Positions 1 through 64,000 of a stretch of DNA of 64,000 nt are shown here, in pieces. Position numbers and translations under genes: made by a program. Source of the DNA: Thermus hydrothermalis (lineage in GTDB: Bacteria; Deinococcota; Deinococci; Deinococcales; Thermaceae); the NCBI RefSeq assembly GCF_022760925.1, contig NZ_JAKTNT010000003.1, positions 1 through 64,000 on the forward strand, given 5' to 3'. The notes beneath the pieces were generated by a model. That model was given only the letters and a program-made list of their open reading frames with translations. It was not told where the DNA came from and ran no database searches. How positions within the stretch are numbered: position 1 is the stretch's first letter; every line of letters starts with the position of its first letter.

Positions 1-1
1 G

Positions 2-1270
2 TGGTCCCCCGAGCATAACTATCCCCAGGGTGCATAAGTGCAAGTTTTGAGCTAGGAGGTAGAGGAGAAGGCCAAGGGCGACGGCCCCCAGTATGAGGGG
101 GTTTGCGGTCAGGTGGAGGAGAATCGCCCCTGCTAGGAGGGCTAGGGCACTAACGTGAATAGCGCCCAAGGCGTTGAGGGCCAGGGCCATGGCGCTTAGG
201 AAGCTGAGAAAGCCAAAGCCCAGAAGGGGGGCGTGGTAGTCCCCGGACCAGGGGAGGCTGAGGAGCACGAGAAGGGTGGGCACGGAGGCGGTAAGGGCGT
301 AGGACCAAAGGGAGCGTTGAAGGGCAAGAAGAAGGGCTCCGGGGCTTGCCGTCTGCCAGAGGATTTTGGCCAGGGTTGTAACGAAGGCCGATAGCCGCAT
401 TTCCACCAAAATGGAGGCCAAAAGGTAGATCCCCAGCCCAACGAGAGCCCTATCGCCGGCCAAGTCCACCAACCTCCAGAGGACAAACCCCTGGCCCAAG
501 CCATAGGCTCCATACACCCACTCCCCCACCAAGACCTTGCCTAGGAAAGCAAAACTATCCCTTCGGAGGGGACTTGCCTGCTGAAGGAGGAGAACCAGGG
601 GGAAAGAACCCACCCAGAAGGGGCTCATCCCCGAAACCCGGAGGAGAATGGCCAGGAGGAGGAAGCCCGAGGCTACCCAGGCGGCCTTGTCCTCGAGGCC
701 CTTCAGGGTTAGCACCCCCACGGCAACCCAGGCCATGCCTGTGCCCCAGGTGGCCGCAAACCCCAGGTCCAGGGGGGCTGTGACGCTCACCCCAAGGACC
801 CCTACCCAGGCCAAAAGGCCCAGCACCCCTTTGGCCTCCGGGGGTTCCAGCTCCACCGCTGCCCTAAAGCTCACCCGGGCTGCCAGCTGACTCCAGGCCA
901 GGAGGAAGAGCGCTGTTAGCCACCCTAAAGACCCGGAGTTCCAAAAAGTTACCAGGGTGCCTCCAAGGGTGAGGGCCACCGCCAGGTGCCGAGGGCCCAA
1001 GGTGCCTCGAGGCCTGGGCGGCTTGGGTCTGGGTTGGAAGTCGCGCTGGGCCAGGGCGAAGAGAGCTTGGGCTAGGGCAAAGGTGCTGGGCAGGCCAAAG
1101 AGGCGCTCCACGCGGTAGCGGTTGTAGCCGAGGACCTCGAGGTGGGCGGCAAGCTCGTAGGGGTCACTTATTTGGCTTAGGAGGTCCTTTAAGGTGTGCG
1201 CGAGCTCGCTAAGGCCTTGGGGATTTCTGGGAGGGGGGACGGAAGGGCGGTACTCGCCCCGGGCGCTCAT
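2..1270 (-). CDS. Polytopic membrane protein of the exopolysaccharide locus, partial (3' end outside window)
   Basis: An open frame runs leftward from ATG at 1270 to the window edge without a stop (at least 423 codons). It overlaps the PelF-like gene by ATGA, so the two are translationally coupled. The first ~90 residues are soluble (start MSARGEYRPS), with a short helical stretch around YELAAHLEVLGYNRYRVERL. The remainder is many hydrophobic segments with short loops, giving probably ten or more TM helices in the full protein. Position next to a PelF-like glycosyltransferase suggests the membrane translocation partner, the role PelG plays in Pel systems. The N-terminus does not look like the PelG I know, so I leave the family open. 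The C-terminus cannot be judged. Confidence 0.75.
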   Translation of the reverse strand, partial: MSARGEYRPSVPPPRNPQGLSELAHTLKDLLSQISDPYELAAHLEVLGYNRYRVERLFGLPSTFALAQALFALAQRDFQPRPKPPRPRGTLGPRHLAVALTLGGTLVTFWNSGSLGWLTALFLLAWSQLAARVSFRAAVELEPPEAKGVLGLLAWVGVLGVSVTAPLDLGFAATWGTGMAWVAVGVLTLKGLEDKAAWVASGFLLLAILLRVSGMSPFWVGSFPLVLLLQQASPLRRDSFAFLGKVLVGEWVYGAYGLGQGFVLWRLVDLAGDRALVGLGIYLLASILVEMRLSAFVTTLAKILWQTASPGALLLALQRSLWSYALTASVPTLLVLLSLPWSGDYHAPLLGFGFLSFLSAMALALNALGAIHVSALALLAGAILLHLTANPLILGAVALGLLLYLLAQNLHLCTLGIVMLGGP

Positions 1271-2688
1271 TCGGGTACCTCCAGGGAGCCTTGAAGGGCC
1301 AAGGCCTCGTAGATGTTGGAGAACTCCTCTAGCATACGTTTAAGCGTGTACAGGCTCAGGACCTTTTCCCGTGCCTCCTTGCCCTTCGCCAAGCACCGCT
1401 CGGGGTCCTGGAGGAACCCCAGGAGCGCCTCTCCTAAGGCCTCGGGGTCCATGGCGGGCACCACCTCCCCCACGCCCTCCAGGACCTCGCCCACGCTCCC
1501 CACCCGGGTGCCCACCAGGGTGCGCCCCACGGCCATGTTCTCGATCACCGTGTAGGGGAAGCCCTCGGAGATGCTGGAGAGCACCCCCACCCACCCTCGG
1601 TGGTAGGCCTGGTACACGGGGCTTGCGGGGCCCATGAAGCGCACGTTGCCCTCGAGGCCTAGTTCCTTTACCCGGGTGCGAACGCTTTCCGCATAGGCTT
1701 CGTTTCCCCGGGGAACGGGACCGAAAAGGAGGAGTTGCGCCTCTGGAAGGGTTTCGCGTACCCGTCCGAAGGCGTCCACCAAGGTGAGGAGGTCCTTTAG
1801 CGGGTCAATCCGGCCCACCCATACGGCGGTGGGTGGGTTTTCCAGACGCGCGGGAGCTTCTGGGAACTGTGCGGGGTCAATGCCGTTGGCCACCACCTGG
1901 ATGCGTTTGGGGTCCGCGCCGAGCTCCACCTCCCACTGCCGGTTGAAGCGGCTCACCGTGGTGATAAAGTGGGCCTCCCGGTAGGCCAGGCGGCTTACGA
2001 GGTGGTAAAAGCGGGCTTGGACCAGGCGCTCCGCGGGGGAGGGGTTGGTTTCGCTAAAGGCCAGATAGCGCTCCCTCAGGAAAACCCCGTGCTCGGTCAG
2101 AAGAAAGGGTACGCCCAGGTGCCGGGACACCAGCCAAGCGGGGATGACGGCAAGCCCGCCGCTTGTGGCGTGGATCAGGTCCACCTCGGGGATGGGATCT
2201 AGGGCCAGGAGGGGAAGGAGGGTGGAGCGAAGCCAGTGCAAGACAGCAAGCCCCTCCCCCAGGGTAGGCGGACGGCCCAAAAGGAGCGTGAGCCTTTCGG
2301 CCAGGAGCGCCTGTACTTTGGGGTGGAAGAAGAGGTTGTACAGGTGGCGCTTGCGCAAAAGGAAGATTTCCCAAAGCCCTTCTTGAAAGGTGGCTAGGTC
2401 CAGGTCTAGGAAAGCCAGGAGCTTGCTCAGGGCCGGCAGGAGGGCATGCAAGGGAGCGGGGGCAAAAGGGGATGCGTGGGGGGGGCGGTAGAGGTGAAGG
2501 GTTCTCAAGGAGGCTTCCGGGGGAATGGGTAGGGCGGGTTTAGCCTTTTGCGGTCCCCACAGGGCAAGGACGGTGAACTGGGCCTCGAGGCCAAAGAGGA
2601 GTTGCTCGCACCAGCGGCTCACTCCTCCCATGGCGTAGGGATACGTGCCTTCTGTGACGAAAAGAACCCTAAGGCGCTTGGATCGCAT
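1267..2688 (-). CDS. PelF-like GT4 glycosyltransferase
   Basis: 473 aa, GT-B fold. The N-terminus carries RVLFVTEGTYPYAMGGVSRW, the pattern of PelF-type transferases, where the tyrosine/glycine loop lies beside the nucleotide-sugar site. A central LLTEHGVFLRER segment and the C-terminal GT4 signature EGFPYTVIENMAVGR (the E-x7-E motif, near residue 390) are present. PelF uses UDP-sugars to polymerise the GalNAc-rich Pel polymer in the cytoplasm; that this protein uses the same donor is inference. Its start lies inside the end of the deacetylase gene (2669) and its stop overlaps the next gene by ATGA, so it sits in the middle of one operon. No membrane segment or signal peptide is visible, as expected for a cytosolic enzyme. 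Confidence 0.85.
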   Translation of the reverse strand: MRSKRLRVLFVTEGTYPYAMGGVSRWCEQLLFGLEAQFTVLALWGPQKAKPALPIPPEASLRTLHLYRPPHASPFAPAPLHALLPALSKLLAFLDLDLATFQEGLWEIFLLRKRHLYNLFFHPKVQALLAERLTLLLGRPPTLGEGLAVLHWLRSTLLPLLALDPIPEVDLIHATSGGLAVIPAWLVSRHLGVPFLLTEHGVFLRERYLAFSETNPSPAERLVQARFYHLVSRLAYREAHFITTVSRFNRQWEVELGADPKRIQVVANGIDPAQFPEAPARLENPPTAVWVGRIDPLKDLLTLVDAFGRVRETLPEAQLLLFGPVPRGNEAYAESVRTRVKELGLEGNVRFMGPASPVYQAYHRGWVGVLSSISEGFPYTVIENMAVGRTLVGTRVGSVGEVLEGVGEVVPAMDPEALGEALLGFLQDPERCLAKGKEAREKVLSLYTLKRMLEEFSNIYEALALQGSLEVPE

Positions 2689-4771
2689 ACGTTCCCGTCC
2701 CTACAAAACAGCGGTTACGACCGGCATACGCATCGCACGTGCTTGCTTGGATGCCCGTTACCCAGACGGGCTTGCCCTTTACGGTGACGGTTTGGGCGGC
2801 GGGGTCAATGACCGCCCGCACGCTTCCCGCATGTACTGCCTGATAGTGTAGGTAGCGCTTTAGGGCGCGCTCGCCGTATTCCAGCCAGGAGGGAGAGAGG
2901 AGGGGAAGGGTGCTATAGGTGGAGTATTTCTGAAGAAGTGTTTCTAGCCAGTCAAAGACCAGGTTCCTACCCGGGGCGAACTCCCGCAGGTTCGCCTGGT
3001 GGAAGTAGTGGCTTCCCCCGTCGGTGAGGAGGTGGTGCAGGGCTATGTTGGTTTCCTGGCCCAGGTACTCCTGGTAGCTGAGGGCACGCGTCCAGTAGGG
3101 GGCGGTGCCGTTTGGGGCGTACACGCTGTTGTAAGCGTTTACGGCCTCTTGGTCCGTGGTCACGTTGTAGAAGACATTGGTGGGCCAGTCTGCGGTCAGG
3201 TAAAGGCCAGGGGCCAGAGGATGGGGGAAGGCGCAGGTTCGGCATGGGGGCTTTTGGCTCTCCACGGACCAGTTGACCTTGGCAAAGCGGACCTTGTGTT
3301 CGCTTAGAGCTTGGAGAAAGTACGGGTTAGATGCGCCTAGGCCGTTGTCCTGACGGGGAAAGCCGTACGGGTTCGTGCCCTTCCAACCAAAGCCCGAGTA
3401 CTGCCCGCTTTTGAAGGCCCGGTGCTCGTAGCGAAGGCCGAGGAGGCTTGCGATCCGGTTGTTCTCGGCGATCTCCCTTCGGGCTTGGGCCAGGTCGGTG
3501 AAGTCCATGTCCCAGTGGGTGTAGGAGTGGTTGTAGAAGCGGAAGGTGTCCTTGAGGACCTGGGTGGCCTGTACGAGGTCGTCCGCCAGGTTTATGGGTT
3601 CAGCGGCCACCGCGCCCGAGGGGTTGCAGGGAACCAGGTTGTCGTTGGGGTTGGGGTCAGAAACCGCCCCACAGCCGTTGAGGGCAATGTCCAGGGTGAA
3701 GCCCTGGGCCACGGGGTAGGCGGAGCGTAAGCCCGCCTGCTTTTGGGCCACGGCTTGGGCCTCGAGGCCGCTTAGCCGGTAGGGGGTGGCGTTGCCCACC
3801 CCAGGTGCGTCGCCGATGACCTCGGTGGAGAGGAACCAGTCGTCCACGTCCGCCCGCAGGTAGCGGCCATACTCCCCTAGGTACACCCCCCGGGTGACCC
3901 AGCCGATGAGCCCCGGGGCGAGGAGCCAGGTGTGGAGGAGGTAGGGGCTTTGGTCAAAGGTGAGGAGGAGTTGCTCCCGCCCGTCGGCGGTGGTGCGCAC
4001 GATGCCGAAGACGTTGCCCTCCGCATCGGTAAGGAGCGGGGTGGCGGGGCAGGTGCCGCTTGGTGCTGCCTTGTAGGCGTAGGCGCGGCGCACGGGTAGG
4101 GTTCCCGTGAGGTCGGGGAAGACCGCCTGGCCTTCTGGGGTGAGGGTTAGGGGGTAGCTCTGGGCGAGGTCTATGCCGGCGGGGTCATTGGCCGCAGGGC
4201 TTGGGGTGAGGAAGCCTTCCACCGGGGTGAGGCAGCGGTCCTCGGGGTAAGTCCCGGGGTAGGTGTAGAGGATGAGTTCCCGCACCCCATAGTCCCGCTC
4301 GTAGGCCCAAAGGCGGTTCCAGTCCTCGGCCGTCATATAGAAGGTGGGCCCGGGCCAGGCGGCGAGCTGGCCCTCCGCCAGGATCACCCCTTGGAAGCGG
4401 CCCGTGCCATCGGGAAGGGTGAGGGAAACCTGGCTGAAGGGGGTTTGGCTCAGGTCCACCACCTCGTAGGGGATGAGGAAGGTTTCCAGGATGTCCCGGG
4501 CGGCGGCGAAGTGGGGGGCCGCCTCGGGGTTGGTGGAGGTGGTGAGGAGGAGGATGCGCGCCTCGTACCGGGCCCCGGGAAGGGCCTGGGGCCTTAGGGG
4601 AAGCTTCAGGGGCACGGGCCCCTCGAGGGCCGGCAGGGGGCGGCTCGGAAGCACCGGCAGGGCCGGGGGGGCGAGGGGAGGGCCTGTCACCTGGACCTTG
4701 GGCTTTGGAGGAGTCTGCCCCGTAAGGTTGCAGGCGGCGAGGAGGAGGGCGAGGAGGGCGAGACGGCGCAC
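2669..4771 (-). CDS. Agd3-like polysaccharide deacetylase lipoprotein (CE18/NodB type)
   Basis: 700 aa. GTG start at 4771 preceded by GGGGAGGT at good spacing. It begins with a lipoprotein signal (lipobox LLAAC, Cys about residue 14) and a Pro-rich linker. Residues ~65-290 form a beta-rich region in the position of the CBM87 module of fungal Agd3. A NodB-like catalytic domain follows, with RADVDDWF near residue 308 (paired aspartates, catalytic and metal-binding) and HSYTHWDMDF near residue 415 (the H-x3-H metal motif). Agd3 deacetylates galactosaminogalactan; the same act on the polymer made by the neighbouring PelF-like enzyme is inferred. The lipid anchor puts it on the outer face of a membrane. 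Only 4 nt separate it from the upstream lipoprotein gene. Alternative: a generic NodB deacetylase of another polymer. Confidence 0.75.
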   Translation of the reverse strand: MRRLALLALLLAACNLTGQTPPKPKVQVTGPPLAPPALPVLPSRPLPALEGPVPLKLPLRPQALPGARYEARILLLTTSTNPEAAPHFAAARDILETFLIPYEVVDLSQTPFSQVSLTLPDGTGRFQGVILAEGQLAAWPGPTFYMTAEDWNRLWAYERDYGVRELILYTYPGTYPEDRCLTPVEGFLTPSPAANDPAGIDLAQSYPLTLTPEGQAVFPDLTGTLPVRRAYAYKAAPSGTCPATPLLTDAEGNVFGIVRTTADGREQLLLTFDQSPYLLHTWLLAPGLIGWVTRGVYLGEYGRYLRADVDDWFLSTEVIGDAPGVGNATPYRLSGLEAQAVAQKQAGLRSAYPVAQGFTLDIALNGCGAVSDPNPNDNLVPCNPSGAVAAEPINLADDLVQATQVLKDTFRFYNHSYTHWDMDFTDLAQARREIAENNRIASLLGLRYEHRAFKSGQYSGFGWKGTNPYGFPRQDNGLGASNPYFLQALSEHKVRFAKVNWSVESQKPPCRTCAFPHPLAPGLYLTADWPTNVFYNVTTDQEAVNAYNSVYAPNGTAPYWTRALSYQEYLGQETNIALHHLLTDGGSHYFHQANLREFAPGRNLVFDWLETLLQKYSTYSTLPLLSPSWLEYGERALKRYLHYQAVHAGSVRAVIDPAAQTVTVKGKPVWVTGIQASTCDAYAGRNRCFVGTGTYAIQAP

Positions 4772-4775
4772 AGCG

Positions 4776-6731
4776 TTACCTCCCCTTTCTCGGCAGGCTC
4801 AAGGGGCTTAGCCCTAGACCCTGGGGCTGGACGCTACTTGCCCCGCTTCCTGGGTGCACCCCTGTGCCGTCCACGGTGAGAGCGTGCCACCACGTGTTGT
4901 ACCCATCGCTGATGGTTGGCGCGGGAAAGCTCGCCACCAGGTGGTTGGCATTGTAGACCTTTACCTGGCCCCCAGAGGTGTTCCAACTTCCTCCGCCGAA
5001 GTACCAGTGGACGTAAACGCGGTAGGCTCCCCCTTGGTAGACGAAGCGGAGGGTTTCCTGCCCGGGGCCTTGGGGGGTGTCCCCTTCCAAGCAGGCGGCT
5101 CCTGCGGGAGGGCAGGTGCCGGGGTTGTTCCAGTAGATGTGCTGGGCCGCCGGGGTGTCGGGATAGAAGAGGTGGAGGTCCAAATCGGCGCCTGCGGTCC
5201 AGGAGAGCTCCACCCGCCAGTCGGCGGCATAGGTGACGGTGAGGGTGAAGTCCCAAGACCGGGTGGCCCCACCTCCTTGGGGTGTGGCCTTGAGGCGCAA
5301 GGGGTAGGTTCCCGGTGGGGGGTTGGCCACCTGGAGGGCTACGGGTCCCCCGCTGGCGGGGAGGGAGGGGCTTGCCAGGCTAAGGCCAGGGGGAAGGGGG
5401 GTGCCGTCTTGACGCTCCAGCGTGAGGAGCAAAGGGGTGTTGAAGCCGTTTAAGGGCGTCAGCGCCACTTGGAGGCTCCCCGTGCCCTCCCAGGGCAGGG
5501 TGAGGGCGGTATCCCCCCCGAGGGAGAAGTCCGTGGCCTTGAGGGTAAAGCCCACCTCCCGCACCCGGCTTCCCCCCTCCGCCCGGAGGGTAAGGGGGTA
5601 GTCTTGGGGGCTGAGGTTCGGGTCCAGGGCCAGGGTTAGGGGGACGGAGATGGGGTTTCCGTTCAGGGTGATTGTGGTGGGGCTTAGGGTAATCCCGGGA
5701 GGGGGGTTTACCAGGCTCAGGTTCACGGGTCCGCTGAAGCCTAGGAGGGGAGTTAGGTGGAGGACAGCTTGGGCCTGGCCGCCCACGGGGGCGGAAGGTG
5801 TGCCTTCCAGGGACAAGAGGAAGTCTGGGGCGGTGCTGTTCACGGCCACCGCCCGGCTTCCGGCGCTTCCCGCGCTGAAGCGGATGGCCCCTTGGTCCAC
5901 GCCTTGGTTGGCCGTCACCCGGTAGACCTTCCCAGCGTAGCCCGAGGGCGTGTCGTCTTGGACCGCCAAGCCGCTGGGCGCTTGGAAGGTGACCGCGGGC
6001 AGGGGGCCGTTGCCCGAGTTTCCCACGAGGACAAGGGCGCTTTCCCCGGGGTTCAGGCTTAGAGCCAGGGGCGCCACCTCGAGGCCCGCCCCCAGGTTCG
6101 GGTTCACCACCTTGCGCAGAAGCCGCACCAGGTCTTGCTCGTCGGCGTAGCCGCTGGAGTCCAGGTCGGCGTGGTAGCGACGGTAGGGGTTCGGGGTAGC
6201 AGCCCCCGTAAGGAGGTCGGCGAGGAGAAGGGCGTCCGTTAAGCCCACGCTCCCGCTAGCGTTGAGGTCGCCCAGGGGGTTTTGGGCGAAAGCGGGATCC
6301 ACCTCGCCCTGGCTCACCCCGGGAAGAGGGGTATAGCTTTGGGAGACCACGTGGCCTTGAGGGGTAAGGCCGGCTTCCTCCCAGGAGAGAGTAGCCTGGA
6401 GAGCCTCCGTTTCTAGGAGGTGCGCCTCGGGCCTAGCTCCTGGCTTTAGGGCCTGGAAGCGGACTCGGAGCACTTCCCCCGAGAGGGCATGGTAGGCAAC
6501 CCCCGCTAAACGCACCCGGCCGGCCTCGAGGTGGGTTTCCGTGAGGAGGGGGCTTACGGGGCCCAGGTAGCGGAGGGCATTTGGGTCAAAGGTGATTTCC
6601 AAAAGAACTCCCCGCACGCTCTCCCCGTGCAAGACCCAGGCGCCTGCGCTAGGGTTCCGCACAAGGCTTTGAGGGTTACTACAGGCTGCAAGGATCAGCA
6701 GGGCGAGTAGGGTTAGGGCATTTTTTCCCAC
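4776..6731 (-). CDS. Modular lipoprotein with cohesin-like, dockerin-like and Ig-like domains
   Basis: 651 aa, GTG start with GGAGGTATAC in front. Lipobox LILAAC near residue 17. Residues ~30-125 resemble a cohesin-type beta sandwich (FDPNALRYLG, then LRVRFQALKPGA). Residues ~150-205 hold two dockerin-type loops, DLNASGSVGLTDALLLADLL and DLDSSGYADEQDLVRLL, with the Asp/Asn/Ser pattern of calcium-binding F-hand repeats. Several Ig-like repeats with the phrase FSGPVNLSL or similar follow to ~residue 500. The last ~130 residues (WRVELSWTAGADLDLHLFYP) look like the DUF2135-type C-terminal module. It is a paralogue of the next gene upstream. Probable role: surface scaffold or polymer-binding protein of the locus; not demonstrated. 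Confidence 0.75.
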   Translation of the reverse strand: MGKNALTLLALLILAACSNPQSLVRNPSAGAWVLHGESVRGVLLEITFDPNALRYLGPVSPLLTETHLEAGRVRLAGVAYHALSGEVLRVRFQALKPGARPEAHLLETEALQATLSWEEAGLTPQGHVVSQSYTPLPGVSQGEVDPAFAQNPLGDLNASGSVGLTDALLLADLLTGAATPNPYRRYHADLDSSGYADEQDLVRLLRKVVNPNLGAGLEVAPLALSLNPGESALVLVGNSGNGPLPAVTFQAPSGLAVQDDTPSGYAGKVYRVTANQGVDQGAIRFSAGSAGSRAVAVNSTAPDFLLSLEGTPSAPVGGQAQAVLHLTPLLGFSGPVNLSLVNPPPGITLSPTTITLNGNPISVPLTLALDPNLSPQDYPLTLRAEGGSRVREVGFTLKATDFSLGGDTALTLPWEGTGSLQVALTPLNGFNTPLLLTLERQDGTPLPPGLSLASPSLPASGGPVALQVANPPPGTYPLRLKATPQGGGATRSWDFTLTVTYAADWRVELSWTAGADLDLHLFYPDTPAAQHIYWNNPGTCPPAGAACLEGDTPQGPGQETLRFVYQGGAYRVYVHWYFGGGSWNTSGGQVKVYNANHLVASFPAPTISDGYNTWWHALTVDGTGVHPGSGASSVQPQGLGLSPLSLPRKGR

Positions 6732-6786
6732 GTATACCTCCGTTTATGGACCCGGGGTTGTCGCACTGCTCCGGCTTCGTAAGCAG

Positions 6787-6863
6787 CCTAGGATGGGGAA
6801 GGGAGCTGGCCAGGCTCATAAAGGAGGGATGGGGGAGGCGAAGGCAGGGCCAGACATCCTAGG
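6787..6863. other. Long-range inverted repeat in the 187-nt gap between lipoprotein genes
   Basis: CCTAGGATG (6787-6795) and CATCCTAGG (6855-6863) are perfect 9-bp inverted repeats 59 nt apart, in the otherwise gene-free 6732-6918. They could form a stem in the leftward transcript between the two paralogous lipoprotein genes, as a processing or attenuation structure. No U-tract follows, so it is not a standard terminator. Confidence 0.35.
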
Positions 6864-6918
6864 GAGCAGGGTATAGGTGGTAAGCACAAAGGGAAAAACC
6901 CCCGCATCCCCATTCCCC

Positions 6919-9117
6919 TTAAGGCGCTAGAACGAGGCTCCCTCCGCCTACTGAGGTGTCCTCCACGTAGTTCGCCTGGGTGAGTACCACGCCGCCCACC
7001 TCCAAAGTCCCGCCACCTGTTCCCGTGACGGAGAGAAGGGCGAGCTGTCCAGGCCCGGTAAAGGTGCTGCTGCACACCAAGACCACGTTCCACCGGTTCG
7101 GGTTGGAAGACACCTGCGCGAAGTCCAGGGTGCACCCTTGGGTGAGGGCCCCTGCGCCTGCGCTCAGGGTGAAGCCTGCAGGAAGCGTCACGCTGAACTG
7201 GGCAGCGCGGTAGGCCTGGGTGGTGCCCACCAGGTTCACCCCCACGGTGTAGGTGTTGCCTGTGCGTTCCAGGAGCGAGGGCTGGAGCGCCTTGGGCGCT
7301 TCGGCGACGGTAAGGGTAAAGGCACGGCTATGGGTAAGACCACCGCCCGTCGCCTCGAGGGTAAGGGTGTAGTCGCCCGGGGCCACATTAGGGCCCACAC
7401 GTAGGGTAATCGCTAGGGTGTTTCCGGTGGTGGGGTTTTCCGCAAAGGTGTAGGACACCTTATCGTTTCCGCTACCGAGGACGCTTCCGTTCAGGCTGAA
7501 GGTAATGGGACCAGAGAAGTGGGTGCGGACGAGGCTGACGTTCACCGTTCCCGAAGCTCCCTGCTTTAGGGTGAGATTGGCTGCGCTCACGGAGAAGTCG
7601 TAGAGGGTGAGGCTAAGGGGCTGGGTCCTGGTGAGGCTACCCCCGCTCGCCCGGACCTGAAGGGCGTAGAGGCCTGCCTCAGCGCTTCCTGCACTCACGT
7701 TCAGGGTTACTGGGCCGCTTGCGGGTAAGGTGGCGCTATTGGGCGTTAGCGTGAAGGATACAGAGTTTCCTCCCGCATCGGTGAGGCTAAGGTTCACACT
7801 TCCGCTGAAGCCGCCGTAGGTGGAAAAGAAAGCGTGTAGGCTCCCCGCACCGCCCACGGGCAAGGTAAGGGTGTTTTGGTCCAGGTAAAAGTCAAACCCG
7901 GGGGCTTTTTGGACCACTAGGGCGAAGGCCTTTTCCCGAACGATCGTCCCGCTTACCGCTCTAAGGCGAAGGGTATAGGTGTTGGGAGGTACGTTATTTG
8001 CCACGCTGAGGGTGAGGGTGTCGGTAAGGGGGCTGGATAGCACCACGCTGGTGGGGCTTTCTAGGCTTATTCCTGAGGGAGCGTCCAGCAGACTTAGGGT
8101 CACGGTGCCTGTAAAGCCGTTTTCCGGGGTTAGGGTGAAGTCCAGGCTGGCCATTCCCCCGGGCGTGGTGGTGGCGCTCGGGGCGCTTAGGTCCAGGCCG
8201 AAGCTTGGGAAAGGTGCGTGGACCCGGGCGGTGCGGGTGCCAGCATTAACCGCTTGGCACTGGATGCTCCCCTCCAGGGTATTCCCCTGGGCTTCCACCC
8301 TGTAGGCTTTGCCATAGGCTCCCTGGGGAGTTACGTCCGTTAGGGCGGTCCCTTGGGGATGGGAACAGGACACGCTGGGAAAGGCTCCGTTTCCGGAGTT
8401 ATTGAGGAGAAGGTAGGCGTGGGCTCCGGGGCCCAGGGCCAAGTCCTGGGGCGCAAGCTCCAGGTTGGGTTCCAAGCCCGGGTTTACGATCTTCCGCAAG
8501 AGGAGGGCGAGGTCTTGACCGGTTAAGGTTCCGCTGGAGTTAAGGTCCCCTTGGTAACGCTGGTAGGCGTTGGGGTTTTGGAGATTACCCGCCAGGATGT
8601 CCGCTAAGAAAACCCCATCCGTGAGGCTTACGCCCCCACTGCCATTCAGGTCACCCAAGGGGTTTTGCACGAAGGAGGGATCGGCTTCGTTTTGCCCGAT
8701 CCCCTGAACCACGGATTGGGGCAGGACCAAGGCTTGCGGTTGAAGACCGCCCCCTTTCCAGATTTGCCTGATCGCTCGTCCCTCAGGATAGGTTTCCACC
8801 ACCTGTACCTCGGGCCTTGCCCCGGGCCGGAGAACCTCAAAGGTCAGGGTGAGGAGGGGCCCTGAAGGTGTGCTGGGGGCCACGGCCACCGCGCGAACCC
8901 TCCCCCCTTCGGCGAAGGCTTCCGCCCCGTATGCGCCCTCTGCCCCCACGTAGCGCAAGGCGGCGGGATCAAAGTGGGCTTCCACCAAAATCCCCCGCAC
9001 GCCCTCTCCCTGGAGGGCAAGGGTCCAGGTTGCTGGATCACGGCTTGCCGGTTGGCTGCAAGCGCCCAAAAGCAAGGACAGCACGAATACTCTAGCAATA
9101 CGCCCGCGTTCTTTCAT
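6919..9117 (-). CDS. Modular lipoprotein with cohesin-like ends and dockerin-like module
   Basis: 732 aa from ATG 9117 (GGGAGG 4-5 nt upstream; an upstream TTG in frame is less likely). Lipobox LLGAC near residue 20. The N-terminal ~100 residues parallel the preceding entry (EGVRGILVEAHFDPAALRYVG). Two dockerin-type loops follow at ~160 and ~195 (DLNGSGGVSLTDGVFLADIL, DLNSSGTLTGQDLALLL). Four or so Ig-like repeats run to ~residue 600. The C-terminal ~125 residues (TVGVNLVGTTQAYRAAQFSV, LALLSVTG) again look cohesin-like. Unlike its paralogue it lacks the DUF2135-type tail. One polypeptide carrying both module types could link itself, its paralogue or locus enzymes into a surface assembly; the fold assignments are by eye. 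Confidence 0.75.
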   Translation of the reverse strand: MKERGRIARVFVLSLLLGACSQPASRDPATWTLALQGEGVRGILVEAHFDPAALRYVGAEGAYGAEAFAEGGRVRAVAVAPSTPSGPLLTLTFEVLRPGARPEVQVVETYPEGRAIRQIWKGGGLQPQALVLPQSVVQGIGQNEADPSFVQNPLGDLNGSGGVSLTDGVFLADILAGNLQNPNAYQRYQGDLNSSGTLTGQDLALLLRKIVNPGLEPNLELAPQDLALGPGAHAYLLLNNSGNGAFPSVSCSHPQGTALTDVTPQGAYGKAYRVEAQGNTLEGSIQCQAVNAGTRTARVHAPFPSFGLDLSAPSATTTPGGMASLDFTLTPENGFTGTVTLSLLDAPSGISLESPTSVVLSSPLTDTLTLSVANNVPPNTYTLRLRAVSGTIVREKAFALVVQKAPGFDFYLDQNTLTLPVGGAGSLHAFFSTYGGFSGSVNLSLTDAGGNSVSFTLTPNSATLPASGPVTLNVSAGSAEAGLYALQVRASGGSLTRTQPLSLTLYDFSVSAANLTLKQGASGTVNVSLVRTHFSGPITFSLNGSVLGSGNDKVSYTFAENPTTGNTLAITLRVGPNVAPGDYTLTLEATGGGLTHSRAFTLTVAEAPKALQPSLLERTGNTYTVGVNLVGTTQAYRAAQFSVTLPAGFTLSAGAGALTQGCTLDFAQVSSNPNRWNVVLVCSSTFTGPGQLALLSVTGTGGGTLEVGGVVLTQANYVEDTSVGGGSLVLAP

Positions 9118-9129
9118 GACACCTCCCAA

Positions 9130-9352
9130 TACGGACCCGCAAATGTGCGGGGTGGTGCAGAAGGTGTTCCTTCCCTTTCAGGCAGAAAAACAGAGGCCAC
9201 TTGGGAGAAACAAGGGGGATCTTTGCATAGATCTCTGCTCCCACCCCGTTATCCCAAGCCTAGAGAACCCAAAGGGTTTTGTCTTCCGCCCTCCGGCCTA
9301 GGCTTTTGAGGGATGAAGTTCTAAGTCTAGAATGTCTAAAGACCTAGGTCCT
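9130..9352 (-). other. Gene-free spacer with a stem-loop between hydrolase and lipoprotein genes
   Basis: No convincing ORF. The minus-strand transcript could pair AAGCCTAGG with CTAGGCTT around 9264-9304, enclosing a small AACCC/GGGTT hairpin. Placed after the GH114-like gene and ~140 nt before the lipoprotein start, it could be an intercistronic attenuator or stabilising hairpin. I looked for c-di-GMP-I riboswitch core bases and did not find them. Confidence 0.35.
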
Positions 9353-10741
9353 TTAGGGAACTTCCGTGAATTTGCCAAGGGCCACGTAGGGAAGGAAGCC
9401 CAGTTCCAACGCCCGCCTAAACGCGAAGTTAGCGGCCTCGGCGTTAGGGGCTTGGTCCAGGCTGAGGGCAGGCAGGCCCCGCCTCCGAAAGGGCCATACG
9501 GGGCTTGGGTCGTTCAGGATGATCTGGCCTTGGGCGTCCAGGGAGAGGCCTGAATAGACCACAGCATCTAGAAAGCGCGCGGTGCGCCGTAGCACTCGGA
9601 AGCCCCGGTGTTGCAGGAGCAGGGCTTGTGGGTGGCTTTCGCGCAAGCCTCGTACTAGGGCGGCAAGCTCGGGAACCTTTTCCGGATGGAGATCGGCGAG
9701 GTCCAGTCCGTCTAGGAAAAACCCCTCAAAGCCCAAGGCGAGAAGCCGGAACGCTTCAGCCCTCACGTGGGCTTGCCAAAGGGAGGACGAAGGGTCCATA
9801 AGAAGGGTGTCCGGAGCATAGGGGTTTGGACCCAGGACTGCTTCCCGGAGTCCTTTGCTCTCCGCTTCCCCTCGAGGCAGGACCCCTAAAGGAAGGTACG
9901 CCACCACCCTAACCCCGTTTTCCCGGAGCCCCCGCACCAGGCCCAAGGGGGCTTCCCGGGCCAGCACCACGAGTTCGTAGGCCTGGAGCCGGGCTAGCGC
10001 CCCCGGGTCCCCCCCATAGTAAAGCGCCCAGCGCCGGATGCCCTGAAGGCGGCTAGGTATAAGGGGGAGCAACGCTTCCTGGGCCTGGACCTGGGCTACC
10101 AGGACCTGGGGGTCTTTTGGGGCATCCACGAAGGCGAGGTAGCCGTAGTTGCCGGGGGAGTGAAAGTCGCCTCCCAGGGGCCAGAGGGTGTACTCCCTAG
10201 CCTCTGGATTTCCCCGGCCCACCTTAAGCTGCCAGATTTCGCCCAACCTGGGATGGGGAAGCACCCCGCCAAAAGGGATACGGAGCTCTGCCCACCAGCC
10301 TCCAGGAAAGCTGCCGGTCTGGGCTTCAAAGAAAAGGGGAGCTGTGTAGCGTTCAAACCGCACTCCCTTCGGATTGACCGCTAGGTGCAGGTCGGGAGCG
10401 TCCTCGTCAAAAGGGTTAGGGCGCAAGAAGACCTCCAGGGTATCGTCCTGCCACCACTCGGGGTCGTTAGCCTGGCGCTCCGCCTTGGGAGGGGTTTCTT
10501 GGCTGAGGCGGGCCACCAAGTAAAGGGCTTGGTCATCGTAGGTAACCTGGAAGGTGCCGGAGAACCGGGCAGTTTTAGGGGGATACAGGGTGGTGAGGTG
10601 TATGGAATAGGTGGGAAGCCCCGGATAGATGCCCATCCCCCAGGGACCTTTCGGCCGGGGCAAGGCCTGGGCCACCACCAACTCTTGGGCTAGGGATACC
10701 CCTCCAAAAAACACGAATACCATCACCAAAATGGAGCGCAT
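9353..10741 (-). CDS. Secreted CBM9-like plus GH114-like glycoside hydrolase
   Basis: 462 aa with a Sec signal peptide ending near SLAQ (residue ~19). Residues ~25-195 resemble a CBM9/DOMON-type carbohydrate-binding domain (TYDDQALYLVARL, DPEWWQDDTLEVFL, GGWWAELRIPF). Residues ~220-460 form a TIM-barrel-like region that opens RRWALYYGGD and continues LQAYELVVLAREAP, VVAYLPLG, LLALGFEGFFLDGLD. This is the pattern of GH114 and related endo-alpha-1,4-galactosaminidases such as Ega3 and the PelA hydrolase domain; the acidic residues of FFLDGLD sit where a catalytic acid is expected. First gene of the leftward locus. Likely trims or releases the polymer outside the cytoplasmic membrane; substrate inferred from the neighbours. 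Confidence 0.75.
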   Translation of the reverse strand: MRSILVMVFVFFGGVSLAQELVVAQALPRPKGPWGMGIYPGLPTYSIHLTTLYPPKTARFSGTFQVTYDDQALYLVARLSQETPPKAERQANDPEWWQDDTLEVFLRPNPFDEDAPDLHLAVNPKGVRFERYTAPLFFEAQTGSFPGGWWAELRIPFGGVLPHPRLGEIWQLKVGRGNPEAREYTLWPLGGDFHSPGNYGYLAFVDAPKDPQVLVAQVQAQEALLPLIPSRLQGIRRWALYYGGDPGALARLQAYELVVLAREAPLGLVRGLRENGVRVVAYLPLGVLPRGEAESKGLREAVLGPNPYAPDTLLMDPSSSLWQAHVRAEAFRLLALGFEGFFLDGLDLADLHPEKVPELAALVRGLRESHPQALLLQHRGFRVLRRTARFLDAVVYSGLSLDAQGQIILNDPSPVWPFRRRGLPALSLDQAPNAEAANFAFRRALELGFLPYVALGKFTEVP

Positions 10742-10747
10742 GGCCTA

Positions 10748-10753
10748 ACTATA
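10748..10753 (-). promoter_or_regulatory. -10 box for a leaderless start of the exopolysaccharide locus
   Basis: TATAGT on the minus strand, 6 nt before the ATG at 10741. That spacing places the transcription start at or next to the ATG. No Shine-Dalgarno lies in the gap. A clear -35 box is not visible. Confidence 0.45.
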
Positions 10754-10963
10754 TAACCTCTTGCCCTTCTCCGGATGGGAAAGCCCCTGTTGTCCTAGGA
10801 AAAAGTGACGGAGGAGGGTGTCACGCGTGGGAATAGAAAGGGCCTTTGGCTTCCACAAAGGAGAGTTCCCTGCTTAACGGGGGGGATGGAGGCTCTAGAT
10901 GTCCCCCTTCCCAAGGGGAGGACTCCAGGCAAGCCTTTCTATAGCCCTCAAGGTGCGGGCTAA
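10754..10963. other. Non-coding spacer before the prophage left end
   Basis: About 210 nt with no supported gene. Apart from the promoter of the leftward gene at one end and the terminator at the other I see only a weak GC stem near 10,902-10,925. Confidence 0.4.
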
Positions 10964-10999
10964 GAAGATACCCGGACCCTTAGGGGCCCGGGTATCTTC
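10964..10999 (-). terminator. Intrinsic-type hairpin left of the prophage, probably the original tRNA-Ile terminator
   Basis: Arms GAAGATACCCGG (10964-10975) and CCGGGTATCTTC (10988-10999) form a perfect 12-bp stem with a 12-nt loop. It begins 13 nt beyond the truncated tRNA copy, in the direction in which the tRNA gene is read, so before integration it would have followed tRNA-Ile. Confidence 0.6.
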
Positions 11000-11011
11000 C
11001 CCTTGCAAGCT

Positions 11012-11056
11012 TGGTGGGCGATGGTGGACTTGAACCACCGACCTCACGCTTATCAG
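11012..11056. repeat. Prophage attachment repeat, left copy (3' half of tRNA-Ile)
   Basis: These 45 bp are identical to 32132-32176, the 3' part of the intact tRNA-Ile gene from the anticodon loop through the encoded CCA. Identity stops at 11011 on one side and 11057 on the other. The copy lacks the 5' half, so it cannot make a tRNA. It lies 19 nt beyond the end of the integrase gene. Confidence 0.92.
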
Positions 11057-11074
11057 CCCGCAAGGGGAGGGGGG

Positions 11075-12262
11075 TTAGGAACGGGGTTTGCGGCGGGAAC
11101 GGGGTTTTTGGTTGCCGTTGGTGCCTGCTGGTGCCCGTTGGTTCCGGCTGTTTAGGTGTAGCAAGGTGTCAAGGGGGAGGGCCCCAGCGCGGTGGTCCTC
11201 CTCCATGAGTTGCTGGTAGACCTTGACGGTGAAGGTGGGGTCTGCGTGCCGGAGGCGGGCCGCCACCACCTTGGGGGGGAGGCCCGCCCGGAGGGCGAGG
11301 GAGGTGTAGGTGTGCCGGAGGCCGTGGGGGGTGATGCGGGAGACCCCGGCCTTCTCCTGCAGGGCGTAAAAGGCCCGCTTGAAGTTGTTGTATTCCAGGG
11401 GTGTTCCTCGCTGGGAGGGGAACATGAGCCCGTAGTCCTGCCAGTCCGGGGTGGAAGCCTTCTCCTCCTCCAGGCGCTCCCGCCACCAGGCGAGGAGGGC
11501 TTGGGTGTCCGGGTCCAGGTAGATGGGGGCCACGCTTCCCGGGGTCTTGGCCGGGCCCAGGGTGCCGTCCCGGCGCAGGGTGTGCCGGACGTGGAGCACG
11601 TCCCCCTCCCAGTCCTCCCACCGGAGGGCCAGGGCCTCCCCGGGCCGGAGGCCGGTGGCGAGCATCAGGGCGAAGAGGGGGTAGAGGCGGTGCCCCTTGG
11701 AGGCTTCCAGGAACCGAGCCACCTCCTCGGGCTTCCAGGCCCTGGCCGGCCGGACCGCCCCGCCCCGTGGGGGGTCCACGGCGTCCATGGGGTTTTGGTC
11801 CAGGAGATCGGCCCGCACGGCGTCCCGGAGGGCGGCCCGCAGAAACTGGTAGATGTGGCGGCGGTGGGAAGGGGAGAAGCCAGCGAGATCGGCAAAGAAG
11901 GAGCGAAAGGTGAGGGGGCTGAGGCGGGAAAGGGGCAGGTGGGCTATGGGTTCCACATGCGTCAGGTACACGTGGTAGTTGCGGATGGTGGTGGGCCGCA
12001 GATCCTGGGTGGCAGCCCGGTGCTCAATCCAGGAAGCAAGGTAATCCCCGAGGCGCAGGCTGTGTGGGTCGGGAACCCAGCCCACGCCGGCCTTGGGAAG
12101 GAGCTTGGCCAGCTTTTCCGCCACCTCCCGGCGGGTGCGGCCATAGACCCACTTCTTGCGCTGGCGGCCGTCCGGGGTGTACCCGAGGGTCACGAAGCCG
12201 GCCCAGCGGCCATCCTTGCGCTGGAAGATGGAGCCTTCTCCTCTGCCCCGCTTGCGTTTCAT
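11075..12262 (-). CDS. int: Prophage tyrosine integrase
   Basis: 395 aa. The N-terminal ~60 residues form an AP2-like arm-binding domain (GEGSIFQRKDGRWAGFVTLG), followed by a SAM-like core-binding domain. The catalytic domain shows LATGLRPGEALALRW (first Arg), HGLRHTYTSLAL (His-x-x-Arg), RLRHADPTFTVKVYQQL (second His and the Tyr nucleophile). The extreme C-terminus is a basic tail whose DNA carries short direct repeats. The gene overlaps the gene in front of it by ATGA, making it the last gene of the leftward lysogeny operon, and points toward the left attachment site. It would catalyse integration into and, with an excisionase, excision from tRNA-Ile. Confidence 0.95.
   Translation of the reverse strand: MKRKRGRGEGSIFQRKDGRWAGFVTLGYTPDGRQRKKWVYGRTRREVAEKLAKLLPKAGVGWVPDPHSLRLGDYLASWIEHRAATQDLRPTTIRNYHVYLTHVEPIAHLPLSRLSPLTFRSFFADLAGFSPSHRRHIYQFLRAALRDAVRADLLDQNPMDAVDPPRGGAVRPARAWKPEEVARFLEASKGHRLYPLFALMLATGLRPGEALALRWEDWEGDVLHVRHTLRRDGTLGPAKTPGSVAPIYLDPDTQALLAWWRERLEEEKASTPDWQDYGLMFPSQRGTPLEYNNFKRAFYALQEKAGVSRITPHGLRHTYTSLALRAGLPPKVVAARLRHADPTFTVKVYQQLMEEDHRAGALPLDTLLHLNSRNQRAPAGTNGNQKPRSRRKPRS
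11153..11174. repeat. Candidate integrase arm-type sites, left end
   Basis: TAGGTGT followed 5 nt later by AGGTGTCAAGG, inside the 3' end of the integrase gene. Nearly the same tandem pair lies at 32062-32085 at the other prophage end in the same orientation. A pair near each attachment site suits arm-type recombinase or excisionase binding; inference only. Confidence 0.4.
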
Positions 12263-12633
12263 GGGCGGCTTTTTGGCTCAAAGAAACTTCTTAGGCGGTC
12301 GTGGATTTGTTTATACCGTTGCAGTTGGTGCGGATCGGGGCGCACGCAGTAATACCGGGCGTCTTGGCTGGCCCAACGAAGTTCCTTGAAATCTACCCGG
12401 ATGGTCCTTTGAACCCCGGCCTGGTAAAGGAGTTGATCGGCGTGCTCGTGGGTGTCTATGGAGGGCACCTTAAGCGCCTTCTTCAGGTACGCCCTCACCC
12501 AGTGGGCTACGGCGTAAAAGCGTACGGTGACTTCCCAGTCGGGCGGAAGGGAAGCCCTATTCAGCAGGTCCTCGTTGTGCTGGGCCTGCTCGCGGTGCTG
12601 GGCCACGTCGGGTTCGGGGGGTCTTTGACGCAT
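12259..12633 (-). CDS. HEPN-like small protein, prophage cargo
   Basis: 124 aa, all-helical in appearance. The stretch DWEVTVRFYAVAHWVRAYLK, followed by a short conserved-looking HEHADQLL and a later LRWASQDARYY, resembles HEPN-type four-helix proteins; RFYAVAH fits an R-x5-H spacing but I cannot confirm that it is the catalytic motif. HEPN proteins are often RNases in toxin-antitoxin or defence systems. It lies between an unknown gene (stop 5 nt upstream of this start) and the integrase (ATGA overlap), so it is expressed in the lysogen. A toxin or superinfection-defence role is possible but not shown. Confidence 0.55.
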   Translation of the reverse strand: MRQRPPEPDVAQHREQAQHNEDLLNRASLPPDWEVTVRFYAVAHWVRAYLKKALKVPSIDTHEHADQLLYQAGVQRTIRVDFKELRWASQDARYYCVRPDPHQLQRYKQIHDRLRSFFEPKSRP

Positions 12634-12638
12634 TGACG

Positions 12639-13052
12639 CTAGCCGAAGTAGCCCGGCGGGACGAAGTAGAGAAAGAAGGGCACCCCCAGGCGGTCGCTGA
12701 GTTTCAGGACCTCCACGCCGATCTCTTCGGTGAGGTCCAAGTCCTCATAGACCTCCAGGGGGACTTCCATGTAGATGGCGTATTCCTCCCCCTCCACACT
12801 CTTGCGCACGCCCAGGATTTTGCCCTGGCCGCCAAGCCGCTCCTGGTTGAGGCGTTCGGCCAGCCTCACCCCTTCGTCCAGGGCGGCTTCGGGGCTCTTC
12901 GGCCAGGTGACCATGCTTGAAGGATACTGCACCCCTACCCTGCTTTTGGTGAGGGCAGTCATGTAAACGCGGGGTGACTTATAGAAAGTCTCCCCGGTGA
13001 AGGAACGGAGGGCTAGGGTCTCGCGGTGGATCCTGTGGATCTCAGCTTTCAT
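12639..13052 (-). CDS. Unknown prophage lysogeny-operon protein
   Basis: 137 aa, mixed alpha/beta, no signal or TM segment. The N-terminal half is basic (SFTGETFYKSPRVYMTALTK) and the C-terminal half acidic (EEYAIYMEVPLEVYEDLDLT), ending VPPGYFG. I do not recognise a family. Its start overlaps the end of the DUF3467-like gene by 11 nt, and its stop is 5 nt before the HEPN-like start, so the three are coupled. It might pair functionally with either neighbour. Confidence 0.65.
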   Translation of the reverse strand: MKAEIHRIHRETLALRSFTGETFYKSPRVYMTALTKSRVGVQYPSSMVTWPKSPEAALDEGVRLAERLNQERLGGQGKILGVRKSVEGEEYAIYMEVPLEVYEDLDLTEEIGVEVLKLSDRLGVPFFLYFVPPGYFG

Positions 13053-13320
13053 CCTTCACCTCCCCTTCGGCAAAGCGCATGAGGGCTTCTGCCAGAAACC
13101 GGGCCTGCGTCTTGGTGAGGGCGAAGGAGCCCATACCTACCTCGGAGACCAGGCCGGTGGCGGTATCAGTGGGAATGCCGGAGAAGAAAGTGATGACGGC
13201 GATCTGATGCTCGTAGACGTTGATGGCCAGGCTGGTGACAAAGATGGGGGCCACGCGGTAAAGGTCCGCCTGGCGCTGAACCTGGGCCTGGGGCTGTTGG
13301 GTCTCTTGGGGTTCGGGCAT
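13042..13320 (-). CDS. DUF3467-like small protein
   Basis: 92 aa. A Gln/Pro-rich N-terminus leads to LYRVAPIFVTSLAINVYEHQIAVITFF and ends with LTKTQARFLAEALMRF. The layout (N-terminal RVAPI-type strand, central hydrophobic strand, C-terminal helix with T-x-x-x-A-x-x-L-x-x-AL) resembles DUF3467 proteins. Function unknown. Sits in the leftward lysogeny operon with an overlapping downstream gene. Confidence 0.6.
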   Translation of the reverse strand: MPEPQETQQPQAQVQRQADLYRVAPIFVTSLAINVYEHQIAVITFFSGIPTDTATGLVSEVGMGSFALTKTQARFLAEALMRFAEGEVKDES

Positions 13321-13333
13321 AGGGGCCTCCTCC

Positions 13334-13948
13334 TCAAAAACGAATGCGGTATGCGCGGGTGCAATGCTCTACCCCGCATACTCGTACCCAGAGGGTGACC
13401 GTGAGGGATCCGCCGGGATAAGCCCTTTCGCGCTGGGCTTTAAGCAGAGGGACGAAAAGGACGGAGGTTGCTACGTCCCGAATAGACGTGGGTAAACCGG
13501 TATAGACCGCATCGGAAGCAGCTTCTACGTAGCTTGCCACCTTTGACCAGTCAAACCACTTTTGGAGCACCGGCAAAAGGGCTTCTTTGTAGGGTTTGAG
13601 CACCCGGAAGACCTCAAAGCGGCGTTCTCCATAAACCAAGGGAGCGCTTACCTTTATTGGGCCATCCACGCCCTCTTCGGGATACCAATCGGGTTCAGAC
13701 CCCACCATGTAGCTATAGGAAATATAGGCTTCAAACTGAACTTCCCTCGCGTCCACGGCCCCGGGAGGTGGGCTCACCATTAGAACGCAGGTGTTGACTC
13801 CTTGAGACACCCGCGGCTCCTTTTGCTCATTGACGCAAGCCCACTTCAAGAGCGGGTATCCTAGGTAAGCCTCCTCTAGAGAACCTTGCGCTAACCCCAA
13901 AGAAGAAAGAGCAAAGGCAACAAAAAGGAAAAAAGTCCTGATGCTCAT
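13334..13948 (-). CDS. Exported cysteine-containing prophage protein
   Basis: 204 aa with a clear Sec signal peptide (MSIRTFFLFVAFALSSLGLAQ, probable cleavage after LAQ). The mature part has four cysteines in two pairs, WACVNE/NTCVLM near the N-terminus and RVCGVEHCTRAY at the end, which could form disulfides outside the cytoplasm. No family recognised. The gene is noticeably less G+C-rich than its neighbours. It starts inside the repressor stop (ATGA), so it is made in the lysogen. That placement suits a lysogenic-conversion factor such as superinfection exclusion at the envelope; this is inference. Confidence 0.7.
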   Translation of the reverse strand: MSIRTFFLFVAFALSSLGLAQGSLEEAYLGYPLLKWACVNEQKEPRVSQGVNTCVLMVSPPPGAVDAREVQFEAYISYSYMVGSEPDWYPEEGVDGPIKVSAPLVYGERRFEVFRVLKPYKEALLPVLQKWFDWSKVASYVEAASDAVYTGLPTSIRDVATSVLFVPLLKAQRERAYPGGSLTVTLWVRVCGVEHCTRAYRIRF

Positions 13949-14658
13949 TTGACCTCCCGGATGCTGATCTTCCGGTAGACCTCCCCGAGCACCTTGACCT
14001 CTTCGGGTTCCAGGATGGGGCCTTTGGGGTTATCGGAAACGAGGATCCAGCGGTTGCCTACCCGCCGGGCCCGCTTGATGGTGATGCCGTCCCCGATGAT
14101 CTCCACGGCGTAGACTCGGCCTTCCCGAAGCTCCTTGAGGTTCTGGTCCACCAGGACCAGGTCTCCGTCCCGGAGACCGTCTTCCTCCCCGGTGTCCATG
14201 GAGTCCCCTTCCACCTGGATGAGCACGGAGCCCGGGCGTACCAGGGGGCGGGGGACGGGCATGCTCCCGGACTCGGGCCAGGGCCGCCCCGCCACGCCGG
14301 AGCCCACCACGGGCACCCAGACCACATCCTCCCGAGGCTCCCCCGAGGGGCGGTAGACCAGGGGCACGTCCAGGCCCGTGGCTTCGGCGAACTCCTCCGG
14401 GGTCCAGCGGAGGGCTTTTAAAAGGGCGAAAAAGCGTTCCAAGCCGAGATTGAAGGGGTGGGTTTTCCCTAGCTCAATATCGGATATCGTTCGCTGAGCT
14501 AGGAGGTCTCCGGTGGCCTCTTCCACCTGCTCTTGCGTCATGCCGAGCTGGAGCCTTCTCCGGCGGATGGCCGAAGCCCATTCCGGGACTTGCGCCTTCC
14601 GAGGTTTGGGCCCCGTTGCTACCGACACGCCACTAAAGTAGCCCACAGATAGCCCCAT
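13945..14658 (-). CDS. CI/LexA-type prophage repressor (XRE HTH plus S24 peptidase)
   Basis: 237 aa from ATG 14658; no Shine-Dalgarno precedes it and a later GTG (14628) is also possible. Residues ~25-90 form an XRE helix-turn-helix (RRRRLQLGMTQEQVEEATG, QRTISDIELGKTH). The C-terminal half is an S24 autoprotease: a VAG motif fits the cleavage site, VEGDSMDTG holds the catalytic Ser and DGITIKRARRV the catalytic Lys. It should hold the divergent early promoter off and be inactivated by self-cleavage after RecA activation. First gene of the leftward operon that ends with int. Confidence 0.88.
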   Translation of the reverse strand: MGLSVGYFSGVSVATGPKPRKAQVPEWASAIRRRRLQLGMTQEQVEEATGDLLAQRTISDIELGKTHPFNLGLERFFALLKALRWTPEEFAEATGLDVPLVYRPSGEPREDVVWVPVVGSGVAGRPWPESGSMPVPRPLVRPGSVLIQVEGDSMDTGEEDGLRDGDLVLVDQNLKELREGRVYAVEIIGDGITIKRARRVGNRWILVSDNPKGPILEPEEVKVLGEVYRKISIREVK

Positions 14659-14684
14659 TACAACGCAAAACACGCTAGCGGTAC

Positions 14685-14713
14685 TTGACTAAACCTTTAG
14701 GTGCGCTTAGCAT
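14685..14713 (+). promoter_or_regulatory. Rightward early prophage promoter
   Basis: TTGACT (14685-14690) and TAGCAT (14708-14713) are separated by exactly 17 bp. The start site would fall near 14720, at or just before ATG 14723, giving a leaderless or near-leaderless mRNA. The box lies between the divergent repressor and the excisionase-like gene, so it is the natural target of the repressor. CGCTAGCGG just upstream (14672-14680) recurs at 14895-14902 and is an operator candidate. Confidence 0.7.
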
Positions 14714-14722
14714 GAGGACAAC

Positions 14723-14926
14723 ATGCCTGGGGAACTCTTGACAACTGAGGAGGTAGCCAAGCGGCTCAAAATCTCCGTCTTCTTCGTGAGGCGGAAGATT
14801 AGGGAAGGCGCTTTGCCGGCCATCAAGCTTGGGAAGGAATGGAGGGTGCGGGAGGAGGACCTTGACCTTTTTTTGGCTCGCTTTAGTAAATCACCGCTAG
14901 CGGATACCGCTAAGGAGTCACAATGA
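14723..14926 (+). CDS. Excisionase/MerR-like helix-turn-helix protein
   Basis: 67 aa. LLTTEEVAKRLKISVFFVRR followed by KIREGALPAIKLGKEWRVRE is the classic excisionase-family DNA-binding fold (HTH_17). First gene after the rightward early promoter and divergent from the repressor, where Cro- or Xis-type regulators lie. It could direct excision with Int or antagonise the repressor. It overlaps the next gene by ATGA. Confidence 0.8.
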   Translation: MPGELLTTEEVAKRLKISVFFVRRKIREGALPAIKLGKEWRVREEDLDLFLARFSKSPLADTAKESQ

Positions 14927-15099
14927 CTCCCCTCCTCGCCTTCTACTCCCTCCTCGCCCTCGTCCTCTACGCCCTGCTGGGGGTCTACGTGCGGGCCCGG
15001 TACGGCCAGCCCGGGCCCGTCCTGGCCGCCGCCATGGCCCTCCTCGCGGGGCTCATGGCGGCGGTGCTGGTGGTGCTGGCCGTGGGAGGTGGGCGGTGA
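14923..15099 (+). CDS. Small two-TM membrane protein
   Basis: 58 aa starting MTPLLAFYSLLALVLYALLG with a second hydrophobic helix (AAAMALLAGLMAAVLVVLAV). ATGA overlap with the excisionase-like gene and GTGA overlap with the next gene support translation. Family unknown; an early phage membrane protein. Confidence 0.6.
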   Translation: MTPLLAFYSLLALVLYALLGVYVRARYGQPGPVLAAAMALLAGLMAAVLVVLAVGGGR

Positions 15100-15209
15100 A
15101 GGGGATTCCGAAGTGGCTTTGGGACTGGGGCTTGGACGTTCTGGGGGGGCTCCTGGCGGGGCTCATCATCCTCTGGGCCCTAATCCAGGCCCCCGTTCCG
15201 GGGAGGTGA
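15096..15209 (+). CDS. Very small one-TM protein
   Basis: 37 aa, GTG start overlapping the previous stop; preceded by GGGAGGTGGGC. Sequence begins MKGIPKWLWDWGLDVLGG and continues as a single hydrophobic helix. Immediately followed (3 nt) by the zinc-finger gene. Function unknown. Confidence 0.55.
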   Translation: MKGIPKWLWDWGLDVLGGLLAGLIILWALIQAPVPGR

Positions 15210-15212
15210 GGC

Positions 15213-15521
15213 ATGAAGAGGATTGAAATCCGCGAGCTGAAGGGGAAAGACATCCTGGCACTGGTGCGTTTTGACTGCGAGGAGTGTGGTGGAACAGGGG
15301 TCGTGGAGCATCCCCTGTGGAAGCAGTATTGGGACGAGTGGCGTGCCCTCGGGAAGCCCAAGAGCTGGCTTGAGCAGGGGCATATAGATACGTGGTTCAG
15401 CGAGAGGGGTGAAATCCCACCGGAAAAGGAGGAGATTGACTGCCCCTTGTGCGAGGGCACGGGCAAGCGGGAGGCGTGGCTTCCCGTGGCTCAGGTTTTG
15501 GAGGAACTGGGTTGCTTCTAG
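15213..15521 (+). CDS. DnaJ-type zinc-finger protein
   Basis: 102 aa with two CxxCxGxG motifs, CEECGGTG and CPLCEGTG, separated by ~60 residues, which together should bind one zinc as in the DnaJ central domain. No J-domain. Start chosen at ATG 15213, where GGGGAGGTGAGGC is the ribosome site. Small single-repeat proteins of this type are common in phages; role unknown, perhaps an early regulator or host-protein binder. Confidence 0.7.
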   Translation: MKRIEIRELKGKDILALVRFDCEECGGTGVVEHPLWKQYWDEWRALGKPKSWLEQGHIDTWFSERGEIPPEKEEIDCPLCEGTGKREAWLPVAQVLEELGCF

Positions 15522-15530
15522 GGGGGGAAC

Positions 15531-15755
15531 ATGCCGAAGCTCATGACGGTTGAAGAGGCGGCGGAATACCTGGGCATTCCCACGAAGCACATCTACGCGG
15601 CGGCGCGGACGAAGCCGGGGCATCCCTTTCATCTGCGGCACGTGAGGCTGGGCAAGCGCCTCTACTTCCGGGCGGAGTGGCTGGACGAGTGGACCGAGCG
15701 GGTGGCCTCTGAGCCTCCCGCTAGCGTTTTGCGGCTGGAAAGGAGGGCGGAATGA
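15531..15755 (+). CDS. Second excisionase-like helix-turn-helix protein
   Basis: 74 aa. LMTVEEAAEYLGIPTKHIYA plus HVRLGKRLYFRAEWLDEW is an HTH_17 pattern with a wing. A strong GGGGGG-rich ribosome site precedes ATG 15531. With the 14,723 gene this gives the early operon two related DNA-binding proteins, probably one regulator and one excisionase; which is which cannot be told. Ends by overlapping the next gene (ATGA). Confidence 0.75.
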   Translation: MPKLMTVEEAAEYLGIPTKHIYAAARTKPGHPFHLRHVRLGKRLYFRAEWLDEWTERVASEPPASVLRLERRAE

Positions 15756-16201
15756 CCCTGCACGAGCGCATCCGGCAACTGGAGCGCGGTTTGACGTTGG
15801 CTATCCGGCGCATGGGCGTGGACCCCGAGCGGCCCGAGCAGGCCCCGGAGGTTTGGAAGGAGGCCAGGCAAGCGGTGGCCTGGGGGCAGGAGGCTGCCCC
15901 TGAGGGGCGGGCCTACGTGGACGCGGTGCGCCTGGTGGACGAGTTGGAGCTGTACGAGGCTTTGGCCGGGGTAGAGCACGTGCGGGTGCGCCCCGCCCCG
16001 GCGGATCGCCCGGGCGAAGCGGCCTTGGCCCGCCTCGAGGCCCTGGGGTACGAGGTACGCGTGGAGGACATCTGGGGCCCTCGGGACGGGGAGCGCTGGT
16101 GGTGGGCCCGGGCCCGCTACGAGGGGCGGGAGGTGGCCCAGGCCATCGGGGCCACCCGGGAGGAGGCTCTGGAGTGCCTGATGGGGGAGCTTGGACTATG
16201 A
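15752..16201 (+). CDS. Unknown early prophage protein
   Basis: 149 aa. A helical N-terminal half (LHERIRQLERGLTLAIRRMG) and a C-terminal part with WWWARARYEGREVAQAIGAT and REEALECLMGELGL, a pattern also seen in the next small protein (REALEALL). It looks like a substrate- or DNA-ligand fold with a final helix but I recognise no family. Coupled by overlap on both sides. Confidence 0.65.
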   Translation: MTLHERIRQLERGLTLAIRRMGVDPERPEQAPEVWKEARQAVAWGQEAAPEGRAYVDAVRLVDELELYEALAGVEHVRVRPAPADRPGEAALARLEALGYEVRVEDIWGPRDGERWWWARARYEGREVAQAIGATREEALECLMGELGL

Positions 16202-16401
16202 AGCGGCTGAAGCTTGAGGACCTGCGGCGGATCGCCAGGAGCCACTTTGACGACCTGCGGGTGGAGCGGCTGGAGGGTTCTTTGCGGTGGGAAGCCTCTG
16301 GCCGCCACCGCTATTACCAGACCTTTTGGACGGCCACGGGCCGCACGGAGCGGGAAGCCCTGGAGGCTCTGCTTGGGATCCCCCACAAGGAGGCGTCATG
16401 A
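16198..16401 (+). CDS. Small protein upstream of the replication gene
   Basis: 67 aa, ATGA overlaps at both ends. Sequence MKRLKLEDLRRIARSHFDDL then a tryptophan-containing strand (SLRWEASGRHRYYQTFW) and a terminal helix TEREALEALLGIP. Its second half resembles the C-terminus of the preceding protein, so the two may share a small domain. Function unknown. Confidence 0.6.
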   Translation: MKRLKLEDLRRIARSHFDDLRVERLEGSLRWEASGRHRYYQTFWTATGRTEREALEALLGIPHKEAS

Positions 16402-17603
16402 GCCAGCTGAACCTCCCCCCGGACATGCCGGAGGACATCCGCCGGCAGATAGAAGAGATCGCGCAGGGGAACCCCGGCATGGCCCAAGGGCTTCTGCGCC
16501 TCTGGGAGGCGAAGCAGAAGCGGGAGGCGGGGGGCGTTTCCTGGAACGAGACCCCCGCTAAAACGCCCCAGGAGGCCCCCGAGGAGGAGCCCCCTTCCTC
16601 GGGTAGCCCCCCGGAGCGCCCCACCCTGGCCAACACGGACTGGCGGGAGGTGCGCCGCTTTGAGTGGCAGGACCTCCTGGCCAAGGCAGAGCGCACCATA
16701 GAGGCCCACGGCTACAAGGAGGTGCTGGGCCCCCTCTTCCCCCTGGTGCGCCTCCTGGTGGCCTACGCCATCCGGGAGGGGGCCCGCCTGGACCCCTCCC
16801 GGGAGGCCCACGTCTTCCTCCCCCAGTGGGAGGTGGCCCAGGCCCTGGAGGTCTCCGAGCGCACGGTGGAGCGGTGGCTCCACGACCCCCGCTATGAGAA
16901 GTACCGCCGCTACGCCCGCCACTGGATCGCCTGGGAGACCTGGATGACCTCAGGACGGGCCCTGGAGCGGGAGGGGGCGGTGAAGGGGGGCACCGTGTGG
17001 CGGGTCAGGGTGCGCCCCGTCTACCGGGCCATCAAGGTCCTGGCCCCCTACCTCCGCCTCCCCTGGCGGGACCTGGAGGAGGACCGGCGGGAGGGCCGGA
17101 CGGCCCGGGTGTTGAGTGCCCCCGACTCAATGTCGGGATATAAAGAGGGTCTTCTACTAGGTAGACCCCTAACCCTAAGGATCGTGGTAGGGAAGCCGTT
17201 AGCCACCTGGGAAAGCAAAAAAACCCCGTTACCATTAGATCCCGACACTCGCCGGAACTTCCGGGAACTTCTCCGGCTTTCCAGCGTCCCCGGGGGCCGG
17301 AACGGCCGCCGGAACTGGGCCCAGCAGGCGGCGTCCGCCATCGCCGCCGCCCTGGGAGACCAGAAGAGCGTGCGCTTCTGGCTCCGGGTGGTCTGGGCCG
17401 CCCTCAAGCAGGCCCTTTTTGGGGGAGGGGAAGGAGCCATGAGGGTCCTGGCCCGGGTGGTGGGCCTCGCGGCCGAAGCCCGGGCCGATGGCTTCGCCCG
17501 GAGCCCTGGGGCCTACGCCCAGGCCCTCCTGCGGCGGGAGGGGTACTGGGACCTGGTGGCCCCCTTCCAGGCCTTCAGAGCGGGGGTGCCCTATGCGGGT
17601 TGA
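16398..17603 (+). CDS. Prophage replication initiator candidate
   Basis: 401 aa from ATG 16398 (coupled by ATGA; upstream frame extension rejected). An N-terminal helical region is followed by an acidic/Pro linker (~45-75) and a winged-helix-like segment: FLPQWEVAQALEVSERTVER at ~135, a textbook helix-turn-helix. The C-terminal region (QAASAIAAALGDQKSVRFWL) is helical. There are no helicase or polymerase motifs. Position in the early operon, the HTH, and a cluster of inverted repeats inside its own coding sequence (17,112-17,247) suggest an origin-binding initiator like other phages with the origin in the rep gene. No family assigned. Confidence 0.6.
   Translation: MSQLNLPPDMPEDIRRQIEEIAQGNPGMAQGLLRLWEAKQKREAGGVSWNETPAKTPQEAPEEEPPSSGSPPERPTLANTDWREVRRFEWQDLLAKAERTIEAHGYKEVLGPLFPLVRLLVAYAIREGARLDPSREAHVFLPQWEVAQALEVSERTVERWLHDPRYEKYRRYARHWIAWETWMTSGRALEREGAVKGGTVWRVRVRPVYRAIKVLAPYLRLPWRDLEEDRREGRTARVLSAPDSMSGYKEGLLLGRPLTLRIVVGKPLATWESKKTPLPLDPDTRRNFRELLRLSSVPGGRNGRRNWAQQAASAIAAALGDQKSVRFWLRVVWAALKQALFGGGEGAMRVLARVVGLAAEARADGFARSPGAYAQALLRREGYWDLVAPFQAFRAGVPYAG
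17112..17247. other. Origin-like cluster of inverted repeats inside the replication gene
   Basis: In ~136 nt, less G+C-rich than the flanks, I see TTGAGT/ACTCAA (17112-17117 and 17125-17130), GGGTCT/AGACCC (17147-17152 and 17163-17168) with an alternative TCTAC/GTAGA inside it, and TGTCGGGAT/ATCCCGACA (17131-17139 and 17239-17247). A short A-run is at 17217-17223. Dyads plus an AT-richer stretch within an initiator gene fit a theta-type phage origin. Confidence 0.5.
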
Positions 17604-17952
17604 TCGGGTGCGGCTAGAGGCGGTGGCGGATATCCTCCAGCACCGGCTTCAGGAGGCCTTGGAGCAGCCTGGCCGGCTGGTGGCCTTTGCCCTTCGCACC
17701 TCCCCGAGCGATGGGGTGCAGGTTTTCTTGAAGCTCCGGCCCGATGGCCGGCTGGTCCTCGCCATCCGCCGGCCGGGAGGGAAGGAGGACCCTCGGGAGA
17801 TCCAGGCCCTGGCCCGGCACATGGGGCTGGAGATACGGGAGGGGCCCATGGAGATGGCGGGCAGGATCCCGAGGCCGAAGGTCGGGCCCAGGAAATACCT
17901 GGTGGCCTTCTGTGAGCCAGTCAAGGGAGGCCATAATGCAAATCCTGCTTGA
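17593..17952 (+). CDS. Unknown early prophage protein
   Basis: 119 aa from ATG 17593, which overlaps the end of the replication gene. Sequence opens MRVDRVRLEAVADILQHRLQ, then a strand region (VQVFLKLRPDGRLVLAIRRP) and ends VGPRKYLVAFCEPVKGG. No family recognised. It overlaps the DndC-like gene by 17 nt, suggesting co-translation. Confidence 0.65.
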   Translation: MRVDRVRLEAVADILQHRLQEALEQPGRLVAFALRTSPSDGVQVFLKLRPDGRLVLAIRRPGGKEDPREIQALARHMGLEIREGPMEMAGRIPRPKVGPRKYLVAFCEPVKGGHNANPA

Positions 17953-18943
17953 AGACATGATTTCCTGGCATGCCGATTTCGCTCCGGACCTCAAGGAGGC
18001 CGTGGCCTTGGCCGAGCGCGCCCTCGAGGCCGCCCTCGCCCAGGGGGCCGAGACCTTCGTCCTCACCTACTCGGGGGGCAAGGACTCCACCGCCACCACC
18101 GTCCTCACCCTGGAGTGGTGGAAGCGCAAGGGGAAGCCCGTGGAGATCCACGTGGTCTACGCCGACACGGGGCTGGAGATCCCCACCCTCCACGCCCAGG
18201 CCCTGGCCTTCCTGGAGGCGGTGAAGAGGCTCCACCCCGGGGTCCACGTTCACACCGCCCGCCCCCGCCCCGAGGAGAGCTTCTGGGTCCAAATCATCGG
18301 CAAGGGCTACCCCCCGCCCCACAACCGCTTCCGCTGGTGCACCCGCAGGTTGAAGATCGCCCCCATGGACCGCCTGGTCCAGAGCCTTCCCGGGAAGAAG
18401 GCCATCCTCACGGGGGTGCGCTTCGGGGAGTCGGACGCCCGGGACCAGAGGCTCATTCTCTCTTGCTCCCGGGGCGGGGAGTGCGGCCAGGGGGTGCTCT
18501 TCCAGGAGGCCAAGCGCCTGAATGCCCTCTACGTGGCCCCCATCGCCTTCTGGCGGGAGTGCTTCGTGTGGGACTACCTGAACTTCGTGGCCCCCTCCCT
18601 GGGCTACCCCACGGAGGACCTGGAGGCGGTCTACGGGGGCCGGGACACCCGCTTCGGGTGCTGGACCTGCACCGTGGTGCGGCGGGACAAGGCCATGGCG
18701 CGGGCCCTGGAGAACGGCCACGCCCACCTCCTCCCCCTCTACGAGTTCCGGGAGTGGCTTTGGGCGTGGACCCGGGATCCCCGGACCCGGGAGAAGCGGA
18801 AGGACGGCAAGCCCGGGAGGCTCACCCTGGAGGCCAGGCGGGAGGTGTACCGGAGGTTGAAGGAGGTGGAGGCGAAGCTCGGGATGGAGTTCCTCACTTC
18901 CGAGGAGGAGGCTTTTTTGAGAGATAGGATGGAGGAATCATGA
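17936..18943 (+). CDS. DndC-like PAPS-reductase-family sulfurtransferase
   Basis: 335 aa from ATG 17936 with GGGAGG 5 nt upstream. The PP-loop is TYSGGKDSTATT (~residue 45). Then come SFWVQIIGKGYPPPHNRFRW with CTRRLKIAPM, GVRFGESDARDQR, and RFGCWTCTVVRRDKAM (~240). The last three are typical of DndC, the enzyme that activates and delivers sulfur during DNA phosphorothioation; ordinary PAPS reductases lack them. No dndA, B, D or E gene is visible in the prophage. It could modify phage DNA using a host cysteine desulfurase, or act on another nucleic-acid target. Stop overlaps a short ORF by ATGA. Confidence 0.8.
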   Translation: MQILLEDMISWHADFAPDLKEAVALAERALEAALAQGAETFVLTYSGGKDSTATTVLTLEWWKRKGKPVEIHVVYADTGLEIPTLHAQALAFLEAVKRLHPGVHVHTARPRPEESFWVQIIGKGYPPPHNRFRWCTRRLKIAPMDRLVQSLPGKKAILTGVRFGESDARDQRLILSCSRGGECGQGVLFQEAKRLNALYVAPIAFWRECFVWDYLNFVAPSLGYPTEDLEAVYGGRDTRFGCWTCTVVRRDKAMARALENGHAHLLPLYEFREWLWAWTRDPRTREKRKDGKPGRLTLEARREVYRRLKEVEAKLGMEFLTSEEEAFLRDRMEES

Positions 18944-19017
18944 CACCTAGCCAGAAAGCCTTTGGGTTGGCCCTACTTGTGGGCATCGTGGCCTTGACAC
19001 CTAGAGGCGTGCTATGA
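18940..19017 (+). CDS. Possible 25-residue hydrophobic peptide
   Basis: ATG overlaps the DndC-like stop (ATGA) and GGAGG lies 5 nt upstream. Encodes MTPSQKAFGLALLVGIVALT plus five residues, one short hydrophobic helix. It may be a real micro-protein or just a translatable leader that carries the downstream promoter. Confidence 0.35.
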   Translation: MTPSQKAFGLALLVGIVALTPRGVL

Positions 19018-19018
19018 T
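18994..19018 (+). promoter_or_regulatory. Candidate internal promoter before the HhH gene
   Basis: TTGACA (18994-18999) and TATGAT (19013-19018) are both close to consensus but only 13 bp apart, which is short. The -10 box ends 7 nt before ATG 19026, a leaderless arrangement. TGACACCTAG occurs twice here (18941 and 18995) and may be a regulator site. Confidence 0.35.
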
Positions 19019-19025
19019 GCGGGGG

Positions 19026-19307
19026 ATGGAACTCAAAAAAGGGCGCCCCGGTAGGCGTATCCTGGCCCTCGCCACCCGCAAGCGGAACCCGGTGCCGATT
19101 GAGTCTCAGCCGCTGGAAAACCTCCTCTACGCCCTTCTGGGAAGCCCAGTGGCCGCCCGGTCCATCTCCGAGGCCCTGGAGGGGGACATCCGCAACCTCC
19201 ACGGCTGGGACATCCAGGACCTCATGGCCCTGCCCGGGGTGGGGGAGGGGGTGGCGGGCCGCCTCGCGGCCCTGGTGGAGCTGGTGAGGAGGCTCGTGAA
19301 GCGGTAA
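19026..19307 (+). CDS. RadC N-terminal-like helix-hairpin-helix protein
   Basis: 93 aa from ATG 19026 (two upstream in-frame ATGs at 19014 and 19017 overlap the -10 box). A basic N-terminus precedes LENLLYALLGSPVAARSISE, LHGWDIQDLMALPGVGEGVA and GRLAALVELVRRL, which matches the N-terminal HhH region of RadC/UPF0758 proteins. The C-terminal JAB/MPN metalloprotease-like domain of RadC is absent. The HhH with PGVGEG is a non-specific DNA-binding unit. Followed by a strong terminator that closes the early block. Confidence 0.7.
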   Translation: MELKKGRPGRRILALATRKRNPVPIESQPLENLLYALLGSPVAARSISEALEGDIRNLHGWDIQDLMALPGVGEGVAGRLAALVELVRRLVKR

Positions 19308-19341
19308 GGTTCACTTCGCCCGGGCAGTTCGCCCTGGCGTT

Positions 19342-19381
19342 CCGGCCCGCCGCTTCGCCCTGGCGGGCCGGGCTTTTTTTT
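19342..19381 (+). terminator. Rho-independent terminator between early and late prophage blocks
   Basis: CCGGCCCGCC (19342-19351) pairs with GGCGGGCCGG (19362-19371) around a 10-nt loop, followed after GC by eight T residues (19374-19381). Late genes start 29 nt further on, so they need read-through, antitermination or a promoter I do not see. Confidence 0.85.
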
Positions 19382-19409
19382 GCCCGCCTCTGGACGGCAG
19401 GCTGAGGGC

Positions 19410-19973
19410 ATGGCCTATCAGCGGGTGCCCGTGGACCCCAACGCCCCGTTGAAATCGGGCAAGACCTACGAGATCGTGGCGGCCCACAAAGGGGGGGACG
19501 TTTCCCGGGTCACGCGGGCCGATTTGGAGCGGGCCCTGCAGGCCAAGTACGGCCCTGGGGTCCGGGTGTTGGACTGGGGGAAGCGGGGGAATGACCTGGT
19601 GATCCGGTTGAAGGTGGAGGCCACGTCTTCCTCCGCCGGAACCTCTGACCCCTGGGCCGTGCCTCCCGCCTACGGGGGGGCGGGATGCGGGTCCACCAAG
19701 TGCCCCCAGCCCATGGGCTACATGGGCGGGGGGGACATCTACCCGGCCTTCCTGCCCGCCCTGGCCCTCAGCGCCGCCGCGGTCATCGCCGTCCTCTATC
19801 TGGTGTGGCGGATCGTGGCCGAGCTGAAGGAGGCGGTGGAGCTGGTGCCGGCCCCGGCCCGGGAGGCCGCCGTGGCGGGCGCGGGGGTGGGCGTGGGGGC
19901 CCTCGGGCTGGCCGCCCTGGGTGTGGTGGCCCTGGCCCTTGTTGGTGGAAGGAGAAGGAGGGCGTATGCCTAA
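19410..19973 (+). CDS. Two-TM late prophage protein, probable virion membrane protein
   Basis: 187 aa from ATG 19410 (GAGGGC just upstream). The N-terminal ~75 residues are soluble (YQRVPVDPNAPLKSGKTYEI). A cysteine pair follows (GCGSTKC), then two hydrophobic helices (FLPALALSAAAVIAVLYLVW and a long Gly/Ala-Val helix) and a basic end RRRRAYA. First gene of the late block. P23-77-type virions have an internal membrane carrying many such proteins; the assignment is contextual. Confidence 0.65.
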   Translation: MAYQRVPVDPNAPLKSGKTYEIVAAHKGGDVSRVTRADLERALQAKYGPGVRVLDWGKRGNDLVIRLKVEATSSSAGTSDPWAVPPAYGGAGCGSTKCPQPMGYMGGGDIYPAFLPALALSAAAVIAVLYLVWRIVAELKEAVELVPAPAREAAVAGAGVGVGALGLAALGVVALALVGGRRRRAYA

Positions 19974-20016
19974 GCGGAAAACCAGGAAGACCAAGAAGAA
20001 GCGCTCTCGGAGGTAG
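19966..20016 (+). CDS. 16-residue arginine/lysine-rich peptide
   Basis: ATG 19966 is preceded by GGAAGGAGAAGGAGGGCGT, an unusually strong ribosome site, and encodes MPKRKTRKTKKKRSRR, 12 of 16 residues basic, then TAG. It begins inside the end of the preceding gene and ends 3 nt before the next start. Composition suggests nucleic-acid neutralisation or packaging inside the virion, or RNA binding. Too short for homology. Confidence 0.6.
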   Translation: MPKRKTRKTKKKRSRR

Positions 20017-20019
20017 ACC

Positions 20020-20415
20020 ATGCTCCGGCTCAAGCTCCCGGAGGAGGTCGTAGGCGAGAAGGCCGTCCTGGAGGAGGAGGGGGAGGCCAAAGAGGTGAAG
20101 GCCGTCCCCCTCCAGGGGCCTTTAGACCCCATTCTGGAGGCCGCCGTGGAGTCCCAGCCCCGGGTGGCCGGGCCTAAAGAGGCCTCGCAGGAGCCTACCG
20201 GGCCGGAACCCGAGCCCGAGGAGCCCCCCAGGGGCGCCCCTAAGAAGAACCCCTTCGGCTTCCTCGCGGCCCTGGGGGCCGGGGCCCTGGTCCTCCTGGG
20301 CGTGGCCCTGGCCGGAAAGGGAGGTGCGAGTGCAAGCGGTAGTGGAGGAACAGGCGCAAACCCCACCCCCACCGCCCCCGGTGGAGGAAGCGGAAGCGGC
20401 CCCGTCATCTGGTAG
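20020..20415 (+). CDS. One-TM late prophage protein with acidic/Pro linker
   Basis: 131 aa. The N-terminal part is acidic (EEVVGEKAVLEEEGEAKEVK), a Pro/Glu linker follows (EPEPEEPPRGAP), then a TM helix (FGFLAALGAGALVLLGVALA) and a Gly/Ser tail ending GPVIW. Three nt after the basic peptide. Likely a membrane-associated virion component; overlapped at its end by the next gene in another frame. Confidence 0.6.
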   Translation: MLRLKLPEEVVGEKAVLEEEGEAKEVKAVPLQGPLDPILEAAVESQPRVAGPKEASQEPTGPEPEPEEPPRGAPKKNPFGFLAALGAGALVLLGVALAGKGGASASGSGGTGANPTPTAPGGGSGSGPVIW

Positions 20416-20848
20416 CTGGGAGCCCCTAGGCGAGGAGGACCTAGGGGACTTCTCCGAGCTTCCGCCGGCGGAGCCTCCCGTGATCCCCTTCACCGGGGAG
20501 GAGATCGCGGGCGGGGCGGCGTTTTTGCTCATGCTCGGGGTGCGGGTCCAGTCGGAGGAGGAAAAGGCCGCGTTTCTGCGGGCTTGGCAGGGGGCCCTCT
20601 TCGGCCTCATGCCCCCGGCCCAAGTGCTGGACGTCCTGAAGGTCGGGGAGGCCCTGGCCCAGTACGGCATCGGGAAGAACCGCGTTCCGGGCATGGGGAG
20701 CGTGGAGAACCTTCCCCCGTGGCTGCGGATCCTCCTGGGCGGTGGAGTGCTGGCTATAGCGGCGTACGGAGGTGTGCGTGCGGTTATGGATGTACGGGCT
20801 AGGGGGGCTATTCCTGCTCCTGCTTCTGGGGAGGAGGTTCATGCCTGA
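20330..20848 (+). CDS. Late prophage protein with C-terminal TM helix
   Basis: 172 aa from GTG 20330 with GGGAGG 6 nt upstream (the GTG at 20324 sits on the ribosome site). It overlaps the previous gene by 86 nt in a different frame. An acidic Pro-rich N-terminus precedes a helical region (FTGEEIAGGAAFLLMLG, EEKAAFLRAWQGALFGLM) and a TM helix (LRILLGGGVLAIAAYGGVRA). It overlaps the M23 gene too. Virion membrane or assembly role likely; no family recognised. Confidence 0.55.
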   Translation: MQAVVEEQAQTPPPPPPVEEAEAAPSSGSWEPLGEEDLGDFSELPPAEPPVIPFTGEEIAGGAAFLLMLGVRVQSEEEKAAFLRAWQGALFGLMPPAQVLDVLKVGEALAQYGIGKNRVPGMGSVENLPPWLRILLGGGVLAIAAYGGVRAVMDVRARGAIPAPASGEEVHA

Positions 20849-21431
20849 GAACGTCCCCCGCTCTGGCCTTTACTACTGGCCCATCAACCCCAGGAAGGCC
20901 AGGCCAGATGTGCGTTACTTGGACCCTGACTACTACCTGGGCGTGAAGAGGCCGGATGGGAGTTGGCTGGTCCCCCCGGGCTACTGGCACACGGGGGTGG
21001 ACCTGAACGGGCCCGGCGGCGGGGATACGGACTGCGGCCAGCCCGTGCACGCCATGACGGACGGGCGGGTTGTGATCGCCGGCCGCTTCCCCGTGTGGGG
21101 CGGCATGGTGGTCCTTTGGCATCCCAGCGCCGGGGTGTGGACCCGCTACGGCCATCTGCGGGACATCCTGGTGCGCCCCGGGGACGTGGTGACGGCGGGC
21201 CAGCAGATCGGCACCATCGGCAAGATGGCCGTAGGGGGCTACTGCCACCTGCACTTTGACGTTTTCGTCAGGGTGCCCCCGGCCTCTGAAGGCGGATGGC
21301 TCTTCTTCCCCAGGGGAGGGGAGGAGGCCAGGCATAAGGTGCTCACCTACCTCGTGGACCCCGTGGCTTTTTTGGCCAAGCAGGCCCAGGCCGGCAGGCT
21401 TCGGGAGCCCCCTGCCTGGAGGACGGCATGA
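20778..21431 (+). CDS. Membrane-anchored M23-family murein endopeptidase
   Basis: 217 aa from GTG 20778 (GGAGG 5 nt upstream; an in-frame GTG at 20772 overlaps it). N-terminal TM anchor (LGGLFLLLLLG), then an M23 domain: YWHTGVDLNGPG (His and Asp zinc ligands), YGHLRDI, PGDVVTAGQQIGTIG and the C-terminal ligand motif CHLHFD. All zinc ligands appear present. Its place among virion genes rather than in a lysis cassette suggests a virion-associated enzyme opening the cell wall at entry. Ends in ATGA overlap with the next gene. Confidence 0.85.
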   Translation: MRLWMYGLGGLFLLLLLGRRFMPENVPRSGLYYWPINPRKARPDVRYLDPDYYLGVKRPDGSWLVPPGYWHTGVDLNGPGGGDTDCGQPVHAMTDGRVVIAGRFPVWGGMVVLWHPSAGVWTRYGHLRDILVRPGDVVTAGQQIGTIGKMAVGGYCHLHFDVFVRVPPASEGGWLFFPRGGEEARHKVLTYLVDPVAFLAKQAQAGRLREPPAWRTA

Positions 21432-21631
21432 GGGAAGCGTGGATCCGGGACGCCGTCAAGCGCCCCGGACGCCTCCGGGCCTACGTGCGGCGGGTGTACG
21501 GAGAGGAGGGCTTTACGAAACGGGGGACGATCCGCGTGGAGGTCCTGCGGGAGCTGGCCAAGCGTAGAGACGGCATTGGGCAGGCGGCCAGACTGGCGTT
21601 GCGCCTGCGGGAGTTCCGAAAGGAGGAGTGA
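21428..21631 (+). CDS. Small basic late prophage protein
   Basis: 67 aa, helical and strongly basic: MREAWIRDAVKRPGRLRAYV then KRGTIRVEVLRELAKRRDGI. Coupled by ATGA to the M23 gene and followed directly by a one-TM gene. A DNA- or capsid-binding role is plausible; the RPGRLRAYV motif recalls small structural proteins of other phages but I claim no family. Confidence 0.6.
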   Translation: MREAWIRDAVKRPGRLRAYVRRVYGEEGFTKRGTIRVEVLRELAKRRDGIGQAARLALRLREFRKEE

Positions 21632-21819
21632 TGGAGTTCGCCAAGGAGAACGCTTTTCCCCTTGCGGTCCTGGTGGGAGGCCTCTACCTGGGCCTCGGAC
21701 GGTTGAAAAACCTCCGGGAGGGCAAGGGCTGCCCCAAGTGCGAGACCGCCCAGGCCGTGGTGGCCCTCGCCCTGGCCGCGTGGGCCGGGTGGGAGCTGTG
21801 GCAGGCCTACCAGGGCTAG
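21631..21819 (+). CDS. Two-TM small protein with cysteine pair
   Basis: 62 aa from ATG 21631 with AGGAGG 6 nt upstream. Two hydrophobic helices flank GCPKCETAQ, a CxxC pair. It ends immediately before the ATPase start, with no spacer. In membrane-containing phages a small membrane protein often neighbours the packaging ATPase and anchors it; here that is inference from position. Confidence 0.6.
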   Translation: MEFAKENAFPLAVLVGGLYLGLGRLKNLREGKGCPKCETAQAVVALALAAWAGWELWQAYQG

Positions 21820-22500
21820 ATGGGCGGCAGGCAGACCTTCCGCATCCTCATCGTAGGGAAATCCGGGTCGGGTAAGTCCACCCTGGCCCGGCAGATCGTG
21901 CGGGGCATGGAGGGCCGCTTCCGCCGCCTCGTCATCGTCAACCGCAAGACGGAGTTCGGTGAGCTGGCGGAGGCCCGCTACCGCGTGGGCGAGGACGGGG
22001 ACCCCTGGGCTGTTTTGAAGCGCCACCGCAGGGTCCACTTCCACGTCACCGGCTACGACCCCCGCCCCTTCCTTGACGCTTTGGGCCAGGCCATCATGCG
22101 CCTGCGGGACGTCCTTTTGCTCCTTGACGAGGCCCATCACTTCTTCCCGAGGGGCCAGGTGCCCAAGGGGCTATTTGAGGTTTTGACGGGTGGAAGGGAG
22201 CACGGGCATTCGGCCATCTTTGTCACCCAGATGCTCCAGGCCGCCACCGGGGGCATAGACCCCGGGGTTCGCCGTCAGGCCTCTCACCTGGTGGCCTTCC
22301 GCCTCACGGAACCCCGGGAGGTCCAGGCCCTGGCGGATATGTTCCCTGAGCTGGGGGAGCGGGTTCGTGCCTTGCGGCGCCCCGATGACGGCCTGCCCCC
22401 GGAGTACGGGGTGAAGGACCTGGACCGGGACCGGGCGGGCCTGGTCCTCCGGGACCCGAGGGCCCCACAAAGGCGGGTTTTCGTGCCCCTGGACGGCTAA
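21820..22500 (+). CDS. A32-type genome-packaging ATPase
   Basis: 226 aa. Walker A is ILIVGKSGSGKSTLARQIV near residue 10, Walker B LLLLDEAHHF near residue 100, and a downstream FVTQMLQA motif fits the sensor region. This matches the FtsK/HerA-like packaging ATPases of PRD1-type viruses and of P23-77. It would drive DNA into the preformed capsid. It lies just upstream of the capsid genes, the P23-77 order. A palindrome and a terminator follow its stop. Confidence 0.88.
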   Translation: MGGRQTFRILIVGKSGSGKSTLARQIVRGMEGRFRRLVIVNRKTEFGELAEARYRVGEDGDPWAVLKRHRRVHFHVTGYDPRPFLDALGQAIMRLRDVLLLLDEAHHFFPRGQVPKGLFEVLTGGREHGHSAIFVTQMLQAATGGIDPGVRRQASHLVAFRLTEPREVQALADMFPELGERVRALRRPDDGLPPEYGVKDLDRDRAGLVLRDPRAPQRRVFVPLDG

Positions 22501-22501
22501 G

Positions 22502-22590
22502 GGGCACTTCGCCCGGGCGAAGTGCCCGGGCGAAGCGGCCCAAAACTCCCAAGCGCCCCGGCGTATCTCCGGGGCGCTTCGCTCTTTATT
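22502..22590 (+). terminator. 26-bp perfect palindrome followed by a terminator
   Basis: 22502-22527 is a perfect palindrome centred on CCCGGG, and GCCCGGGCGAAG is repeated directly after it (22524-22535). Then AAGCGCCCCGG (22551-22561) pairs with CCGGGGCGCTT (22569-22579) and is followed by CGCTCTTTATT. CACTTCGCCCGGGC also occurs at 19312-19325 just before the early terminator. It would limit read-through from the ATPase into the capsid genes or balance their expression. Confidence 0.7.
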
Positions 22591-22634
22591 CCCCCATCGC
22601 CCCCCGCCTACCGTGGGCGGCAGAAGGAGGGCGA

Positions 22635-23051
22635 ATGGCGGATACGGCGGCAATCGCGGCGCAGGACATGCGCAAGCTGGCCTCCACCTCTAACCCCCTG
22701 GAGGTCATTCAAAACCCCATCGTGGTCAGCGTGAGCGTGGGGGTGCTGGGGGGGTATCTGGCCAGGAAGGCGCTTTATTCCTCTAGAAGGGATTTATTTG
22801 GCTGGGCGGCAAAGGGCCCTGATGGGCGTATCCACTACTACGCTGTGGGGCCCGATGGCAAGCCGGATACCTCCAAGGAGGTGCCCAACGCCCGGACCAA
22901 CCGGGTGTTGCTCAACTTGGGTGGGGTCATCCTCGGTTCCCTGCTCATCAATAACAAACTCACCGATGACCCCATGGTGGACTACATCGGCTTAGGCGTG
23001 GCGGCCGGTTCCTTCGCGAACCTGGTCATGGCGATTTTGGACATTGACTAA
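22635..23051 (+). CDS. Two-TM late protein upstream of the capsid genes
   Basis: 138 aa. An N-terminal helical part (DTAAIAAQDMRKLASTSNPL) precedes a TM helix (IVVSVSVGVLGGYLA), a short soluble domain with WAAKGPDGRIHYYAVGPDG, and a second hydrophobic C-terminal region. Preceded by AGAAGGAGGGCGA. Position directly before the small capsid protein suggests an abundant membrane protein of the virion, as VP15 in P23-77; the identification is positional. Confidence 0.65.
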   Translation: MADTAAIAAQDMRKLASTSNPLEVIQNPIVVSVSVGVLGGYLARKALYSSRRDLFGWAAKGPDGRIHYYAVGPDGKPDTSKEVPNARTNRVLLNLGGVILGSLLINNKLTDDPMVDYIGLGVAAGSFANLVMAILDID

Positions 23052-23062
23052 GGAGGTAAAGG

Positions 23063-23578
23063 ATGCAGGAGGCTTTTGAGCGGATCAAGCGGCTTCGGCC
23101 CGGGGCCCGTCCCATCACCATCCTGAGGAGCGGCCCCGAGTTCCAGGCGTACGGCGGCAGGCAGAGAATAAAGGTGGGCGAGTTCGTGGTGCCCTCGGGG
23201 GCCACTTGGGTCTTTCCCAACCCCGTCCCCGTGGTCCTCAAGCTCTACGATTCCGGCGGCAACCAGCTGCCCCACACCACGGACGTCTTTTTTGCCCGGC
23301 GCACCAAGGGCTTTGACTTCCCCGAGTTTTTGGTCAAGGCCCAGTACGCTTCGTACTACGACCTCTCCGAGGCCCAGCAGCGGGACGCCAAGTTCTACCA
23401 GAACATCCTGCAGACCGCGAGCCCACTTTACGCCCCTACCCCGCCCCAGGGCATCGTGCTGCGGGAGGGGGACACCCTGGAGATCTACGTGGAGACCGAC
23501 CCCGGCATCACCGTGAACCTCAACGACTCCCGCACCCGCATTGAGCTGCCCGTGGGCGTGGACAACTCCAACGTGTAG
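23063..23578 (+). CDS. Small major capsid protein candidate (VP16-like)
   Basis: 171 aa, the size of P23-77 VP16. Beta-rich sequence with [40 protein letters not shown] and a C-terminal [20 protein letters not shown], compatible with a single upright beta-barrel. AGGAGG 7 nt upstream gives strong translation. Paired with the larger gene 8 nt downstream, which mirrors the VP16-VP17 pair whose complexes build the T=28 shell. Decision rests on size, order and beta content, not on an alignment. Confidence 0.72.
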
Positions 23579-23586
23579 GAGGGACT

Positions 23587-24471
23587 ATGGCGCTCTTGGA
23601 TAGCCTTCGCAACGCGGTTCGGAGGGGCCTCGGGGTGTTCCAGGACGCCCCAGCTCCTTCCCCTACTCCTCAGCCCCAGCCCCAGCCCCAGCCCCAGCCG
23701 GCGCGGCCCGCTCCGGCGGCGGTCCAGGCCTCGGGGTGGCAGTTCGCGTGGATTGACAACGAGGACTTTGACGCCACCGGCCTGGCCTACCGCCCCAATG
23801 AGTATTTCGCCCTGGCCCAGATGCGCACCCCGGACACGGCCCACTTCCGCATCCTGGCCGGGGAGCGCCGCCTGAGGATCTATCTAAGGGGGCAGGCCGT
23901 TTTCGCCGGCCAAAACCTGGCTTCGGCCCAGGCCCGCACCGTCACTCTGCCGTACCTCATTCAGACCAAGCAGGCGGCCCCCACCCTGCCTTCCACCTAC
24001 CACCCGGACGTGGCCGTCTGGGCCAAGGTGGGCGGGGTGTGGCAGCGGTGCCAGATTGACAACGTGGACTACAACAACCAGCAGGTGACCTTCGTGGAGC
24101 CCGCCGGCGTCACCGGCACCCAGGACATTGAGGTCTACTACACCCACGCTGACGGGCAGTTCCGCCTCCGGGTGGCCCGGGACGCGGGCGGGGTGGACGA
24201 CTCCATCGCTACAGTGTTCAATCAAAGCTTTAGCACAATGCACAGCGTGGACCAGAACAACCTGGAGACCATGCTGGCCTGGCCGCAGCAGGTGGAGCTG
24301 GTGCCGGGCACCCGCCTCCTTTTGGAGGTTTATACCACCCAGGTGCCCATGGTCTGGAACGAGCGGGCCGGCCACTACATCCAGATCGCCGCCATGGGCC
24401 GGCGGGTGGAGGTGCTGGACAAGGGCCGCCTCTTGCGCCTGGCTGAGCTGGAGAACCGGGGCGGCCTCTGA
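23587..24471 (+). CDS. Large major capsid protein candidate (VP17-like)
   Basis: 294 aa, close to P23-77 VP17. An N-terminal amphipathic segment (MALLDSLRNAVRRGLGVFQD) and a repetitive Pro/Gln linker (about residues 21-47) precede a beta-rich body with GWQFAWIDNEDFDATGLAYR, LRIYLRGQAVFAG, and a second half with TGTQDIEVYYTHADGQFRLR. The length suits a beta-barrel with an extra domain on top, as known for VP17. GGAGGG ribosome site. It lies 8 nt after the VP16-like gene. Confidence 0.72.
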   Translation: MALLDSLRNAVRRGLGVFQDAPAPSPTPQPQPQPQPQPARPAPAAVQASGWQFAWIDNEDFDATGLAYRPNEYFALAQMRTPDTAHFRILAGERRLRIYLRGQAVFAGQNLASAQARTVTLPYLIQTKQAAPTLPSTYHPDVAVWAKVGGVWQRCQIDNVDYNNQQVTFVEPAGVTGTQDIEVYYTHADGQFRLRVARDAGGVDDSIATVFNQSFSTMHSVDQNNLETMLAWPQQVELVPGTRLLLEVYTTQVPMVWNERAGHYIQIAAMGRRVEVLDKGRLLRLAELENRGGL

Positions 24472-24483
24472 GGGGGGTGAGCC

Positions 24484-24888
24484 ATGCCGTTCGGCCTCTC
24501 CGAGTCCTACTTCCCCAGCCTTTCGGGGTACACACCCCCCTACACCCTCTTGGACTCCGGGGGTTCGGGGTCCTCTGGGTTCGGCCTTTCCTACTCCTAC
24601 ACCATGCCCCTCACGGGGGGCGTCCCCGGGAGCGCCGGGGACACCCCCCTCTGGGCCCAGATCCTGAGCGGGCTGGGTCAACTCTCTAGCTTCATTGACC
24701 CCTACATCTTGACTGAGCAGGAGCGCCTGCAGTACCAGCTGCAGCTCGCCCAGGCCCAGGCGGAAGCGGCCCGGGCTGCGGCCCAGCCCACGGGCGTGCA
24801 GGTTCAGCCGGCGGGACCCTCTGCGTGGGTCTGGGTACTGGGGGGGCTCTTGGTGCTTCTCCTCGTGGTGATTCTGCTGAAGGAGTGA
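24484..24888 (+). CDS. Late prophage protein with C-terminal TM anchor
   Basis: 134 aa. A Gly/Ser/Tyr-rich N-terminal half (FGLSESYFPSLSGYTPPYTL) leads to a Gln/Ala helix likely forming a coiled coil (RLQYQLQLAQAQAEAARAAA) and a terminal TM helix (WVWVLGGLLVLLLVVILL). Topology suggests a virion protein reaching from the membrane toward capsid or spike. Good GAGGGGGTGAGCC site. Not a recognised family. Confidence 0.62.
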   Translation: MPFGLSESYFPSLSGYTPPYTLLDSGGSGSSGFGLSYSYTMPLTGGVPGSAGDTPLWAQILSGLGQLSSFIDPYILTEQERLQYQLQLAQAQAEAARAAAQPTGVQVQPAGPSAWVWVLGGLLVLLLVVILLKE

Positions 24889-24894
24889 GGTGGA

Positions 24895-25251
24895 ATGGAG
24901 CCCCTTCTGGGATTTTTTGGAAACGTGCTGGGCGGCTTCTTCGGGTTTTTGGGGGCCGACCGGCAGGCCCGGGCCGTGGAGGAAGTGGCCCAATCCCGGG
25001 AACGCTCCATCAGAAATCTTGTGGACGCCGCCATCGTGCAGTGGCACGAGCTGGGCAGGATCGTGGAGGCCCAGGTGGGGGCCGTCCGTGACACAACCTA
25101 TTGGCAGCAGGAAACCCAGCGCACCAGGATTTACTACAACTACAAGGCCCTTCAGGCCTCCCAGGGCCTCCTCCTCCTTGGGGCGGGGGCGGGCCTGGTA
25201 GGCCTCGCCGTGTGGCTGGGATCCCGAGAGGAAAAGGGGGTGAAAGCGTGA
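24895..25251 (+). CDS. Late prophage membrane protein
   Basis: 118 aa. Hydrophobic N-terminus (LLGFFGNVLGGFFGFLG), then a long charged helix (AVEEVAQSRERSIRNLVDAA) and a C-terminal TM helix (GLLLLGAGAGLVGLAVWLG). GTGA overlap couples it to the next gene. Probable structural membrane protein; the helix between two membrane regions may be a coiled coil. Confidence 0.6.
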   Translation: MEPLLGFFGNVLGGFFGFLGADRQARAVEEVAQSRERSIRNLVDAAIVQWHELGRIVEAQVGAVRDTTYWQQETQRTRIYYNYKALQASQGLLLLGAGAGLVGLAVWLGSREEKGVKA

Positions 25252-25892
25252 GGTGGCCCGTGGTGGCGGGGCTGGCCGGTCTGGGGCTGGGGGCGGTGGG
25301 GGTCTACTACCTCTCCCGGTCCCGGCCAAAGGCAGAGGAGAAGGCGGTGGACTCGGTGGCGGCCGATCTGCCTCAGCACCCCGGGGTGAAGCAGAGTGAC
25401 AACCGGGCCAGTTTCTGCCAGCTCTTAAGCGACTACCGCATGCGGCTCAAGCAGCAGCAAGACCTCCTCGCCGATGCTGAGGCCAAAATGCGGCAGATTG
25501 AGCGGCAGGCGGAAGAGGTTTGCCGCGTCTACGCCCAGGATCCCACCTTTAAATACAACTGCAACGGGTGGCCGGTCTGCTCCTGGAACGAGTGGTACAC
25601 GGTTTCCGGCACCACCACAAACCAGCAGGCGAACAGCGCATGCCTCACGCATCTCAAAACCGGCTCTGGCCTATCGCTGCGCATCCACGAGCTGAAGCCC
25701 GGAGGGGCCTGGGACGACACGTGGGAAGACGTAAAGCGGATCAACGCCCAGATCGCTGACGCTTACCAGCAGATCCAGTCCTTGCGGGTCCAATATGCGC
25801 GGGCGCAGGACCAGGCCAATGCCGCCCGGGCGGCCATCGCGGACCTGGAGCGCCGGATCTCCGATCTAGAGGCTCAGGGGGTGTTCTGCTGA
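25248..25892 (+). CDS. Late prophage protein with TM anchor, coiled coils and cysteines
   Basis: 214 aa, GTG start overlapping the previous stop (GTGA). N-terminal TM helix (VVAGLAGLGLGAVGVYYLS). A long coiled-coil region with a cysteine (FCQLLSDYRMRLKQQQDLLA) runs to ~110, then a compact segment rich in Cys/Trp (YNCNGWPVCSWNEWYTV), and a second coiled coil (IQSLRVQYARAQDQANAARA) to the end FC. The coil-globule-coil design suggests an extended, disulfide-stabilised spike or stalk. TGATG overlap with the next gene. Confidence 0.62.
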   Translation: MRWPVVAGLAGLGLGAVGVYYLSRSRPKAEEKAVDSVAADLPQHPGVKQSDNRASFCQLLSDYRMRLKQQQDLLADAEAKMRQIERQAEEVCRVYAQDPTFKYNCNGWPVCSWNEWYTVSGTTTNQQANSACLTHLKTGSGLSLRIHELKPGGAWDDTWEDVKRINAQIADAYQQIQSLRVQYARAQDQANAARAAIADLERRISDLEAQGVFC

Positions 25893-26116
25893 TGGAGTGG
25901 AAGGACGTCCTGGACATGGGCCTGGGGGCAGTGGCCTTTGTGGCGTTCCTCAAGCTCGTGTTCAGGGACATGGCCGAGATGCGGGAACGCCTCTCCCGCA
26001 TAGAGGAGAACGGCCGCCGGCAGGCCTACTACCTTTCCCGGGTTGTGAATGCCATGGAAGCCCAGGCCTACCGGCAGGGCCTGCGGCTCAGGGAGGTGAA
26101 AGAGGATGGAAAGTAG
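25892..26116 (+). CDS. Small holin-like one-TM protein
   Basis: 74 aa. One TM helix (DMGLGAVAFVAFLKLVFRDM) followed by a charged coiled coil (EMRERLSRIEENGRRQAYYL). This shape recalls BhlA/UviB-type holin-like proteins, though the same layout is common in structural proteins. Its end overlaps the next gene by 11 nt. Confidence 0.5.
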   Translation: MEWKDVLDMGLGAVAFVAFLKLVFRDMAEMRERLSRIEENGRRQAYYLSRVVNAMEAQAYRQGLRLREVKEDGK

Positions 26117-26408
26117 AGCGCTTTTGCTGGCCCTTTTGGGCTTTGGCGTGGCCGGCTATCTGGCGTATCAGCTGACCAAGGGGCAGGGGCAGGCTACCGC
26201 CGGGCAGACGCCGAAGCAGTCGGAAGCTCCCCCGGCCCAGACCGAAACCCCTCCCGTGGTGGTGGACGACTTCGGCGGGCAGCCGCCCTTTGGGCTGGGC
26301 GGTTTGGGGCAGGACGCCCTTTGCCGGGTGGCCCCCAGTCTCTGCGGCTGGCACAACCCGGCCTATGTGGGCAGGCCCGCCCCTCTGCCCGTGGTGCCCC
26401 TCTGGTGA
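26106..26408 (+). CDS. One-TM late prophage protein
   Basis: 100 aa. Signal-anchor at the N-terminus (ALLLALLGFGVAGYLAYQLT), a Gln/Pro/Thr linker and a C-terminal Gly/Pro-rich segment with two cysteines (ALCRVAPSLCGW). Overlaps the preceding gene. Unknown family; probably anchored in the virion membrane with the Cys region outside. Confidence 0.58.
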   Translation: MESRALLLALLGFGVAGYLAYQLTKGQGQATAGQTPKQSEAPPAQTETPPVVVDDFGGQPPFGLGGLGQDALCRVAPSLCGWHNPAYVGRPAPLPVVPLW

Positions 26409-26421
26409 GGTGAGGTGACGG

Positions 26422-26655
26422 ATGCAGGGCGCTTGGATCGTGGCGGTGGCGGTGGCGGCCGGGGCGTACGCGGGGTACGCCCTGGCCCGGCGGGGAAGGG
26501 GGGAAGCTCAGGGCGGGCAGTCTTCCCAGGGTTCCCCCCCTTCCGATCGGATCTGCCCGCAGGTGCTGGCCACGTGCCAGGACGGCTCTATTGCCCCCAC
26601 CCCCTGCGACTGCGAGGGTAGGGGTGGGGTGAAGCGCTTGGGGGTGATGGTGTGA
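26422..26655 (+). CDS. One-TM late prophage protein with CxxxxxC/CxC motifs
   Basis: 77 aa. An N-terminal TM helix (AWIVAVAVAAGAYAGYALAR) and a short exposed domain with ICPQVLATCQDG and PTPCDCEGRGG. Four cysteines in 25 residues suggest disulfides or a metal site. GGTGAGGTGACGG site in front; the stop overlaps the next GTG start. Confidence 0.58.
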   Translation: MQGAWIVAVAVAAGAYAGYALARRGRGEAQGGQSSQGSPPSDRICPQVLATCQDGSIAPTPCDCEGRGGVKRLGVMV

Positions 26656-27080
26656 ACCTGCATGACCTTCTTCCTGAGGGCCAGGTCTGGCTTGTGTGGC
26701 TCGTTCAGGCCCTCCTCGCGGCCGGGCTCATCGCCCTTCTCTCGGGGCTCATCGTGCGGGCGGTTTCCGCCATCCCCGTGGTGGGGCCCGTCCTCGCGGC
26801 GGCCATCCGCTTGGTTTTCAGCAACTATGAGAAGTGGCTTTCTGAGAGAGTGCCACGGCTGGCTGAGCAGGCGGTCCTGGCCACCGAGGAGCGCTGGCGG
26901 AAGGTGGGGACCCAGTACGACCCTTCCGCCCGAGCGGAAGCCAAACTCCGGGAGGCCATGGAGGCCTTGCAGCAGATGGCCCCCGGCCTGCCTCGGGACA
27001 TCGCCCAGCGGCAGATTGAGGCCGCCCTGGCCCGCATCCGGGCTATGGGCATGGAGCAAAAGGCGGGAGGTGGACGGTGA
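26652..27080 (+). CDS. LLH-type holin-like protein
   Basis: 142 aa, GTG start overlapping the previous stop. N-terminal hydrophobic region of one or two helices (VWLVWLVQALLAAGLIALLS, then IPVVGPVLAAAI). The rest is helical: SERVPRLAEQAVLATEERWR and a final QRQIEAALARIRAMGM. A membrane helix followed by a Lys/Glu/Ala-rich helix ending in an I-E-A-A motif resembles LLH-family phage holins. A structural membrane protein is the alternative. Confidence 0.5.
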   Translation: MNLHDLLPEGQVWLVWLVQALLAAGLIALLSGLIVRAVSAIPVVGPVLAAAIRLVFSNYEKWLSERVPRLAEQAVLATEERWRKVGTQYDPSARAEAKLREAMEALQQMAPGLPRDIAQRQIEAALARIRAMGMEQKAGGGR

Positions 27081-27202
27081 ACCTGAACTTCGGTGACGGC
27101 CTTCGCTTTGGCGCCGGCTTCGTGGTGGGTGGGGCCCTGATCTGGGTGGGCCTCCTCCTGGTCCTAGCCCTGGTGGGGGCCCTGGTGGGGAAGAAGGAGT
27201 AG
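27077..27202 (+). CDS. 41-residue one-TM protein
   Basis: GTG 27077 overlaps the preceding stop; GGAGGTGGACG is the ribosome site. Begins MNLNFGDGLRFGAGFVVGG and continues as a hydrophobic helix ending VGKKE. Directly followed (1 nt) by another small membrane gene. Probably a minor virion membrane protein. Confidence 0.55.
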   Translation: MNLNFGDGLRFGAGFVVGGALIWVGLLLVLALVGALVGKKE

Positions 27203-27203
27203 C

Positions 27204-27389
27204 ATGCAGGTGTCCTTCTGGCAGTCCTACAAGCAGGGCGTGGGCATCGCCCTCGGGGTGGCCACGGTGTACCTGGTCCTGGTGGCCCTCCTGGGGGCCT
27301 TTGTGGTGCGGCCCGCCCTTGAAAACCTGGGCAAGGGCGGCCAGGCTGGGGGGCAAGGAGGAGGGACATGCTCAACCTCTTGGGCATAA
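27204..27389 (+). CDS. 61-residue one-TM protein
   Basis: ATG 27204 with AAGAAGGAGTAGC in front. Sequence MQVSFWQSYKQGVGIALGVA continues into one TM helix (TVYLVLVALLGAFVV) and a Gly/Gln-rich tail. Overlaps the start of the next gene by 22 nt. Unknown function, same small-membrane-protein class as its neighbours. Confidence 0.55.
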   Translation: MQVSFWQSYKQGVGIALGVATVYLVLVALLGAFVVRPALENLGKGGQAGGQGGGTCSTSWA

Positions 27390-27820
27390 AGCAAGAAGAT
27401 TTGGCGGCTTTGCCTGCCCGCCTGCAGGAGGCCATGGGCGAGATGCGGGCAGATATGGCGTGCTTGAAGGACCAGCTGGCCGCCATCCAACGCATCCTTG
27501 AATACGAGTTTGGCCGCCCTAAACGGGACGTGCTGGGCCATGACCCGGCCCGGCTTCCCCTCATCGCCCAGATCGCTCCCGAGGTGGGGCGGGTGGCGAT
27601 GGTGGACGTGACCGGTCTTCTTGGCAAGCCTGCCACGAGGGGGCACCTGGTCAACATCGGGGATGCCAAAGCCGCCCTGTGGTTCCGCTACGGCTCTGGG
27701 CGGGTGGGGCCCTATGTGCTCATGCCCGCCGCCGCCCTAGACCTCACCTTCCTAGTGGAGGCTTTGGAGGTTTCGGACGTTGGTGAAGGGCCCGTGGCCG
27801 TGCAGATCCTGATGCAGTAG
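27368..27820 (+). CDS. Late prophage protein, coiled coil plus beta domain
   Basis: 150 aa. N-terminal helix likely to oligomerise (LAALPARLQEAMGEMRADMA), then a beta-rich part (VGRVAMVDVTGLLGKPATRG, KAALWFRYGSGRVGPYVLMP). No TM or signal. The GGAGGAGGGAC site precedes ATG 27368. It may be a capsid-associated or penton-region protein: soluble, small, between membrane proteins and spike genes. No family recognised. Confidence 0.58.
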   Translation: MLNLLGIKQEDLAALPARLQEAMGEMRADMACLKDQLAAIQRILEYEFGRPKRDVLGHDPARLPLIAQIAPEVGRVAMVDVTGLLGKPATRGHLVNIGDAKAALWFRYGSGRVGPYVLMPAAALDLTFLVEALEVSDVGEGPVAVQILMQ

Positions 27821-27828
27821 GAGGAGGT

Positions 27829-28644
27829 ATGGAGGCGAAGCATGTGCTGGCAGCGCTGGTGCTAGGAGGCGGAGCGGCTGCGGTTTGGGCTCTGCGTCAG
27901 CAGAGGCGTGGGGATTCTGCCCCTCAGCCCGCTCCTGCTACGGCCCCTCAACCTACTGCCCCTCAACCCGTCTTTATTCCTCAGCCTCCCGCTGTTATCT
28001 CGGTGGACCTCGAGGACTGGCGGCGGAAGCTCATAGAGGATTTGCGGCAGGACCTGCAGGCGGCGATACCTAAACCTCAGCCTGAGCCTGCCCCCGCCCC
28101 CGCTCCTTCCACGGCCCCTCAGCCCATTACGCCTCCCGCCCCCTTGACGGAGGACTGGCGCAAGCAGCTCCTTGAGGAGTTAAGGGCCCTCATTCCCAAG
28201 CCCCAGCCTGCGCCTGAGCCTGCCCCCGCTCCTTCCACGGCTCCTCAGCCCTCCCAGCCTGTTGCGTCTCAGCCTGAGCCCACTAGCACGAGCACCTTGG
28301 ACCAGGCCATAGCCGCCACTGCGCCATCGTGCGCTGATGAGCTGCCCCGCATACGTGAGGAGCGGGCCCGGATATGGGAGGAGGCCGCTGCCGTGGCCAC
28401 CGGGTACTCTCCTGGTGCCTTGTATTTTGACGAGGCCACTAACACCGTGCGCCACGTCAGCGATGGGCGAATTGTTTTGAACCTCCCCTACTGGGGGCTG
28501 ACACGCTACATACGTGGCGAAGTGGAAAAAATCTGGGGCTGCGTCAACGGAGAGTGCAAGACCCATTACGACTTAATGAGCCAGTACGAGCCCTACCGGC
28601 AGAGGTACTTGGACACCCTGAGGCGTGAGCGTCTATGCCGCTGA
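27829..28644 (+). CDS. TM-anchored proline-rich stalk-like protein
   Basis: 271 aa. N-terminal TM helix (HVLAALVLGGGAAAVWALRQ), then two copies of a unit made of a DWR-K-L-x-E-x-LR helix and a PKPQP...PAPAPSTAPQP linker (about residues 63-105 and 105-145). The C-terminal ~110 residues are globular with three late cysteines (SCADELPRIREERARIWEEA, IWGCVNGECKTHYDLM). The repeated helix-plus-Pro design resembles a flexible spike stalk rising from the membrane. Overlaps the next gene by 10 nt. Confidence 0.6.
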   Translation: MEAKHVLAALVLGGGAAAVWALRQQRRGDSAPQPAPATAPQPTAPQPVFIPQPPAVISVDLEDWRRKLIEDLRQDLQAAIPKPQPEPAPAPAPSTAPQPITPPAPLTEDWRKQLLEELRALIPKPQPAPEPAPAPSTAPQPSQPVASQPEPTSTSTLDQAIAATAPSCADELPRIREERARIWEEAAAVATGYSPGALYFDEATNTVRHVSDGRIVLNLPYWGLTRYIRGEVEKIWGCVNGECKTHYDLMSQYEPYRQRYLDTLRRERLCR

Positions 28645-29732
28645 AGGCGCAGGTTTACCGTAGAGGAACCACATACGCGCCGGAGCTGCGCCTGGCCCCC
28701 GGCCCCCGGAGCATGGGGGACACTGGGGACGGCTCCTATGCCACCCTCTACGGCTACGCCTGGGCCGGCCTCTTGGACCGCGTGGAGCGGCGCTTCCGCC
28801 TCTTCCAGGCCCAGGTGCCCGGGGAAGGCCCCTGGCCCTTGAACGACCCCCGGGGGCCTGAGGTGGCCGTGTGGGTGGAGGTGGAGGTGCCTCCCCTTCC
28901 CCACCCCGTGGAGGAGATCCGCCACTTGGCCCTGGCCTTTGACCAGGCCGCCCGGCACGTGGTGGCCTACGAGCGGGAGGAGGAGGTATGGGTGCGGCAG
29001 TGGGATCCTGTGACCCAAACCTTTGTTCAGCGCGGCCCCTTCCCGGGCGTGGACCCTGTCTTAATCCAGGACGCCACCGTGGGCTACTACCCGCCGGACT
29101 CGGACGTGCTTCTCTTCCACCTGTCTCCCGACCGCACGAGTCTGGTCATGCGGGTTCAGCGGGAGCTGTACGCCACAGCCCACACTATTCAGATTTTTGA
29201 CCAGCCCGTGGTGCTGGACCAGGCCGTGGCCCTGCCCTACCAGGTGGAGCTCTTGGGGAGCCTGGTCAGCGCCCTAGACGCCACCGGCTACGTCCTAAGG
29301 TCCGAGATATATCCCGTGCGGGTGGAAGATGCCTTAGGCCAGGCCGCCCTCGCCGCCCCCACGCAGGGGGCCTACATCCCCATCGTCATCATCCAAGATG
29401 TTGGAACGGATGCTTTGGGCCAGGCCAGCCTCAGCGCCCCTACTGAAGGAGCCTACATCCCCATCGTCATTACCTTGGACCTGGGCACCGATGGTTTGGG
29501 CACCGCTTCGCTGAGCGCCCCCACTACAGGAGCTTTCGTGCCCGTGGTCCTGGTCTACGACCTGGGGGTGGACGCCATCGGCCAGGCCGCCCTAAGTGCC
29601 CCCACCACGGGAAGCTACTACCTGGCGGTGGTTGTGGTGGACACTACAACGCAACCCGGCTACACCAGTCCTGACCTGTTGGGTACGGCCACCCTTTCCG
29701 CTCCTACCACGGGGAGCTACGAACCAGCGTGA
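28635..29732 (+). CDS. Spike/receptor-binding candidate with 27-residue tandem repeats
   Basis: 365 aa. The first ~230 residues are a beta-rich domain (YGYAWAGLLDRVERRFRLFQ, REEEVWVRQWDPVTQTFVQR). From ~residue 233 come tandem repeats of the form ALGQAxLxAPTxGAYIPIVI: four units in exact 27-residue register and a fifth after 34 residues, the final one ending TTGSYEPA. Regular short beta repeats suit an extended shaft. Location after the stalk-like gene and before another exported-looking protein points to the vertex spike complex. Stop overlaps the next frame's region. Confidence 0.62.
   Translation: MPLKAQVYRRGTTYAPELRLAPGPRSMGDTGDGSYATLYGYAWAGLLDRVERRFRLFQAQVPGEGPWPLNDPRGPEVAVWVEVEVPPLPHPVEEIRHLALAFDQAARHVVAYEREEEVWVRQWDPVTQTFVQRGPFPGVDPVLIQDATVGYYPPDSDVLLFHLSPDRTSLVMRVQRELYATAHTIQIFDQPVVLDQAVALPYQVELLGSLVSALDATGYVLRSEIYPVRVEDALGQAALAAPTQGAYIPIVIIQDVGTDALGQASLSAPTEGAYIPIVITLDLGTDGLGTASLSAPTTGAFVPVVLVYDLGVDAIGQAALSAPTTGSYYLAVVVVDTTTQPGYTSPDLLGTATLSAPTTGSYEPA
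29331..29732 (+). repeat. 81-bp tandem coding repeat
   Basis: Unit starts at 29331, 29412, 29493 and 29574, an exact 81-nt period, and a diverged fifth at 29676. Each begins with an A/L-[LI]-G-[QT] codon set and contains SAPTxGxY. Synonymous differences between units show that they are diverged at the DNA level while the protein pattern is kept. Confidence 0.85.
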
Positions 29733-29743
29733 GGAGGTGTCAG

Positions 29744-30844
29744 ATGAGCAAGCTCTGGAAGCCCGATGATGCTGGCAAGGTTGTCCCGGTTGTCTCGGTG
29801 GTGCGCGTGCGTCCACTCCTCCCGCCGCCACCGCAAGCGGGCGTGCGGCTCCAGCCTCAGCACTTGCATTGGCAAGTCGGACGCTACAAGGAGGACCTCA
29901 GCTTCGGCCCCGGCGGGCGCGGCAGGCGCAAGCGCTGGGTGGTGGACATGGAGGCGGAGCAGCACAACATCGTGCTCAACAATGCCTATGAGCTCATGGC
30001 CGTCCACGGCATAACCCTCTTGACGCGCTATGCAGTCGTCGGTACTGGCTCTACACCTCCGGACCCTAGCCAGCTGGCGTTGGCAAACGAAGTGGCGCGG
30101 ACCATCAGGAACGACACAGGGTCCACCTCTGGGACGTTCTCCTATACCAGGGTTGCGAACGGCGTTTACGAACAAACCGTTGTGCGGGAGTTCTTGGAAA
30201 CGGAGGTTGGCAACCGGAACCTGACGGAGTGGGGTTTCAGCCCGGTAGGTACCGCAGGGGGCAACCTGATGAGCCGCGAGCTGTTCCGGGACGGGAACGG
30301 CAACCCGATTGTGATTTCCCTTGCCTCCGACCAGCGCCTTCGCCTTATCTACAAAACCCGAATCACCCTTTCGCCAGTAGTTCCAGTTCCGGTGTCCATA
30401 AACATCAGCGGCATCGGAATAAGGAGCGGCCTCGCGGTTTTGACGCTATCCGCGGGGGGCGGTTGGGCGCCGTTCCCGGATTTGGTAACTGTTGAGGTTG
30501 CCATGACGGGCCAAGTCGTAAACAGCATGGGCGACCCTTCATGGGACAAGAAAGTCTATCTGCTCTCCGTTACCATGGAGACTGCTTATGCTAGCACAAC
30601 AACATCCAGTCCACTCGCGAATAAATGGCCTGGCGTCAAGGAGTACACCCCAAACTCCCGGCGGAGGCAAACGAACCCGGTTACTTTCTTCAGCAACGAA
30701 GGCAATGGTACCATACGCACCATCGGGCTCGGGCCGGCGTGGGGCGGCGGTTTTCGCTTTGTCCTCAACTCTGGCCAGGAGATTACAAAGACGAACCTCT
30801 ACAAGCTGACTATTGGCGAGTTCACCATTACCTGGGGACCGTGA
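29744..30844 (+). CDS. Second spike-region protein, atypical base composition
   Basis: 366 aa from ATG 29744 (GAGGAGGTGTCAG in front; an upstream GTG extension is less likely). N-terminal basic/Pro segment (VVRVRPLLPPPPQAGVRLQP), then beta-rich sequence without TM or signal (YAVVGTGSTPPDP, SINISGIGIRSGLAVLTLSA, FVLNSGQEITKTNLYKLTIG). From ~30,000 to 30,800 the G+C content falls well below that of the surrounding phage genes and codon choice differs. Phage receptor-binding proteins often show this after recent exchange. Coupled to the next gene (TGATG). Confidence 0.6.
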   Translation: MSKLWKPDDAGKVVPVVSVVRVRPLLPPPPQAGVRLQPQHLHWQVGRYKEDLSFGPGGRGRRKRWVVDMEAEQHNIVLNNAYELMAVHGITLLTRYAVVGTGSTPPDPSQLALANEVARTIRNDTGSTSGTFSYTRVANGVYEQTVVREFLETEVGNRNLTEWGFSPVGTAGGNLMSRELFRDGNGNPIVISLASDQRLRLIYKTRITLSPVVPVPVSINISGIGIRSGLAVLTLSAGGGWAPFPDLVTVEVAMTGQVVNSMGDPSWDKKVYLLSVTMETAYASTTTSSPLANKWPGVKEYTPNSRRRQTNPVTFFSNEGNGTIRTIGLGPAWGGGFRFVLNSGQEITKTNLYKLTIGEFTITWGP

Positions 30845-31110
30845 TGATCCCAAGCGGATGGGCCAACAGGGCTTTCACCCTTCCACCACCGCAGGGCGTA
30901 CCCCTGTTGGTGGCAGGCATCTTCCCCCTGGCCCGGCGTGATTTTCGCCACGTGCCCGGAGGCGAGATAAGGGGCGCGGTTGCCCGGTATGGGGACATCC
31001 ACGCCTTCGCCTGGTACGTGGGGGGCGGCTATTTGACCTTGAACCGGGGGCGGCGGCTCAGGACTCGGAGCCATCATGGGGCGGAAGACGGCAGGAAACG
31101 GCAGGGGTAG
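30844..31110 (+). CDS. Small protein between spike and lysis genes
   Basis: 88 aa from ATG 30844, which overlaps the preceding stop. Begins MIPSGWANRAFTLPPPQGVP, then GDIHAFAWYVGGGYLTLNRG, and ends in a basic tail. No TM or signal. It overlaps the lysozyme-like gene by 35 nt in another frame. Unknown; possibly part of the spike cassette. Confidence 0.55.
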   Translation: MIPSGWANRAFTLPPPQGVPLLVAGIFPLARRDFRHVPGGEIRGAVARYGDIHAFAWYVGGGYLTLNRGRRLRTRSHHGAEDGRKRQG

Positions 31111-31795
31111 CTGGGTCCTGTGGGCCCTCGGGGCCCTCGGGGTCCTGGCCCTGGCGCGGGCCGGGGCGGGCCCGGCGCGCGGTGGGGGTGGGGGAACCCC
31201 TGGCCCTGGAAGCGCCTGCCCTTATCCTCCCCCCGGGCCCCCGCCCTTGGACAAGGACCGGTGGGCTTTGGTTGATCGGATTTATGCCCGCATCCTGGAG
31301 GTCAACCCCGCCCTGGCCCGGCAGTCCTGCGGGGACTGCGGGGGGCGTACCCTGGCCCAAATCGTGGCCGGGGCCCTGGCCCAGGCCGAAGGGATGGGGG
31401 TGCCCCCTGATTTGGTAACCGCCTTAGCCCGGCGGGAGTCCTCCTTCAACCCCCTCGTAGATCGGGTGCAGCACTCCCTGCAGATCAGCAACAACGGGGC
31501 CACCTGCGCCTCGGGGTCCGAGATCGGGCCCCTGCAAACTAAGCCGTGCGCGATGCGGCAAGTAGGCATGGACCCCACCCTCCTCCTCAACATGCCCACC
31601 CCGGCCCGGGTGCAGTACGCCACGGCGGCGGGGATCCGCTATCTGGCTTGGCTCAAAGGGCAGTTTCCCACGTGGTGCGATGTGCTCCACGCCTACAACC
31701 GGGGGCCTTCCGCCTACCGCCAAGGCCAGCGCAATGACGCCTATGTGAACCAGATCCTGGCCTGGGCGTCCCAATACTCCGAGTTGAGAGTATGA
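31076..31795 (+). CDS. SLT-type lytic transglycosylase/lysozyme
   Basis: 239 aa. An N-terminal hydrophobic signal/anchor (WVLWALGALGVLALARAGAG) leads to a Gly/Pro linker. The catalytic region has LVTALARRESSFNPL with the catalytic Glu, then a cysteine-containing insertion, SEIGPLQTKP in place of the usual GLMQ-type motif, and AYNRGPSAYRQ near the end. This is the goose-type/SLT fold. As the last enzyme before the 3-TM protein it is the likely endolysin. Overlaps the next gene (ATGA). Confidence 0.82.
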   Translation: MGRKTAGNGRGSWVLWALGALGVLALARAGAGPARGGGGGTPGPGSACPYPPPGPPPLDKDRWALVDRIYARILEVNPALARQSCGDCGGRTLAQIVAGALAQAEGMGVPPDLVTALARRESSFNPLVDRVQHSLQISNNGATCASGSEIGPLQTKPCAMRQVGMDPTLLLNMPTPARVQYATAAGIRYLAWLKGQFPTWCDVLHAYNRGPSAYRQGQRNDAYVNQILAWASQYSELRV

Positions 31796-32064
31796 GGCAG
31801 CTTCCTTGGGGCATCCTCCTCATGTTTGCGACTCTGGGGCTGGCCTTCGCCCTGGCCGGCCTGTCCTGGTGGCTCCTCTTTTTGGTGGGGCTTGCGGCCT
31901 GGTTGGCCGTGGTGGAGTATTTGGCCGTGCGGCGCACGGGCCTCACCATCTCGGGGCAGTTTCTGGCGTGGGCGAAGCGGCACCCCTGGGCGGCCGGGGC
32001 CATGGCGGCCCTCCTCGGGGCGGCGGTGGGTTACCTCATCTACCACCTGGTGACCGGCTATTAG
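31792..32064 (+). CDS. Three-TM holin candidate
   Basis: 90 aa with three hydrophobic helices: GILLMFATLGLAFALAGLSW, LLFLVGLAAWLAVVEYLA and WAAGAMAALLGAAVGYLIYH, separated by a basic loop (RRTGLTISGQFLAWAKRHP). Immediate ATGA coupling to the murein hydrolase makes it the best holin in the element. It is the last prophage gene. Confidence 0.65.
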   Translation: MRQLPWGILLMFATLGLAFALAGLSWWLLFLVGLAAWLAVVEYLAVRRTGLTISGQFLAWAKRHPWAAGAMAALLGAAVGYLIYHLVTGY

Positions 32065-32085
32065 GTGTCGTGTAGGTGTCAAAGG
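32062..32085. repeat. Candidate integrase arm-type sites, right end
   Basis: TAGGTGTC followed 7 nt later by AGGTGTCAAAGG, 47-70 nt from the right attachment repeat. The pair matches the arrangement at 11153-11174 near the left end. Confidence 0.4.
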
Positions 32086-32124
32086 TCAATCCCCCGGGCC
32101 TCGCCACCCGGGGGATTGACCTTT
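32081..32124. terminator. 18-bp perfect hairpin at the prophage right end
   Basis: Arms 32081-32098 and 32107-32124 are perfectly complementary over 18 bp (AAAGGTCAATCCCCCGGG and its complement) with an 8-nt loop. On the plus strand it is followed by CTCATC with a T-rich arm end and would end the late operon; on the minus strand it lies just beyond tRNA-Ile and would end the tRNA transcript in the lysogen. Confidence 0.75.
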
Positions 32125-32131
32125 CTCATCG

Positions 32132-32176
32132 TGGTGGGCGATGGTGGACTTGAACCACCGACCTCACGCTTATCAG
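32132..32176. repeat. Prophage attachment repeat, right copy
   Basis: 45 bp identical to 11012-11056. It is the 3' part of the intact tRNA-Ile, from the first anticodon-loop base to the CCA end, so integration keeps the tRNA whole. Confidence 0.92.
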
Positions 32177-32208
32177 GCGTGCGCTCTGACCAGCTGAGCT
32201 AATCGCCC
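32132..32208 (-). tRNA. tRNA-Ile (GAU)
   Basis: 77 nt on the minus strand. Acceptor GGGCGAT/ATCGCCC, D stem GCTC/GAGC, anticodon stem CACGC/GCGTG with loop CTGATAA (anticodon GAT at 32172-32174), T stem GGTGG/CCACC with TTCAAGT, discriminator A and encoded CCA. All stems pair perfectly. The 3' half is shared with the prophage attachment repeat. Confidence 0.97.
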
Positions 32209-32223
32209 CCGCACGCAAGCTCT

Positions 32224-32252
32224 AGGATAGCGCAAGGGGCTTGGAGGTTCAA
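32224..32252 (-). promoter_or_regulatory. tRNA-Ile promoter
   Basis: On the minus strand TTGAAC (32247-32252) and TATCCT (32224-32229) are 17 bp apart. The expected start near 32217 is ~9 nt before the tRNA 5' end. Confidence 0.7.
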
Positions 32253-32523
32253 GACCTGTTGTGGGCCAATCCCTCCAGGTACATTTTTGCCAAGAGCCTA
32301 TAGGGGTTTTTAAGTACCGAAGGGAGCGGCGGTAGCGGCTGTAGCGCCTCTGATGAGGTTGCCTTGCGCGTAACTTCCAAACACCCTAAAGGGGTAGGGT
32401 TGGGCCACGGGTTTCGCGCGGCCCCTAAGGATTGGGTACCGTGAGGCCCGAACCTGAGCGGCGAAGCCGCAAGCCTCCACCCAAGGAGAGATCCCGCCCC
32501 TCTTTTGAAGCCGAAGCCCTACA
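32253..32523. other. Non-coding region with nested hairpins before pduO
   Basis: No supported ORF in ~270 nt. The notable structure is GAGGC (32443-32447) pairing with GCCTC (32473-32477) around an inner hairpin GCGGC-GAA-GCCGC (32458-32470), about 50 nt before the adenosyltransferase start. I find no cobalamin-riboswitch B12 box. It could be an upstream terminator-like element or 5'-UTR structure. Confidence 0.4.
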
Positions 32524-33096
32524 ATGGAATCCGTGAAGATCTACACCAAAACCGGGGATGCGGGGGAAACTGGCCTCTACGGGGCCGAACGGGTGGTGAA
32601 GGCCCACCCCCGGGTGGAGGCCTACGGCACCGTGGACGAGGCCAACTCCGCCATCGGCCTGGCCCGGAGCCTTCTCCCAAAGGAGCACCTGGACCTCCAG
32701 GACCTTCTGGAACAGGTGCAAAACGCCCTCTTTGATCTGGGGGCGGACCTGGCCACCCGTATGGGTAGTCCCTACGAAAAAAACATCGCCCGCATGGACG
32801 CAGAGGACGTGGAGGCCCTGGAAAAGGCCATTGACCGCTACATGGAGGAAAGCCCTCCCTTCACGGGCTTCATCCTGCCCGGCGGGCACCCGGCGGCGGC
32901 GGCCTTGCACCTGGCCCGCACCGTGGTGCGCCGGGCGGAGCGCAAGGTGGTGGCCTTGAGCCGGGAGGAGCCCGTGAACCCCGAGGCCATCCGCTACCTG
33001 AACCGGCTTTCCGACCTCCTCTTTGTCCTGGCCCGGGTGGTGAACGCCCGCACGGGGGTGCAGGAAGAGGCCTGGCTCGTCAAGAGGCGGCGCTAG
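32524..33096 (+). CDS. pduO: PduO-type cob(I)yrinate/cob(I)alamin adenosyltransferase
   Basis: 190 aa, normal length for the family. The N-terminal ATP-binding motif is KIYTKTGDAGETGLYGAERV; VEAYGTVDEANSAIGLARS follows, and the C-terminal half has FILPGGHPAAAALHLARTVV with CxxAER-type VRRAERKVVAL and YLNRLSDLLFVLARVVN. It transfers adenosyl from ATP to reduced cobalamin in the cytoplasm. First gene right of the tRNA-Ile; convergent with a small gene whose end overlaps by 4 nt. Confidence 0.92.
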   Translation: MESVKIYTKTGDAGETGLYGAERVVKAHPRVEAYGTVDEANSAIGLARSLLPKEHLDLQDLLEQVQNALFDLGADLATRMGSPYEKNIARMDAEDVEALEKAIDRYMEESPPFTGFILPGGHPAAAALHLARTVVRRAERKVVALSREEPVNPEAIRYLNRLSDLLFVLARVVNARTGVQEEAWLVKRRR

Positions 33097-33377
33097 GGCC
33101 AGGGCTTGCCGTAGACCCGCACCTCAGCCCCGGGGAAGGCGGTCTGGAGAAGCTCTTTTAGGAAGGAGGCGGCGGAGGGCAGAAGTCCTCCGCAAGGGCC
33201 CTCCATGTAAAGGAAGAGGTAACGGGGGCGCCTGGGGGACTGGGAGAAGCCCAGGCAGCCCTCGTACTCGGGGAAGTACTCATAGAAAAGCTCCAAGAGG
33301 TCCTGGACCAGGTCCTTGGCCTCGGGCAAGGCCTCTATGGAGCTCTGGGGCTTCACCCAGAAGGTCATGGCCTTCAT
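33093..33377 (-). CDS. Unknown conserved-looking small protein
   Basis: 94 aa, alpha/beta, no TM or signal. Sequence MKAMTFWVKPQSSIEALPEA, then LFYEYFPEYEGCLGF and RYLFLYMEGPCGGLLPSAAS. Two cysteines sit in the middle. Not recognised. Its 5' end faces the ABC transporter operon, 54 nt away, so the two promoters are divergent. Confidence 0.65.
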   Translation of the reverse strand: MKAMTFWVKPQSSIEALPEAKDLVQDLLELFYEYFPEYEGCLGFSQSPRRPRYLFLYMEGPCGGLLPSAASFLKELLQTAFPGAEVRVYGKPWP

Positions 33378-33395
33378 CCTCCTCCCATTATGGCG

Positions 33396-33423
33396 TTGAC
33401 AGGGCGCGGAGGTGTGATATCAT
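33396..33423 (+). promoter_or_regulatory. Promoter of the ABC exporter operon, leaderless
   Basis: TTGACA (33396-33401) and TATCAT (33418-33423) with a 16-bp spacer. The -10 ends 8 nt before ATG 33432, so the mRNA should begin at or beside the ATG. Confidence 0.75.
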
Positions 33424-33431
33424 CTTGCTAT

Positions 33432-34151
33432 ATGATTGAAGTCCTTCAGTTGACCAAGGCCTACCGCGCCCACCGGGCGGTGGAGGACCTCTCCTTCCGG
33501 GTAAACCCAGGGGAGGTCTACGCCCTCCTCGGCCCCAACGGGGCGGGCAAGACCACCACCCTGCGGGTTTTGGCCACCTTGGTGAAGCCCACGGCGGGCA
33601 CGGCCCGGGTGGCGGGGTTTGACGTGGGGCGGGAGCCCCTTGCCGTGAGGCAAAGGCTTGGGCTTGTGAACGGGGGCATGCGCGTCTATGACCGCCTCAC
33701 TGGGCGGGAGGTTCTGGCCTTTTTCGCCGGTTTTTACGGCCTCGAGGGCCCCGCCTTCCGCAAGGCCCTGGATTGGGTGGCGGGGCTTTTGGGGATGGAG
33801 GAAGCCCTGGACAAGAAGGTGATGGAGATGTCCACGGGCATGCAGCAGAAGGTGGTGATCGCCCGGGCCATCCTGCACCGCCCCCCGGTCCTCCTCCTGG
33901 ACGAGGCCACGGCGGGGCTAGACATCTTCGCCCGGCGGGCCCTTTTGGACTTCGTCAAGGCCTACCGGGACCTGGGGAACACCTTGGTCTACTCCACCCA
34001 CGTGATGGCCGAGGCGGAAGAGGTGGCGGACCGGGTGGGCTTCTTGCACCGGGGCCGCCTGGTCTATGAGGGCACCAAGGCCGAGGCCCTGGCCCTGGGC
34101 GAGGGGAGCCTGGAGCGGGCCTTCATCCGGGTGGTGAAGGAGGCGGCATGA
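33432..34151 (+). CDS. ABC transporter ATP-binding protein (NatA-like)
   Basis: 239 aa from ATG 33432, fixed by the promoter 8 nt upstream. Walker A GPNGAGKTTTL, a signature MSTGMQQKVVIARAIL (the Q-loop and LSGGQ equivalent, with STG in place of SGG), Walker B VLLLDEATAGLD and a downstream switch His (YSTHVMAEAEE). The STGM signature and the pairing with an ABC-2 permease match the NatA branch. Coupled to the permease by ATGA; together they would export an ion or small molecule. Confidence 0.88.
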   Translation: MIEVLQLTKAYRAHRAVEDLSFRVNPGEVYALLGPNGAGKTTTLRVLATLVKPTAGTARVAGFDVGREPLAVRQRLGLVNGGMRVYDRLTGREVLAFFAGFYGLEGPAFRKALDWVAGLLGMEEALDKKVMEMSTGMQQKVVIARAILHRPPVLLLDEATAGLDIFARRALLDFVKAYRDLGNTLVYSTHVMAEAEEVADRVGFLHRGRLVYEGTKAEALALGEGSLERAFIRVVKEAA

Positions 34152-35326
34152 AGGGGATTTACCGCATTCTCTGGAAGGAGCTCGTCCAGGTCTTTCGTGA
34201 CCGAAAGCTCGTCTTTTCCACCTTGGTCCTGCCCGTGCTCCTCATGCCCGTCTTCATGTTCGGGCCGAGCCTGGTGCTAGAGCGCCTCATGAAGGGAGCG
34301 GCGGAAAAGCGGCAGGAGATAGCGGTGGCCGGCCTTCCGGAAGAGGCGCTTTCGGCCCTCCGCCAGGCCAACCTGGCCCCGGTGGCCGTGGCGGACCCGG
34401 AAGGGGCGGTGCGGGAGGGGAAGTACCCCGCCGGGGTCCTTTACCGGGAGGGCGTCTATCGGGTCTACGCCCGGCTATCCGGGGGGCTCACGGAGGGGCA
34501 GGTGGTGGCGGGCAAGGTGCAAAGCGCCCTAGCGGCCCTCAAGGAGGCCAAGGTGGCCGAGGCCCTGGCGAGGCGGGGGGTTCCCTTAGAGGTTCTCCAA
34601 CCCTTTAGGGTGGAGCTTCTGGACGCCTCCCCCGAGCGGGAAAAGGCCGGGGGGCTTTTGGGCTTCCTCCTCCCCTTCTTCCTGGTGGTCTTCGTCCTTT
34701 CCGGCGGGCAGGTGGTGGCGGTGGACGCCACCGCCGGGGAGAAGGAGAAGGGCACCCTCGAGGCCCTCCTCATGGCCCCCGCACCCCTTTGGCAGATCGC
34801 CTTGGGCAAAACCCTGGCCACGGTGGTCATGGCCCTGCTCTCTGGGGTGGCGGGGCTTTTGGGCCTGGCCTTGGGCGGGGCCCTGGCCGCCCGCTATGGC
34901 GGGGGTGTCCTCACGGAAACGGGCCAGGTGGTGGACCTGGGGGGGCGGGTGGCTTTGGACGGGGCAAGCTTTTTGGCCCTCTTCCTTTCCGCCCTCCTCC
35001 TCGCCCTCTTCATGGGGGCGGTGATGGTGGGCCTGGGGCTTTACGCCCGGAGCTACAAGGAGGCGCAGAGCTACCTGGCCCCCTTGCAGCTTATCGCCCT
35101 TTTACCCCTTCTCTTCCTCCAGTTTAGGGGCTTCTTGGAGCTGGAAACCTGGTACCACCTGCTTCCCCTTTTCAACGTGGCCCTCCTCATGGACGCCCTC
35201 CTCAAGGGAACGGCCACCTGGGGGCAGGCCGCCCTCACCTGGACCTCCACCTTGGCCTACGCCGCCTTGGCCCTGGGCTTTTCCGTGCGGGTCTTCGCCC
35301 GGGAAGAGGTGGTGTTCAGGAACTAG
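34148..35326 (+). CDS. ABC-2 type permease (NatB-like)
   Basis: 392 aa. One TM helix near the N-terminus (LVFSTLVLPVLLMPVFMFG), a large external domain (~50-170), then five or six TM helices beginning GGLLGFLLPFFLVVFVLSGG. Between them AGEKEKGTLEALLMAPAP is the conserved cytoplasmic motif of NatB/ABC-2 permeases that contacts the ATPase. Partner of the preceding ATPase. The substrate cannot be read; Na+ or drug efflux is typical of the family. Confidence 0.85.
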   Translation: MKGIYRILWKELVQVFRDRKLVFSTLVLPVLLMPVFMFGPSLVLERLMKGAAEKRQEIAVAGLPEEALSALRQANLAPVAVADPEGAVREGKYPAGVLYREGVYRVYARLSGGLTEGQVVAGKVQSALAALKEAKVAEALARRGVPLEVLQPFRVELLDASPEREKAGGLLGFLLPFFLVVFVLSGGQVVAVDATAGEKEKGTLEALLMAPAPLWQIALGKTLATVVMALLSGVAGLLGLALGGALAARYGGGVLTETGQVVDLGGRVALDGASFLALFLSALLLALFMGAVMVGLGLYARSYKEAQSYLAPLQLIALLPLLFLQFRGFLELETWYHLLPLFNVALLMDALLKGTATWGQAALTWTSTLAYAALALGFSVRVFAREEVVFRN

Positions 35327-35338
35327 AAAGGAGCAAGC

Positions 35339-36202
35339 ATGCGCGAGGTGAAAGAGTTTTCGGCGTGGCGGGTTAGCGGCTTCTTGGGCCTTTTCCTCCT
35401 CCTCTTGGCCCTTCTATGGCTCGGGTGGGCGGGGTACGGCTGGGTGAGCGAAAGGGAGCCCGCTTACCTCTGGCACCTCCTTCCCGCCCTTCTTGCCAGC
35501 GGCCTCCTCGCCATGGGCCTCTTCACCCTCCAGCCCAACGAGGGGGCGGTCTTGGTCTTCCTGGGCCGCTACGTGGGGAGCGTGCGGGAAGAGGGCTTCC
35601 ACTTCGCCAACCCCTTGGCCAAGCGGCAACGGGTTTCCCTAAGGGTCCACAACTTCATCTCGGACCGGCTCAAGGTGAACGACGCCCAGGGCAACCCCAT
35701 TGAGATCGCCGCCGTGGTGGTCTGGCGGGTGGTGGACACGGCCAAGGCCCTCTTCCAGGTGGAGAACTACGAGGCCTTTGTGGCCATCCAAGCCGAGGCG
35801 GCCATCCGGGCCCTGGCGAGCCGCTACCCCTACGACGCCGAGGGCCGCTCCCTTAGGGGTAACCCCGAGGAGGTGGCCGAGGAGCTCAAGGCCGAGGTGG
35901 AGGAGCGCTTGAGGGTGGCGGGGGTAGAGGTCTTAGAGGCCCGGCTCACCCACCTGGCCTACGCCCCCGAGGTGGCCCAGGCCATGCTGAGGCGGCAGCA
36001 GGCCCTGGCGGTGGTTGCGGCGCGGAAGCTCATCGTGGAAGCGGCGGTGGGGATGGTCAAGGAGGCCTTGGCGGGCCTCGAGGCCCAGGGCCTCGCCCTG
36101 GACGAGGAAAGGCGGGCGGCCATGGCCAACAACCTCATGGTGGCCCTGGTGGCCGAGGCCCAGGCCCAGCCCGTGGTGAACGTGGGCACCTTGTACGCTT
36201 GA
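35339..36202 (+). CDS. SPFH/band-7 membrane protein
   Basis: 287 aa. Two N-terminal TM helices ([40 protein letters not shown]) are followed by a band-7 domain: [60 protein letters not shown]. The C-terminal helix ([20 protein letters not shown]) is the usual oligomerising coil. AAAGGAGC site at 35328. Probably a membrane-scaffold protein; the next genes (Arc-like, PH-like) follow in the same direction with short gaps. Confidence 0.85.
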
Positions 36203-36211
36203 AGGAGCGGG

Positions 36212-36397
36212 GTGAGGGAGGAGAAGAAGCGGTTTTTGTTGCGCCTGGACCCAAGGCTCTACCGGGTCCTGGAGAAGTGGGCCCAGGACGAGCTTAGGAG
36301 CGTGAACGCCCAGATAGAGTATCTCCTGAAGGAGGCGGCCAGGCGGGCGGGCAGGTGGAAGGATGAGGATGGAGCCGAAACGGGAAGGGAACCCTAG
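36212..36397 (+). CDS. Arc-type ribbon-helix-helix protein
   Basis: 61 aa, GTG start after [29 protein letters not shown] then [13 protein letters not shown] is the RHH signature of Arc-family DNA-binding proteins (strand followed by two helices with a N-x-x-I pattern). In other bacteria such a protein is often encoded directly after an SPFH protein, as here. Role unclear: DNA binding or a partner of the SPFH protein. Its end overlaps the next gene. Confidence 0.75.
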
Positions 36398-36869
36398 GCG
36401 GTTTTTCCTCGGGCTTTTGGCCTTGGCCCTCCTCCTCCACGCCCTGGCCCTCTTCCTCATGGCCCAAGAGGACCCGGAGGGCCTGCCCCTTTTGGCGGCG
36501 CTCCTCCTTTTAGAGTTTTCCCTGACGGCGGCCCTCCTCTATGCGGTTTCCCGCCTTCCGGAACGCTTGTACTACGAGCTAGACGGGAACACGCTCACGG
36601 TGCACCTCCCCTTTGGACGGCGGGTGGTCCACCGGGCCCAGGTGGAGGCGGTGCGCCCCTTGGCCTACGCCCTCCCCTGGTGGGCCTGGAAGGGAGAAGC
36701 GGCCATGCCCGGCTACCACCGGAGGAGGCTCCGCCTGGAGGGGCGCCCGGTGGAGGCCCTGGTGGGGGCGAGGCGGGGGGAAGGGGTCCTCCTCCTCCTG
36801 AAGGACGGGAAAGGGCTTTTGCTAAACCCCTTGGACCCCACGCCCCTCCTTTCCTGGAAGGCGCCATGA
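36363..36869 (+). CDS. Two-TM membrane protein with PH-like domain
   Basis: 168 aa. Two hydrophobic helices ([40 protein letters not shown]), then a strand-rich domain ([52 protein letters not shown]) of the bacterial PH type that often follows TM helices. A second ATG at 36369 is possible. Coupled by overlap to the preceding and by ATGA-type contact to the following gene. Confidence 0.7.
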
Positions 36870-37627
36870 AGGCCCTCTACTGGACCTACGGGCTTTCCTG
36901 GGGGCTTTTCCTCGCCTACTACCTCCTTGGGGGTAGGTGGGGGCCTTCTTGGGAAAAGGCCCTCTTCGGCCTTCTCTATATGTGGGTCCCCGGACTGGTG
37001 GCCCTTTGCTTCGCCCGAAGGGAAGGCCTGAGGCTTCCCCTCTCCCTGAGGCCCAACCGGTACTGGCTTTTCGCCTGGCTTTTCCCCGTGGGCCTCACCC
37101 TCCTCTCCCTCCCCCTAAGCCTTCCCTTCGGGGCCTGGCGGGGCCTGGGAAGCCTAGCCCCAGGGCTTCCCGAAGGGGCCCTCTGGGCCATGGCCCTCCT
37201 CCAAGGGCTCTTGGCCGGGGCCACGGTGAACCTCCTCGCCGCCTTGGGGGAGGAGCTCTTTTGGCGGGGCTACCTTTGGGAAAGGCTCCGGGAGCGGGGC
37301 TTTTGGCCGGCCACGCTGGAAATCGGCTTCTACTGGGGGCTTTGGCACGCTCCCCTCGTCCTCGCCGGGCACAACTACCCCAAGGAGCCCCTCCTGGGCG
37401 TGCCCGCCATGATCCTCTTCGCCCTCCTCCTCACCCCCGCCCTCCTCTGGGTGCGGGAAAAGGGGGGCCTCTTGGCGGCGGCCCTCCTCCACGGCACGCT
37501 CAACGCCGTGGCGGGGCTTTCCTTGGTGGCGGTGGAGAGGACGCACGACCTCCTCATCGGGGTGGTGGGGCTCCCGGGGTTCTTTCTCATGGCCCTCTTC
37601 AACCTCTGGCTCCGGAGGCGGGTATAG
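36866..37627 (+). CDS. CPBP-family intramembrane protease
   Basis: 253 aa from ATG 36866. About eight hydrophobic segments. The Abi/CPBP motifs are present in order: LLAALGEELFWRGYLWERL (EExxxR), FYWGLWHAPLVL (FxxxH) and AALLHGTLNAVAG (HxxxN/B). These form the metal-dependent glutamyl-protease site inside the membrane. Earlier in-frame extension rejected. Such enzymes cleave CAAX-like or peptide substrates; the substrate is unknown here. Confidence 0.85.
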   Translation: MKALYWTYGLSWGLFLAYYLLGGRWGPSWEKALFGLLYMWVPGLVALCFARREGLRLPLSLRPNRYWLFAWLFPVGLTLLSLPLSLPFGAWRGLGSLAPGLPEGALWAMALLQGLLAGATVNLLAALGEELFWRGYLWERLRERGFWPATLEIGFYWGLWHAPLVLAGHNYPKEPLLGVPAMILFALLLTPALLWVREKGGLLAAALLHGTLNAVAGLSLVAVERTHDLLIGVVGLPGFFLMALFNLWLRRRV

Positions 37628-37635
37628 TCAGGGGG

Positions 37636-38457
37636 ATGCGCTTCCTGGTGCTCACGGGGCTTTCTGGGGCGGGGAAGACCACGGCCAAGGGGTTTTTGGA
37701 GGACCTCGGCTACTTCATGGTGGACAACCTCCCCCCAAGCCTCTGGAAGCCCCTTCTAGAGGAGCTCGCCGCTAGGGGGATAGAACGGGCCGGGGTGGTG
37801 CTGGACGCCCGGGCCCTGCCCTTCTTCGCCGAGTTGGAGGAGGCCTTGGCCGAGCTTAAGCCGGTGGTGGTTTTCCTCGAGGCCCGCCCCGAGGTGCTCC
37901 TGAGGCGCTACAACCTCACCCGCCGCCTCCACCCCTTGGGGGCGGGGAACCTCATGCGGGAGATAGAGGAGGAAAGGAAGGCCCTAGGAAGCCTAAGGGC
38001 TCAGGCCCACCTGGTCCTGGACACCTCCGAGTTCTCCCCCCGGGCGCTCAAGGAGGCCCTGGTGCGCTTTTTGGGCGAGGAGGCGGGCTTTACCCTGCGC
38101 CTCCTCTCCTTCGGCTTTAAATGGGGGCCGCCCCAGGAGGCGGATTTGGTCCTGGACGTGCGCCCCTTCCCCAACCCCCACTACGACCCCATCCTCAAGC
38201 CCAAAAGCGGCCTGGACCCCGAGGTGAAGGCTTATGTCTTCCGGGAGGACCTGGAGGCCTATTACCGCGCCCTCCTCACCGTGGCAGGCCTGGCGGCGGA
38301 AGGGGCGAAGGCGGAGGGGCGGGCCTTTTACACCGTGGCCGTGGGGTGCACAGGGGGGCGGCACCGGAGCGTGGCGGTGGCGGAGAGGCTAGCGGAGGAG
38401 CTTTCGGGCCGCTTTCGCGTGGAGGTGACCCACCGGGATGTGGAGAAGGAGGCTTAG
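37636..38457 (+). CDS. rapZ: RapZ/YvcJ family nucleotide-binding protein
   Basis: 273 aa from ATG 37636 (GGGGG just upstream). Walker A is VLTGLSGAGKTTAKGFLEDL, followed by GYFMVDNLPPSLW, the RapZ hallmark. The C-terminal domain contains FPNPHYDPILKPKSGLDPEV and GCTGGRHRSVAVAERL, the conserved phosphosugar-binding region. In E. coli it controls GlmZ decay, elsewhere cell-wall metabolism. Overlaps yvcK by 20 nt, the standard rapZ-yvcK pairing. Confidence 0.93.
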   Translation: MRFLVLTGLSGAGKTTAKGFLEDLGYFMVDNLPPSLWKPLLEELAARGIERAGVVLDARALPFFAELEEALAELKPVVVFLEARPEVLLRRYNLTRRLHPLGAGNLMREIEEERKALGSLRAQAHLVLDTSEFSPRALKEALVRFLGEEAGFTLRLLSFGFKWGPPQEADLVLDVRPFPNPHYDPILKPKSGLDPEVKAYVFREDLEAYYRALLTVAGLAAEGAKAEGRAFYTVAVGCTGGRHRSVAVAERLAEELSGRFRVEVTHRDVEKEA

Positions 38458-39652
38458 CCCCCCCTCCCTGCGCTGGCTTTACCCGGGGATGCGGGTGAAG
38501 CGCTTCGCCCTCCTCGCCCTCCTCGGGGTCTTCCTCTTCGGGCTTGGGCTTTCCGAGCTCCTGCCCTCCTGGGGCCTAGAGGGCCCCTGGCCCTGGGGCC
38601 TCCTCCTCGGGGGGCTCTTCCTCGGCGTCCTGGGGGTTTGGGCCATGAACCGGAGCATGCTCTCCGCCTTCACCGAGCCCGAGGAGGTGCCGGAAAGGGT
38701 CTACGTGCGCCGCAGGCTGGAACAGGGCCCCAAGGTGGTGGCCTTTGGCGGGGGCACGGGGCTATCCCGCATCCTAAGAGGCCTCAAGGAGCACACCGCC
38801 CGCACCACCGCCCTCGTGGCGGTGACGGACGACGGGGGGTCCACGGGACGGCTCCGCCTCTCCTATGGCCTGCCGGCGGTGGGGGACCTGGTGGACTGCC
38901 TCGCCGCCCTTTCCGACCACCCCGCCCTCCCCGAGCTCCTCGCCCACCGGTTTGACCGGGGGGAGCTTAGGGGGCACACCTTCGGCAACCTCTTCCTGGT
39001 GACCCTCTTTGAGGTGGCGGGGGACTTCGCCGAGGCGGTGCGGGAGGCCAACGCCATCCTGAACCTTAGGGGCCAGGTCCTCCCCGCCACCCCCGAGGCG
39101 GTGCGCTTAAGGGCGCGCTTCCAGGACGGGGCGGAGGTGGTGGGGGAGGTGGCCATCCGGGAAAGGCGGGGGCGGATCCGGGAGGTCTTCCTGGAGCCCG
39201 AGCCGGAGGAGGCGATGCCGGAGGCCCTCGAGGCCATCGCCCGGGCGGAGCTTTTAGTTTTGGGCCCAGGAAGCCTGTACACGAGCGTCATCCCAAGCTT
39301 CCTCCCCAAGCCCCTAAAGAAGGCGGTCCAGGAGGCCAAGGCCCCCCTCGTCTACGTGGTGAACCTCATGACCGAACCCGGGGAAACGGACGGCTACACC
39401 GCCTACGAGCACTACAAGGCGGTGGCCTACCACCTGGGGCGGCGGCCCGAGGTGGTCCTGGTGCACACCGCCCCCATCCCGGAGGAGGTCCTAAGGCGCT
39501 ACGCTGCGGAGGGCCGCTACCCCGTGGCCTTTGACCCGAGGCCCTTCGCCGCCGATGGGGTGCGGGTCCTCACGGGGGACTTCCGGGAAGAGGGCCCCTT
39601 GGCCCAACACGACCCCAAAAAGGTGGTGCGGGCCCTCTTAAGCCTGGTATAA
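38438..39652 (+). CDS. yvcK: YvcK/CofD-like gluconeogenesis factor
   Basis: 404 aa from ATG 38438, or 387 aa from the internal GTG-region Met at 38489 (MRVKRF). Two N-terminal TM helices (FALLALLGVFLFGLGLSELL, WGLLLGGLFLGVLGVWAMN) precede the UPF0052/CofD-like domain: VVAFGGGTGLSRILRGLKEH, VAVTDDGGSTGRLR, GNLFLVTLFEVAGDF, LGPGSLYTSVIPSFLPKPL. Binds UDP-sugars and links carbon status to cell-wall synthesis. The membrane-anchored form is common in this phylum. Confidence 0.92.
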   Translation: MWRRRLSPPSLRWLYPGMRVKRFALLALLGVFLFGLGLSELLPSWGLEGPWPWGLLLGGLFLGVLGVWAMNRSMLSAFTEPEEVPERVYVRRRLEQGPKVVAFGGGTGLSRILRGLKEHTARTTALVAVTDDGGSTGRLRLSYGLPAVGDLVDCLAALSDHPALPELLAHRFDRGELRGHTFGNLFLVTLFEVAGDFAEAVREANAILNLRGQVLPATPEAVRLRARFQDGAEVVGEVAIRERRGRIREVFLEPEPEEAMPEALEAIARAELLVLGPGSLYTSVIPSFLPKPLKKAVQEAKAPLVYVVNLMTEPGETDGYTAYEHYKAVAYHLGRRPEVVLVHTAPIPEEVLRRYAAEGRYPVAFDPRPFAADGVRVLTGDFREEGPLAQHDPKKVVRALLSLV

Positions 39653-39654
39653 AG

Positions 39655-40359
39655 GTGGGCGTGCTTTTCCTCTACCAAGACCCCTTGGGCGACGACCGGG
39701 GCCTTGCCTACCTCTACCCCCGGGCGGCGCTCTTCCAGGAGGCGGGGGAAGGGTATGCGGACCTCCTGGCGGTGGCGGGGGAGGACAGGCAAGGGGAGCT
39801 CGTCCTCAAGGTGCGCCTCGCCCGCTACCCCAACCCCCTCGAGGGCCCCCTCGGCTTTAGCCTGGCCACGGTGGTCCTCTGGCTGGATACGGAAGAAGGG
39901 GGGGAGGAAACCCTCCTCCCGGGCCTGAACACCCCCCAAGGGGAAGGGTGGGAGGTGGCCTACCTCCTCACGGGCTTCGGGGCGGAAAGGCGCACGCCCA
40001 AAGGCGAGCGGGAAGGGGTGCGGGCCTGGCGGGAAGGGGAGTGGGTGGCCTTGAGCGCGGGACTTCCCCCGGGGAAGTACGGCCTTTACGGGGCGGTGGG
40101 GCTTTTTGACCCCTTTGCGCCCTGGTACCTGCGGCCCACAAGCCTGGAAGGGGGGGGCTGGACCCTGGCGGCCCCCCCGGGAAGCCCCCCCGTGGTGGAC
40201 CTCCTGGCGGAAAGGCCCCTGGAGCAGGTGGCGGCCTACCAGACGGGTCTCCTCAAGCCCCTCCGGCCCCAGGGCCTCGCCCTAAGGCGGGAAAGCCTCC
40301 TCGCCTTCGGCCTCGGGGGGGTTTCCCTCCTCCTCGCCTTTCTCCTCCGGCGGCGCTAA
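39655..40359 (+). CDS. Membrane-anchored glucodextranase-domain protein
   Basis: 234 aa, GTG start 3 nt after yvcK. VLFLYQDPLGDDRGLAYLYP and VVLWLDTEEGGEETLLPGLN match the C-terminal binding module of glucodextranase (PF09985-type: D-x-x-GD-D-x-G-Y-x-YP, then DT-x-x-GG-x-x-x-LPG-N). The C-terminus has one TM helix and a basic end (FGLGGVSLLLAFLLRRR). There is no N-terminal signal peptide, which is odd for an outward-facing domain. Probable carbohydrate binding. Confidence 0.72.
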   Translation: MGVLFLYQDPLGDDRGLAYLYPRAALFQEAGEGYADLLAVAGEDRQGELVLKVRLARYPNPLEGPLGFSLATVVLWLDTEEGGEETLLPGLNTPQGEGWEVAYLLTGFGAERRTPKGEREGVRAWREGEWVALSAGLPPGKYGLYGAVGLFDPFAPWYLRPTSLEGGGWTLAAPPGSPPVVDLLAERPLEQVAAYQTGLLKPLRPQGLALRRESLLAFGLGGVSLLLAFLLRRR

Positions 40360-40676
40360 AGGGGGCGGAGGTCCTCCAGAAGGAGCCACCCCACCCCGGG
40401 GGGGAGGGCCTCCAGGTGGGCCGCCAGGGCCTGGGCCGCCTCCTCCGCCAAAGGCTTCAGGGCCTCCGGGGGTTCCTCCGTGAGGAGGAGAAGGGTGAGC
40501 TGGTAGAAGCGCTGGGTGTGGGTGGGGGTGCCGTCCTCAAAGAAAGGGGTGGGGGGCGGAACCTCGTCCAGGAGGAGCCTCGCTCCCAGGACCTCCCCCG
40601 GGAGGAGGGCCTTCAGGTCCCAGGAGGCCTCCTTGGGGTGCCAGAGGTACCCTTGGAAAAGCCGCACCGCCTGCAC
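40356..40676 (-). CDS. Unknown small protein next to alr
   Basis: 106 aa. Sequence MQAVRLFQGYLWHPKEASWD, then LLLLTEEPPEALKPLAEEAA. Alpha/beta, no TM or signal. Not recognised. It follows alr on the minus strand with a 3-nt gap, so the two are probably co-transcribed; convergent overlap of 4 nt with the glucodextranase-domain gene. Confidence 0.65.
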   Translation of the reverse strand: MQAVRLFQGYLWHPKEASWDLKALLPGEVLGARLLLDEVPPPTPFFEDGTPTHTQRFYQLTLLLLTEEPPEALKPLAEEAAQALAAHLEALPPGVGWLLLEDLRPL

Positions 40677-40679
40677 AGG

Positions 40680-41732
40680 CTAATCGTAAAGGTAAACGCG
40701 GGGGAGCCTCCGGGAGAGGTGGACCGCCACCTCGTAGGGGATGGTGCCCCGGGCCTCGGCCCAGGCCAGGAGCCCCGTGGGGCCGAAGTCGGCGGAGAGC
40801 ACCTCAAAGACCGCCTCGAGGCCCACGGGGCTGGGGAGGAGGACCGTGGTCTGGTCCATGGAGATCCGGCCCGCCACGGGGCAGAGGGCCCCGGAGGGCC
40901 CCTTGACCCAGGCCACCGCCCCCCGGGGAAGCCCGTCGGCGTAGCCCACGGGCAGGGTGGCGAGCCACTCCCCTCCCCGGGCCACGTACTCCCCCCCGTA
41001 CCCCACCCGGTCCCCTGCCTTGAGCCGCTTCACCAGGGTGGGCCGGGCGAGGAGGCGGAGGATGGGCCTTAGCCCAAAGCCGGGAACGAGGCCATAGAGG
41101 GCGAGCCCCACCCGCACGTTCTCCCCCCCGTGGAGGAGGAGGCCATAGGAGTTCTCCAGGTGGTAGAAGTAGCCCTCCCCAAGGGCCTTTCGCACCTCCT
41201 GGAAGCGGCGGCGCTGCACCTCCACGAAGGCCGCATCCTCCCCGGCGGTGGCCAGGTGGCTGTAGACCCCCTCCACCCGGATGCCCAAGGCCTCCACCGC
41301 CCTTAGGGCAGGGAGGGCCTCCTCAAAGGGGAAGCCCACCCGGTTCATCCCCGTGTCCACCTTGAGGTGGGCCCTAGGGGTAAGCCCCAAGGCCCTGGCC
41401 CGCCCCGCCAGGGCCTCCGCGGCCTCGAGGGTGGAGAGGGTGGGCGTGAGGCCCCACTTTAGGGCCTCCTCCGCCTCCAAGGGGTGGAGGCTTCCCAGGA
41501 GGAGGACCTCCCCCTCCACCCCCCCTTCCCGCAAGGCCCGCCCCTCCGCCACCGTGGCCACCGCCACCCGCTTCGCCCCCCTTTCCAAGAGGAAGCGGGC
41601 GACGGGCAAGGCCCCGTGGCCGTAGGCGTCCGCCTTGAGGACGGGGATCACCTCCCCCTTGGCCCTTGCGGAAAGGAGGCGCCAGTTGGCCCAAAGAGCC
41701 TTTAGGTCCACCTCTATCCAGGCCCTTTCCAT
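40680..41732 (-). CDS. alr: Alanine racemase
   Basis: 350 aa. WIEVDLKALWANWRLL, then the PLP lysine in VIPVLKADAYGHGALPVARF (Lys ~33), LKVDTGMNRVGFPFEE, and the C-terminal domain with VGYGGEYVARGGEWLATLPV, GYADGLPRG and GRISMDQTTVLLP, where Tyr and Met/Asp line the active site. Makes D-alanine for peptidoglycan. One nt after the priA stop on the same strand, so part of a priA-alr operon. Confidence 0.93.
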   Translation of the reverse strand: MERAWIEVDLKALWANWRLLSARAKGEVIPVLKADAYGHGALPVARFLLERGAKRVAVATVAEGRALREGGVEGEVLLLGSLHPLEAEEALKWGLTPTLSTLEAAEALAGRARALGLTPRAHLKVDTGMNRVGFPFEEALPALRAVEALGIRVEGVYSHLATAGEDAAFVEVQRRRFQEVRKALGEGYFYHLENSYGLLLHGGENVRVGLALYGLVPGFGLRPILRLLARPTLVKRLKAGDRVGYGGEYVARGGEWLATLPVGYADGLPRGAVAWVKGPSGALCPVAGRISMDQTTVLLPSPVGLEAVFEVLSADFGPTGLLAWAEARGTIPYEVAVHLSRRLPRVYLYD

Positions 41733-41733
41733 C

Positions 41734-43851
41734 CTAGTCGTCCAAAAGACCCACGAAGCGGTGGGGGTCAGGGTCCAGTTTAAAATGGCGGCGGTCCAGG
41801 CGGGCGAGGAGCTCGGAGAGCCTTTCCGTGCTCCCCTTCAAGAGGAGATGGTAGACGTAAAGCCCCTTCACCCGGGGCACGGGGGCCGGGGCGGGGCCCA
41901 GGACCTCCCCTTCCCGGGCCACGCCCCTCAGGGCCTCCAAAAGGGCGTAGGCGGCCTCCAAGGCCCGCTCCTCCTTGCGGTGGGCCACCTCCAGCTTCAC
42001 CATGCGCGTCTTGGGCGGGTAGCCCAGGGCCTCCCGCAGGGCCTTCTCCGCCCAGGGGAAGGCCTCCACGCTCCCCTCCAGGAGGGCTTGGTGGGCGGGG
42101 TGGTCCGGGTGGTAGGTCTGGAGGACCAGGAGGGGCCTCCTTCCGGGGCGGAGCTCGGTGAGGGCCCAGAGGAGCCGGTGGTACCGCTCCGCCGCCCGGA
42201 AGTCCGCCTCCAGCAAGAACCCTTCGGCGTAGGGCAGGAGGACCAGGGCGAGCTCGGGGAGCACGGGGCCCCGGAGGAGGGCCGTGGTCCCCACCACCAC
42301 CCCCGGCGCCCCCTGGAGGAGGGGGGCGAGGTCGTCCTTGGCCTCCTTGGCGTAGCGGTAGACCGGTAGGCCAAGCCGCTCCCGCAAGGTCTCCTGGAGC
42401 CACTCCAACCCCGGCCCCTTGGGCTCCAAGAGGGTGGAGCCGCAAACCGGGCAGAGGGCGGGCGGGGCCTCCTCGTGGCCGCACTGGTGGCACAAGAGCC
42501 TCCCCTTTCCCCCCTTGTGGTAGCGCAAGGGGAGGGCGCAGTTCGTGCAGGTGGGCTTGTAACCGCAGTCGGCGCAGAGGAGGAGGGCGCTATACCCCTT
42601 GCGGGGGGCGAGGACCAGGGCCTGCCGCCCCTTCTCCTCCACCTGTTTGAGGAGGGCCCAGGCCCGCCCCACCAGGGGGAAACCCTTCTCCCGCCGCAGG
42701 TCCAAAAGGAGAAGCCGCGGCTTGGGCACGGGGAAGGTGAGGCCCGGGCGCTCCAGGACCTCCACCGAGGGCACCAGGGAGAGGTAGGTGAGGGGTATGC
42801 CCAAAAGCCTCGCCCGCATCTCCGCCAAGGGGGGCACGAAGGCCCGGGTGCCCGAGGGGAGCTTGTAGCTTTCGCTCCCCTCCTCCACCACCACCAAGGA
42901 GCGCGGGGTGAAGGGGAGGAGGAGGCCGGGGTAGGTGGCGAAGATGAGGCCCTTCGGCTCCCGGAAAAGGGCCTCCCGCTCCCAGAGGGGAAGCCCCCCG
43001 TGGTAGGGCCTGGCTTCGGGGAAATACGCCAAAAACCTCTCCAAAAGGCTCACCTCGGGGAAAAGGACCAGGTGGTCTCCCTCGGCGAGGAGCCCTTTGA
43101 GGAGGCGCACCCGCTCGCCGAACCGCCCCCCGTTCAGCCGGCCAGGCCGCTCGGGGAGGAAAAGGGGCGCCACGGGCCTCCCCTCCCGGGGCGGGGGAGA
43201 AGGGGGGGCGTAGCCCATGTACCCCTCCGCCAGAAGCCGCCTCACCCGCCCCACCCCCACCCCCGCTGCCCGGGCCAGGGCGGCGAGGCTTTCCGCCTGG
43301 CCGAGGGAGGAGAGCACCTGGAGCACCCGGTTGAGCTCCGGGTCGGGGTGGGCCTCCTTAAGGGGCCTCAAGACCCTCTTCCCCTCCTTGAAGGCCACCT
43401 CCTCCTCCAAAAGCCCGGCCTCCCGCAAGGGGTCCAGAAGCTTCGGGTCAAACCCCTTGGCGTCTTGCCAGGAGGTTAGGGCCTCGAGGCCCTTGGGCAA
43501 GCGGCTTGGGTCCGCCCCCGGGTAGAGCCGCACCCGGTGGCGCACCTCGGGGAAGGGGGGCAGGAAGTCCGATAGCACCTGGCCCAAAGGGGCGAAGAGG
43601 TAGCGGGCGGCCTCCTCCAGGAAAAGGATCTCCTCCGGGCGCAGGTAAGGACCCTCGTCCAGGTAGGCGATGGCGTGGCGCAGGGTGTGGGCGGGCCTTC
43701 CTCCTTCTCCCACCACCACCCCAAGCCGCACCTCCCCCCGCCAGGGCACCGCCACCCGCCGCCCCAAGGCCTCCTCCCCCTCGGCGCCCAAGGGGGGCAG
43801 GTAGCTCATGGGGGGAAGGGGGAGGGGCAGGGCCACCTCGAGGACCCGCAT
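41734..43851 (-). CDS. priA: Primosomal protein PriA, helicase-defective type
   Basis: 705 aa. The N-terminal 3'-DNA-binding domain (RVLEVALPLPLPPMSYL) and a winged helix region are present. The zinc module is intact: CADCGYKPTCTNC and CHQCGHEEAPPALCPVC, eight cysteines binding two Zn. Where PriA normally has GVTGSGKTE there is no Walker A (GERVRLLKGLLAEGDHLVLF), the DEEH box is VEEGSES, and motif III is SLVPS. Thus no ATPase is expected, as described for Deinococcus PriA. It should still recognise forks and recruit other restart proteins. Confidence 0.9.
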   Translation of the reverse strand: MRVLEVALPLPLPPMSYLPPLGAEGEEALGRRVAVPWRGEVRLGVVVGEGGRPAHTLRHAIAYLDEGPYLRPEEILFLEEAARYLFAPLGQVLSDFLPPFPEVRHRVRLYPGADPSRLPKGLEALTSWQDAKGFDPKLLDPLREAGLLEEEVAFKEGKRVLRPLKEAHPDPELNRVLQVLSSLGQAESLAALARAAGVGVGRVRRLLAEGYMGYAPPSPPPREGRPVAPLFLPERPGRLNGGRFGERVRLLKGLLAEGDHLVLFPEVSLLERFLAYFPEARPYHGGLPLWEREALFREPKGLIFATYPGLLLPFTPRSLVVVEEGSESYKLPSGTRAFVPPLAEMRARLLGIPLTYLSLVPSVEVLERPGLTFPVPKPRLLLLDLRREKGFPLVGRAWALLKQVEEKGRQALVLAPRKGYSALLLCADCGYKPTCTNCALPLRYHKGGKGRLLCHQCGHEEAPPALCPVCGSTLLEPKGPGLEWLQETLRERLGLPVYRYAKEAKDDLAPLLQGAPGVVVGTTALLRGPVLPELALVLLPYAEGFLLEADFRAAERYHRLLWALTELRPGRRPLLVLQTYHPDHPAHQALLEGSVEAFPWAEKALREALGYPPKTRMVKLEVAHRKEERALEAAYALLEALRGVAREGEVLGPAPAPVPRVKGLYVYHLLLKGSTERLSELLARLDRRHFKLDPDPHRFVGLLDD

Positions 43852-43871
43852 ATGGGCCTAGCATAAGGGGG

Positions 43872-44921
43872 ATGCGCCTGGCCGTCCTCCTCTCCGGCGT
43901 GGCCCTCTACAGCGCCCTCTACGCCGTGGTCCCCCTTCTGCCCCTTTTGGAAAGGCTCCACGGCGCCCCCCCAGGGGCGGCGGGACCAGGGATGGGCCTT
44001 CCCCTCCTCCTCCTCGTCCTCCTCTCCCCCCTGGTGCCCCGCCTCCCGTGGCCCGCGGGGGCGCTCCTGGGGGGAGGGCTCCTTTTGGTGGGCCTGGGTG
44101 GGGCCTTGGGGGCGCTTAGCCCAAGCCTTTCCCTCTGGACCCTCTGCCGCCTCCTCCAGGGGGTGGGAGCGGCCCTGGTGCCCGCCTTGGCCATCGCTTT
44201 GGTCCCCGTGCTCTACCCCAAGAGGGCCCTGGAGATGGCGGGGCTTTACATGGCGGGGAACGTCCTTGGGGGAGGGCTTGGCCGGGTCCTGGCGGGGCTT
44301 CTGGCGGAGGGGCTTGGGGTGCGGGGGGCGCTTTTCCTCCTTTCCCTGCCCGCCCTCCTCCTCGGCCTCCTCGTCCTCCGGGCCCCCGCCGGCCTTCCCC
44401 CCTTGGGAAAGCCCCGGTACGACCTAAAAGCCCTTCCCCTCTACGCCGTGGGGGCCATCCTCCTCTTTCTGAACCTCTTCCTCGCCAACCTCCTCCCCTA
44501 CCGCCTCCTGGAGTGGGGCTTTGGCCCTGGCCAGGTGGGCCTGGTCTACCTGGCCTACCTCTTCGGCATTCCCGGAAGCGCCCTTTCCGGGGTCCTGGCC
44601 CGGCGGTTTGGAGGGGTGGCCACCTTCCGCCTGGCCTTCCTCCTGGTCCTCCTGGGGCTAGCCCTTCTCCTCCTGCCCCCGCCCCTTCTGGTCCTGGGCT
44701 TCGTCCTCCAGATGGCCGCCCTCTTCACCGCCCAGAGCCTGGCCTCGGGGGCGGCGGGACGGCGGGGAGCGGGGGTGAGCGGGACCTACGTGGCGAGCTT
44801 CTACCTCGGGGGGACCCTGGCGGGCCTCCTTTACCCCTTTTTCCTCCACAGCTTCCCCTTGGCGGTGGGGGTGGGGATGGGCCTGGCGGTTCTGGCCCTC
44901 CTCCTCGCCCCGGTGCGCTAA
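43872..44921 (+). CDS. MFS transporter
   Basis: 349 aa from ATG 43872; longer upstream frames are antisense artefacts of priA. About 11-12 TM helices, opening MRLAVLLSGVALYSALYAVV. The loop after the second or third helix region (CRLLQGVGAALVPALAIALV) and a GAALFLLSLPALLLG-type region fit the MFS fold. Short for the family (usual ~400 aa), with very short loops. Divergent from priA with a 20-bp gap, so leaderless starts are likely on both sides. Substrate unknown. Confidence 0.8.
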   Translation: MRLAVLLSGVALYSALYAVVPLLPLLERLHGAPPGAAGPGMGLPLLLLVLLSPLVPRLPWPAGALLGGGLLLVGLGGALGALSPSLSLWTLCRLLQGVGAALVPALAIALVPVLYPKRALEMAGLYMAGNVLGGGLGRVLAGLLAEGLGVRGALFLLSLPALLLGLLVLRAPAGLPPLGKPRYDLKALPLYAVGAILLFLNLFLANLLPYRLLEWGFGPGQVGLVYLAYLFGIPGSALSGVLARRFGGVATFRLAFLLVLLGLALLLLPPPLLVLGFVLQMAALFTAQSLASGAAGRRGAGVSGTYVASFYLGGTLAGLLYPFFLHSFPLAVGVGMGLAVLALLLAPVR

Positions 44922-44964
44922 AGCCCAGATGGGTACCGTGGGGTGGAAGGCTTAGGGATTGAGC

Positions 44965-46263
44965 CTAGGTTTCTTCCCGCCGGCCGCGGAAGATGAGGCG
45001 GAAAGGGATTTCTTTAAGCCCCAGGTCCTCGCCGATGCGGTTTTTCAAGTAGTTCTCAAAGGCGCGGGTGACGAACTCGGGGTGGTTCACAAAGAAGACG
45101 AAGGTGGGCGGGGCCACTTCCGGCTGGGTGGCGTAGAGGATCTTGAGGGGTTTGCCTTTGAAGTTGGGCATCTGCACCTTGGTGGTCCAGACGCCCACGA
45201 AGCGGTTAAGCTCCGCCGTGGGGATGCGGGTGTGGTTGAGCTCGTAAAGGCGCACCGCTTCCCGGAAGATCTTGTCCAAGTTTTGCCGGGTGAAGGCGGA
45301 GGTGAAAACCCGGGGCAGGTGCTCTAGGTGGGCGAGCTTTTCCTTGAGTTCCCGGCGGACCTTGGGGGCTTCCTCCTTGGTCACCAGGTCCCACTTGGTG
45401 ATGACCAGGAGGGTGGGCTTCCCCTTTTCCATGGCGTGGTTGGCGAGCTTTAGTTCCCGGTCCCCCACCTGGAAGGGGTCAATCACCAGGAGGACCACGT
45501 CCGCCTCCTCAATGGCCCTTAGGCTCCGCTTGATGGCCAGTTCTTCCACCAGGCTTTCCGGGCGCTTGCGGATGCCGGCGGTGTCCACCAGGATGAAGCG
45601 GTTGCCGCCAAAGAAGAACTCCACGTCTATGGCGTCCCGAGTGGTGCCGGGCTCCTCGGAAACGATGACCCGCTCCTCGCCGAGGATGGCGTTGAGGAGG
45701 CTACTTTTGCCGGCGTTGGGGCGGCCCACGATGGCCAAGCGGATGGCCGCCACCTCGGGCTCGGTGTCTATCTGCTTGACCGGGAGTTTCTGCCAGATGG
45801 CCTCCAGGAGGTCGTCCAGGCCCCGGGCGTGTTCGCTGGAGGTGGGGATGGGGTCGCCGAAGCCCAGGGCGTAAAGGGGGCCCAGGTAGGCCTCGTGCTT
45901 GGGGTCGTCCACCTTGGTGGCCACCAGGATCACGGGCTTGCCTTTCTTGCGCAGGTACTCCGCCACCTCGTGGTCCGCCGAGGTTAGCTCGGCGCGGCCG
46001 TCCACGGCGAAGAGGACCACCTCGGCGTCCTCTAGGGCCTTGTCCACCTTTTCCTGAATTTTCTTCTCCCACCGGTCGCCCGACCATAGCCCCCCGGTGT
46101 CCACCAAGAGGAAGCGCCCCTTTTCCGTTTCCACCACGCCTTCTTTCAGGTCGCGGGTGACCCCGGGCACATCGGCCACCACCGCACTCCGCTTGCCCAG
46201 GAGGCGGTTGAAAAGGCTGGATTTGCCCACGTTGGGCCGGCCTACAATGACGACTTTGTGCAT
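44965..46263 (-). CDS. der: Ribosome-assembly GTPase Der (EngA)
   Basis: 432 aa from ATG 46263; the in-frame N-terminal extension is not conserved in this family. Two GTPase domains in tandem: G1 VVIVGRPNVGKSSLFNRLLG and AIVGRPNAGKSSLLNAILG; G3 DTGG and DTAGI; G4 ATKVD and ITKWD. A C-terminal KH-like domain ends FRLIFRGRREET. Acts in 50S subunit assembly. Confidence 0.95.
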   Translation of the reverse strand: MHKVVIVGRPNVGKSSLFNRLLGKRSAVVADVPGVTRDLKEGVVETEKGRFLLVDTGGLWSGDRWEKKIQEKVDKALEDAEVVLFAVDGRAELTSADHEVAEYLRKKGKPVILVATKVDDPKHEAYLGPLYALGFGDPIPTSSEHARGLDDLLEAIWQKLPVKQIDTEPEVAAIRLAIVGRPNAGKSSLLNAILGEERVIVSEEPGTTRDAIDVEFFFGGNRFILVDTAGIRKRPESLVEELAIKRSLRAIEEADVVLLVIDPFQVGDRELKLANHAMEKGKPTLLVITKWDLVTKEEAPKVRRELKEKLAHLEHLPRVFTSAFTRQNLDKIFREAVRLYELNHTRIPTAELNRFVGVWTTKVQMPNFKGKPLKILYATQPEVAPPTFVFFVNHPEFVTRAFENYLKNRIGEDLGLKEIPFRLIFRGRREET

Positions 46264-46326
46264 CTTTACCCCACGAAAGAAGGGTGGGAAGCCCCACCCC
46301 GCCTTCTTCCAGTTTACCACAGGGGG

Positions 46327-46332
46327 TATACT
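46327..46332 (+). promoter_or_regulatory. -10 box of the acyltransferase gene, leaderless
   Basis: TATACT ends 7 nt before ATG 46340. No Shine-Dalgarno fits; -35 not clear. Confidence 0.55.
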
Positions 46333-46339
46333 CTTTGGG

Positions 46340-46900
46340 ATGCGAAGGTTAGCAGGTTGGGTGCTCCGGCTTCTCGGATGGCGTTACCACATGCCCCCGC
46401 CCCCAGGGGGGAGCTACGTGCTCATTGGGGCGCCGCACACCTCCAACTGGGATTTCTTCATCGGAATCCTGGCCCTTTGGGCCTTGGGGATTCGGGCCCG
46501 GTGGCTCGGCAAGAAGGAGCTTTTCCGGCCCCCCTTGGGATGGCTTTTGCGTTTTCTAGGGGGGATACCCGTGGACCGCTCTAGGCGGAGCAACCTGGTG
46601 GACCAGGTGGCGGAGATCCTAAAGCGGGAAAACCTGGCCATTCTCATCACTCCTGAGGGCACCCGGGGGAAGGCCCCCTACTGGCGCACGGGCTTTTATT
46701 ACATGGCCCTGAAGGCGGGGGTGCCCATTGCCCTTGGGTATGCCGATTTCCGCAAGAAGGAGGTGGGGATCGGTGGGTACCTTTACCCCACGGGGGACTT
46801 AAAGCGGGACTTCGCCGAGATCCGGGCTTTTTACCAGGACAAGGTGGGCCTGAGGCCGGAGAAACAGGGGCCCATCCGTATCCGGGAAGAGGCGGAATAA
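46340..46900 (+). CDS. PlsC-like acyltransferase
   Basis: 186 aa from ATG 46340. APHTSNWDFFIGIL gives the HxxxxD-type catalytic motif (H-T-S-N-W-D). KKELFRPPLGWLLRFLGGIP with VDRS is the second block, ITPEGTRGKAPYWRTGFYYM the third (EGTR), and VPIALGYADF the fourth. Family acylates lysophospholipids or related acceptors at the inner membrane face; the short, soluble variant here belongs to the 1-acylglycerol-3-phosphate type by motif only. Confidence 0.82.
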   Translation: MRRLAGWVLRLLGWRYHMPPPPGGSYVLIGAPHTSNWDFFIGILALWALGIRARWLGKKELFRPPLGWLLRFLGGIPVDRSRRSNLVDQVAEILKRENLAILITPEGTRGKAPYWRTGFYYMALKAGVPIALGYADFRKKEVGIGGYLYPTGDLKRDFAEIRAFYQDKVGLRPEKQGPIRIREEAE

Positions 46901-46907
46901 CAGGGAC

Positions 46908-46935
46908 TTGCTTTCTATAGGGGTGGCCTTAGAAT
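46908..46935 (+). promoter_or_regulatory. Promoter of the DUF4870 gene, leaderless
   Basis: TTGCTT (46908-46913) and TAGAAT (46930-46935), spacer 16 bp. The -10 ends 6 nt before ATG 46942. Confidence 0.6.
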
Positions 46936-46941
46936 GGGCGC

Positions 46942-47307
46942 ATGGAACAACCCACCCCTGTTTCGGATACGGAGCGGACTTGGGCGGCGGTGGCTCACCT
47001 GGCGCCTTTGGTGGGGTACTTTGTCCTCATCGGCCAGATCTTGGTACCCTTGGCCATCCTCCTTTGGGGGCCCCAAACCGCTTTTGTGCAGGCCCACGCC
47101 AAGGAGGCCTTAAACGGCCAGATTAGCTACACCCTGTATGGCGTTGCCTTGGTTCTGCTAGCCATTACGGTGGTTGGCTTGATCTTGGCCGTGCCGCTGG
47201 GCCTGGCGCTCGTGGTGGTGGCCTTATGGAACATGGTCCAGGGGGCCTTGGCGGCTGGACGAGGAGAGATGTACCGCTATGCCCTTATTCTGCGGTTGGT
47301 ACCTTGA
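46942..47307 (+). CDS. DUF4870/Tic20-like membrane protein
   Basis: 121 aa. RTWAAVAHLAPLVGYFVLIG, then a helix, HAKEALNGQISYTLYGVALV with the conserved H-A-x-x-x-x-N-x-Q motif, and two further TM helices, which together are the DUF4870 pattern. Three to four TM segments, function unknown. Stop overlaps the 3' end of acpS in convergent orientation. Confidence 0.85.
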   Translation: MEQPTPVSDTERTWAAVAHLAPLVGYFVLIGQILVPLAILLWGPQTAFVQAHAKEALNGQISYTLYGVALVLLAITVVGLILAVPLGLALVVVALWNMVQGALAAGRGEMYRYALILRLVP

Positions 47308-47662
47308 GCTCCAGGATGACCACCGCCAAGGCCATGCCCCGCTCGTGGCTTAGGGTGAGGTGGGCGCGGAGGCCTTCTTTTTGGAGTTCGGCCTCGAGGC
47401 CCGGGGCAAACCGGAGGACGGGCCGCCTGCCCTCGAGGCCCACCCAGACCTCCCGCCAGGAAAGGGGCCTGGGCCAACACTTCTGAAAGGCCTCCTTGGC
47501 GGCCAAGCGGGCGGCGAGGCTTGGGGTGGGGTCTTGGCGGGCGAGGGCGTAGGCGAGCTCCTCCTCGGTGAAAAGCCGCTTCAGGGCCCTTTCCCCGTGG
47601 CGGTCAAGGAGCCTCCGCACCCGCGCGATCTCCACCAGGTCGGCGCCCACGGCCCGGATCAC
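47285..47662 (-). CDS. acpS: Holo-[acyl-carrier-protein] synthase
   Basis: 125 aa. IRAVGADLVEIARVRRLLDR carries the metal-binding Asp, PSLAARLAAKEAFQKCW the Glu/Lys motif, and HLTLSHERGMALAVVILE the end block. Transfers phosphopantetheine from CoA to ACP. Convergent overlap with the DUF4870 gene (23 nt). Confidence 0.92.
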   Translation of the reverse strand: MIRAVGADLVEIARVRRLLDRHGERALKRLFTEEELAYALARQDPTPSLAARLAAKEAFQKCWPRPLSWREVWVGLEGRRPVLRFAPGLEAELQKEGLRAHLTLSHERGMALAVVILELKVPTAE

Positions 47663-47706
47663 GGGACCAGTCTACGGCCTTGAGGGGAGGGGCTTGCCCA
47701 TGCTAG

Positions 47707-49083
<1,377 letters not shown>

Positions 49084-49095
49084 TAGGCCAGGCCC

Positions 49096-49797
49096 CTAGG
49101 TGCATTTCTGTTTCCAGATGTGTTTCAGGACGTGTGAAGCCCTTTCTAGGAGCTTTGGGACGCGGAAGACCTTGGCGTCAAATTGCCTCTGCTCGCAATC
49201 GTAGTAGTATACCTGCCAAAGGCTAGCCTGGGTTTTTACCAGAGACCCCGCGTTTAGGGGACTGGTGAAGTCCCTTTTATAGTCGCGGATGAGTTCTAAG
49301 GAGATATTCCCGGTATACCTGTGCCGATCGCTTTTTACTTCCAGGCACAGGGATTCGTTGCCGCTTTGAATGAGAAAGTCAAAATTGCTCATCTCTTCAC
49401 GTGACGGACGTGTATAGAATAGATCCAGTCTGTCAAGCCATCGCTCCGTGTGCCTTTCAAAGGCATGTTGGATGTTGGCTTCGCGCCTCAAAATATCCCC
49501 TTTTCTTGCGAGTTCTTCTAACGTTCTTTTTATTTCCAGGATCTCGGTAAGGTCTTGGTTTTTAAGGTACAGCAGACGGCGCAGGCGCTCCTCTAAGTTG
49601 GTTGGATTTTGGGTAGGCTCTTCCCACACCCAGTCCTGGGGCAAAAGCAAGAAGACCCCCCTTGCGCCATCCGGGGATGGCGTTTGGTTTAACAAGATCC
49701 GCACCCTTCTTCCCTCTATTTGGCCATCAAAGGGGAGTTGTTTATTTTCCCAAAGCTCACCAATCTTCTTCCAGATGTCATGCTGGATTGCTTTCAT
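49096..49797 (-). CDS. Orphan PD-(D/E)XK-like nuclease candidate in an AT-rich island
   Basis: 233 aa. N-terminal half with LNQTPSPDGARGVFLLLPQD and a coiled stretch (LKNQDLTEILEIKRTLEELA). The C-terminal half carries SNFDFLIQSGNESLCLEVKS: an Asp followed 12 residues later by E-x-K, then DRHRYTGNISLELIRDYKRD. This D-(x)n-ExK plus TGNI pattern is typical of PD-(D/E)XK enzymes. Codon use and base composition (visibly AT-richer from 49,100 to 49,900) differ from both flanks, so the gene is likely acquired. No methylase partner is adjacent. Confidence 0.6.
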   Translation of the reverse strand: MKAIQHDIWKKIGELWENKQLPFDGQIEGRRVRILLNQTPSPDGARGVFLLLPQDWVWEEPTQNPTNLEERLRRLLYLKNQDLTEILEIKRTLEELARKGDILRREANIQHAFERHTERWLDRLDLFYTRPSREEMSNFDFLIQSGNESLCLEVKSDRHRYTGNISLELIRDYKRDFTSPLNAGSLVKTQASLWQVYYYDCEQRQFDAKVFRVPKLLERASHVLKHIWKQKCT

Positions 49798-49861
49798 TTC
49801 CTGTATAAAGGATATTCCTTTTCCCGAAAAGCGTCAACCTATTTTGTACCCCTTCCGGTGA

Positions 49862-50100
49862 GCTTAGCATTGATGCGGCGGGACTCTTGTGAAGCGGTGG
49901 GAGGCGCTCATGTAAGGATAGCCCCTGCGGTGTGGGGACATCCAGCCAGAGTCCGAGGACGTTGCCTAGGGCGATCTTGCACATTTTGAGAAAGCCATGA
50001 TAGGATGGCCTCGCCCGAAAGGGCTAAGCTGACGCTGGTATCCTTCCCCCACCGCTCATGGAGCGGTGGGCTATAAACTTTCTCACGCCCCCAGGCTAAA
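49862..50100. mobile_element. Possible insertion-sequence end remnant
   Basis: A gene-free stretch of ~270 nt (49,798-50,131). CCCACCGCTCATGGAGCGGTGGG-type hairpin: CCCACCGCT (50047-50055) and AGCGGTGGG (50061-50069), followed by CTATAAAC. AGCGGTGGGAGGCGCTCATG (49895-49914) repeats the same pieces. Such subterminal hairpins occur at ends of IS200/IS605 elements. No transposase remains, so this is a weak call. Confidence 0.3.
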
Positions 50101-50131
50101 CTGAGGGTGCCCGGAAAGGGGCGGGCCGATT

Positions 50132-50680
50132 ATGGAAAGGGTGGCCATATTTATTGACGGCTCCAACCTCTACAAGGGGTTGGTGCAACACCTGGGCTCG
50201 GACTATCGGCTGAACTTTGTGGAGTTCATCACCCTTCTCACCGCCGGGAGGCGGCTTCTGCGCGCCTACTACTACAACGCTCCTCTTCCCCCGGAGGACC
50301 CTGCGGCTAAGGCCCACCAGAGCTTCCTCAACTACCTGAAGCGCGTGCCCTACGTGGCCGTGCGCCTGGGGCGGCTGGAACGCCGGGCGGATGGCTTCGT
50401 GGAGAAGGGGGTGGACATCCAGATCGCCATTGACATCCTGCGCCTGGCCTACGCCGACGCTTACGATGTGGCGGTTCTGGTGTCCGGGGACGGGGACTTC
50501 GCCGAGGTGGTGCGGGTGGTGCAGGACATGGGCAAGCAGGTGGAGAACACCACCTTCCACGCCCTTTCCTCCCACCGCTTGGCCCAGCAGGCGGACCGCT
50601 TCTACCCCCTGGACGATTTTCCCTGGGAGAGGCTTAGGGCGCAAAGCCTCCCCCAGGCATCGGAGGGCGGGGAAGGCTAG
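50132..50680 (+). CDS. NYN-domain (LabA/DUF88-like) ribonuclease candidate
   Basis: 182 aa. [20 protein letters not shown] at the N-terminus, [20 protein letters not shown] in the middle and [20 protein letters not shown] supply the acidic residues of the PIN-like NYN active site. [20 protein letters not shown] ends the domain. Predicted metal-dependent RNase; RNA target unknown. Stop overlaps the ndk 3' end by 4 nt. Confidence 0.85.
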
Positions 50681-51090
50681 AGGAGCTCCTCGGGGCGGAA
50701 GAAGAGGGCGATCTCCCTTTGGGCGTCCTCCGGAGTGGCCGAGCCGTGGATCACGTTCTCGTCAATGGTGGTGGCGTAGTCCCCCCGGATGGTGCCGGGG
50801 AGGGCGTCTTTGGGGTGGGTGGCCCCCATCATCTTGCGCACCTCGGCGATGGCGTTGGGGCCTTCCAGGACCATGGCCACCACCGGCCCCGAGGTGATGA
50901 AGCTCACCAGGCCGGGAAAGAAGGGCTTTTCCCGGTGTTCGGCGTAGTGCTTCTCGGCGAGCTCCTGGGATATGCGCAGGGCCTTAAGCCCCACGATGCG
51001 GAAGCCCTTGCGCTCAAAGCGGGCGAGGATCTCCCCCACCAGGCCGCGCCGGAAGCCGTCGGGTTTGACCATGACAAAGGTGCGCTCCAT
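50677..51090 (-). CDS. ndk: Nucleoside-diphosphate kinase
   Basis: 137 aa. [59 protein letters not shown], then [16 protein letters not shown] with the catalytic His. Full family length. Transfers the gamma-phosphate between NTPs and NDPs. Confidence 0.96.
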
Positions 51091-51110
51091 ACCCCTAGGA
51101 GTCTAGCAGA

Positions 51111-52040
51111 TTAGGGCCCCTTGAAGTAGCCCAGGAGGATGTAGCCCACCACCAGGATCCAGAGGGCGATGAGGAGGACGTCCCGCCAGCCGATGCGGGG
51201 GCGCCTTTCGGGCTCCAGCACCTGGGTGGGGAGCGCGTCGGGCTCCTCCCCCAGCTTCAGGCGCACCGGGGCCCCCCGGGCGGCCTCGAGGGGGAGGGCG
51301 TAGGGCCGGTTGCCCACGGGAAGCTCCTCCGGCACCCGCACCACGATGGCGCTCACGTTGTCGGGCCCGCCCCACTCGTTGGCCAGGGCCACTAGGCGCC
51401 TGGCCGCCTCCTCGGGGGGGAAGGTTTTAAGGACCTCTTGCAGGGTGCGCTCGTCCAACACCCCGGAAAGCCCGTCGGTGCAAAGGAGAAAGGCATCCCC
51501 GGGTTCCAGCTTGAGCCCCAGGAGGTCCACCCGGGCCTGGGGGAAGGAGCCCAGGGCGTTGGTGATCACGTTGCGCCAGCGGTGGGTGCGGGCCTCCTCC
51601 GGGGTGAGAAGGCCCTGGCGCACCCTTTCCGCCACCCAGGAGTGGTCTTCCGTGAGGAGGGAAAACTCCCCCTTGCGCAGGAGGTAGGCCCGGGAGTCCC
51701 CCACGTGAGCGATGAGGGCGTAGGGGAGGTCTAGGACCAGACACGTGGCGGTGGTGCCCATGCCCCGGTTCTCGGGGCGTTGGGCCTCCTGGAAGATGCG
51801 CTCGTTCGCCCGTTCAAAGGCCTCGAGGAGGGCCTTGGGGGAGGGCTCCTTGTCCTTCAGGTGCTCCAGGATGGTTTCCACCGCCAGCCTGGCCGCCACC
51901 TCTCCCGTGCGGTGCCCGCCCATGCCGTCCGCCACGACGAACACGCCGCCCCAAGGGGTAAGGGCGTACCCCACCGCATCCTCGTTCTTGGGCCGCTTGC
52001 GGCCGGGGTGGGTTTCCAGGGCAAAAGAAAGCGGGGGCAC
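51111..52040 (-). CDS. PP2C-type Ser/Thr phosphatase with C-terminal TM
   Basis: 309 aa, GTG start; TAAAAT ends 6 nt upstream on the minus strand, so leaderless. Motifs of the PPM family: RPKNEDAVGYALT, VFVVADGMGGHRTGEVAARL (DGMGG metal site), GTTATCLVLD, IAHVGDSRAYLLR, LLCTDGLSGVLD and GPDNVSAIVVRV. The C-terminus has a Pro/Arg linker and one TM helix (VLLIALWILVVGYILLGYF), anchoring it in the membrane. No Hanks-type kinase lies in the window. Confidence 0.92.
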   Translation of the reverse strand: MPPLSFALETHPGRKRPKNEDAVGYALTPWGGVFVVADGMGGHRTGEVAARLAVETILEHLKDKEPSPKALLEAFERANERIFQEAQRPENRGMGTTATCLVLDLPYALIAHVGDSRAYLLRKGEFSLLTEDHSWVAERVRQGLLTPEEARTHRWRNVITNALGSFPQARVDLLGLKLEPGDAFLLCTDGLSGVLDERTLQEVLKTFPPEEAARRLVALANEWGGPDNVSAIVVRVPEELPVGNRPYALPLEAARGAPVRLKLGEEPDALPTQVLEPERRPRIGWRDVLLIALWILVVGYILLGYFKGP

Positions 52041-52053
52041 GGGGGGATTTTAC

Positions 52054-52091
52054 CGCATACCCTTGACGCATACCGCATAGCGGGGTAGCTT
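52054..52091 (+). promoter_or_regulatory. rtcB promoter with CGCATA repeats
   Basis: TTGACG (52063-52068) and TAGCTT (52086-52091) are 17 bp apart. CGCATA occurs three times (52054, 52067 and 52074), across the -35/spacer of this promoter and just upstream of the divergent phosphatase -10, so a regulator could act on both genes. Confidence 0.5.
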
Positions 52092-52144
52092 GAGGGTAAG
52101 CCCGGGCCCCCAAAGCCCGGCGGTTTTGTTTTGGGGAGGGCGCC

Positions 52145-55021
52145 ATGCGCTTTGAAAAGATCGCCCCCTACACCTACCGCATCCCCCGGCAGGGGAAGAT
52201 GCGGGTGGACGCCGTTTTCTTCGCTTCCGAGGAGATCCTTAAGGACCTGGAGGCGGAGGGCTACGCCTCCTTGCAACAGCTCATGAACGTGGCTACCCTG
52301 CCCGGCATCGTGGAGCCCGCCCTGGCCATGCCGGATATCCACTGGGGCTACGGCTTCCCCATCGGCGGGGTGGCGGCCTTTGACCCGGAGGTGGGCGGGG
52401 TGGTGAGCCCGGGGGGGGTAGGATTTGACATCAACTGCCTGCCCGCGGGAACCCGTGTCTTAACCCACGACCGCTGCACCCGGCCCATTGAGGAGTTCGC
52501 CCAAGAGCGAGATCCCCTCTTGGTGGCCTGGCGCTTAGGGGAGCGCCCCGAGGCGGCGCGTGCCCTTTTCCTCCTTTCCCGGGAAGGGGAGGAGCTGGTG
52601 CGCCTCCGCACCGAGGGGGGTTTTGTCCTCGAGGCCACCCCTGACCACCCAGTCTATACCCCCGCAGGAATGCGTCCCGTGGGCGAACTGCGGCCGGGCG
52701 ACCAAGTGGCGGTTCACCCTTTTCGGGGGCTCCCTTACGAACGGCCCTCTTCCTTGACCCTCGTGGGGGAGGAAACGGCGGAGGCTTGGGCCAAGGAACT
52801 GGGCTTTCCCCGGGCCCCCTTGGAGCTCCGGGCGCGGGGGCTTCTGCCCCTTGGGGCAGACCATCCCCACCTGCCAGCCCTTTTGCGCTTGATGGGATAC
52901 GCCCTGGGGGATGGGACCTTGTACCGCTCTGGGGGAAAAGCCTACCTCTTCCTCTACGGGGAAAGGGAAGGCCTCCTGGAGGCCAAGGCCGATCTGGAAC
53001 GTCTGGGCTTTCGGGCGGGGGGGCCTTACCTGCGCCGGCGCCATCACAGCTTCCGAGGCCGGGCCTTTTCTGCGGAGGAGGCTAGCCTGAAGATATCCTC
53101 CCGCGCCCTCTTTCTCCTTCTCCGCGCCCTCGGGCTTCCCGAGGGGGCCAAGGCCAAGCAGGGGTTTAGGCTCCCGTCGTGGCTTTTTGCCCTTCCCCCT
53201 TGGCTTAAGGCCAACTTCCTGGCGGGGCTTTTCGGGGCGGAACTCTCTGCGCCCAGGGCCGTGAGTGGCCACGGCTATAACCTCATGCCCCCGGTCCTCT
53301 CCCAGTCCAAGCGCCGAAGCGTCTTGGCGGAGGGACGTGCTTTCATGGAGGACCTCGCCCGGTTGCTGGCCTCCGTGGGGTTAGAGGTGCAGGATCTGCG
53401 GGAAGAGGCGGATTGGGAGGAGCCGGAGGACCCTTCCCACCGCTTCAAGCTCATTCTCCGATCCACCCCGGAAAACCTTGCTCGTCTTTACGAGGAAGTG
53501 GGCTACGCCTACGCCCCCACCAAGGCTCGGCTGGCCCTTATGGCCGCCCTTTACCTGCGGAAGAAGGAGGCGCACCTGGCCGAGCGGGAGGCCCTGGCCA
53601 AGAGAGCGTGGGCGCTGCGCGAGGCGGGCTATTCGGTGACGGCTATCGCCCAAGGGCTTGGGGTTTCCCGCCGCTTTGTGGAGCGCACCCTTTACGAGGA
53701 GCGCCGTTCCTTCCGTCCCCAAGGCTTTCCCACCTTTAACGAATTCGTGGCGGCTTCCGTGGGCATGCTCTTTGACCAGGTGGTGGTTGTGGAGCGGGTA
53801 CCCTATGGGGGAAGGGTTTACGACCTTTCCATGGCCCATCCAGACCACAACTTTGTGGCCGAAGGGTTCGTGGTTTCCAACTGTGGGGTCCGCCTTCTGG
53901 TTTCCCATTTGACGTTGCAAGACCTCCTCCCCCGCCAGCGGGAGCTTGCCGACGCCCTCTACCGCCTGGTGCCCTCCGGGGTGGGGAGCGAAAGGCGGGA
54001 CGTGCGCTTTAGCAAGCGGGAGCTCAAGGAGATCCTCAAGGAGGGGGCGGGGTGGCTGGTCAAGCGGGGCTTCGGCTACCCGGAGGACGTGCGCTTCATT
54101 GAATCCGAAGGCCGGCTTCCCTGGGCGAACCCCGACAAGGTATCGGAGAGGGCCTTTGAGCGGGGTGCCCCCCAGATCGGCACCTTGGGAAGCGGCAACC
54201 ACTTCCTGGAGGTCCAGTACGTGGACGAGGTGTACGACGAGGAGGCCGCCGAGGCCTTCGGCCTCTTCCCGGGCCAGGTTACCGTCCTCATCCACACGGG
54301 AAGCCGGGGCCTGGGCCACCAGGTCTGCCAGGACTACGTGGAGCGCTTCCTCAAGGTGGCCCCCCGGTACGGGATTGAGCTCGTGGACAAGCAGCTCGCC
54401 GCCGCCCCCATCCGGAGCCCCGAGGGGGAGGACTACCTCCAGGCCATGGCCGCCGCCGCCAACTTCGCCTTCGCCAACCGCCAGCTCATCGCCCACTTCG
54501 TGCGGGAGGCCTTTGAGGCGGTGGGTTTCGCCCCCCGGGACCACGGCCTCCGGGTCCTCTACGACCTTGCCCACAACAACGCCAAGTTTGAGGAGCACAA
54601 GGGGCGGCGGGTCCTGGTCCACCGCAAGGGGGCCACCCGGGCTTTTGGGCCCGGCAACCTGGAGATCCCCCCGGAGTACCGCAAGGTGGGCCAGCCCGTC
54701 CTGGTGCCCGGGGATATGGGCCGCTACTCCTACGTCCTGGCGGGCACGGCCAAGGCCATGGAGGTTTCCTTCGGCTCTAGCTGCCACGGGGCGGGGCGGA
54801 AGATGAGCCGCCACCAGGCGAAGCGGGTGGCCCGGGAGCGGAACCTGGTCAAGGAGCTTGCGGAGAGGGGCATCCTGGTCCGGGCCGCCACCCGGGCCAC
54901 GGTGGACGAGGAGATGCCCGAGGCCTACAAGGACGTGTCCCTGGTGGTGGAGGCGGTGGAGGGGGCGGGGATTGGCAGGAAGGTGGCCCGCCTCCGGCCC
55001 CTCATCGTGGTGAAGGGCTAA
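52145..55021 (+). CDS. rtcB: RtcB RNA ligase interrupted by an intein
   Basis: 958-codon ORF. Extein 1 is residues 1-97 ending PGGVGFDIN; extein 2 starts with CGVRLLVS at residue 580. Spliced they give a 476-aa RtcB. The splice site hits the metal-binding D-x-N-C motif of the active site. Extein 2 has RGAPQIGTLGSGNHFLEVQY, LIHTGSRGLGHQVC, LAHNNAKFEEHKGRR, and the guanylylated His region SSCHGAGRKMSR. The enzyme joins 2',3'-cyclic phosphate or 3'-phosphate to 5'-OH RNA ends using GTP. No archease gene is visible in this window. Confidence 0.93.
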   Translation: MRFEKIAPYTYRIPRQGKMRVDAVFFASEEILKDLEAEGYASLQQLMNVATLPGIVEPALAMPDIHWGYGFPIGGVAAFDPEVGGVVSPGGVGFDINCLPAGTRVLTHDRCTRPIEEFAQERDPLLVAWRLGERPEAARALFLLSREGEELVRLRTEGGFVLEATPDHPVYTPAGMRPVGELRPGDQVAVHPFRGLPYERPSSLTLVGEETAEAWAKELGFPRAPLELRARGLLPLGADHPHLPALLRLMGYALGDGTLYRSGGKAYLFLYGEREGLLEAKADLERLGFRAGGPYLRRRHHSFRGRAFSAEEASLKISSRALFLLLRALGLPEGAKAKQGFRLPSWLFALPPWLKANFLAGLFGAELSAPRAVSGHGYNLMPPVLSQSKRRSVLAEGRAFMEDLARLLASVGLEVQDLREEADWEEPEDPSHRFKLILRSTPENLARLYEEVGYAYAPTKARLALMAALYLRKKEAHLAEREALAKRAWALREAGYSVTAIAQGLGVSRRFVERTLYEERRSFRPQGFPTFNEFVAASVGMLFDQVVVVERVPYGGRVYDLSMAHPDHNFVAEGFVVSNCGVRLLVSHLTLQDLLPRQRELADALYRLVPSGVGSERRDVRFSKRELKEILKEGAGWLVKRGFGYPEDVRFIESEGRLPWANPDKVSERAFERGAPQIGTLGSGNHFLEVQYVDEVYDEEAAEAFGLFPGQVTVLIHTGSRGLGHQVCQDYVERFLKVAPRYGIELVDKQLAAAPIRSPEGEDYLQAMAAAANFAFANRQLIAHFVREAFEAVGFAPRDHGLRVLYDLAHNNAKFEEHKGRRVLVHRKGATRAFGPGNLEIPPEYRKVGQPVLVPGDMGRYSYVLAGTAKAMEVSFGSSCHGAGRKMSRHQAKRVARERNLVKELAERGILVRAATRATVDEEMPEAYKDVSLVVEAVEGAGIGRKVARLRPLIVVKG
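52436..53881 (+). other. LAGLIDADG-bearing intein in rtcB (482 aa)
   Basis: Starts with Cys (CLPAGTRVLTHD, block A), block B is FVLEATPDHPVYTP with T-x-x-H, and it ends VYDLSMAHPDHNFVAEGFVV then SN before extein Cys. A homing endonuclease lies between: LLRLMGYALGDGTLYRSGGK and LKANFLAGLFGAELSAP are the two dodecapeptide motifs, with an HTH (YSVTAIAQGLGVSRRFVERT) near the end. Oddity: the residue before the terminal Asn is Ser instead of the usual His. Confidence 0.9.
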
Positions 55022-55055
55022 GGTCTTTCTCACGGGGCTTTGCTTTCATGGGGGG

Positions 55056-56513
55056 ATGAGGCTCGTTGCCTTTTTTCTCCTTCTTGGCCTGGCCCTAGGG
55101 CAGAGCCTCCCTGCGGCGGTTTTCGGCCTCACCTTCCGGGAGGAGGGAGGGGCCTGGGTGTACGAGGGGGAAGGCGTCCGGCTCGTGTACGTGCCCGGGG
55201 TGGGTTGGGCGGAGCCTTTCCTTGACGGGCCGGCCCCGGAAGGGGATAGGCTTCCTTTGGGGCTCCTGAGCGCTTTGGGCTACTTCCGGGTGCCGGAGGC
55301 CTCGGCCCGTTTCGGGAGCCAAGGGCGGGCCTTCCGCCTCGTCCTGGACCTTCCTGCCCCTGCCGCCCAGCCTCCCCAGGAGGGCATGGCGCGGGGGAGC
55401 CTGCGCCTCCAGCTCCCCTACCTGGCGCCGAAGGCCCTCGAGGCCCCCTGGCCCAAGGGGGTTTCGGCCTCGGTGCGGCTCCTTCCCGAGGGCACGGAGC
55501 TCACCCTTTCCGCCCCCGGGAAGCTCCTCCGCTACCGGCTATTCCCCTTGGAAGACCCGCCCCGCTTGGTCCTGGACCTCTACCCCCTGGCCCCGGAGGT
55601 GGAGGAGGCCCTGGCCCCCGGGGTGCGCTACCGCGAGGTCTGGGCCTTCGTCCCAGAGCCCCTAAGGCTCTACCTGGTGGAGGCGGAAAGGGGGAGGCTT
55701 CTTCCCGTGGGTTCCCCGGGGAAGCGGGCCTTGCCCAAGGACCTGGCCCCCGGGGCCTTGGCCGTCCTCAACGGGGGCTACTTTGACCCCAAGACGGGAA
55801 GCCCCATCGGGCTTTGGGTCCAGGACGGGGTGACGGTCTCCTACCCCTTCGGCCGCGCCGCCCTGTTTTGGGACGAGTTTAGCTTTTTCCTGGGCCTTCC
55901 CCGCTTTGAGGCGGTGGTGGCGGGGCCCAAGGGGGAAAGGGTGCGGGTGGGGGTGAACGCCTCCCGGGCCCGCTACACCGCCCACACCGTGCCGGGGCCC
56001 GTGGGCCGGGAGGGGGAGGAGGTGGCCTTGGTGCGGGGGGAGCGGGTGGCGGCCCTGCTTCCCGCCCCGGCGGAGCTTCCGCCGGGGGCCTGGGCCCTCA
56101 CCTTCCCCAAAGGGGCCCCGCCCTTCCCCTTGGCGGTGGGGGAGCGCCTAAGCCTCTACGGGCGGCTAGACCCCCCCTTCCGCTACGCCCTGGAGGGGGG
56201 GCCCCTTCTCCTCCGGGAGGGCCAGTACGCCTTTGACCCGGCGAAGGAGAACTTCAAGGACCCAAGGCCCCTTTTGGCCGTGGCCCCCCAGGCGGCGGTG
56301 GCCTGGACGCGGGAGGGGCGGCTATGGCTCCTCGTTTCCGAGCCCACCACCCCCGGGGTCCTGGCCCGGGCCCTCCTCGCCCTGGGGGCCTGGAACGCCC
56401 TCAGGATGGACGGGGGCGGCTCGGCCCAGCTTTGGGTGAAGGGGGCGTTGCGAAGCCCTTACTCGGGCAACCCCAGGCCCGTGGTGAGCGCCCTGGCCCT
56501 CTTTGCGCCATAA
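55056..56513 (+). CDS. Secreted phosphodiester glycosidase (NAGPA-domain) protein
   Basis: 485 aa with a signal peptide (MRLVAFFLLLGLALGQS). The N-terminal half is beta-rich, possibly AMIN-like (VRLVYVPGVGWAEPF, RLVLDLYPLAPEVE). The C-terminal ~270 residues form the phosphodiester glycosidase domain: LAVLNGGYFDPKTGSPIGLW, RVRVGVNASRARYTAHTV and WNALRMDGGGSAQLWVKG with SPYSGNPRPVVSALALF. Such proteins uncover or cleave phosphodiester-linked sugars outside the cell. Confidence 0.85.
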   Translation: MRLVAFFLLLGLALGQSLPAAVFGLTFREEGGAWVYEGEGVRLVYVPGVGWAEPFLDGPAPEGDRLPLGLLSALGYFRVPEASARFGSQGRAFRLVLDLPAPAAQPPQEGMARGSLRLQLPYLAPKALEAPWPKGVSASVRLLPEGTELTLSAPGKLLRYRLFPLEDPPRLVLDLYPLAPEVEEALAPGVRYREVWAFVPEPLRLYLVEAERGRLLPVGSPGKRALPKDLAPGALAVLNGGYFDPKTGSPIGLWVQDGVTVSYPFGRAALFWDEFSFFLGLPRFEAVVAGPKGERVRVGVNASRARYTAHTVPGPVGREGEEVALVRGERVAALLPAPAELPPGAWALTFPKGAPPFPLAVGERLSLYGRLDPPFRYALEGGPLLLREGQYAFDPAKENFKDPRPLLAVAPQAAVAWTREGRLWLLVSEPTTPGVLARALLALGAWNALRMDGGGSAQLWVKGALRSPYSGNPRPVVSALALFAP

Positions 56514-56520
56514 TCCCCTT

Positions 56521-57387
56521 GTGGGCCCCGGCTTCCACCGCGCCTACGCCAGCCGTCTGGCCTGGCGCTACCGCCTCCTTCTGGCCCTGGCCCTCGCCCT
56601 TTTGGGCCTCTTCCACCCCCTTTTCGCCCTCCTTTCCCCCTTGGGCCTCCTCCTCCCAAGCCGCCTGTTGGAGGGGAGGGCCCTAAGGGAGATCGCCCGG
56701 GTCAGCCTCGCCTACCCCACCGCCCTCGCCTACGGGGAGGAGCGGCTTTGGGCGGAGGCGAGGAAGGCCCCCCTGAAGCTTCCCCCCTTTCCCTATGGGC
56801 TTCTCTTGCTATACCTTTTGGCCCTCCTCCTGGCCCTTCTCCTCGCCGCCTGGCGGGCGGAAGGGGTGGGGGGCGGGTGGTCCTTGCCGGGCCTGGAGCG
56901 GCCCGCCCCGCCCCAAGGGGCTTCGGGGAGGGAGGAGGGGGCAGAGCGGGCCCTGGAGGGTGGGGCCGGGACACCCCGGGAGGGGGAAGAGGCTTCGGAG
57001 GGGGGTTCGTTCCCGGGCCAGGATGGCATCCGGAAAGAAGGGGAGGCGGGCGCTTCCCGGGGCGGCGCTCCCCAGGGGGAGGCGGGCGCTAACGGCAAGG
57101 AGGATGCCCGCCCTGGGGAAAGGGAGGCTTCCCCGGGTCCCGGGAAGGGGGCGGGGCCGGGCGCGGGGGACGCCCCAAAGGGCCCTCCCGTCCTTCCCCT
57201 AGCGCCTGAGGGGGAGGAGGCGGGCCTTCTCCCCCCGGGGGAAGGGGAGGGCGCCTCCCTTCCCTCGCCCTGGCCCGAGGGGAAGCCCCCCGAAAGGGTG
57301 CGCCGGGGGGTGGAGGTCTACCTGGAGAAGACCCCCCTCCCCCCGGAGGCCCGGGAGCTCCTCAGGCGCTACTTCGCCGCGCCTTGA
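56521..57387 (+). CDS. Membrane protein with long Gly/Glu-rich low-complexity region
   Basis: 288 aa from GTG 56521; CATAAT ends 7 nt upstream and overlaps the previous stop codon, a leaderless signal. Two hydrophobic segments (LLLALALALLGLFHPLFALL; LLLLYLLALLLALLLAAW) flank a helix with EIARVSLAYPTALAYGEERL. Residues ~120-255 are a Gly/Glu/Pro/Ala low-complexity region with few hydrophobics. A short final helix (VEVYLEKTPLPPEARELLRR) could bind a partner. Unrecognised. End overlaps the convergent neighbour by 26 nt. Confidence 0.65.
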   Translation: MGPGFHRAYASRLAWRYRLLLALALALLGLFHPLFALLSPLGLLLPSRLLEGRALREIARVSLAYPTALAYGEERLWAEARKAPLKLPPFPYGLLLLYLLALLLALLLAAWRAEGVGGGWSLPGLERPAPPQGASGREEGAERALEGGAGTPREGEEASEGGSFPGQDGIRKEGEAGASRGGAPQGEAGANGKEDARPGEREASPGPGKGAGPGAGDAPKGPPVLPLAPEGEEAGLLPPGEGEGASLPSPWPEGKPPERVRRGVEVYLEKTPLPPEARELLRRYFAAP

Positions 57388-57691
57388 GGAGGGCCAAGGC
57401 CTCTTCTAGGGAAACCGGGCCCACCTCGAGGCGCCCCGCCACGGGGAAGGCCCCCTCGTTTTTCCCGTGGCCGAAGCGGGCCCCCACCTTGAGGGCCACG
57501 TCCGCCAGGAGGGCCCGCATCTTGGCGTGCTTCGCCTCGCCGTGCTCCTTGGCGTGGGGGTTTTCCCGCACCTCCAAAAGCCTTACCTCCCCATCCTCCC
57601 CCACCTCGTAGATGGCGTACCGGGGGGCGTGGCCGAAGGGCCCTGGGTAGACCCGGTTTTCCTCCCTGCCCAAAGCGATGGCGATGCGCAT
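57362..57691 (-). CDS. NifB/NifX-domain-like protein
   Basis: 109 aa from ATG 57691. RIAIALGREENRVYPGPFGH then APRYAIYEVGEDGEVRLLEV, KMRALLADVALKVGARFGHG and GPVSLEEALALL follow the dinitrogenase-cofactor (NifX/NafY, PF02579) fold, in which a conserved strand-FG-A-x-x-F pattern binds a metal cofactor or its precursor. No nif genes nearby; such orphan domains occur in many bacteria. It follows moaC after 29 nt. Confidence 0.7.
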   Translation of the reverse strand: MRIAIALGREENRVYPGPFGHAPRYAIYEVGEDGEVRLLEVRENPHAKEHGEAKHAKMRALLADVALKVGARFGHGKNEGAFPVAGRLEVGPVSLEEALALLKARRSSA

Positions 57692-57720
57692 GGCCTTAGG
57701 ATACACCCCCAGGGTAAAGG

Positions 57721-58194
57721 CTACCCTTCCCGCCGCCACTCCCCGCTCTTGCCCCCCGCCTTGTGGAGGAGGCGCACCTCCTGGATGACGAGCCCCTTGG
57801 AGGCCGCCTTGAGCATGTCGTAAACCGTGAGGGCGGCCACGGCGCAGGCGGTTAAGGCCTCCATCTCCACCCCGGTTTCCGCCTTGGTGCGCACCGTGGC
57901 CACAATGCGCACGCGCTTGGTCTCCTTTTCCAGGGCCACGCTTACCTCCACCCCGGTGAGGGGAAGGGGGTGGCAGAGGGGGATGAGGTCCGCCGTCTTT
58001 TTGGCCGCCTGGATGCCGGCGAGCTGGGCCACCATCAGGGGGTCCCCCTTGCCCACCCCGCCCTTTTCCAGGGCCTCGAGGGCTTCCTCCGTGAGCTCCA
58101 CGAAGGCCTCGGCGGTGGCGGTGCGGAAGGTCGCGGGCTTTTCCGTCACGTCCACCATATGGGGCTTGCCGTCCTTGAAGTGGGTGAGGTCCAT
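57721..58194 (-). CDS. moaC: Cyclic pyranopterin monophosphate synthase MoaC
   Basis: 157 aa. [20 protein letters not shown], the invariant [20 protein letters not shown] and [20 protein letters not shown] with [20 protein letters not shown]. Catalyses formation of cPMP in molybdenum-cofactor synthesis. The other moa genes are not in the window. Confidence 0.96.
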
Positions 58195-58220
58195 GGCCTC
58201 AGTGTAGTACCTTGGGGCAA

Positions 58221-59501
58221 ATGCCCGAGGAAGGCGTCTTGGTGGTGGGGGCGGGGATCTTGGGGCTATCCGCCGCCCACTTTCTGGCCCAGAGGGGTTT
58301 TCCCGTATTGGTCCTGGAGCGGGAAGCCCCTCTTCTCTGTACCAGCGACAAGTCCACGGAGTGCTACCGGGTCTTCTGGCCCGGGGAAGAGGCCTTAGCC
58401 TCTTTGGTGGCGCGGAGCCTCGAGCTCCTTGGGCCCTTTGCGGAAGCGGCCCGGCCTAGGCCCAGGGGCTACCTCTACCTGGGGGAGGCGGAAGGCCTCC
58501 TCTCCCTGGCCCAGCAGGCCCCCCACGCCGGGCCCTTGAGGGTTCACCCCAAAGCCGCCACCTACCCGCGGGTGGCGGAGGAAGGGATGGACCTCCTCCT
58601 GCCCGGGTCCTTGGGGGAAGCCTTCCCCTACCTGGCCCACCTGAAGGGCAAGGCCGGGCTCCACGTGCGCAAGGCGGGGTGGCTTTCCGCCCACGGCCTG
58701 GGGATGGCCCTCCTGGAGGCCCTACGGGCGGCGGGGGGCAGGGTGGTGGCGGGGGAGTTTTTGGGCCTGGAGCGGGAAGGGGGTAGGCCCCGCTACGCCC
58801 GGGTGCGGTGGGGGGAGGAGGAAGCCCTTTGGCCCTTTGCCGCCTTGGTCCTCGCCCCCGGGCCCGGGCTTCCCGCCCTCCTTTCCGCCCTGGACCTGAC
58901 CCTCCCCGTGGCGGCCGAGCCCCATTTCAAGGCCTGGTTCCCCGACCCCCTAGGCCTCTTCCCCCGGGAGGCCCCCCTTCTCATCTGGAATGAACCCCAG
59001 GAGATATTCGCCCCTGAGGAGAAGACCCTTTTTCAGGGCGAGGCTACCCTTGCCCCCCTCCTAAGCCTTCTGCCCCCGGGGGCCCACGCCCGGCCCGAGG
59101 GGGAGGGCTTCCTCGCCCTCTACAACCCCTGGCCCCAGGCGGAAGCCCCCGGGGCCTGCGGCCCCACCCCGCCCCCTTGGGCGGGGGAGGTGGCCCTCAG
59201 GGGGCTTTTCCCCATCCTCCCTGGCCTCAGGCGCTACCTGGGGGCGCGGCCCCGGGTGGACGGGGGGTACTACGTGCGCACCCCGGAGAACCTGCCCCTC
59301 CTGGGGCCCGTGGCCGAAGGGGTCTACCTCCTTGGGGCCTTTTCCGGCTATGGAGTCATGGCCGCCTTGGGGGCGAGGGAGGCCCTGGCCCGGATGGTGG
59401 CGGGGGAGGACCCTCCTTCTTGGGCCCGGGGCTTCCGGCCTAGCCGTTACCAAGACCCCGGCTACCGCCCCCAGGGGGCGGCGGCCCGGGCGCAGCTTTA
59501 G
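58221..59501 (+). CDS. FAD-dependent amine/glycine oxidase-type oxidoreductase
   Basis: 426 aa from ATG 58221. The dinucleotide fold is [20 protein letters not shown] with [19 protein letters not shown]. The C-terminal part [20 protein letters not shown] is the second FAD-binding block of the DAO superfamily. The middle is variable. Substrate is not evident. Adjacent, tail to tail, to the ferredoxin oxidoreductase pair; divergent from moaC. Confidence 0.85.
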
Positions 59502-60412
59502 AGGGCGAACTCCTTGAGGAGGCCTTCTAGGTCCAGGCTTTCCCGCTGCCCCAAGGCGGGGTAGACCTCGGGGTAGCGGGGGAGGTAGGCCTTAAGCCGC
59601 TCCTCAAAGGTGGGCACCTCCGCCTTCCAGAAGACCCCGATGGGGATCCTCTCCCCCCACTCCGCCGCCTTTTCCTGGAACTTGGCCATTTTCCGGTCCA
59701 GTTCCTCGGGGGGAAGTCCCTCGGGGACAAAGGGGTCGTACCCCTCCTCCTGGAGCCTGTAGAGCCGGGGGGCGAACCACTCCTTGGTGTGCAGGTCGTT
59801 GTAGGTGGGGCAGGGCTGGAGCACGTGGAGGAAGGCGAGGCCCTTGTGGTTGATGCCCTCCTTGATGAGCTCCTTCAGGCCCTTCACGTCATAGGCGTAG
59901 CCCCGGGCGATCCAGGTGTAGCCCGAGGCGAAGGCCAGGAGGAGGGGGTTGATGCGCCCTTGGGGGTTGGGCTTGGGCAGGCTTTTGGTCTTCTCCCCTA
60001 GGCCCAAGGTGGGCCCTGCCTGGCCCTTGGTGAGGCCGTAGACCTCGTTGTCGTAGAGGATGTAGAGCATGTCCACGTTCCTGCGGCCCGCGGCCACGAA
60101 GTGCCCCGCCCCGATGCCAAGCCCGTCCCCGTCCCCGCCCACCGCCACCACGGTGAGGTGGGGGTTGGCGAGCTTGGCCCCCTGGGCCACGGGGAGGACG
60201 CGGCCGTGGAGGGTGTGGACCCCGTAGACGTTCAGGTAGTGGGGGGTCTTGGCCGAGCAGCCGATGCCGGAGAAGACCACGGTCTGGCTCGGGTCCTTCC
60301 TAAGCTCAAAGAGGGCCATCTGGAGGGCGGAGAGGATGCCGTAGTCCCCGCAGCCCGGGCACCAGTCGGGCTGCTTTTCCGCCTTGTAGTCCTGAAGCTT
60401 GAGCTCCACCAT
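59498..60412 (-). CDS. korB: 2-oxoacid:ferredoxin oxidoreductase, beta subunit
   Basis: 304 aa from ATG 60412. [20 protein letters not shown] with a CxxC pair, [20 protein letters not shown], and the TPP/Mg motif [19 protein letters not shown] (GDG-x(25-30)-N with [10 protein letters not shown]). Decarboxylates a 2-oxoacid to acyl-CoA with the alpha subunit, reducing ferredoxin. Two nt separate it from the alpha gene stop. Confidence 0.9.
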
Positions 60413-60413
60413 G

Positions 60414-62264
60414 CTAGACTCCCTTCCGCAACACCAAGCGCTCAGGGGCTTCGCCCGCAAGCACCGCCTTGAGGGCCTCCACCGCCTCGTCTAGGGTGAT
60501 GGGGCGGCCGTTGTACTTCACCACCCGGTGGTGGACCTTCTTTAGGGTTTCCTGCTGCACCAAGTCGGCGAGCTGCCCGGAGTAGTTGTGCTCCACGGTG
60601 ACGAGCCGCTTCCCCTCCAGGAGGTGGCCGATCTCGGGGAAGGGCCAAAGGAGCCTGAGGTGCAGGTACCCCACCCTGGGGAGGTGGTCTAAAGCCTCCA
60701 GGAGGGTCCCCTTCACCGTGCCGAAGCCGAGGACCAAGATGTCCCCGTCCCGGTAGAGGGTGTACTGGTCCTCCAGGGGGATTTCCCGCCTGGCGGTGAG
60801 GAGCTTTTGCATGCGCTTTTCCATCTGGTATTCCCGGAGGACGGGGTCTTCCGTGATGTGCCCCTCGAGGTCGTGCTCGTCCGAGGTCATCCAGTAAAAC
60901 CCCCCCGGGGTCCCTAGGGGGATGAAGGGGGAGATGCCGTCCTCCGCGGGGGCGTAGCGCTCGTAGGGGCCAAAGCCCTCCCTGGGGGCTAGGCGCTTCT
61001 CCCCATCTAGGGAGAGAACCTTCAGGGCCTCCTTGGGAAGGCTTTGCGCCATGGAGGCCAGGAACTTGTCCAGGAGGTGGACCACCACCGTCTGGTACCG
61101 CCAGGCCCAGGCCAGGGCCTTTTGGGCGTCCAGGAAGGCGTCCAGGATGTCCCCGGAGGCGAGGACGAGCCTCGGGTACTCCCCGTGCCCGCCCCGGATG
61201 GCGAAGAGGAGGTCCCCTTGCTCCGTGCGGGTGGGAAGCCCCGTGGAGGGCCCACCCCGCTGGTAGAGGGTAACCACCAAGGGGGCTTCCACCATCCCGG
61301 CGAAGCCCATCCCCTCGGCCATGAGGCTGAAGCCGGGGCCGCTGGTGGCCGTGGCCGCCCTGGCCCCAGTAAGGGCCGCCCCCACCGCCATGGTCACGGC
61401 GGCGATCTCGTCCTCCGTCTGCACCACGGCCACGTCCGCCCCTTGGAAGGCGGTGTGGGCCTCGAGGTAGACGCTTTCGTCCGTGGCGGGGCTGATGGGG
61501 TAATAGGTCTGGAAGCGGAGGCCCCCGGCGAGCTTCCCCAGGGCGGCGGCCTGGGCTCCGGTGAGGTAGACCCGGCCCGGCTCGTAGCCGTTCAGGTGGA
61601 GGTGGAAGGGAAGCTTGGGCACCTCTTCCCGGTAGACAGCCTCCGCCACCTTCTCGTTTAGCTCCAGCACCTTACCCCTAAACTGCAGGGCCAAAGCCTC
61701 CAAAAGGGGCTTTAGGGGAAAGCCCAGAAGGTGGAGGCTTGCGGCCACGGCGATGGTGTTCAGCGTGCGCCGGGCCTGAAGGGAGGGCACGCCGAGCTCC
61801 GCCCCGATGCGGTCCGCCACCTCCTCGTAAGGGTAGGGTAGGGGCTGGACCCCCGCCTCGGCGTAGGCAGCGAGGATCTCCTTAAGGCTCGGGTCCGCCT
61901 TGCCAAAGCGCGCTGCAAGGGCGTCCTGTACCCGGTGGTCCAGCATGGGGAGCTTGCGCACCGTGAGGTCCAGGGCTTTGGGGTCGTAAAGGAGCACCCC
62001 CCCTGGCCGCACCTCATCCAGGTGGCGGGCCAAAGTTTCCCCGTCCAGGGCCACCAGGAAGTCCACCTTGTCCCGGAAAGCCCCCACCGGTTTTCGCCCC
62101 AGGCGCACGTCCAGGTAGGAGTGCCGCCCCATGATGTTGGAGTGGTACTCCCGCTTGGTGGCCACCCACCATCCCCCCTTGGCCACCGCCCGGGCGAAGA
62201 GGGTGGCCGCCGTCTCTATCCCGCCCCCTTGGGGGCCGCCCACGCGCCACGTGAACTCCTGCAT
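60414..62264 (-). CDS. korA: 2-oxoacid:ferredoxin oxidoreductase, fused gamma-alpha subunit
   Basis: 616 aa. N-terminal ~190 residues are the gamma domain ([20 protein letters not shown]). The alpha region has the pyrimidine-binding domain [20 protein letters not shown] and [20 protein letters not shown], then a transketolase C-type end ([20 protein letters not shown]). Gene starts with AGGAGGGCTT. With korB forms a two-subunit enzyme as in Thermus and actinobacteria; 2-oxoglutarate is the most likely substrate, but pyruvate cannot be excluded. Confidence 0.9.
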
Positions 62265-62331
62265 AAGCCCTCCTTGGTCCAGGACTACCCTACTCCTTAT
62301 GCCTCGGGTTGGCTAGGGGCATTTGCCCAAA

Positions 62332-62793
62332 TCACTCCTCCTGGTCCGCCTGGTGGAGCTTTCTGCCCCAGGGGCTTTGGGGGGCGTGGTGTTCCAGGAC
62401 CAGGCTCCGCACCCAGGGGTCTTGGATGCGTTCGGCGGCGTAAAGGGGGTGGTGGCGGCGCACCTGGAAGGCGCCCAAGAGCCCCCGGCGCAAGGGGTAG
62501 GGGGGAAGAGGCGGGGCGAAAAGCCCCGTGAGGATGCGCTCCAGGGGGCGGTAGGGCCTTAGGGCCTTGCCGGCGTCGTGGAGGAGGGCGGCCCGCACCA
62601 CCGCCTTAGGGGCCTCGGGGTGGGCTTGGAGGAGGCGGCGGGCCACCCGCACCGCATGGGCCCGGTCCCGGGGGTCCATGGCCAGGTAAAGGTCCCGTTC
62701 CTCCCCTTCCAGGAAGGCGAGGGCAAAGGCGTCGTCGGGAGGGGTTTTGGGGGGGAAGAAGGCCTGGAGGAGACGGTAGAGGCGCTTGGTCAA
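62332..62793 (-). CDS. HD-domain phosphohydrolase
   Basis: 153 aa with TTG start. HAVRVARRLLQAHPEAPKAV, AALLHDAGKALRPYRPLERI and VRRHHPLYAAERIQDPWV then LVLEHHAP provide the H...HD...H...D-type metal ligands. Probably a small metal phosphohydrolase; nucleotide or cyclic dinucleotide substrate unknown. Gap of 23 nt to csoR upstream on the same strand, so probably read from its promoter. Confidence 0.85.
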   Translation of the reverse strand: MTKRLYRLLQAFFPPKTPPDDAFALAFLEGEERDLYLAMDPRDRAHAVRVARRLLQAHPEAPKAVVRAALLHDAGKALRPYRPLERILTGLFAPPLPPYPLRRGLLGAFQVRRHHPLYAAERIQDPWVRSLVLEHHAPQSPWGRKLHQADQEE

Positions 62794-62816
62794 GGGGCCC
62801 CTTCCTCGCCCTCCGG

Positions 62817-63098
62817 TTAGATGAACTTCTTGAGCATGTTGGCGATTTCCTCGGGCTTCTTGGGGTCCACCTTGCCCTCGGAAACCTCGGTGGCGCAGAC
62901 GTTGAGGAACTCGTGGAGGATCAAGGTGGCCGCCGCCTCCATGGCCTTCTTGGTGGCGGTCATCTGGGTGAGGACCTCGTCGCAGGGGCGGCCTTCCGCC
63001 ACCATCTTCTGGAGGCCCCGAACCTGGCCCTCAATGCGCCGTAGACGCTTCAGGATGTTCTCCACGGTGTCTTGTCCCAGCTCGGTGGTCTTGGTCAT
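62817..63098 (-). CDS. csoR: CsoR/RcnR-family metal-sensing repressor
   Basis: 93 aa from ATG 63098. ILKRLRRIEGQVRGLQKMVA then GRPCDEVLTQMTATKKAMEA and ILHEFLNVC: the Cys...His-x3-Cys triad of Cu(I)-sensing CsoR proteins. The all-helical protein forms tetramers that release DNA on metal binding. No copper ATPase or chaperone gene is in the window; the control is probably over its own promoter and distant genes. Confidence 0.88.
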   Translation of the reverse strand: MTKTTELGQDTVENILKRLRRIEGQVRGLQKMVAEGRPCDEVLTQMTATKKAMEAAATLILHEFLNVCATEVSEGKVDPKKPEEIANMLKKFI

Positions 63099-63104
63099 GG
63101 GGGC

Positions 63105-63110
63105 ATTATA
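63105..63110 (-). promoter_or_regulatory. csoR -10 box overlapping the dnaX stop
   Basis: A consensus TATAAT on the minus strand ends 6 nt before ATG 63098 (leaderless). It covers the TAA stop of the longer dnaX product (63106-63108). TAGGGGGTAGTGG immediately upstream (63112-63124) resembles a G-tract half-site of CsoR operators. Confidence 0.65.
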
Positions 63111-64000
63111 TACCACTACCCCCTATGTTGTCTTCGCTCATGGGTTCCTCAGGCTCTGGGGCCTTGGGCCTGCGCACCCAAAGGAGCCTTCCCCCCAGGA
63201 GGCGGGCGATTTGGTGAAGGCGGGCTTCGGGGTCTTCGGGGGGCGCCTCGTCCTCGGGGTATTCTTCCGGCTCCTCCTTTGGCGGGGCCACCGGGGGCGG
63301 TTCTGGGATGCGGGGGGTGGGTTTGGGAGGGGGGCTTACGGGCTCAGGGCTTTTTTTTTTCCAGGACGAAGAGGACCTCCTTCACGCCGAAGTGCTCCTG
63401 GGCCAGGGGCAGAAGCGCTCCCCTTTGCTCCTCGGCCTTCTTGTGGTGGAAGGCCTTGCTCTCGGGGAAGCGGAGGTAGAGGGTGGACCCCACCACCTCG
63501 GGCCTGGCCTCCCGCACGAAGGCCCGCAGGGTGGGCCTAAGGGCCTCCAGAAAGGCGCGGAAGCGGGGAGCGAGGTCTTCTCCCCCGCTGGGCTCGGGTC
63601 CCTCCCGGCGCGGCGGGGGCGGGGGGGCCAAGGGGTCAAACTCGGGCAAGGGGGGCTCTGGGGCTTGGGCCCTCGGCGCTTCTCCCGGGGCCTTGGGGGT
63701 GAAGGCGGAGAGGAGGGCCGCCTCGAGGGCCAAAAGGTCCGAGCGCTTGCCGAGGCGTTCCAGGGCCTCGTCCAGCCGGGTGAGGGCGGAAAGGAGGGCT
63801 TCGGGGGAGAGGGGAAGGGGCCTCCCCGGGAGGCCGTAGGCGGCGTAAAGGGCTTCCCGCAAAGCCTCCATAAGCCCCCCCACCAGGCTCCTCGGGGCGA
63901 AGCCTTGGCCGTAAAGCCTTCGGGCCGTTTCTAGGGCCTCTTTGAGCCGGCCCTCCCCCAGGGCCTGGGCCAGGCCAAAGAGGGCCTCCTTGGGGGGGAG
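63106..64000 (-). CDS. dnaX: DNA polymerase III tau/gamma subunit, C-terminal part
   Basis: The gene enters at the window edge in frame (PPKEALFGLAQALGEGRLKE) and is partial. Domain III (ALTRLDEALERLGKRSDLLA) is followed by a Pro linker and ALRPTLRAFVREARPEV, FPESKAFHHKKAEEQ, HFGVKEVLFVLEKKK. In the unshifted frame it stops at 63344, right after ten A residues. A -1 shift gives a 75-residue tail ending MSEDNIGGSGI, which matches the known Thermus tau end, stopping at 63106. Thus the short (gamma-like) and long (tau) forms are both encoded. Confidence 0.93.
63351..63360 (-). promoter_or_regulatory. dnaX slippage run (A10 in mRNA)
   Basis: Ten T on the plus strand give GAA-AAA-AAA-AAG in frame, followed by CCC TGA. 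Polymerase slippage by one base changes the frame into the tau tail. Described Thermus thermophilus dnaX has nine A. Confidence 0.85.

Follow-up and report, generated by a model that had tools for sequence, protein, structure and literature searches.

An Agd3-, PelF- and GH166-type gene set in Thermus that probably makes a GalNAc-rich surface polysaccharide

The Agd3 deacetylase of the Aspergillus galactosaminogalactan cluster acts on alpha-1,4-GalNAc (PMC7229062). Its homologs in Deinococcus-Thermus and Actinobacteria were listed by Bamford et al. 2020 (PMC7229062), who found that most bacterial agd3 genes belong to an operon or sit close to one; each of these operons has a cytoplasmic glycosyltransferase and a polytopic protein, and often GH114 genes as well. 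Most of the idea that we develop here is already published in that paper (Bamford et al. 2020, PMC7229062). New in this analysis are a predicted exporter that is MOP-like and not PelG, its strict co-occurrence with the other core genes, the resolution of the hydrolases into families GH166 and GH191, a leaderless GH166 protein (GH166S), a hydrolase-like protein in the window that has lost the catalytic Glu, and an IS-like interruption of the locus.

The window–the whole stretch of 64,000 nucleotides of Thermus DNA that we analyzed–carries six open reading frames on the - strand in positions 1-10741, with the same boundaries as in a first-pass annotation of this DNA. That annotation described one leftward gene set including two lipoproteins, a PelF-pattern glycosyltransferase and a polytopic protein, all of which are borne out by the features below (CM1 to CM4 are positions in the deacetylase-like protein).

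1..51, unstranded: end of an IS-like element, with terminal repeat CTCAAAACTTGCAC and a 4-bp target duplication CTAG; its far side is on contig C32
2..1270, - strand: polytopic membrane protein (MP) with a predicted MOP-flippase-like fold, running off the contig
1267..2688, - strand: PelF-type GT4 glycosyltransferase with an E-x7-E motif, 473 aa
2669..4771, - strand: Agd3-like lipoprotein polysaccharide deacetylase (predicted), with CBM87-like, CE18-like and C-terminal beta domains, 700 aa
2999..3001, - strand: CM4, His591, equivalent of Agd3 His668 (catalytic acid) by alignment to 6nwz and relatives
3188..3190, - strand: CM3 position, Asp528 against Arg613 of Agd3 by alignment to 6nwz
3515..3529, - strand: CM2, His415-x3-His419 (metal ligands), with H419 in 28/29 aligned relatives
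3839..3844, - strand: CM1, Asp310-Asp311 (base and metal ligand), invariant in 29 aligned sequences
4776..6731, - strand: LP2, a lipoprotein of the same kind as LP1
6919..9129, - strand: LP1, a lipoprotein by its lipobox, with a dockerin-type Ca-binding repeat and cohesin/Ig-like modules
9353..10741, - strand: GH166L, Sec-secreted, 462 aa, with an N-terminal CBM9-like domain and a C-terminal PelA-type GH166 barrel
9551..9553, - strand: codon of Ser397, which stands where PelA has its catalytic Glu, by alignment with paralogs including GH166S
9710..9712, - strand: codon of Asp344, equivalent of the catalytic PelA Asp160, invariant in 16 sequences

The genes at 4776-6731, 2669-4771, 1267-2688 and 2-1270 overlap or lie no more than 4 bp apart, whereas the two upstream genes are set off by intergenic gaps of 223 and 187 bp, so a single transcript for the six-gene set is plausible. 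A promoter and terminator scan of the locus gave signal no higher than the shuffled expectation.

Window position 1 is the first base of its contig (C3), and the operon does not naturally stop at this left edge. By comparison with the same-species genome G011 (T. brockianus YIM 77927), an IS-like insertion with inverted ends CTCAAAACTTGCAC/GTGCAAGTTTTGAG, flanked by the 4-bp duplication CTAG, interrupts the polytopic gene within its final codons. IS-encoded residues take the place of the final 15 of the polytopic protein, and the next gene is displaced to contig C32. Two other contigs of the same genome also end in bases 1-51, which are found in many Thermus plasmids as well. Because the insertion truncates the conserved C terminus of the exporter and cuts off GH166S, the window strain may have an impaired locus. 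Beyond the integrated element, plasmid matches cover only about 3% of 24 kb, and this near-absence of matches suggests a chromosomal site in this strain. In T. brockianus GE-1 the whole gene set is on the megaplasmid pTB1.

The uninterrupted order in G011 is GH166L, LP1, LP2, Agd3, PelF, MP, GH166S and a convergent gene. GH166S is a 234-aa paralog of GH166L whose gene overlaps that of MP by 20 bp. It matches PelA in the PDB at 2.9e-13 and keeps both catalytic residues (Asp106 and Glu157 in L075:12745-13446), and it has no leader: in Thermus, Meiothermus and most Actinomycetota loci the protein starts within a few residues of the first barrel strand. In T. brockianus GE-1 the convergent gene bears the annotation endo alpha-1,4 polygalactosaminidase, and its product is a lipoprotein by its lipobox. 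Since its closest PDB relative is Env-GH191 (9ep5, 2.5e-73; TmGH191, 2aam, follows at 1.3e-29), with the Asp/Glu pair kept, we assign it to GH191 and not GH114. Enzymes of families GH114, GH166 and GH191 act on GalN/GalNAc polymers (PMC12054363). The left flank thus holds GH166-type and GH191 galactosaminidases, which makes the genes to the left part of the pathway; the first-pass annotation had reckoned with the chance that they belong to another one.

We then have, within the window itself, a protein (2669-4771) that had been read as an Agd3/CE18-like deacetylase with paired Asp and H-x3-H motifs, and this reading stands. The protein has a lipobox (LALLLAAC) and scores above the Pfam cut-off of 27.6 with both Agd3_CE (PF25115, 41.3 bits, 1.3e-10) and CBM87_Agd3 (PF25116, 30.5 bits, 3.9e-7). 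Agd3 (6nwz) was the sole significant match in a phmmer search of PDB sequences (1.8e-13). The AF2 model (pLDDT 85.4, pTM 0.87) has the three-domain fold of Agd3: in Foldseek it matches 6nwz_A along Agd3's length (E 3.8e-37, TM 0.72/0.76; the next match is human NDST1), with 18% identity over the structural alignment. D310/D311 and H415/H419 are present and conserved. At CM3, aligned relatives of the Trueperaceae, Nitrosospira, Myxococcota and Chloroflexota types have Arg, and aligned Thermaceae and Actinomycetota have Asp, Val or another residue, never Arg. The CM3 Arg is kept in fungi and in most, but not all, bacterial Agd3 homologs (PMC7229062), and because exceptions are permitted we class the window protein as a divergent CE18 homolog. 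Judging from the alignment, the change from Arg to Asp528 could alter its deacetylase activity. The evidence supports an Agd3/CE18-like protein, encoded apart from the hydrolases, as the predicted deacetylase of the locus.

GH166L had been annotated as a secreted hydrolase resembling GH114. Its secretion is upheld by the Sec signal, but the GH114 profile PF03537 gives just 13.4 bits against a Pfam cut-off of 27, and we rejected membership of that family; residues 240-454 are instead of PelA/GH166 type (PDB 9cgy_A, 4.6e-11). The N-terminal part matches CBM9_1 in Pfam (28.6 bits, cut-off 23.4). The catalytic Asp of PelA, Asp160 (PMC12054363), is retained as Asp344, whereas the catalytic Glu, which we located from PDB chains 5tcb and 5tsy (E versus A at that site), is Ser397 in GH166L and also Ser in the three other Thermus orthologs that were aligned. 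With this substitution the protein is probably non-hydrolyzing, which speaks against the hydrolase part of the earlier claim.

The missing CM3 Arg and the low identity to Agd3 are what would be seen if the locus made a different amino-sugar polymer (for example, one containing GlcNAc or mixed Gal/GalNAc) and its deacetylase had drifted from Agd3. Mixed polymers do exist in the genus, as the composition of the T. aquaticus YT-1 exopolysaccharide shows: galactofuranose, galactopyranose and GalNAc (PMC11433292). The named Agd3 hits do not include T. aquaticus, and we make no claim of a link to TA-1, as that exopolysaccharide is called. Every catalytically intact hydrolase around the locus, however, is from a family that cuts GalN/GalNAc polymers (PMC12054363), and we regard a different polymer as rather unlikely. 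A CBM9 domain and several galactosaminidase-fold genes could be components of a degradative locus that scavenges foreign galactosamine polymers and has a neighboring ABC transporter in some strains, and ABC transporter genes do lie upstream of the locus in GE-1 pTB1. Scavenging is nevertheless very improbable, in our view: PelF and an exporter of MOP type serve biosynthesis, what is conserved is the Agd3-PelF-MP core, and in T. brockianus YIM 77927 the ABC genes are not kept at this upstream position, for which reason we dropped the transporter as a component of the system. A biosynthetic locus for a GalNAc polymer is the reading that we prefer.

The glycosyltransferase at 1267-2688, already named pelF by RefSeq in pTB1, scores 161.8 bits with the NCBIfam PelF equivalog NF038011 (cut-off 100) and 128.7 bits with DUF3492. 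The MP gene directly follows the PelF gene, as a PelG gene does, and the first-pass annotation had proposed PelG profiles for checking. MP matches no family model in Pfam or NCBIfam. A search of 27 Thermus genomes with the PelG profile PF16933 gave nothing at E 10, and PelG was found in 0/111 Deinococcota genomes in a search that detected the positive control, Thermotoga maritima. By hhalign, the probability of homology between MP and a true PelG (one of 519 bits) is 0.1%, compared to 99.3% between the Thermus and Meiothermus forms of MP, which are homologous. We therefore ruled out that MP is a PelG. The AF2 model of MP (pLDDT 83.5) has weak fold-level Foldseek matches to MATE, WzxE and MurJ of the MOP superfamily (best E 2.4e-3, TM 0.4-0.5). 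PelG being undetected and the fold weakly MOP-like, MP probably acts in PelG's place while being non-PelG by sequence.

These results bear on whether the locus is simply an ordinary Pel operon (of the pelDEADAFG type) whose genes have diverged. PelF passes its cut-off, the Gram-positive Pel operon likewise has separate deacetylase and hydrolase genes (PMC7112168), and a locus in Polaromonas (L135) has PelF-like and Agd3-like genes beside a true PelG. On the other hand, none of the 111 Deinococcota genomes has PelG and no link to it emerges from hhalign, the phmmer search of PDB chains pairs the deacetylase with Agd3 and not with PelA (CE21), and no pelD or pelE gene was recognized in the locus. 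An ordinary Pel operon is thus largely refuted with respect to PelG and the deacetylase family, and we consider it distinctly unlikely overall. The PelD profile PF16963 had no match in the 27 Thermus genomes, in a search without any control match.

Thermus is a diderm. No PelB, PelC or outer-membrane exporter genes were recognized among the genes in or beside the locus, in agreement with the first-pass annotation, which had seen no PelB/PelC-type parts.

Agd3, above-cut-off PelF and MP occur in an identical set of 27/111 Deinococcota genomes, a count not corrected for shared ancestry, and the Agd3 gene is present in 8/27 Thermus genomes. The module is also found in Actinomycetota, Myxococcota and Chloroflexota. 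Among 79 Agd3 loci from public genomes, 60 have all three genes, in nearly all cases in the order Agd3-PelF-MP, although the search models were built partly from these sequences and the count leans towards them. Half of these loci (30 of 60) include a GH166S-type gene. In Meiothermus granaticius the operon also contains genes for an NTP transferase and an NAD epimerase, which is what nucleotide-sugar supply would call for, and Actinoplanes-type loci have the same kind of NTP transferase.

The lipoproteins LP1 and LP2 fall below the curated Pfam cut-off for Dockerin_1 (17.7 bits for LP1, 19.4 bits for LP2), and we treat these matches as weak evidence. LP1, whose likely start is the ATG at 9117, matches PDB dockerin chains at E about 0.02, and its ortholog in pTB1 is annotated as a dockerin type I repeat-containing protein. 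The LP2 ortholog L022:5975-7948 is above the Dockerin_1 cut-off, at 25.3 bits.

From the observed gene content, protein families, catalytic residues, synteny and co-occurrence, we think it likely that the locus specifies an export system of the synthase-dependent kind and that its cargo is a surface polysaccharide of the Pel/galactosaminogalactan type, rich in alpha-1,4-GalNAc and partly de-N-acetylated. We infer on good grounds that a GalNAc polymer is made; we also infer the substrate, the direction of transport and the accessory roles, as follows. PelF would polymerize UDP-GalNAc in the cytoplasm and the MOP-like MP would carry the chain across the inner membrane. Outside, the Agd3-like lipoprotein would remove some of the N-acetyl groups, giving a cationic chain, and the GH191 lipoprotein would trim the deacetylated polymer. 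The leaderless GH166S would clear or trim polymer in the cytoplasm. GH166L is more likely to bind the polymer than to cut it, and the probable role of the dockerin-type lipoproteins is to keep polymer or enzymes attached to the surface.

A broader proposal, which we offer tentatively and with some doubt, is that the loci in Deinococcota, Actinomycetota, Myxococcota and Chloroflexota form a class of their own among poly-GalNAc secretion systems, with a fixed Agd3-PelF-MOP set and an exporter unrelated to PelG in sequence. A leaderless GH166 in the cytoplasm would edit or clear the polymer before export, and in Thermus a catalytically dead CBM9-GH166 protein and dockerin-type lipoproteins would retain it at the surface. 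An exporter family with no Pfam or NCBIfam model stands at PelG's position, and the strict co-occurrence of PelF, Agd3 and MP without PelG opens a direct way to test how a GalNAc polymer can cross the membrane when PelG is missing. A cytoplasmic step that has so far escaped attention is suggested by the leaderless GH166. The locus also offers thermostable, separately encoded Pel/galactosaminogalactan enzymes in a genus that includes laboratory strains with natural DNA uptake.

The Thermus locus has the components of the bacterial agd3 operons described previously (PMC7229062): a homolog of Agd3, a cytoplasmic glycosyltransferase, a polytopic protein, and at least one GH114-like gene. It differs in that the glycosyltransferase passes the PelF model, the polytopic protein is MOP-like and not PelG, the hydrolases are GH166 and GH191 (one GH166 being leaderless and another without its Glu), and dockerin-type lipoproteins are present. 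With the Gram-positive pelDEADAFG operon (Whitfield et al. 2020, PMC7112168) it shares PelF, a deacetylase separate from a PelA-type hydrolase, and a polytopic exporter after PelF, but its deacetylase is of CE18 type–PelADA of Bacillus is CE26/CBM114 (PMC13254593)–and it has no PelG and no recognized PelD or PelE. With Pseudomonas pelABCDEFG (PMC12022489) it shares PelF, a GH166-type hydrolase and, by our reading, de-N-acetylation of a GalNAc polymer, whereas the Pseudomonas PelA is a hydrolase-deacetylase fusion with a CE21 domain (PMC12022489), and PelB, PelC and PelG are not seen at the Thermus locus. The first-pass annotation had placed the deacetylase and hydrolase closer to the fungal enzymes than to PelA; this is true of the deacetylase and not of the PelA/GH166-type hydrolase, and the leaning to the fungal side is limited to the deacetylase. 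The Aspergillus galactosaminogalactan cluster resembles the locus in having Agd3 and alpha-galactosaminidases, and an epimerase, which is present in some relatives of the Thermus locus, but the Thermus locus has a bacterial PelF and a MOP-type exporter, and GH191 and GH166 proteins where Aspergillus has the GH114 enzyme Ega3 and the GH135 enzyme Sph3.

Beside the locus lies an integrated element of about 21.1 kb, which has inserted at a tRNA-Ile(GAT) gene, is bounded by a 45-bp direct repeat and carries an integrase gene. By genome comparison, it is missing from the same-species genome G011.

Window 11012-32176: integrated element, ~21.1 kb
Window 11012-11056 and 32132-32176: copies of the 45-bp direct repeat
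Window 11075-12262: integrase of the element
Window 32132-32208: tRNA-Ile(GAT)

An IS-like insertion, flanked by a CTAG target duplication, interrupts the gene for the membrane protein within its 3' end; it is seen at window 1-51 and at positions 1-57 of contig C32 of the window strain (G000). The element's end sequence (window 1-51) is also frequent in Thermus plasmids.

In other Thermus species, a further protein that partially resembles the lipoprotein LP1 lies between LP1 and LP2 (L017:16162-16920; L020:14367-15335), and the window strain has none there. On the T. brockianus GE-1 megaplasmid pTB1 (L152), the CBM9-GH166 gene (15882-17277) may be broken, because it is annotated as two separate ORFs.

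Among the Agd3 homologs in alignment A6, those without the CM3 Arg (Agd3 Arg613) mostly have His or Arg seven residues ahead of the CM1 Asp. One uncultured Deinococcales genome, CALHRJ01 (G072), contains at least eight Agd3 paralogs (L027, L047, L051, L112, L123, L124, L128 and L131), several of which sit within proteins of more than 1000 amino acids. In one Polaromonas genome (L135:1350-10000), two Agd3-like genes lie next to a true PelG (519 bits), the usual Pel exporter, and a diverged PelF; this locus is a mixture of both types, combining Agd3-like genes with a true PelG.
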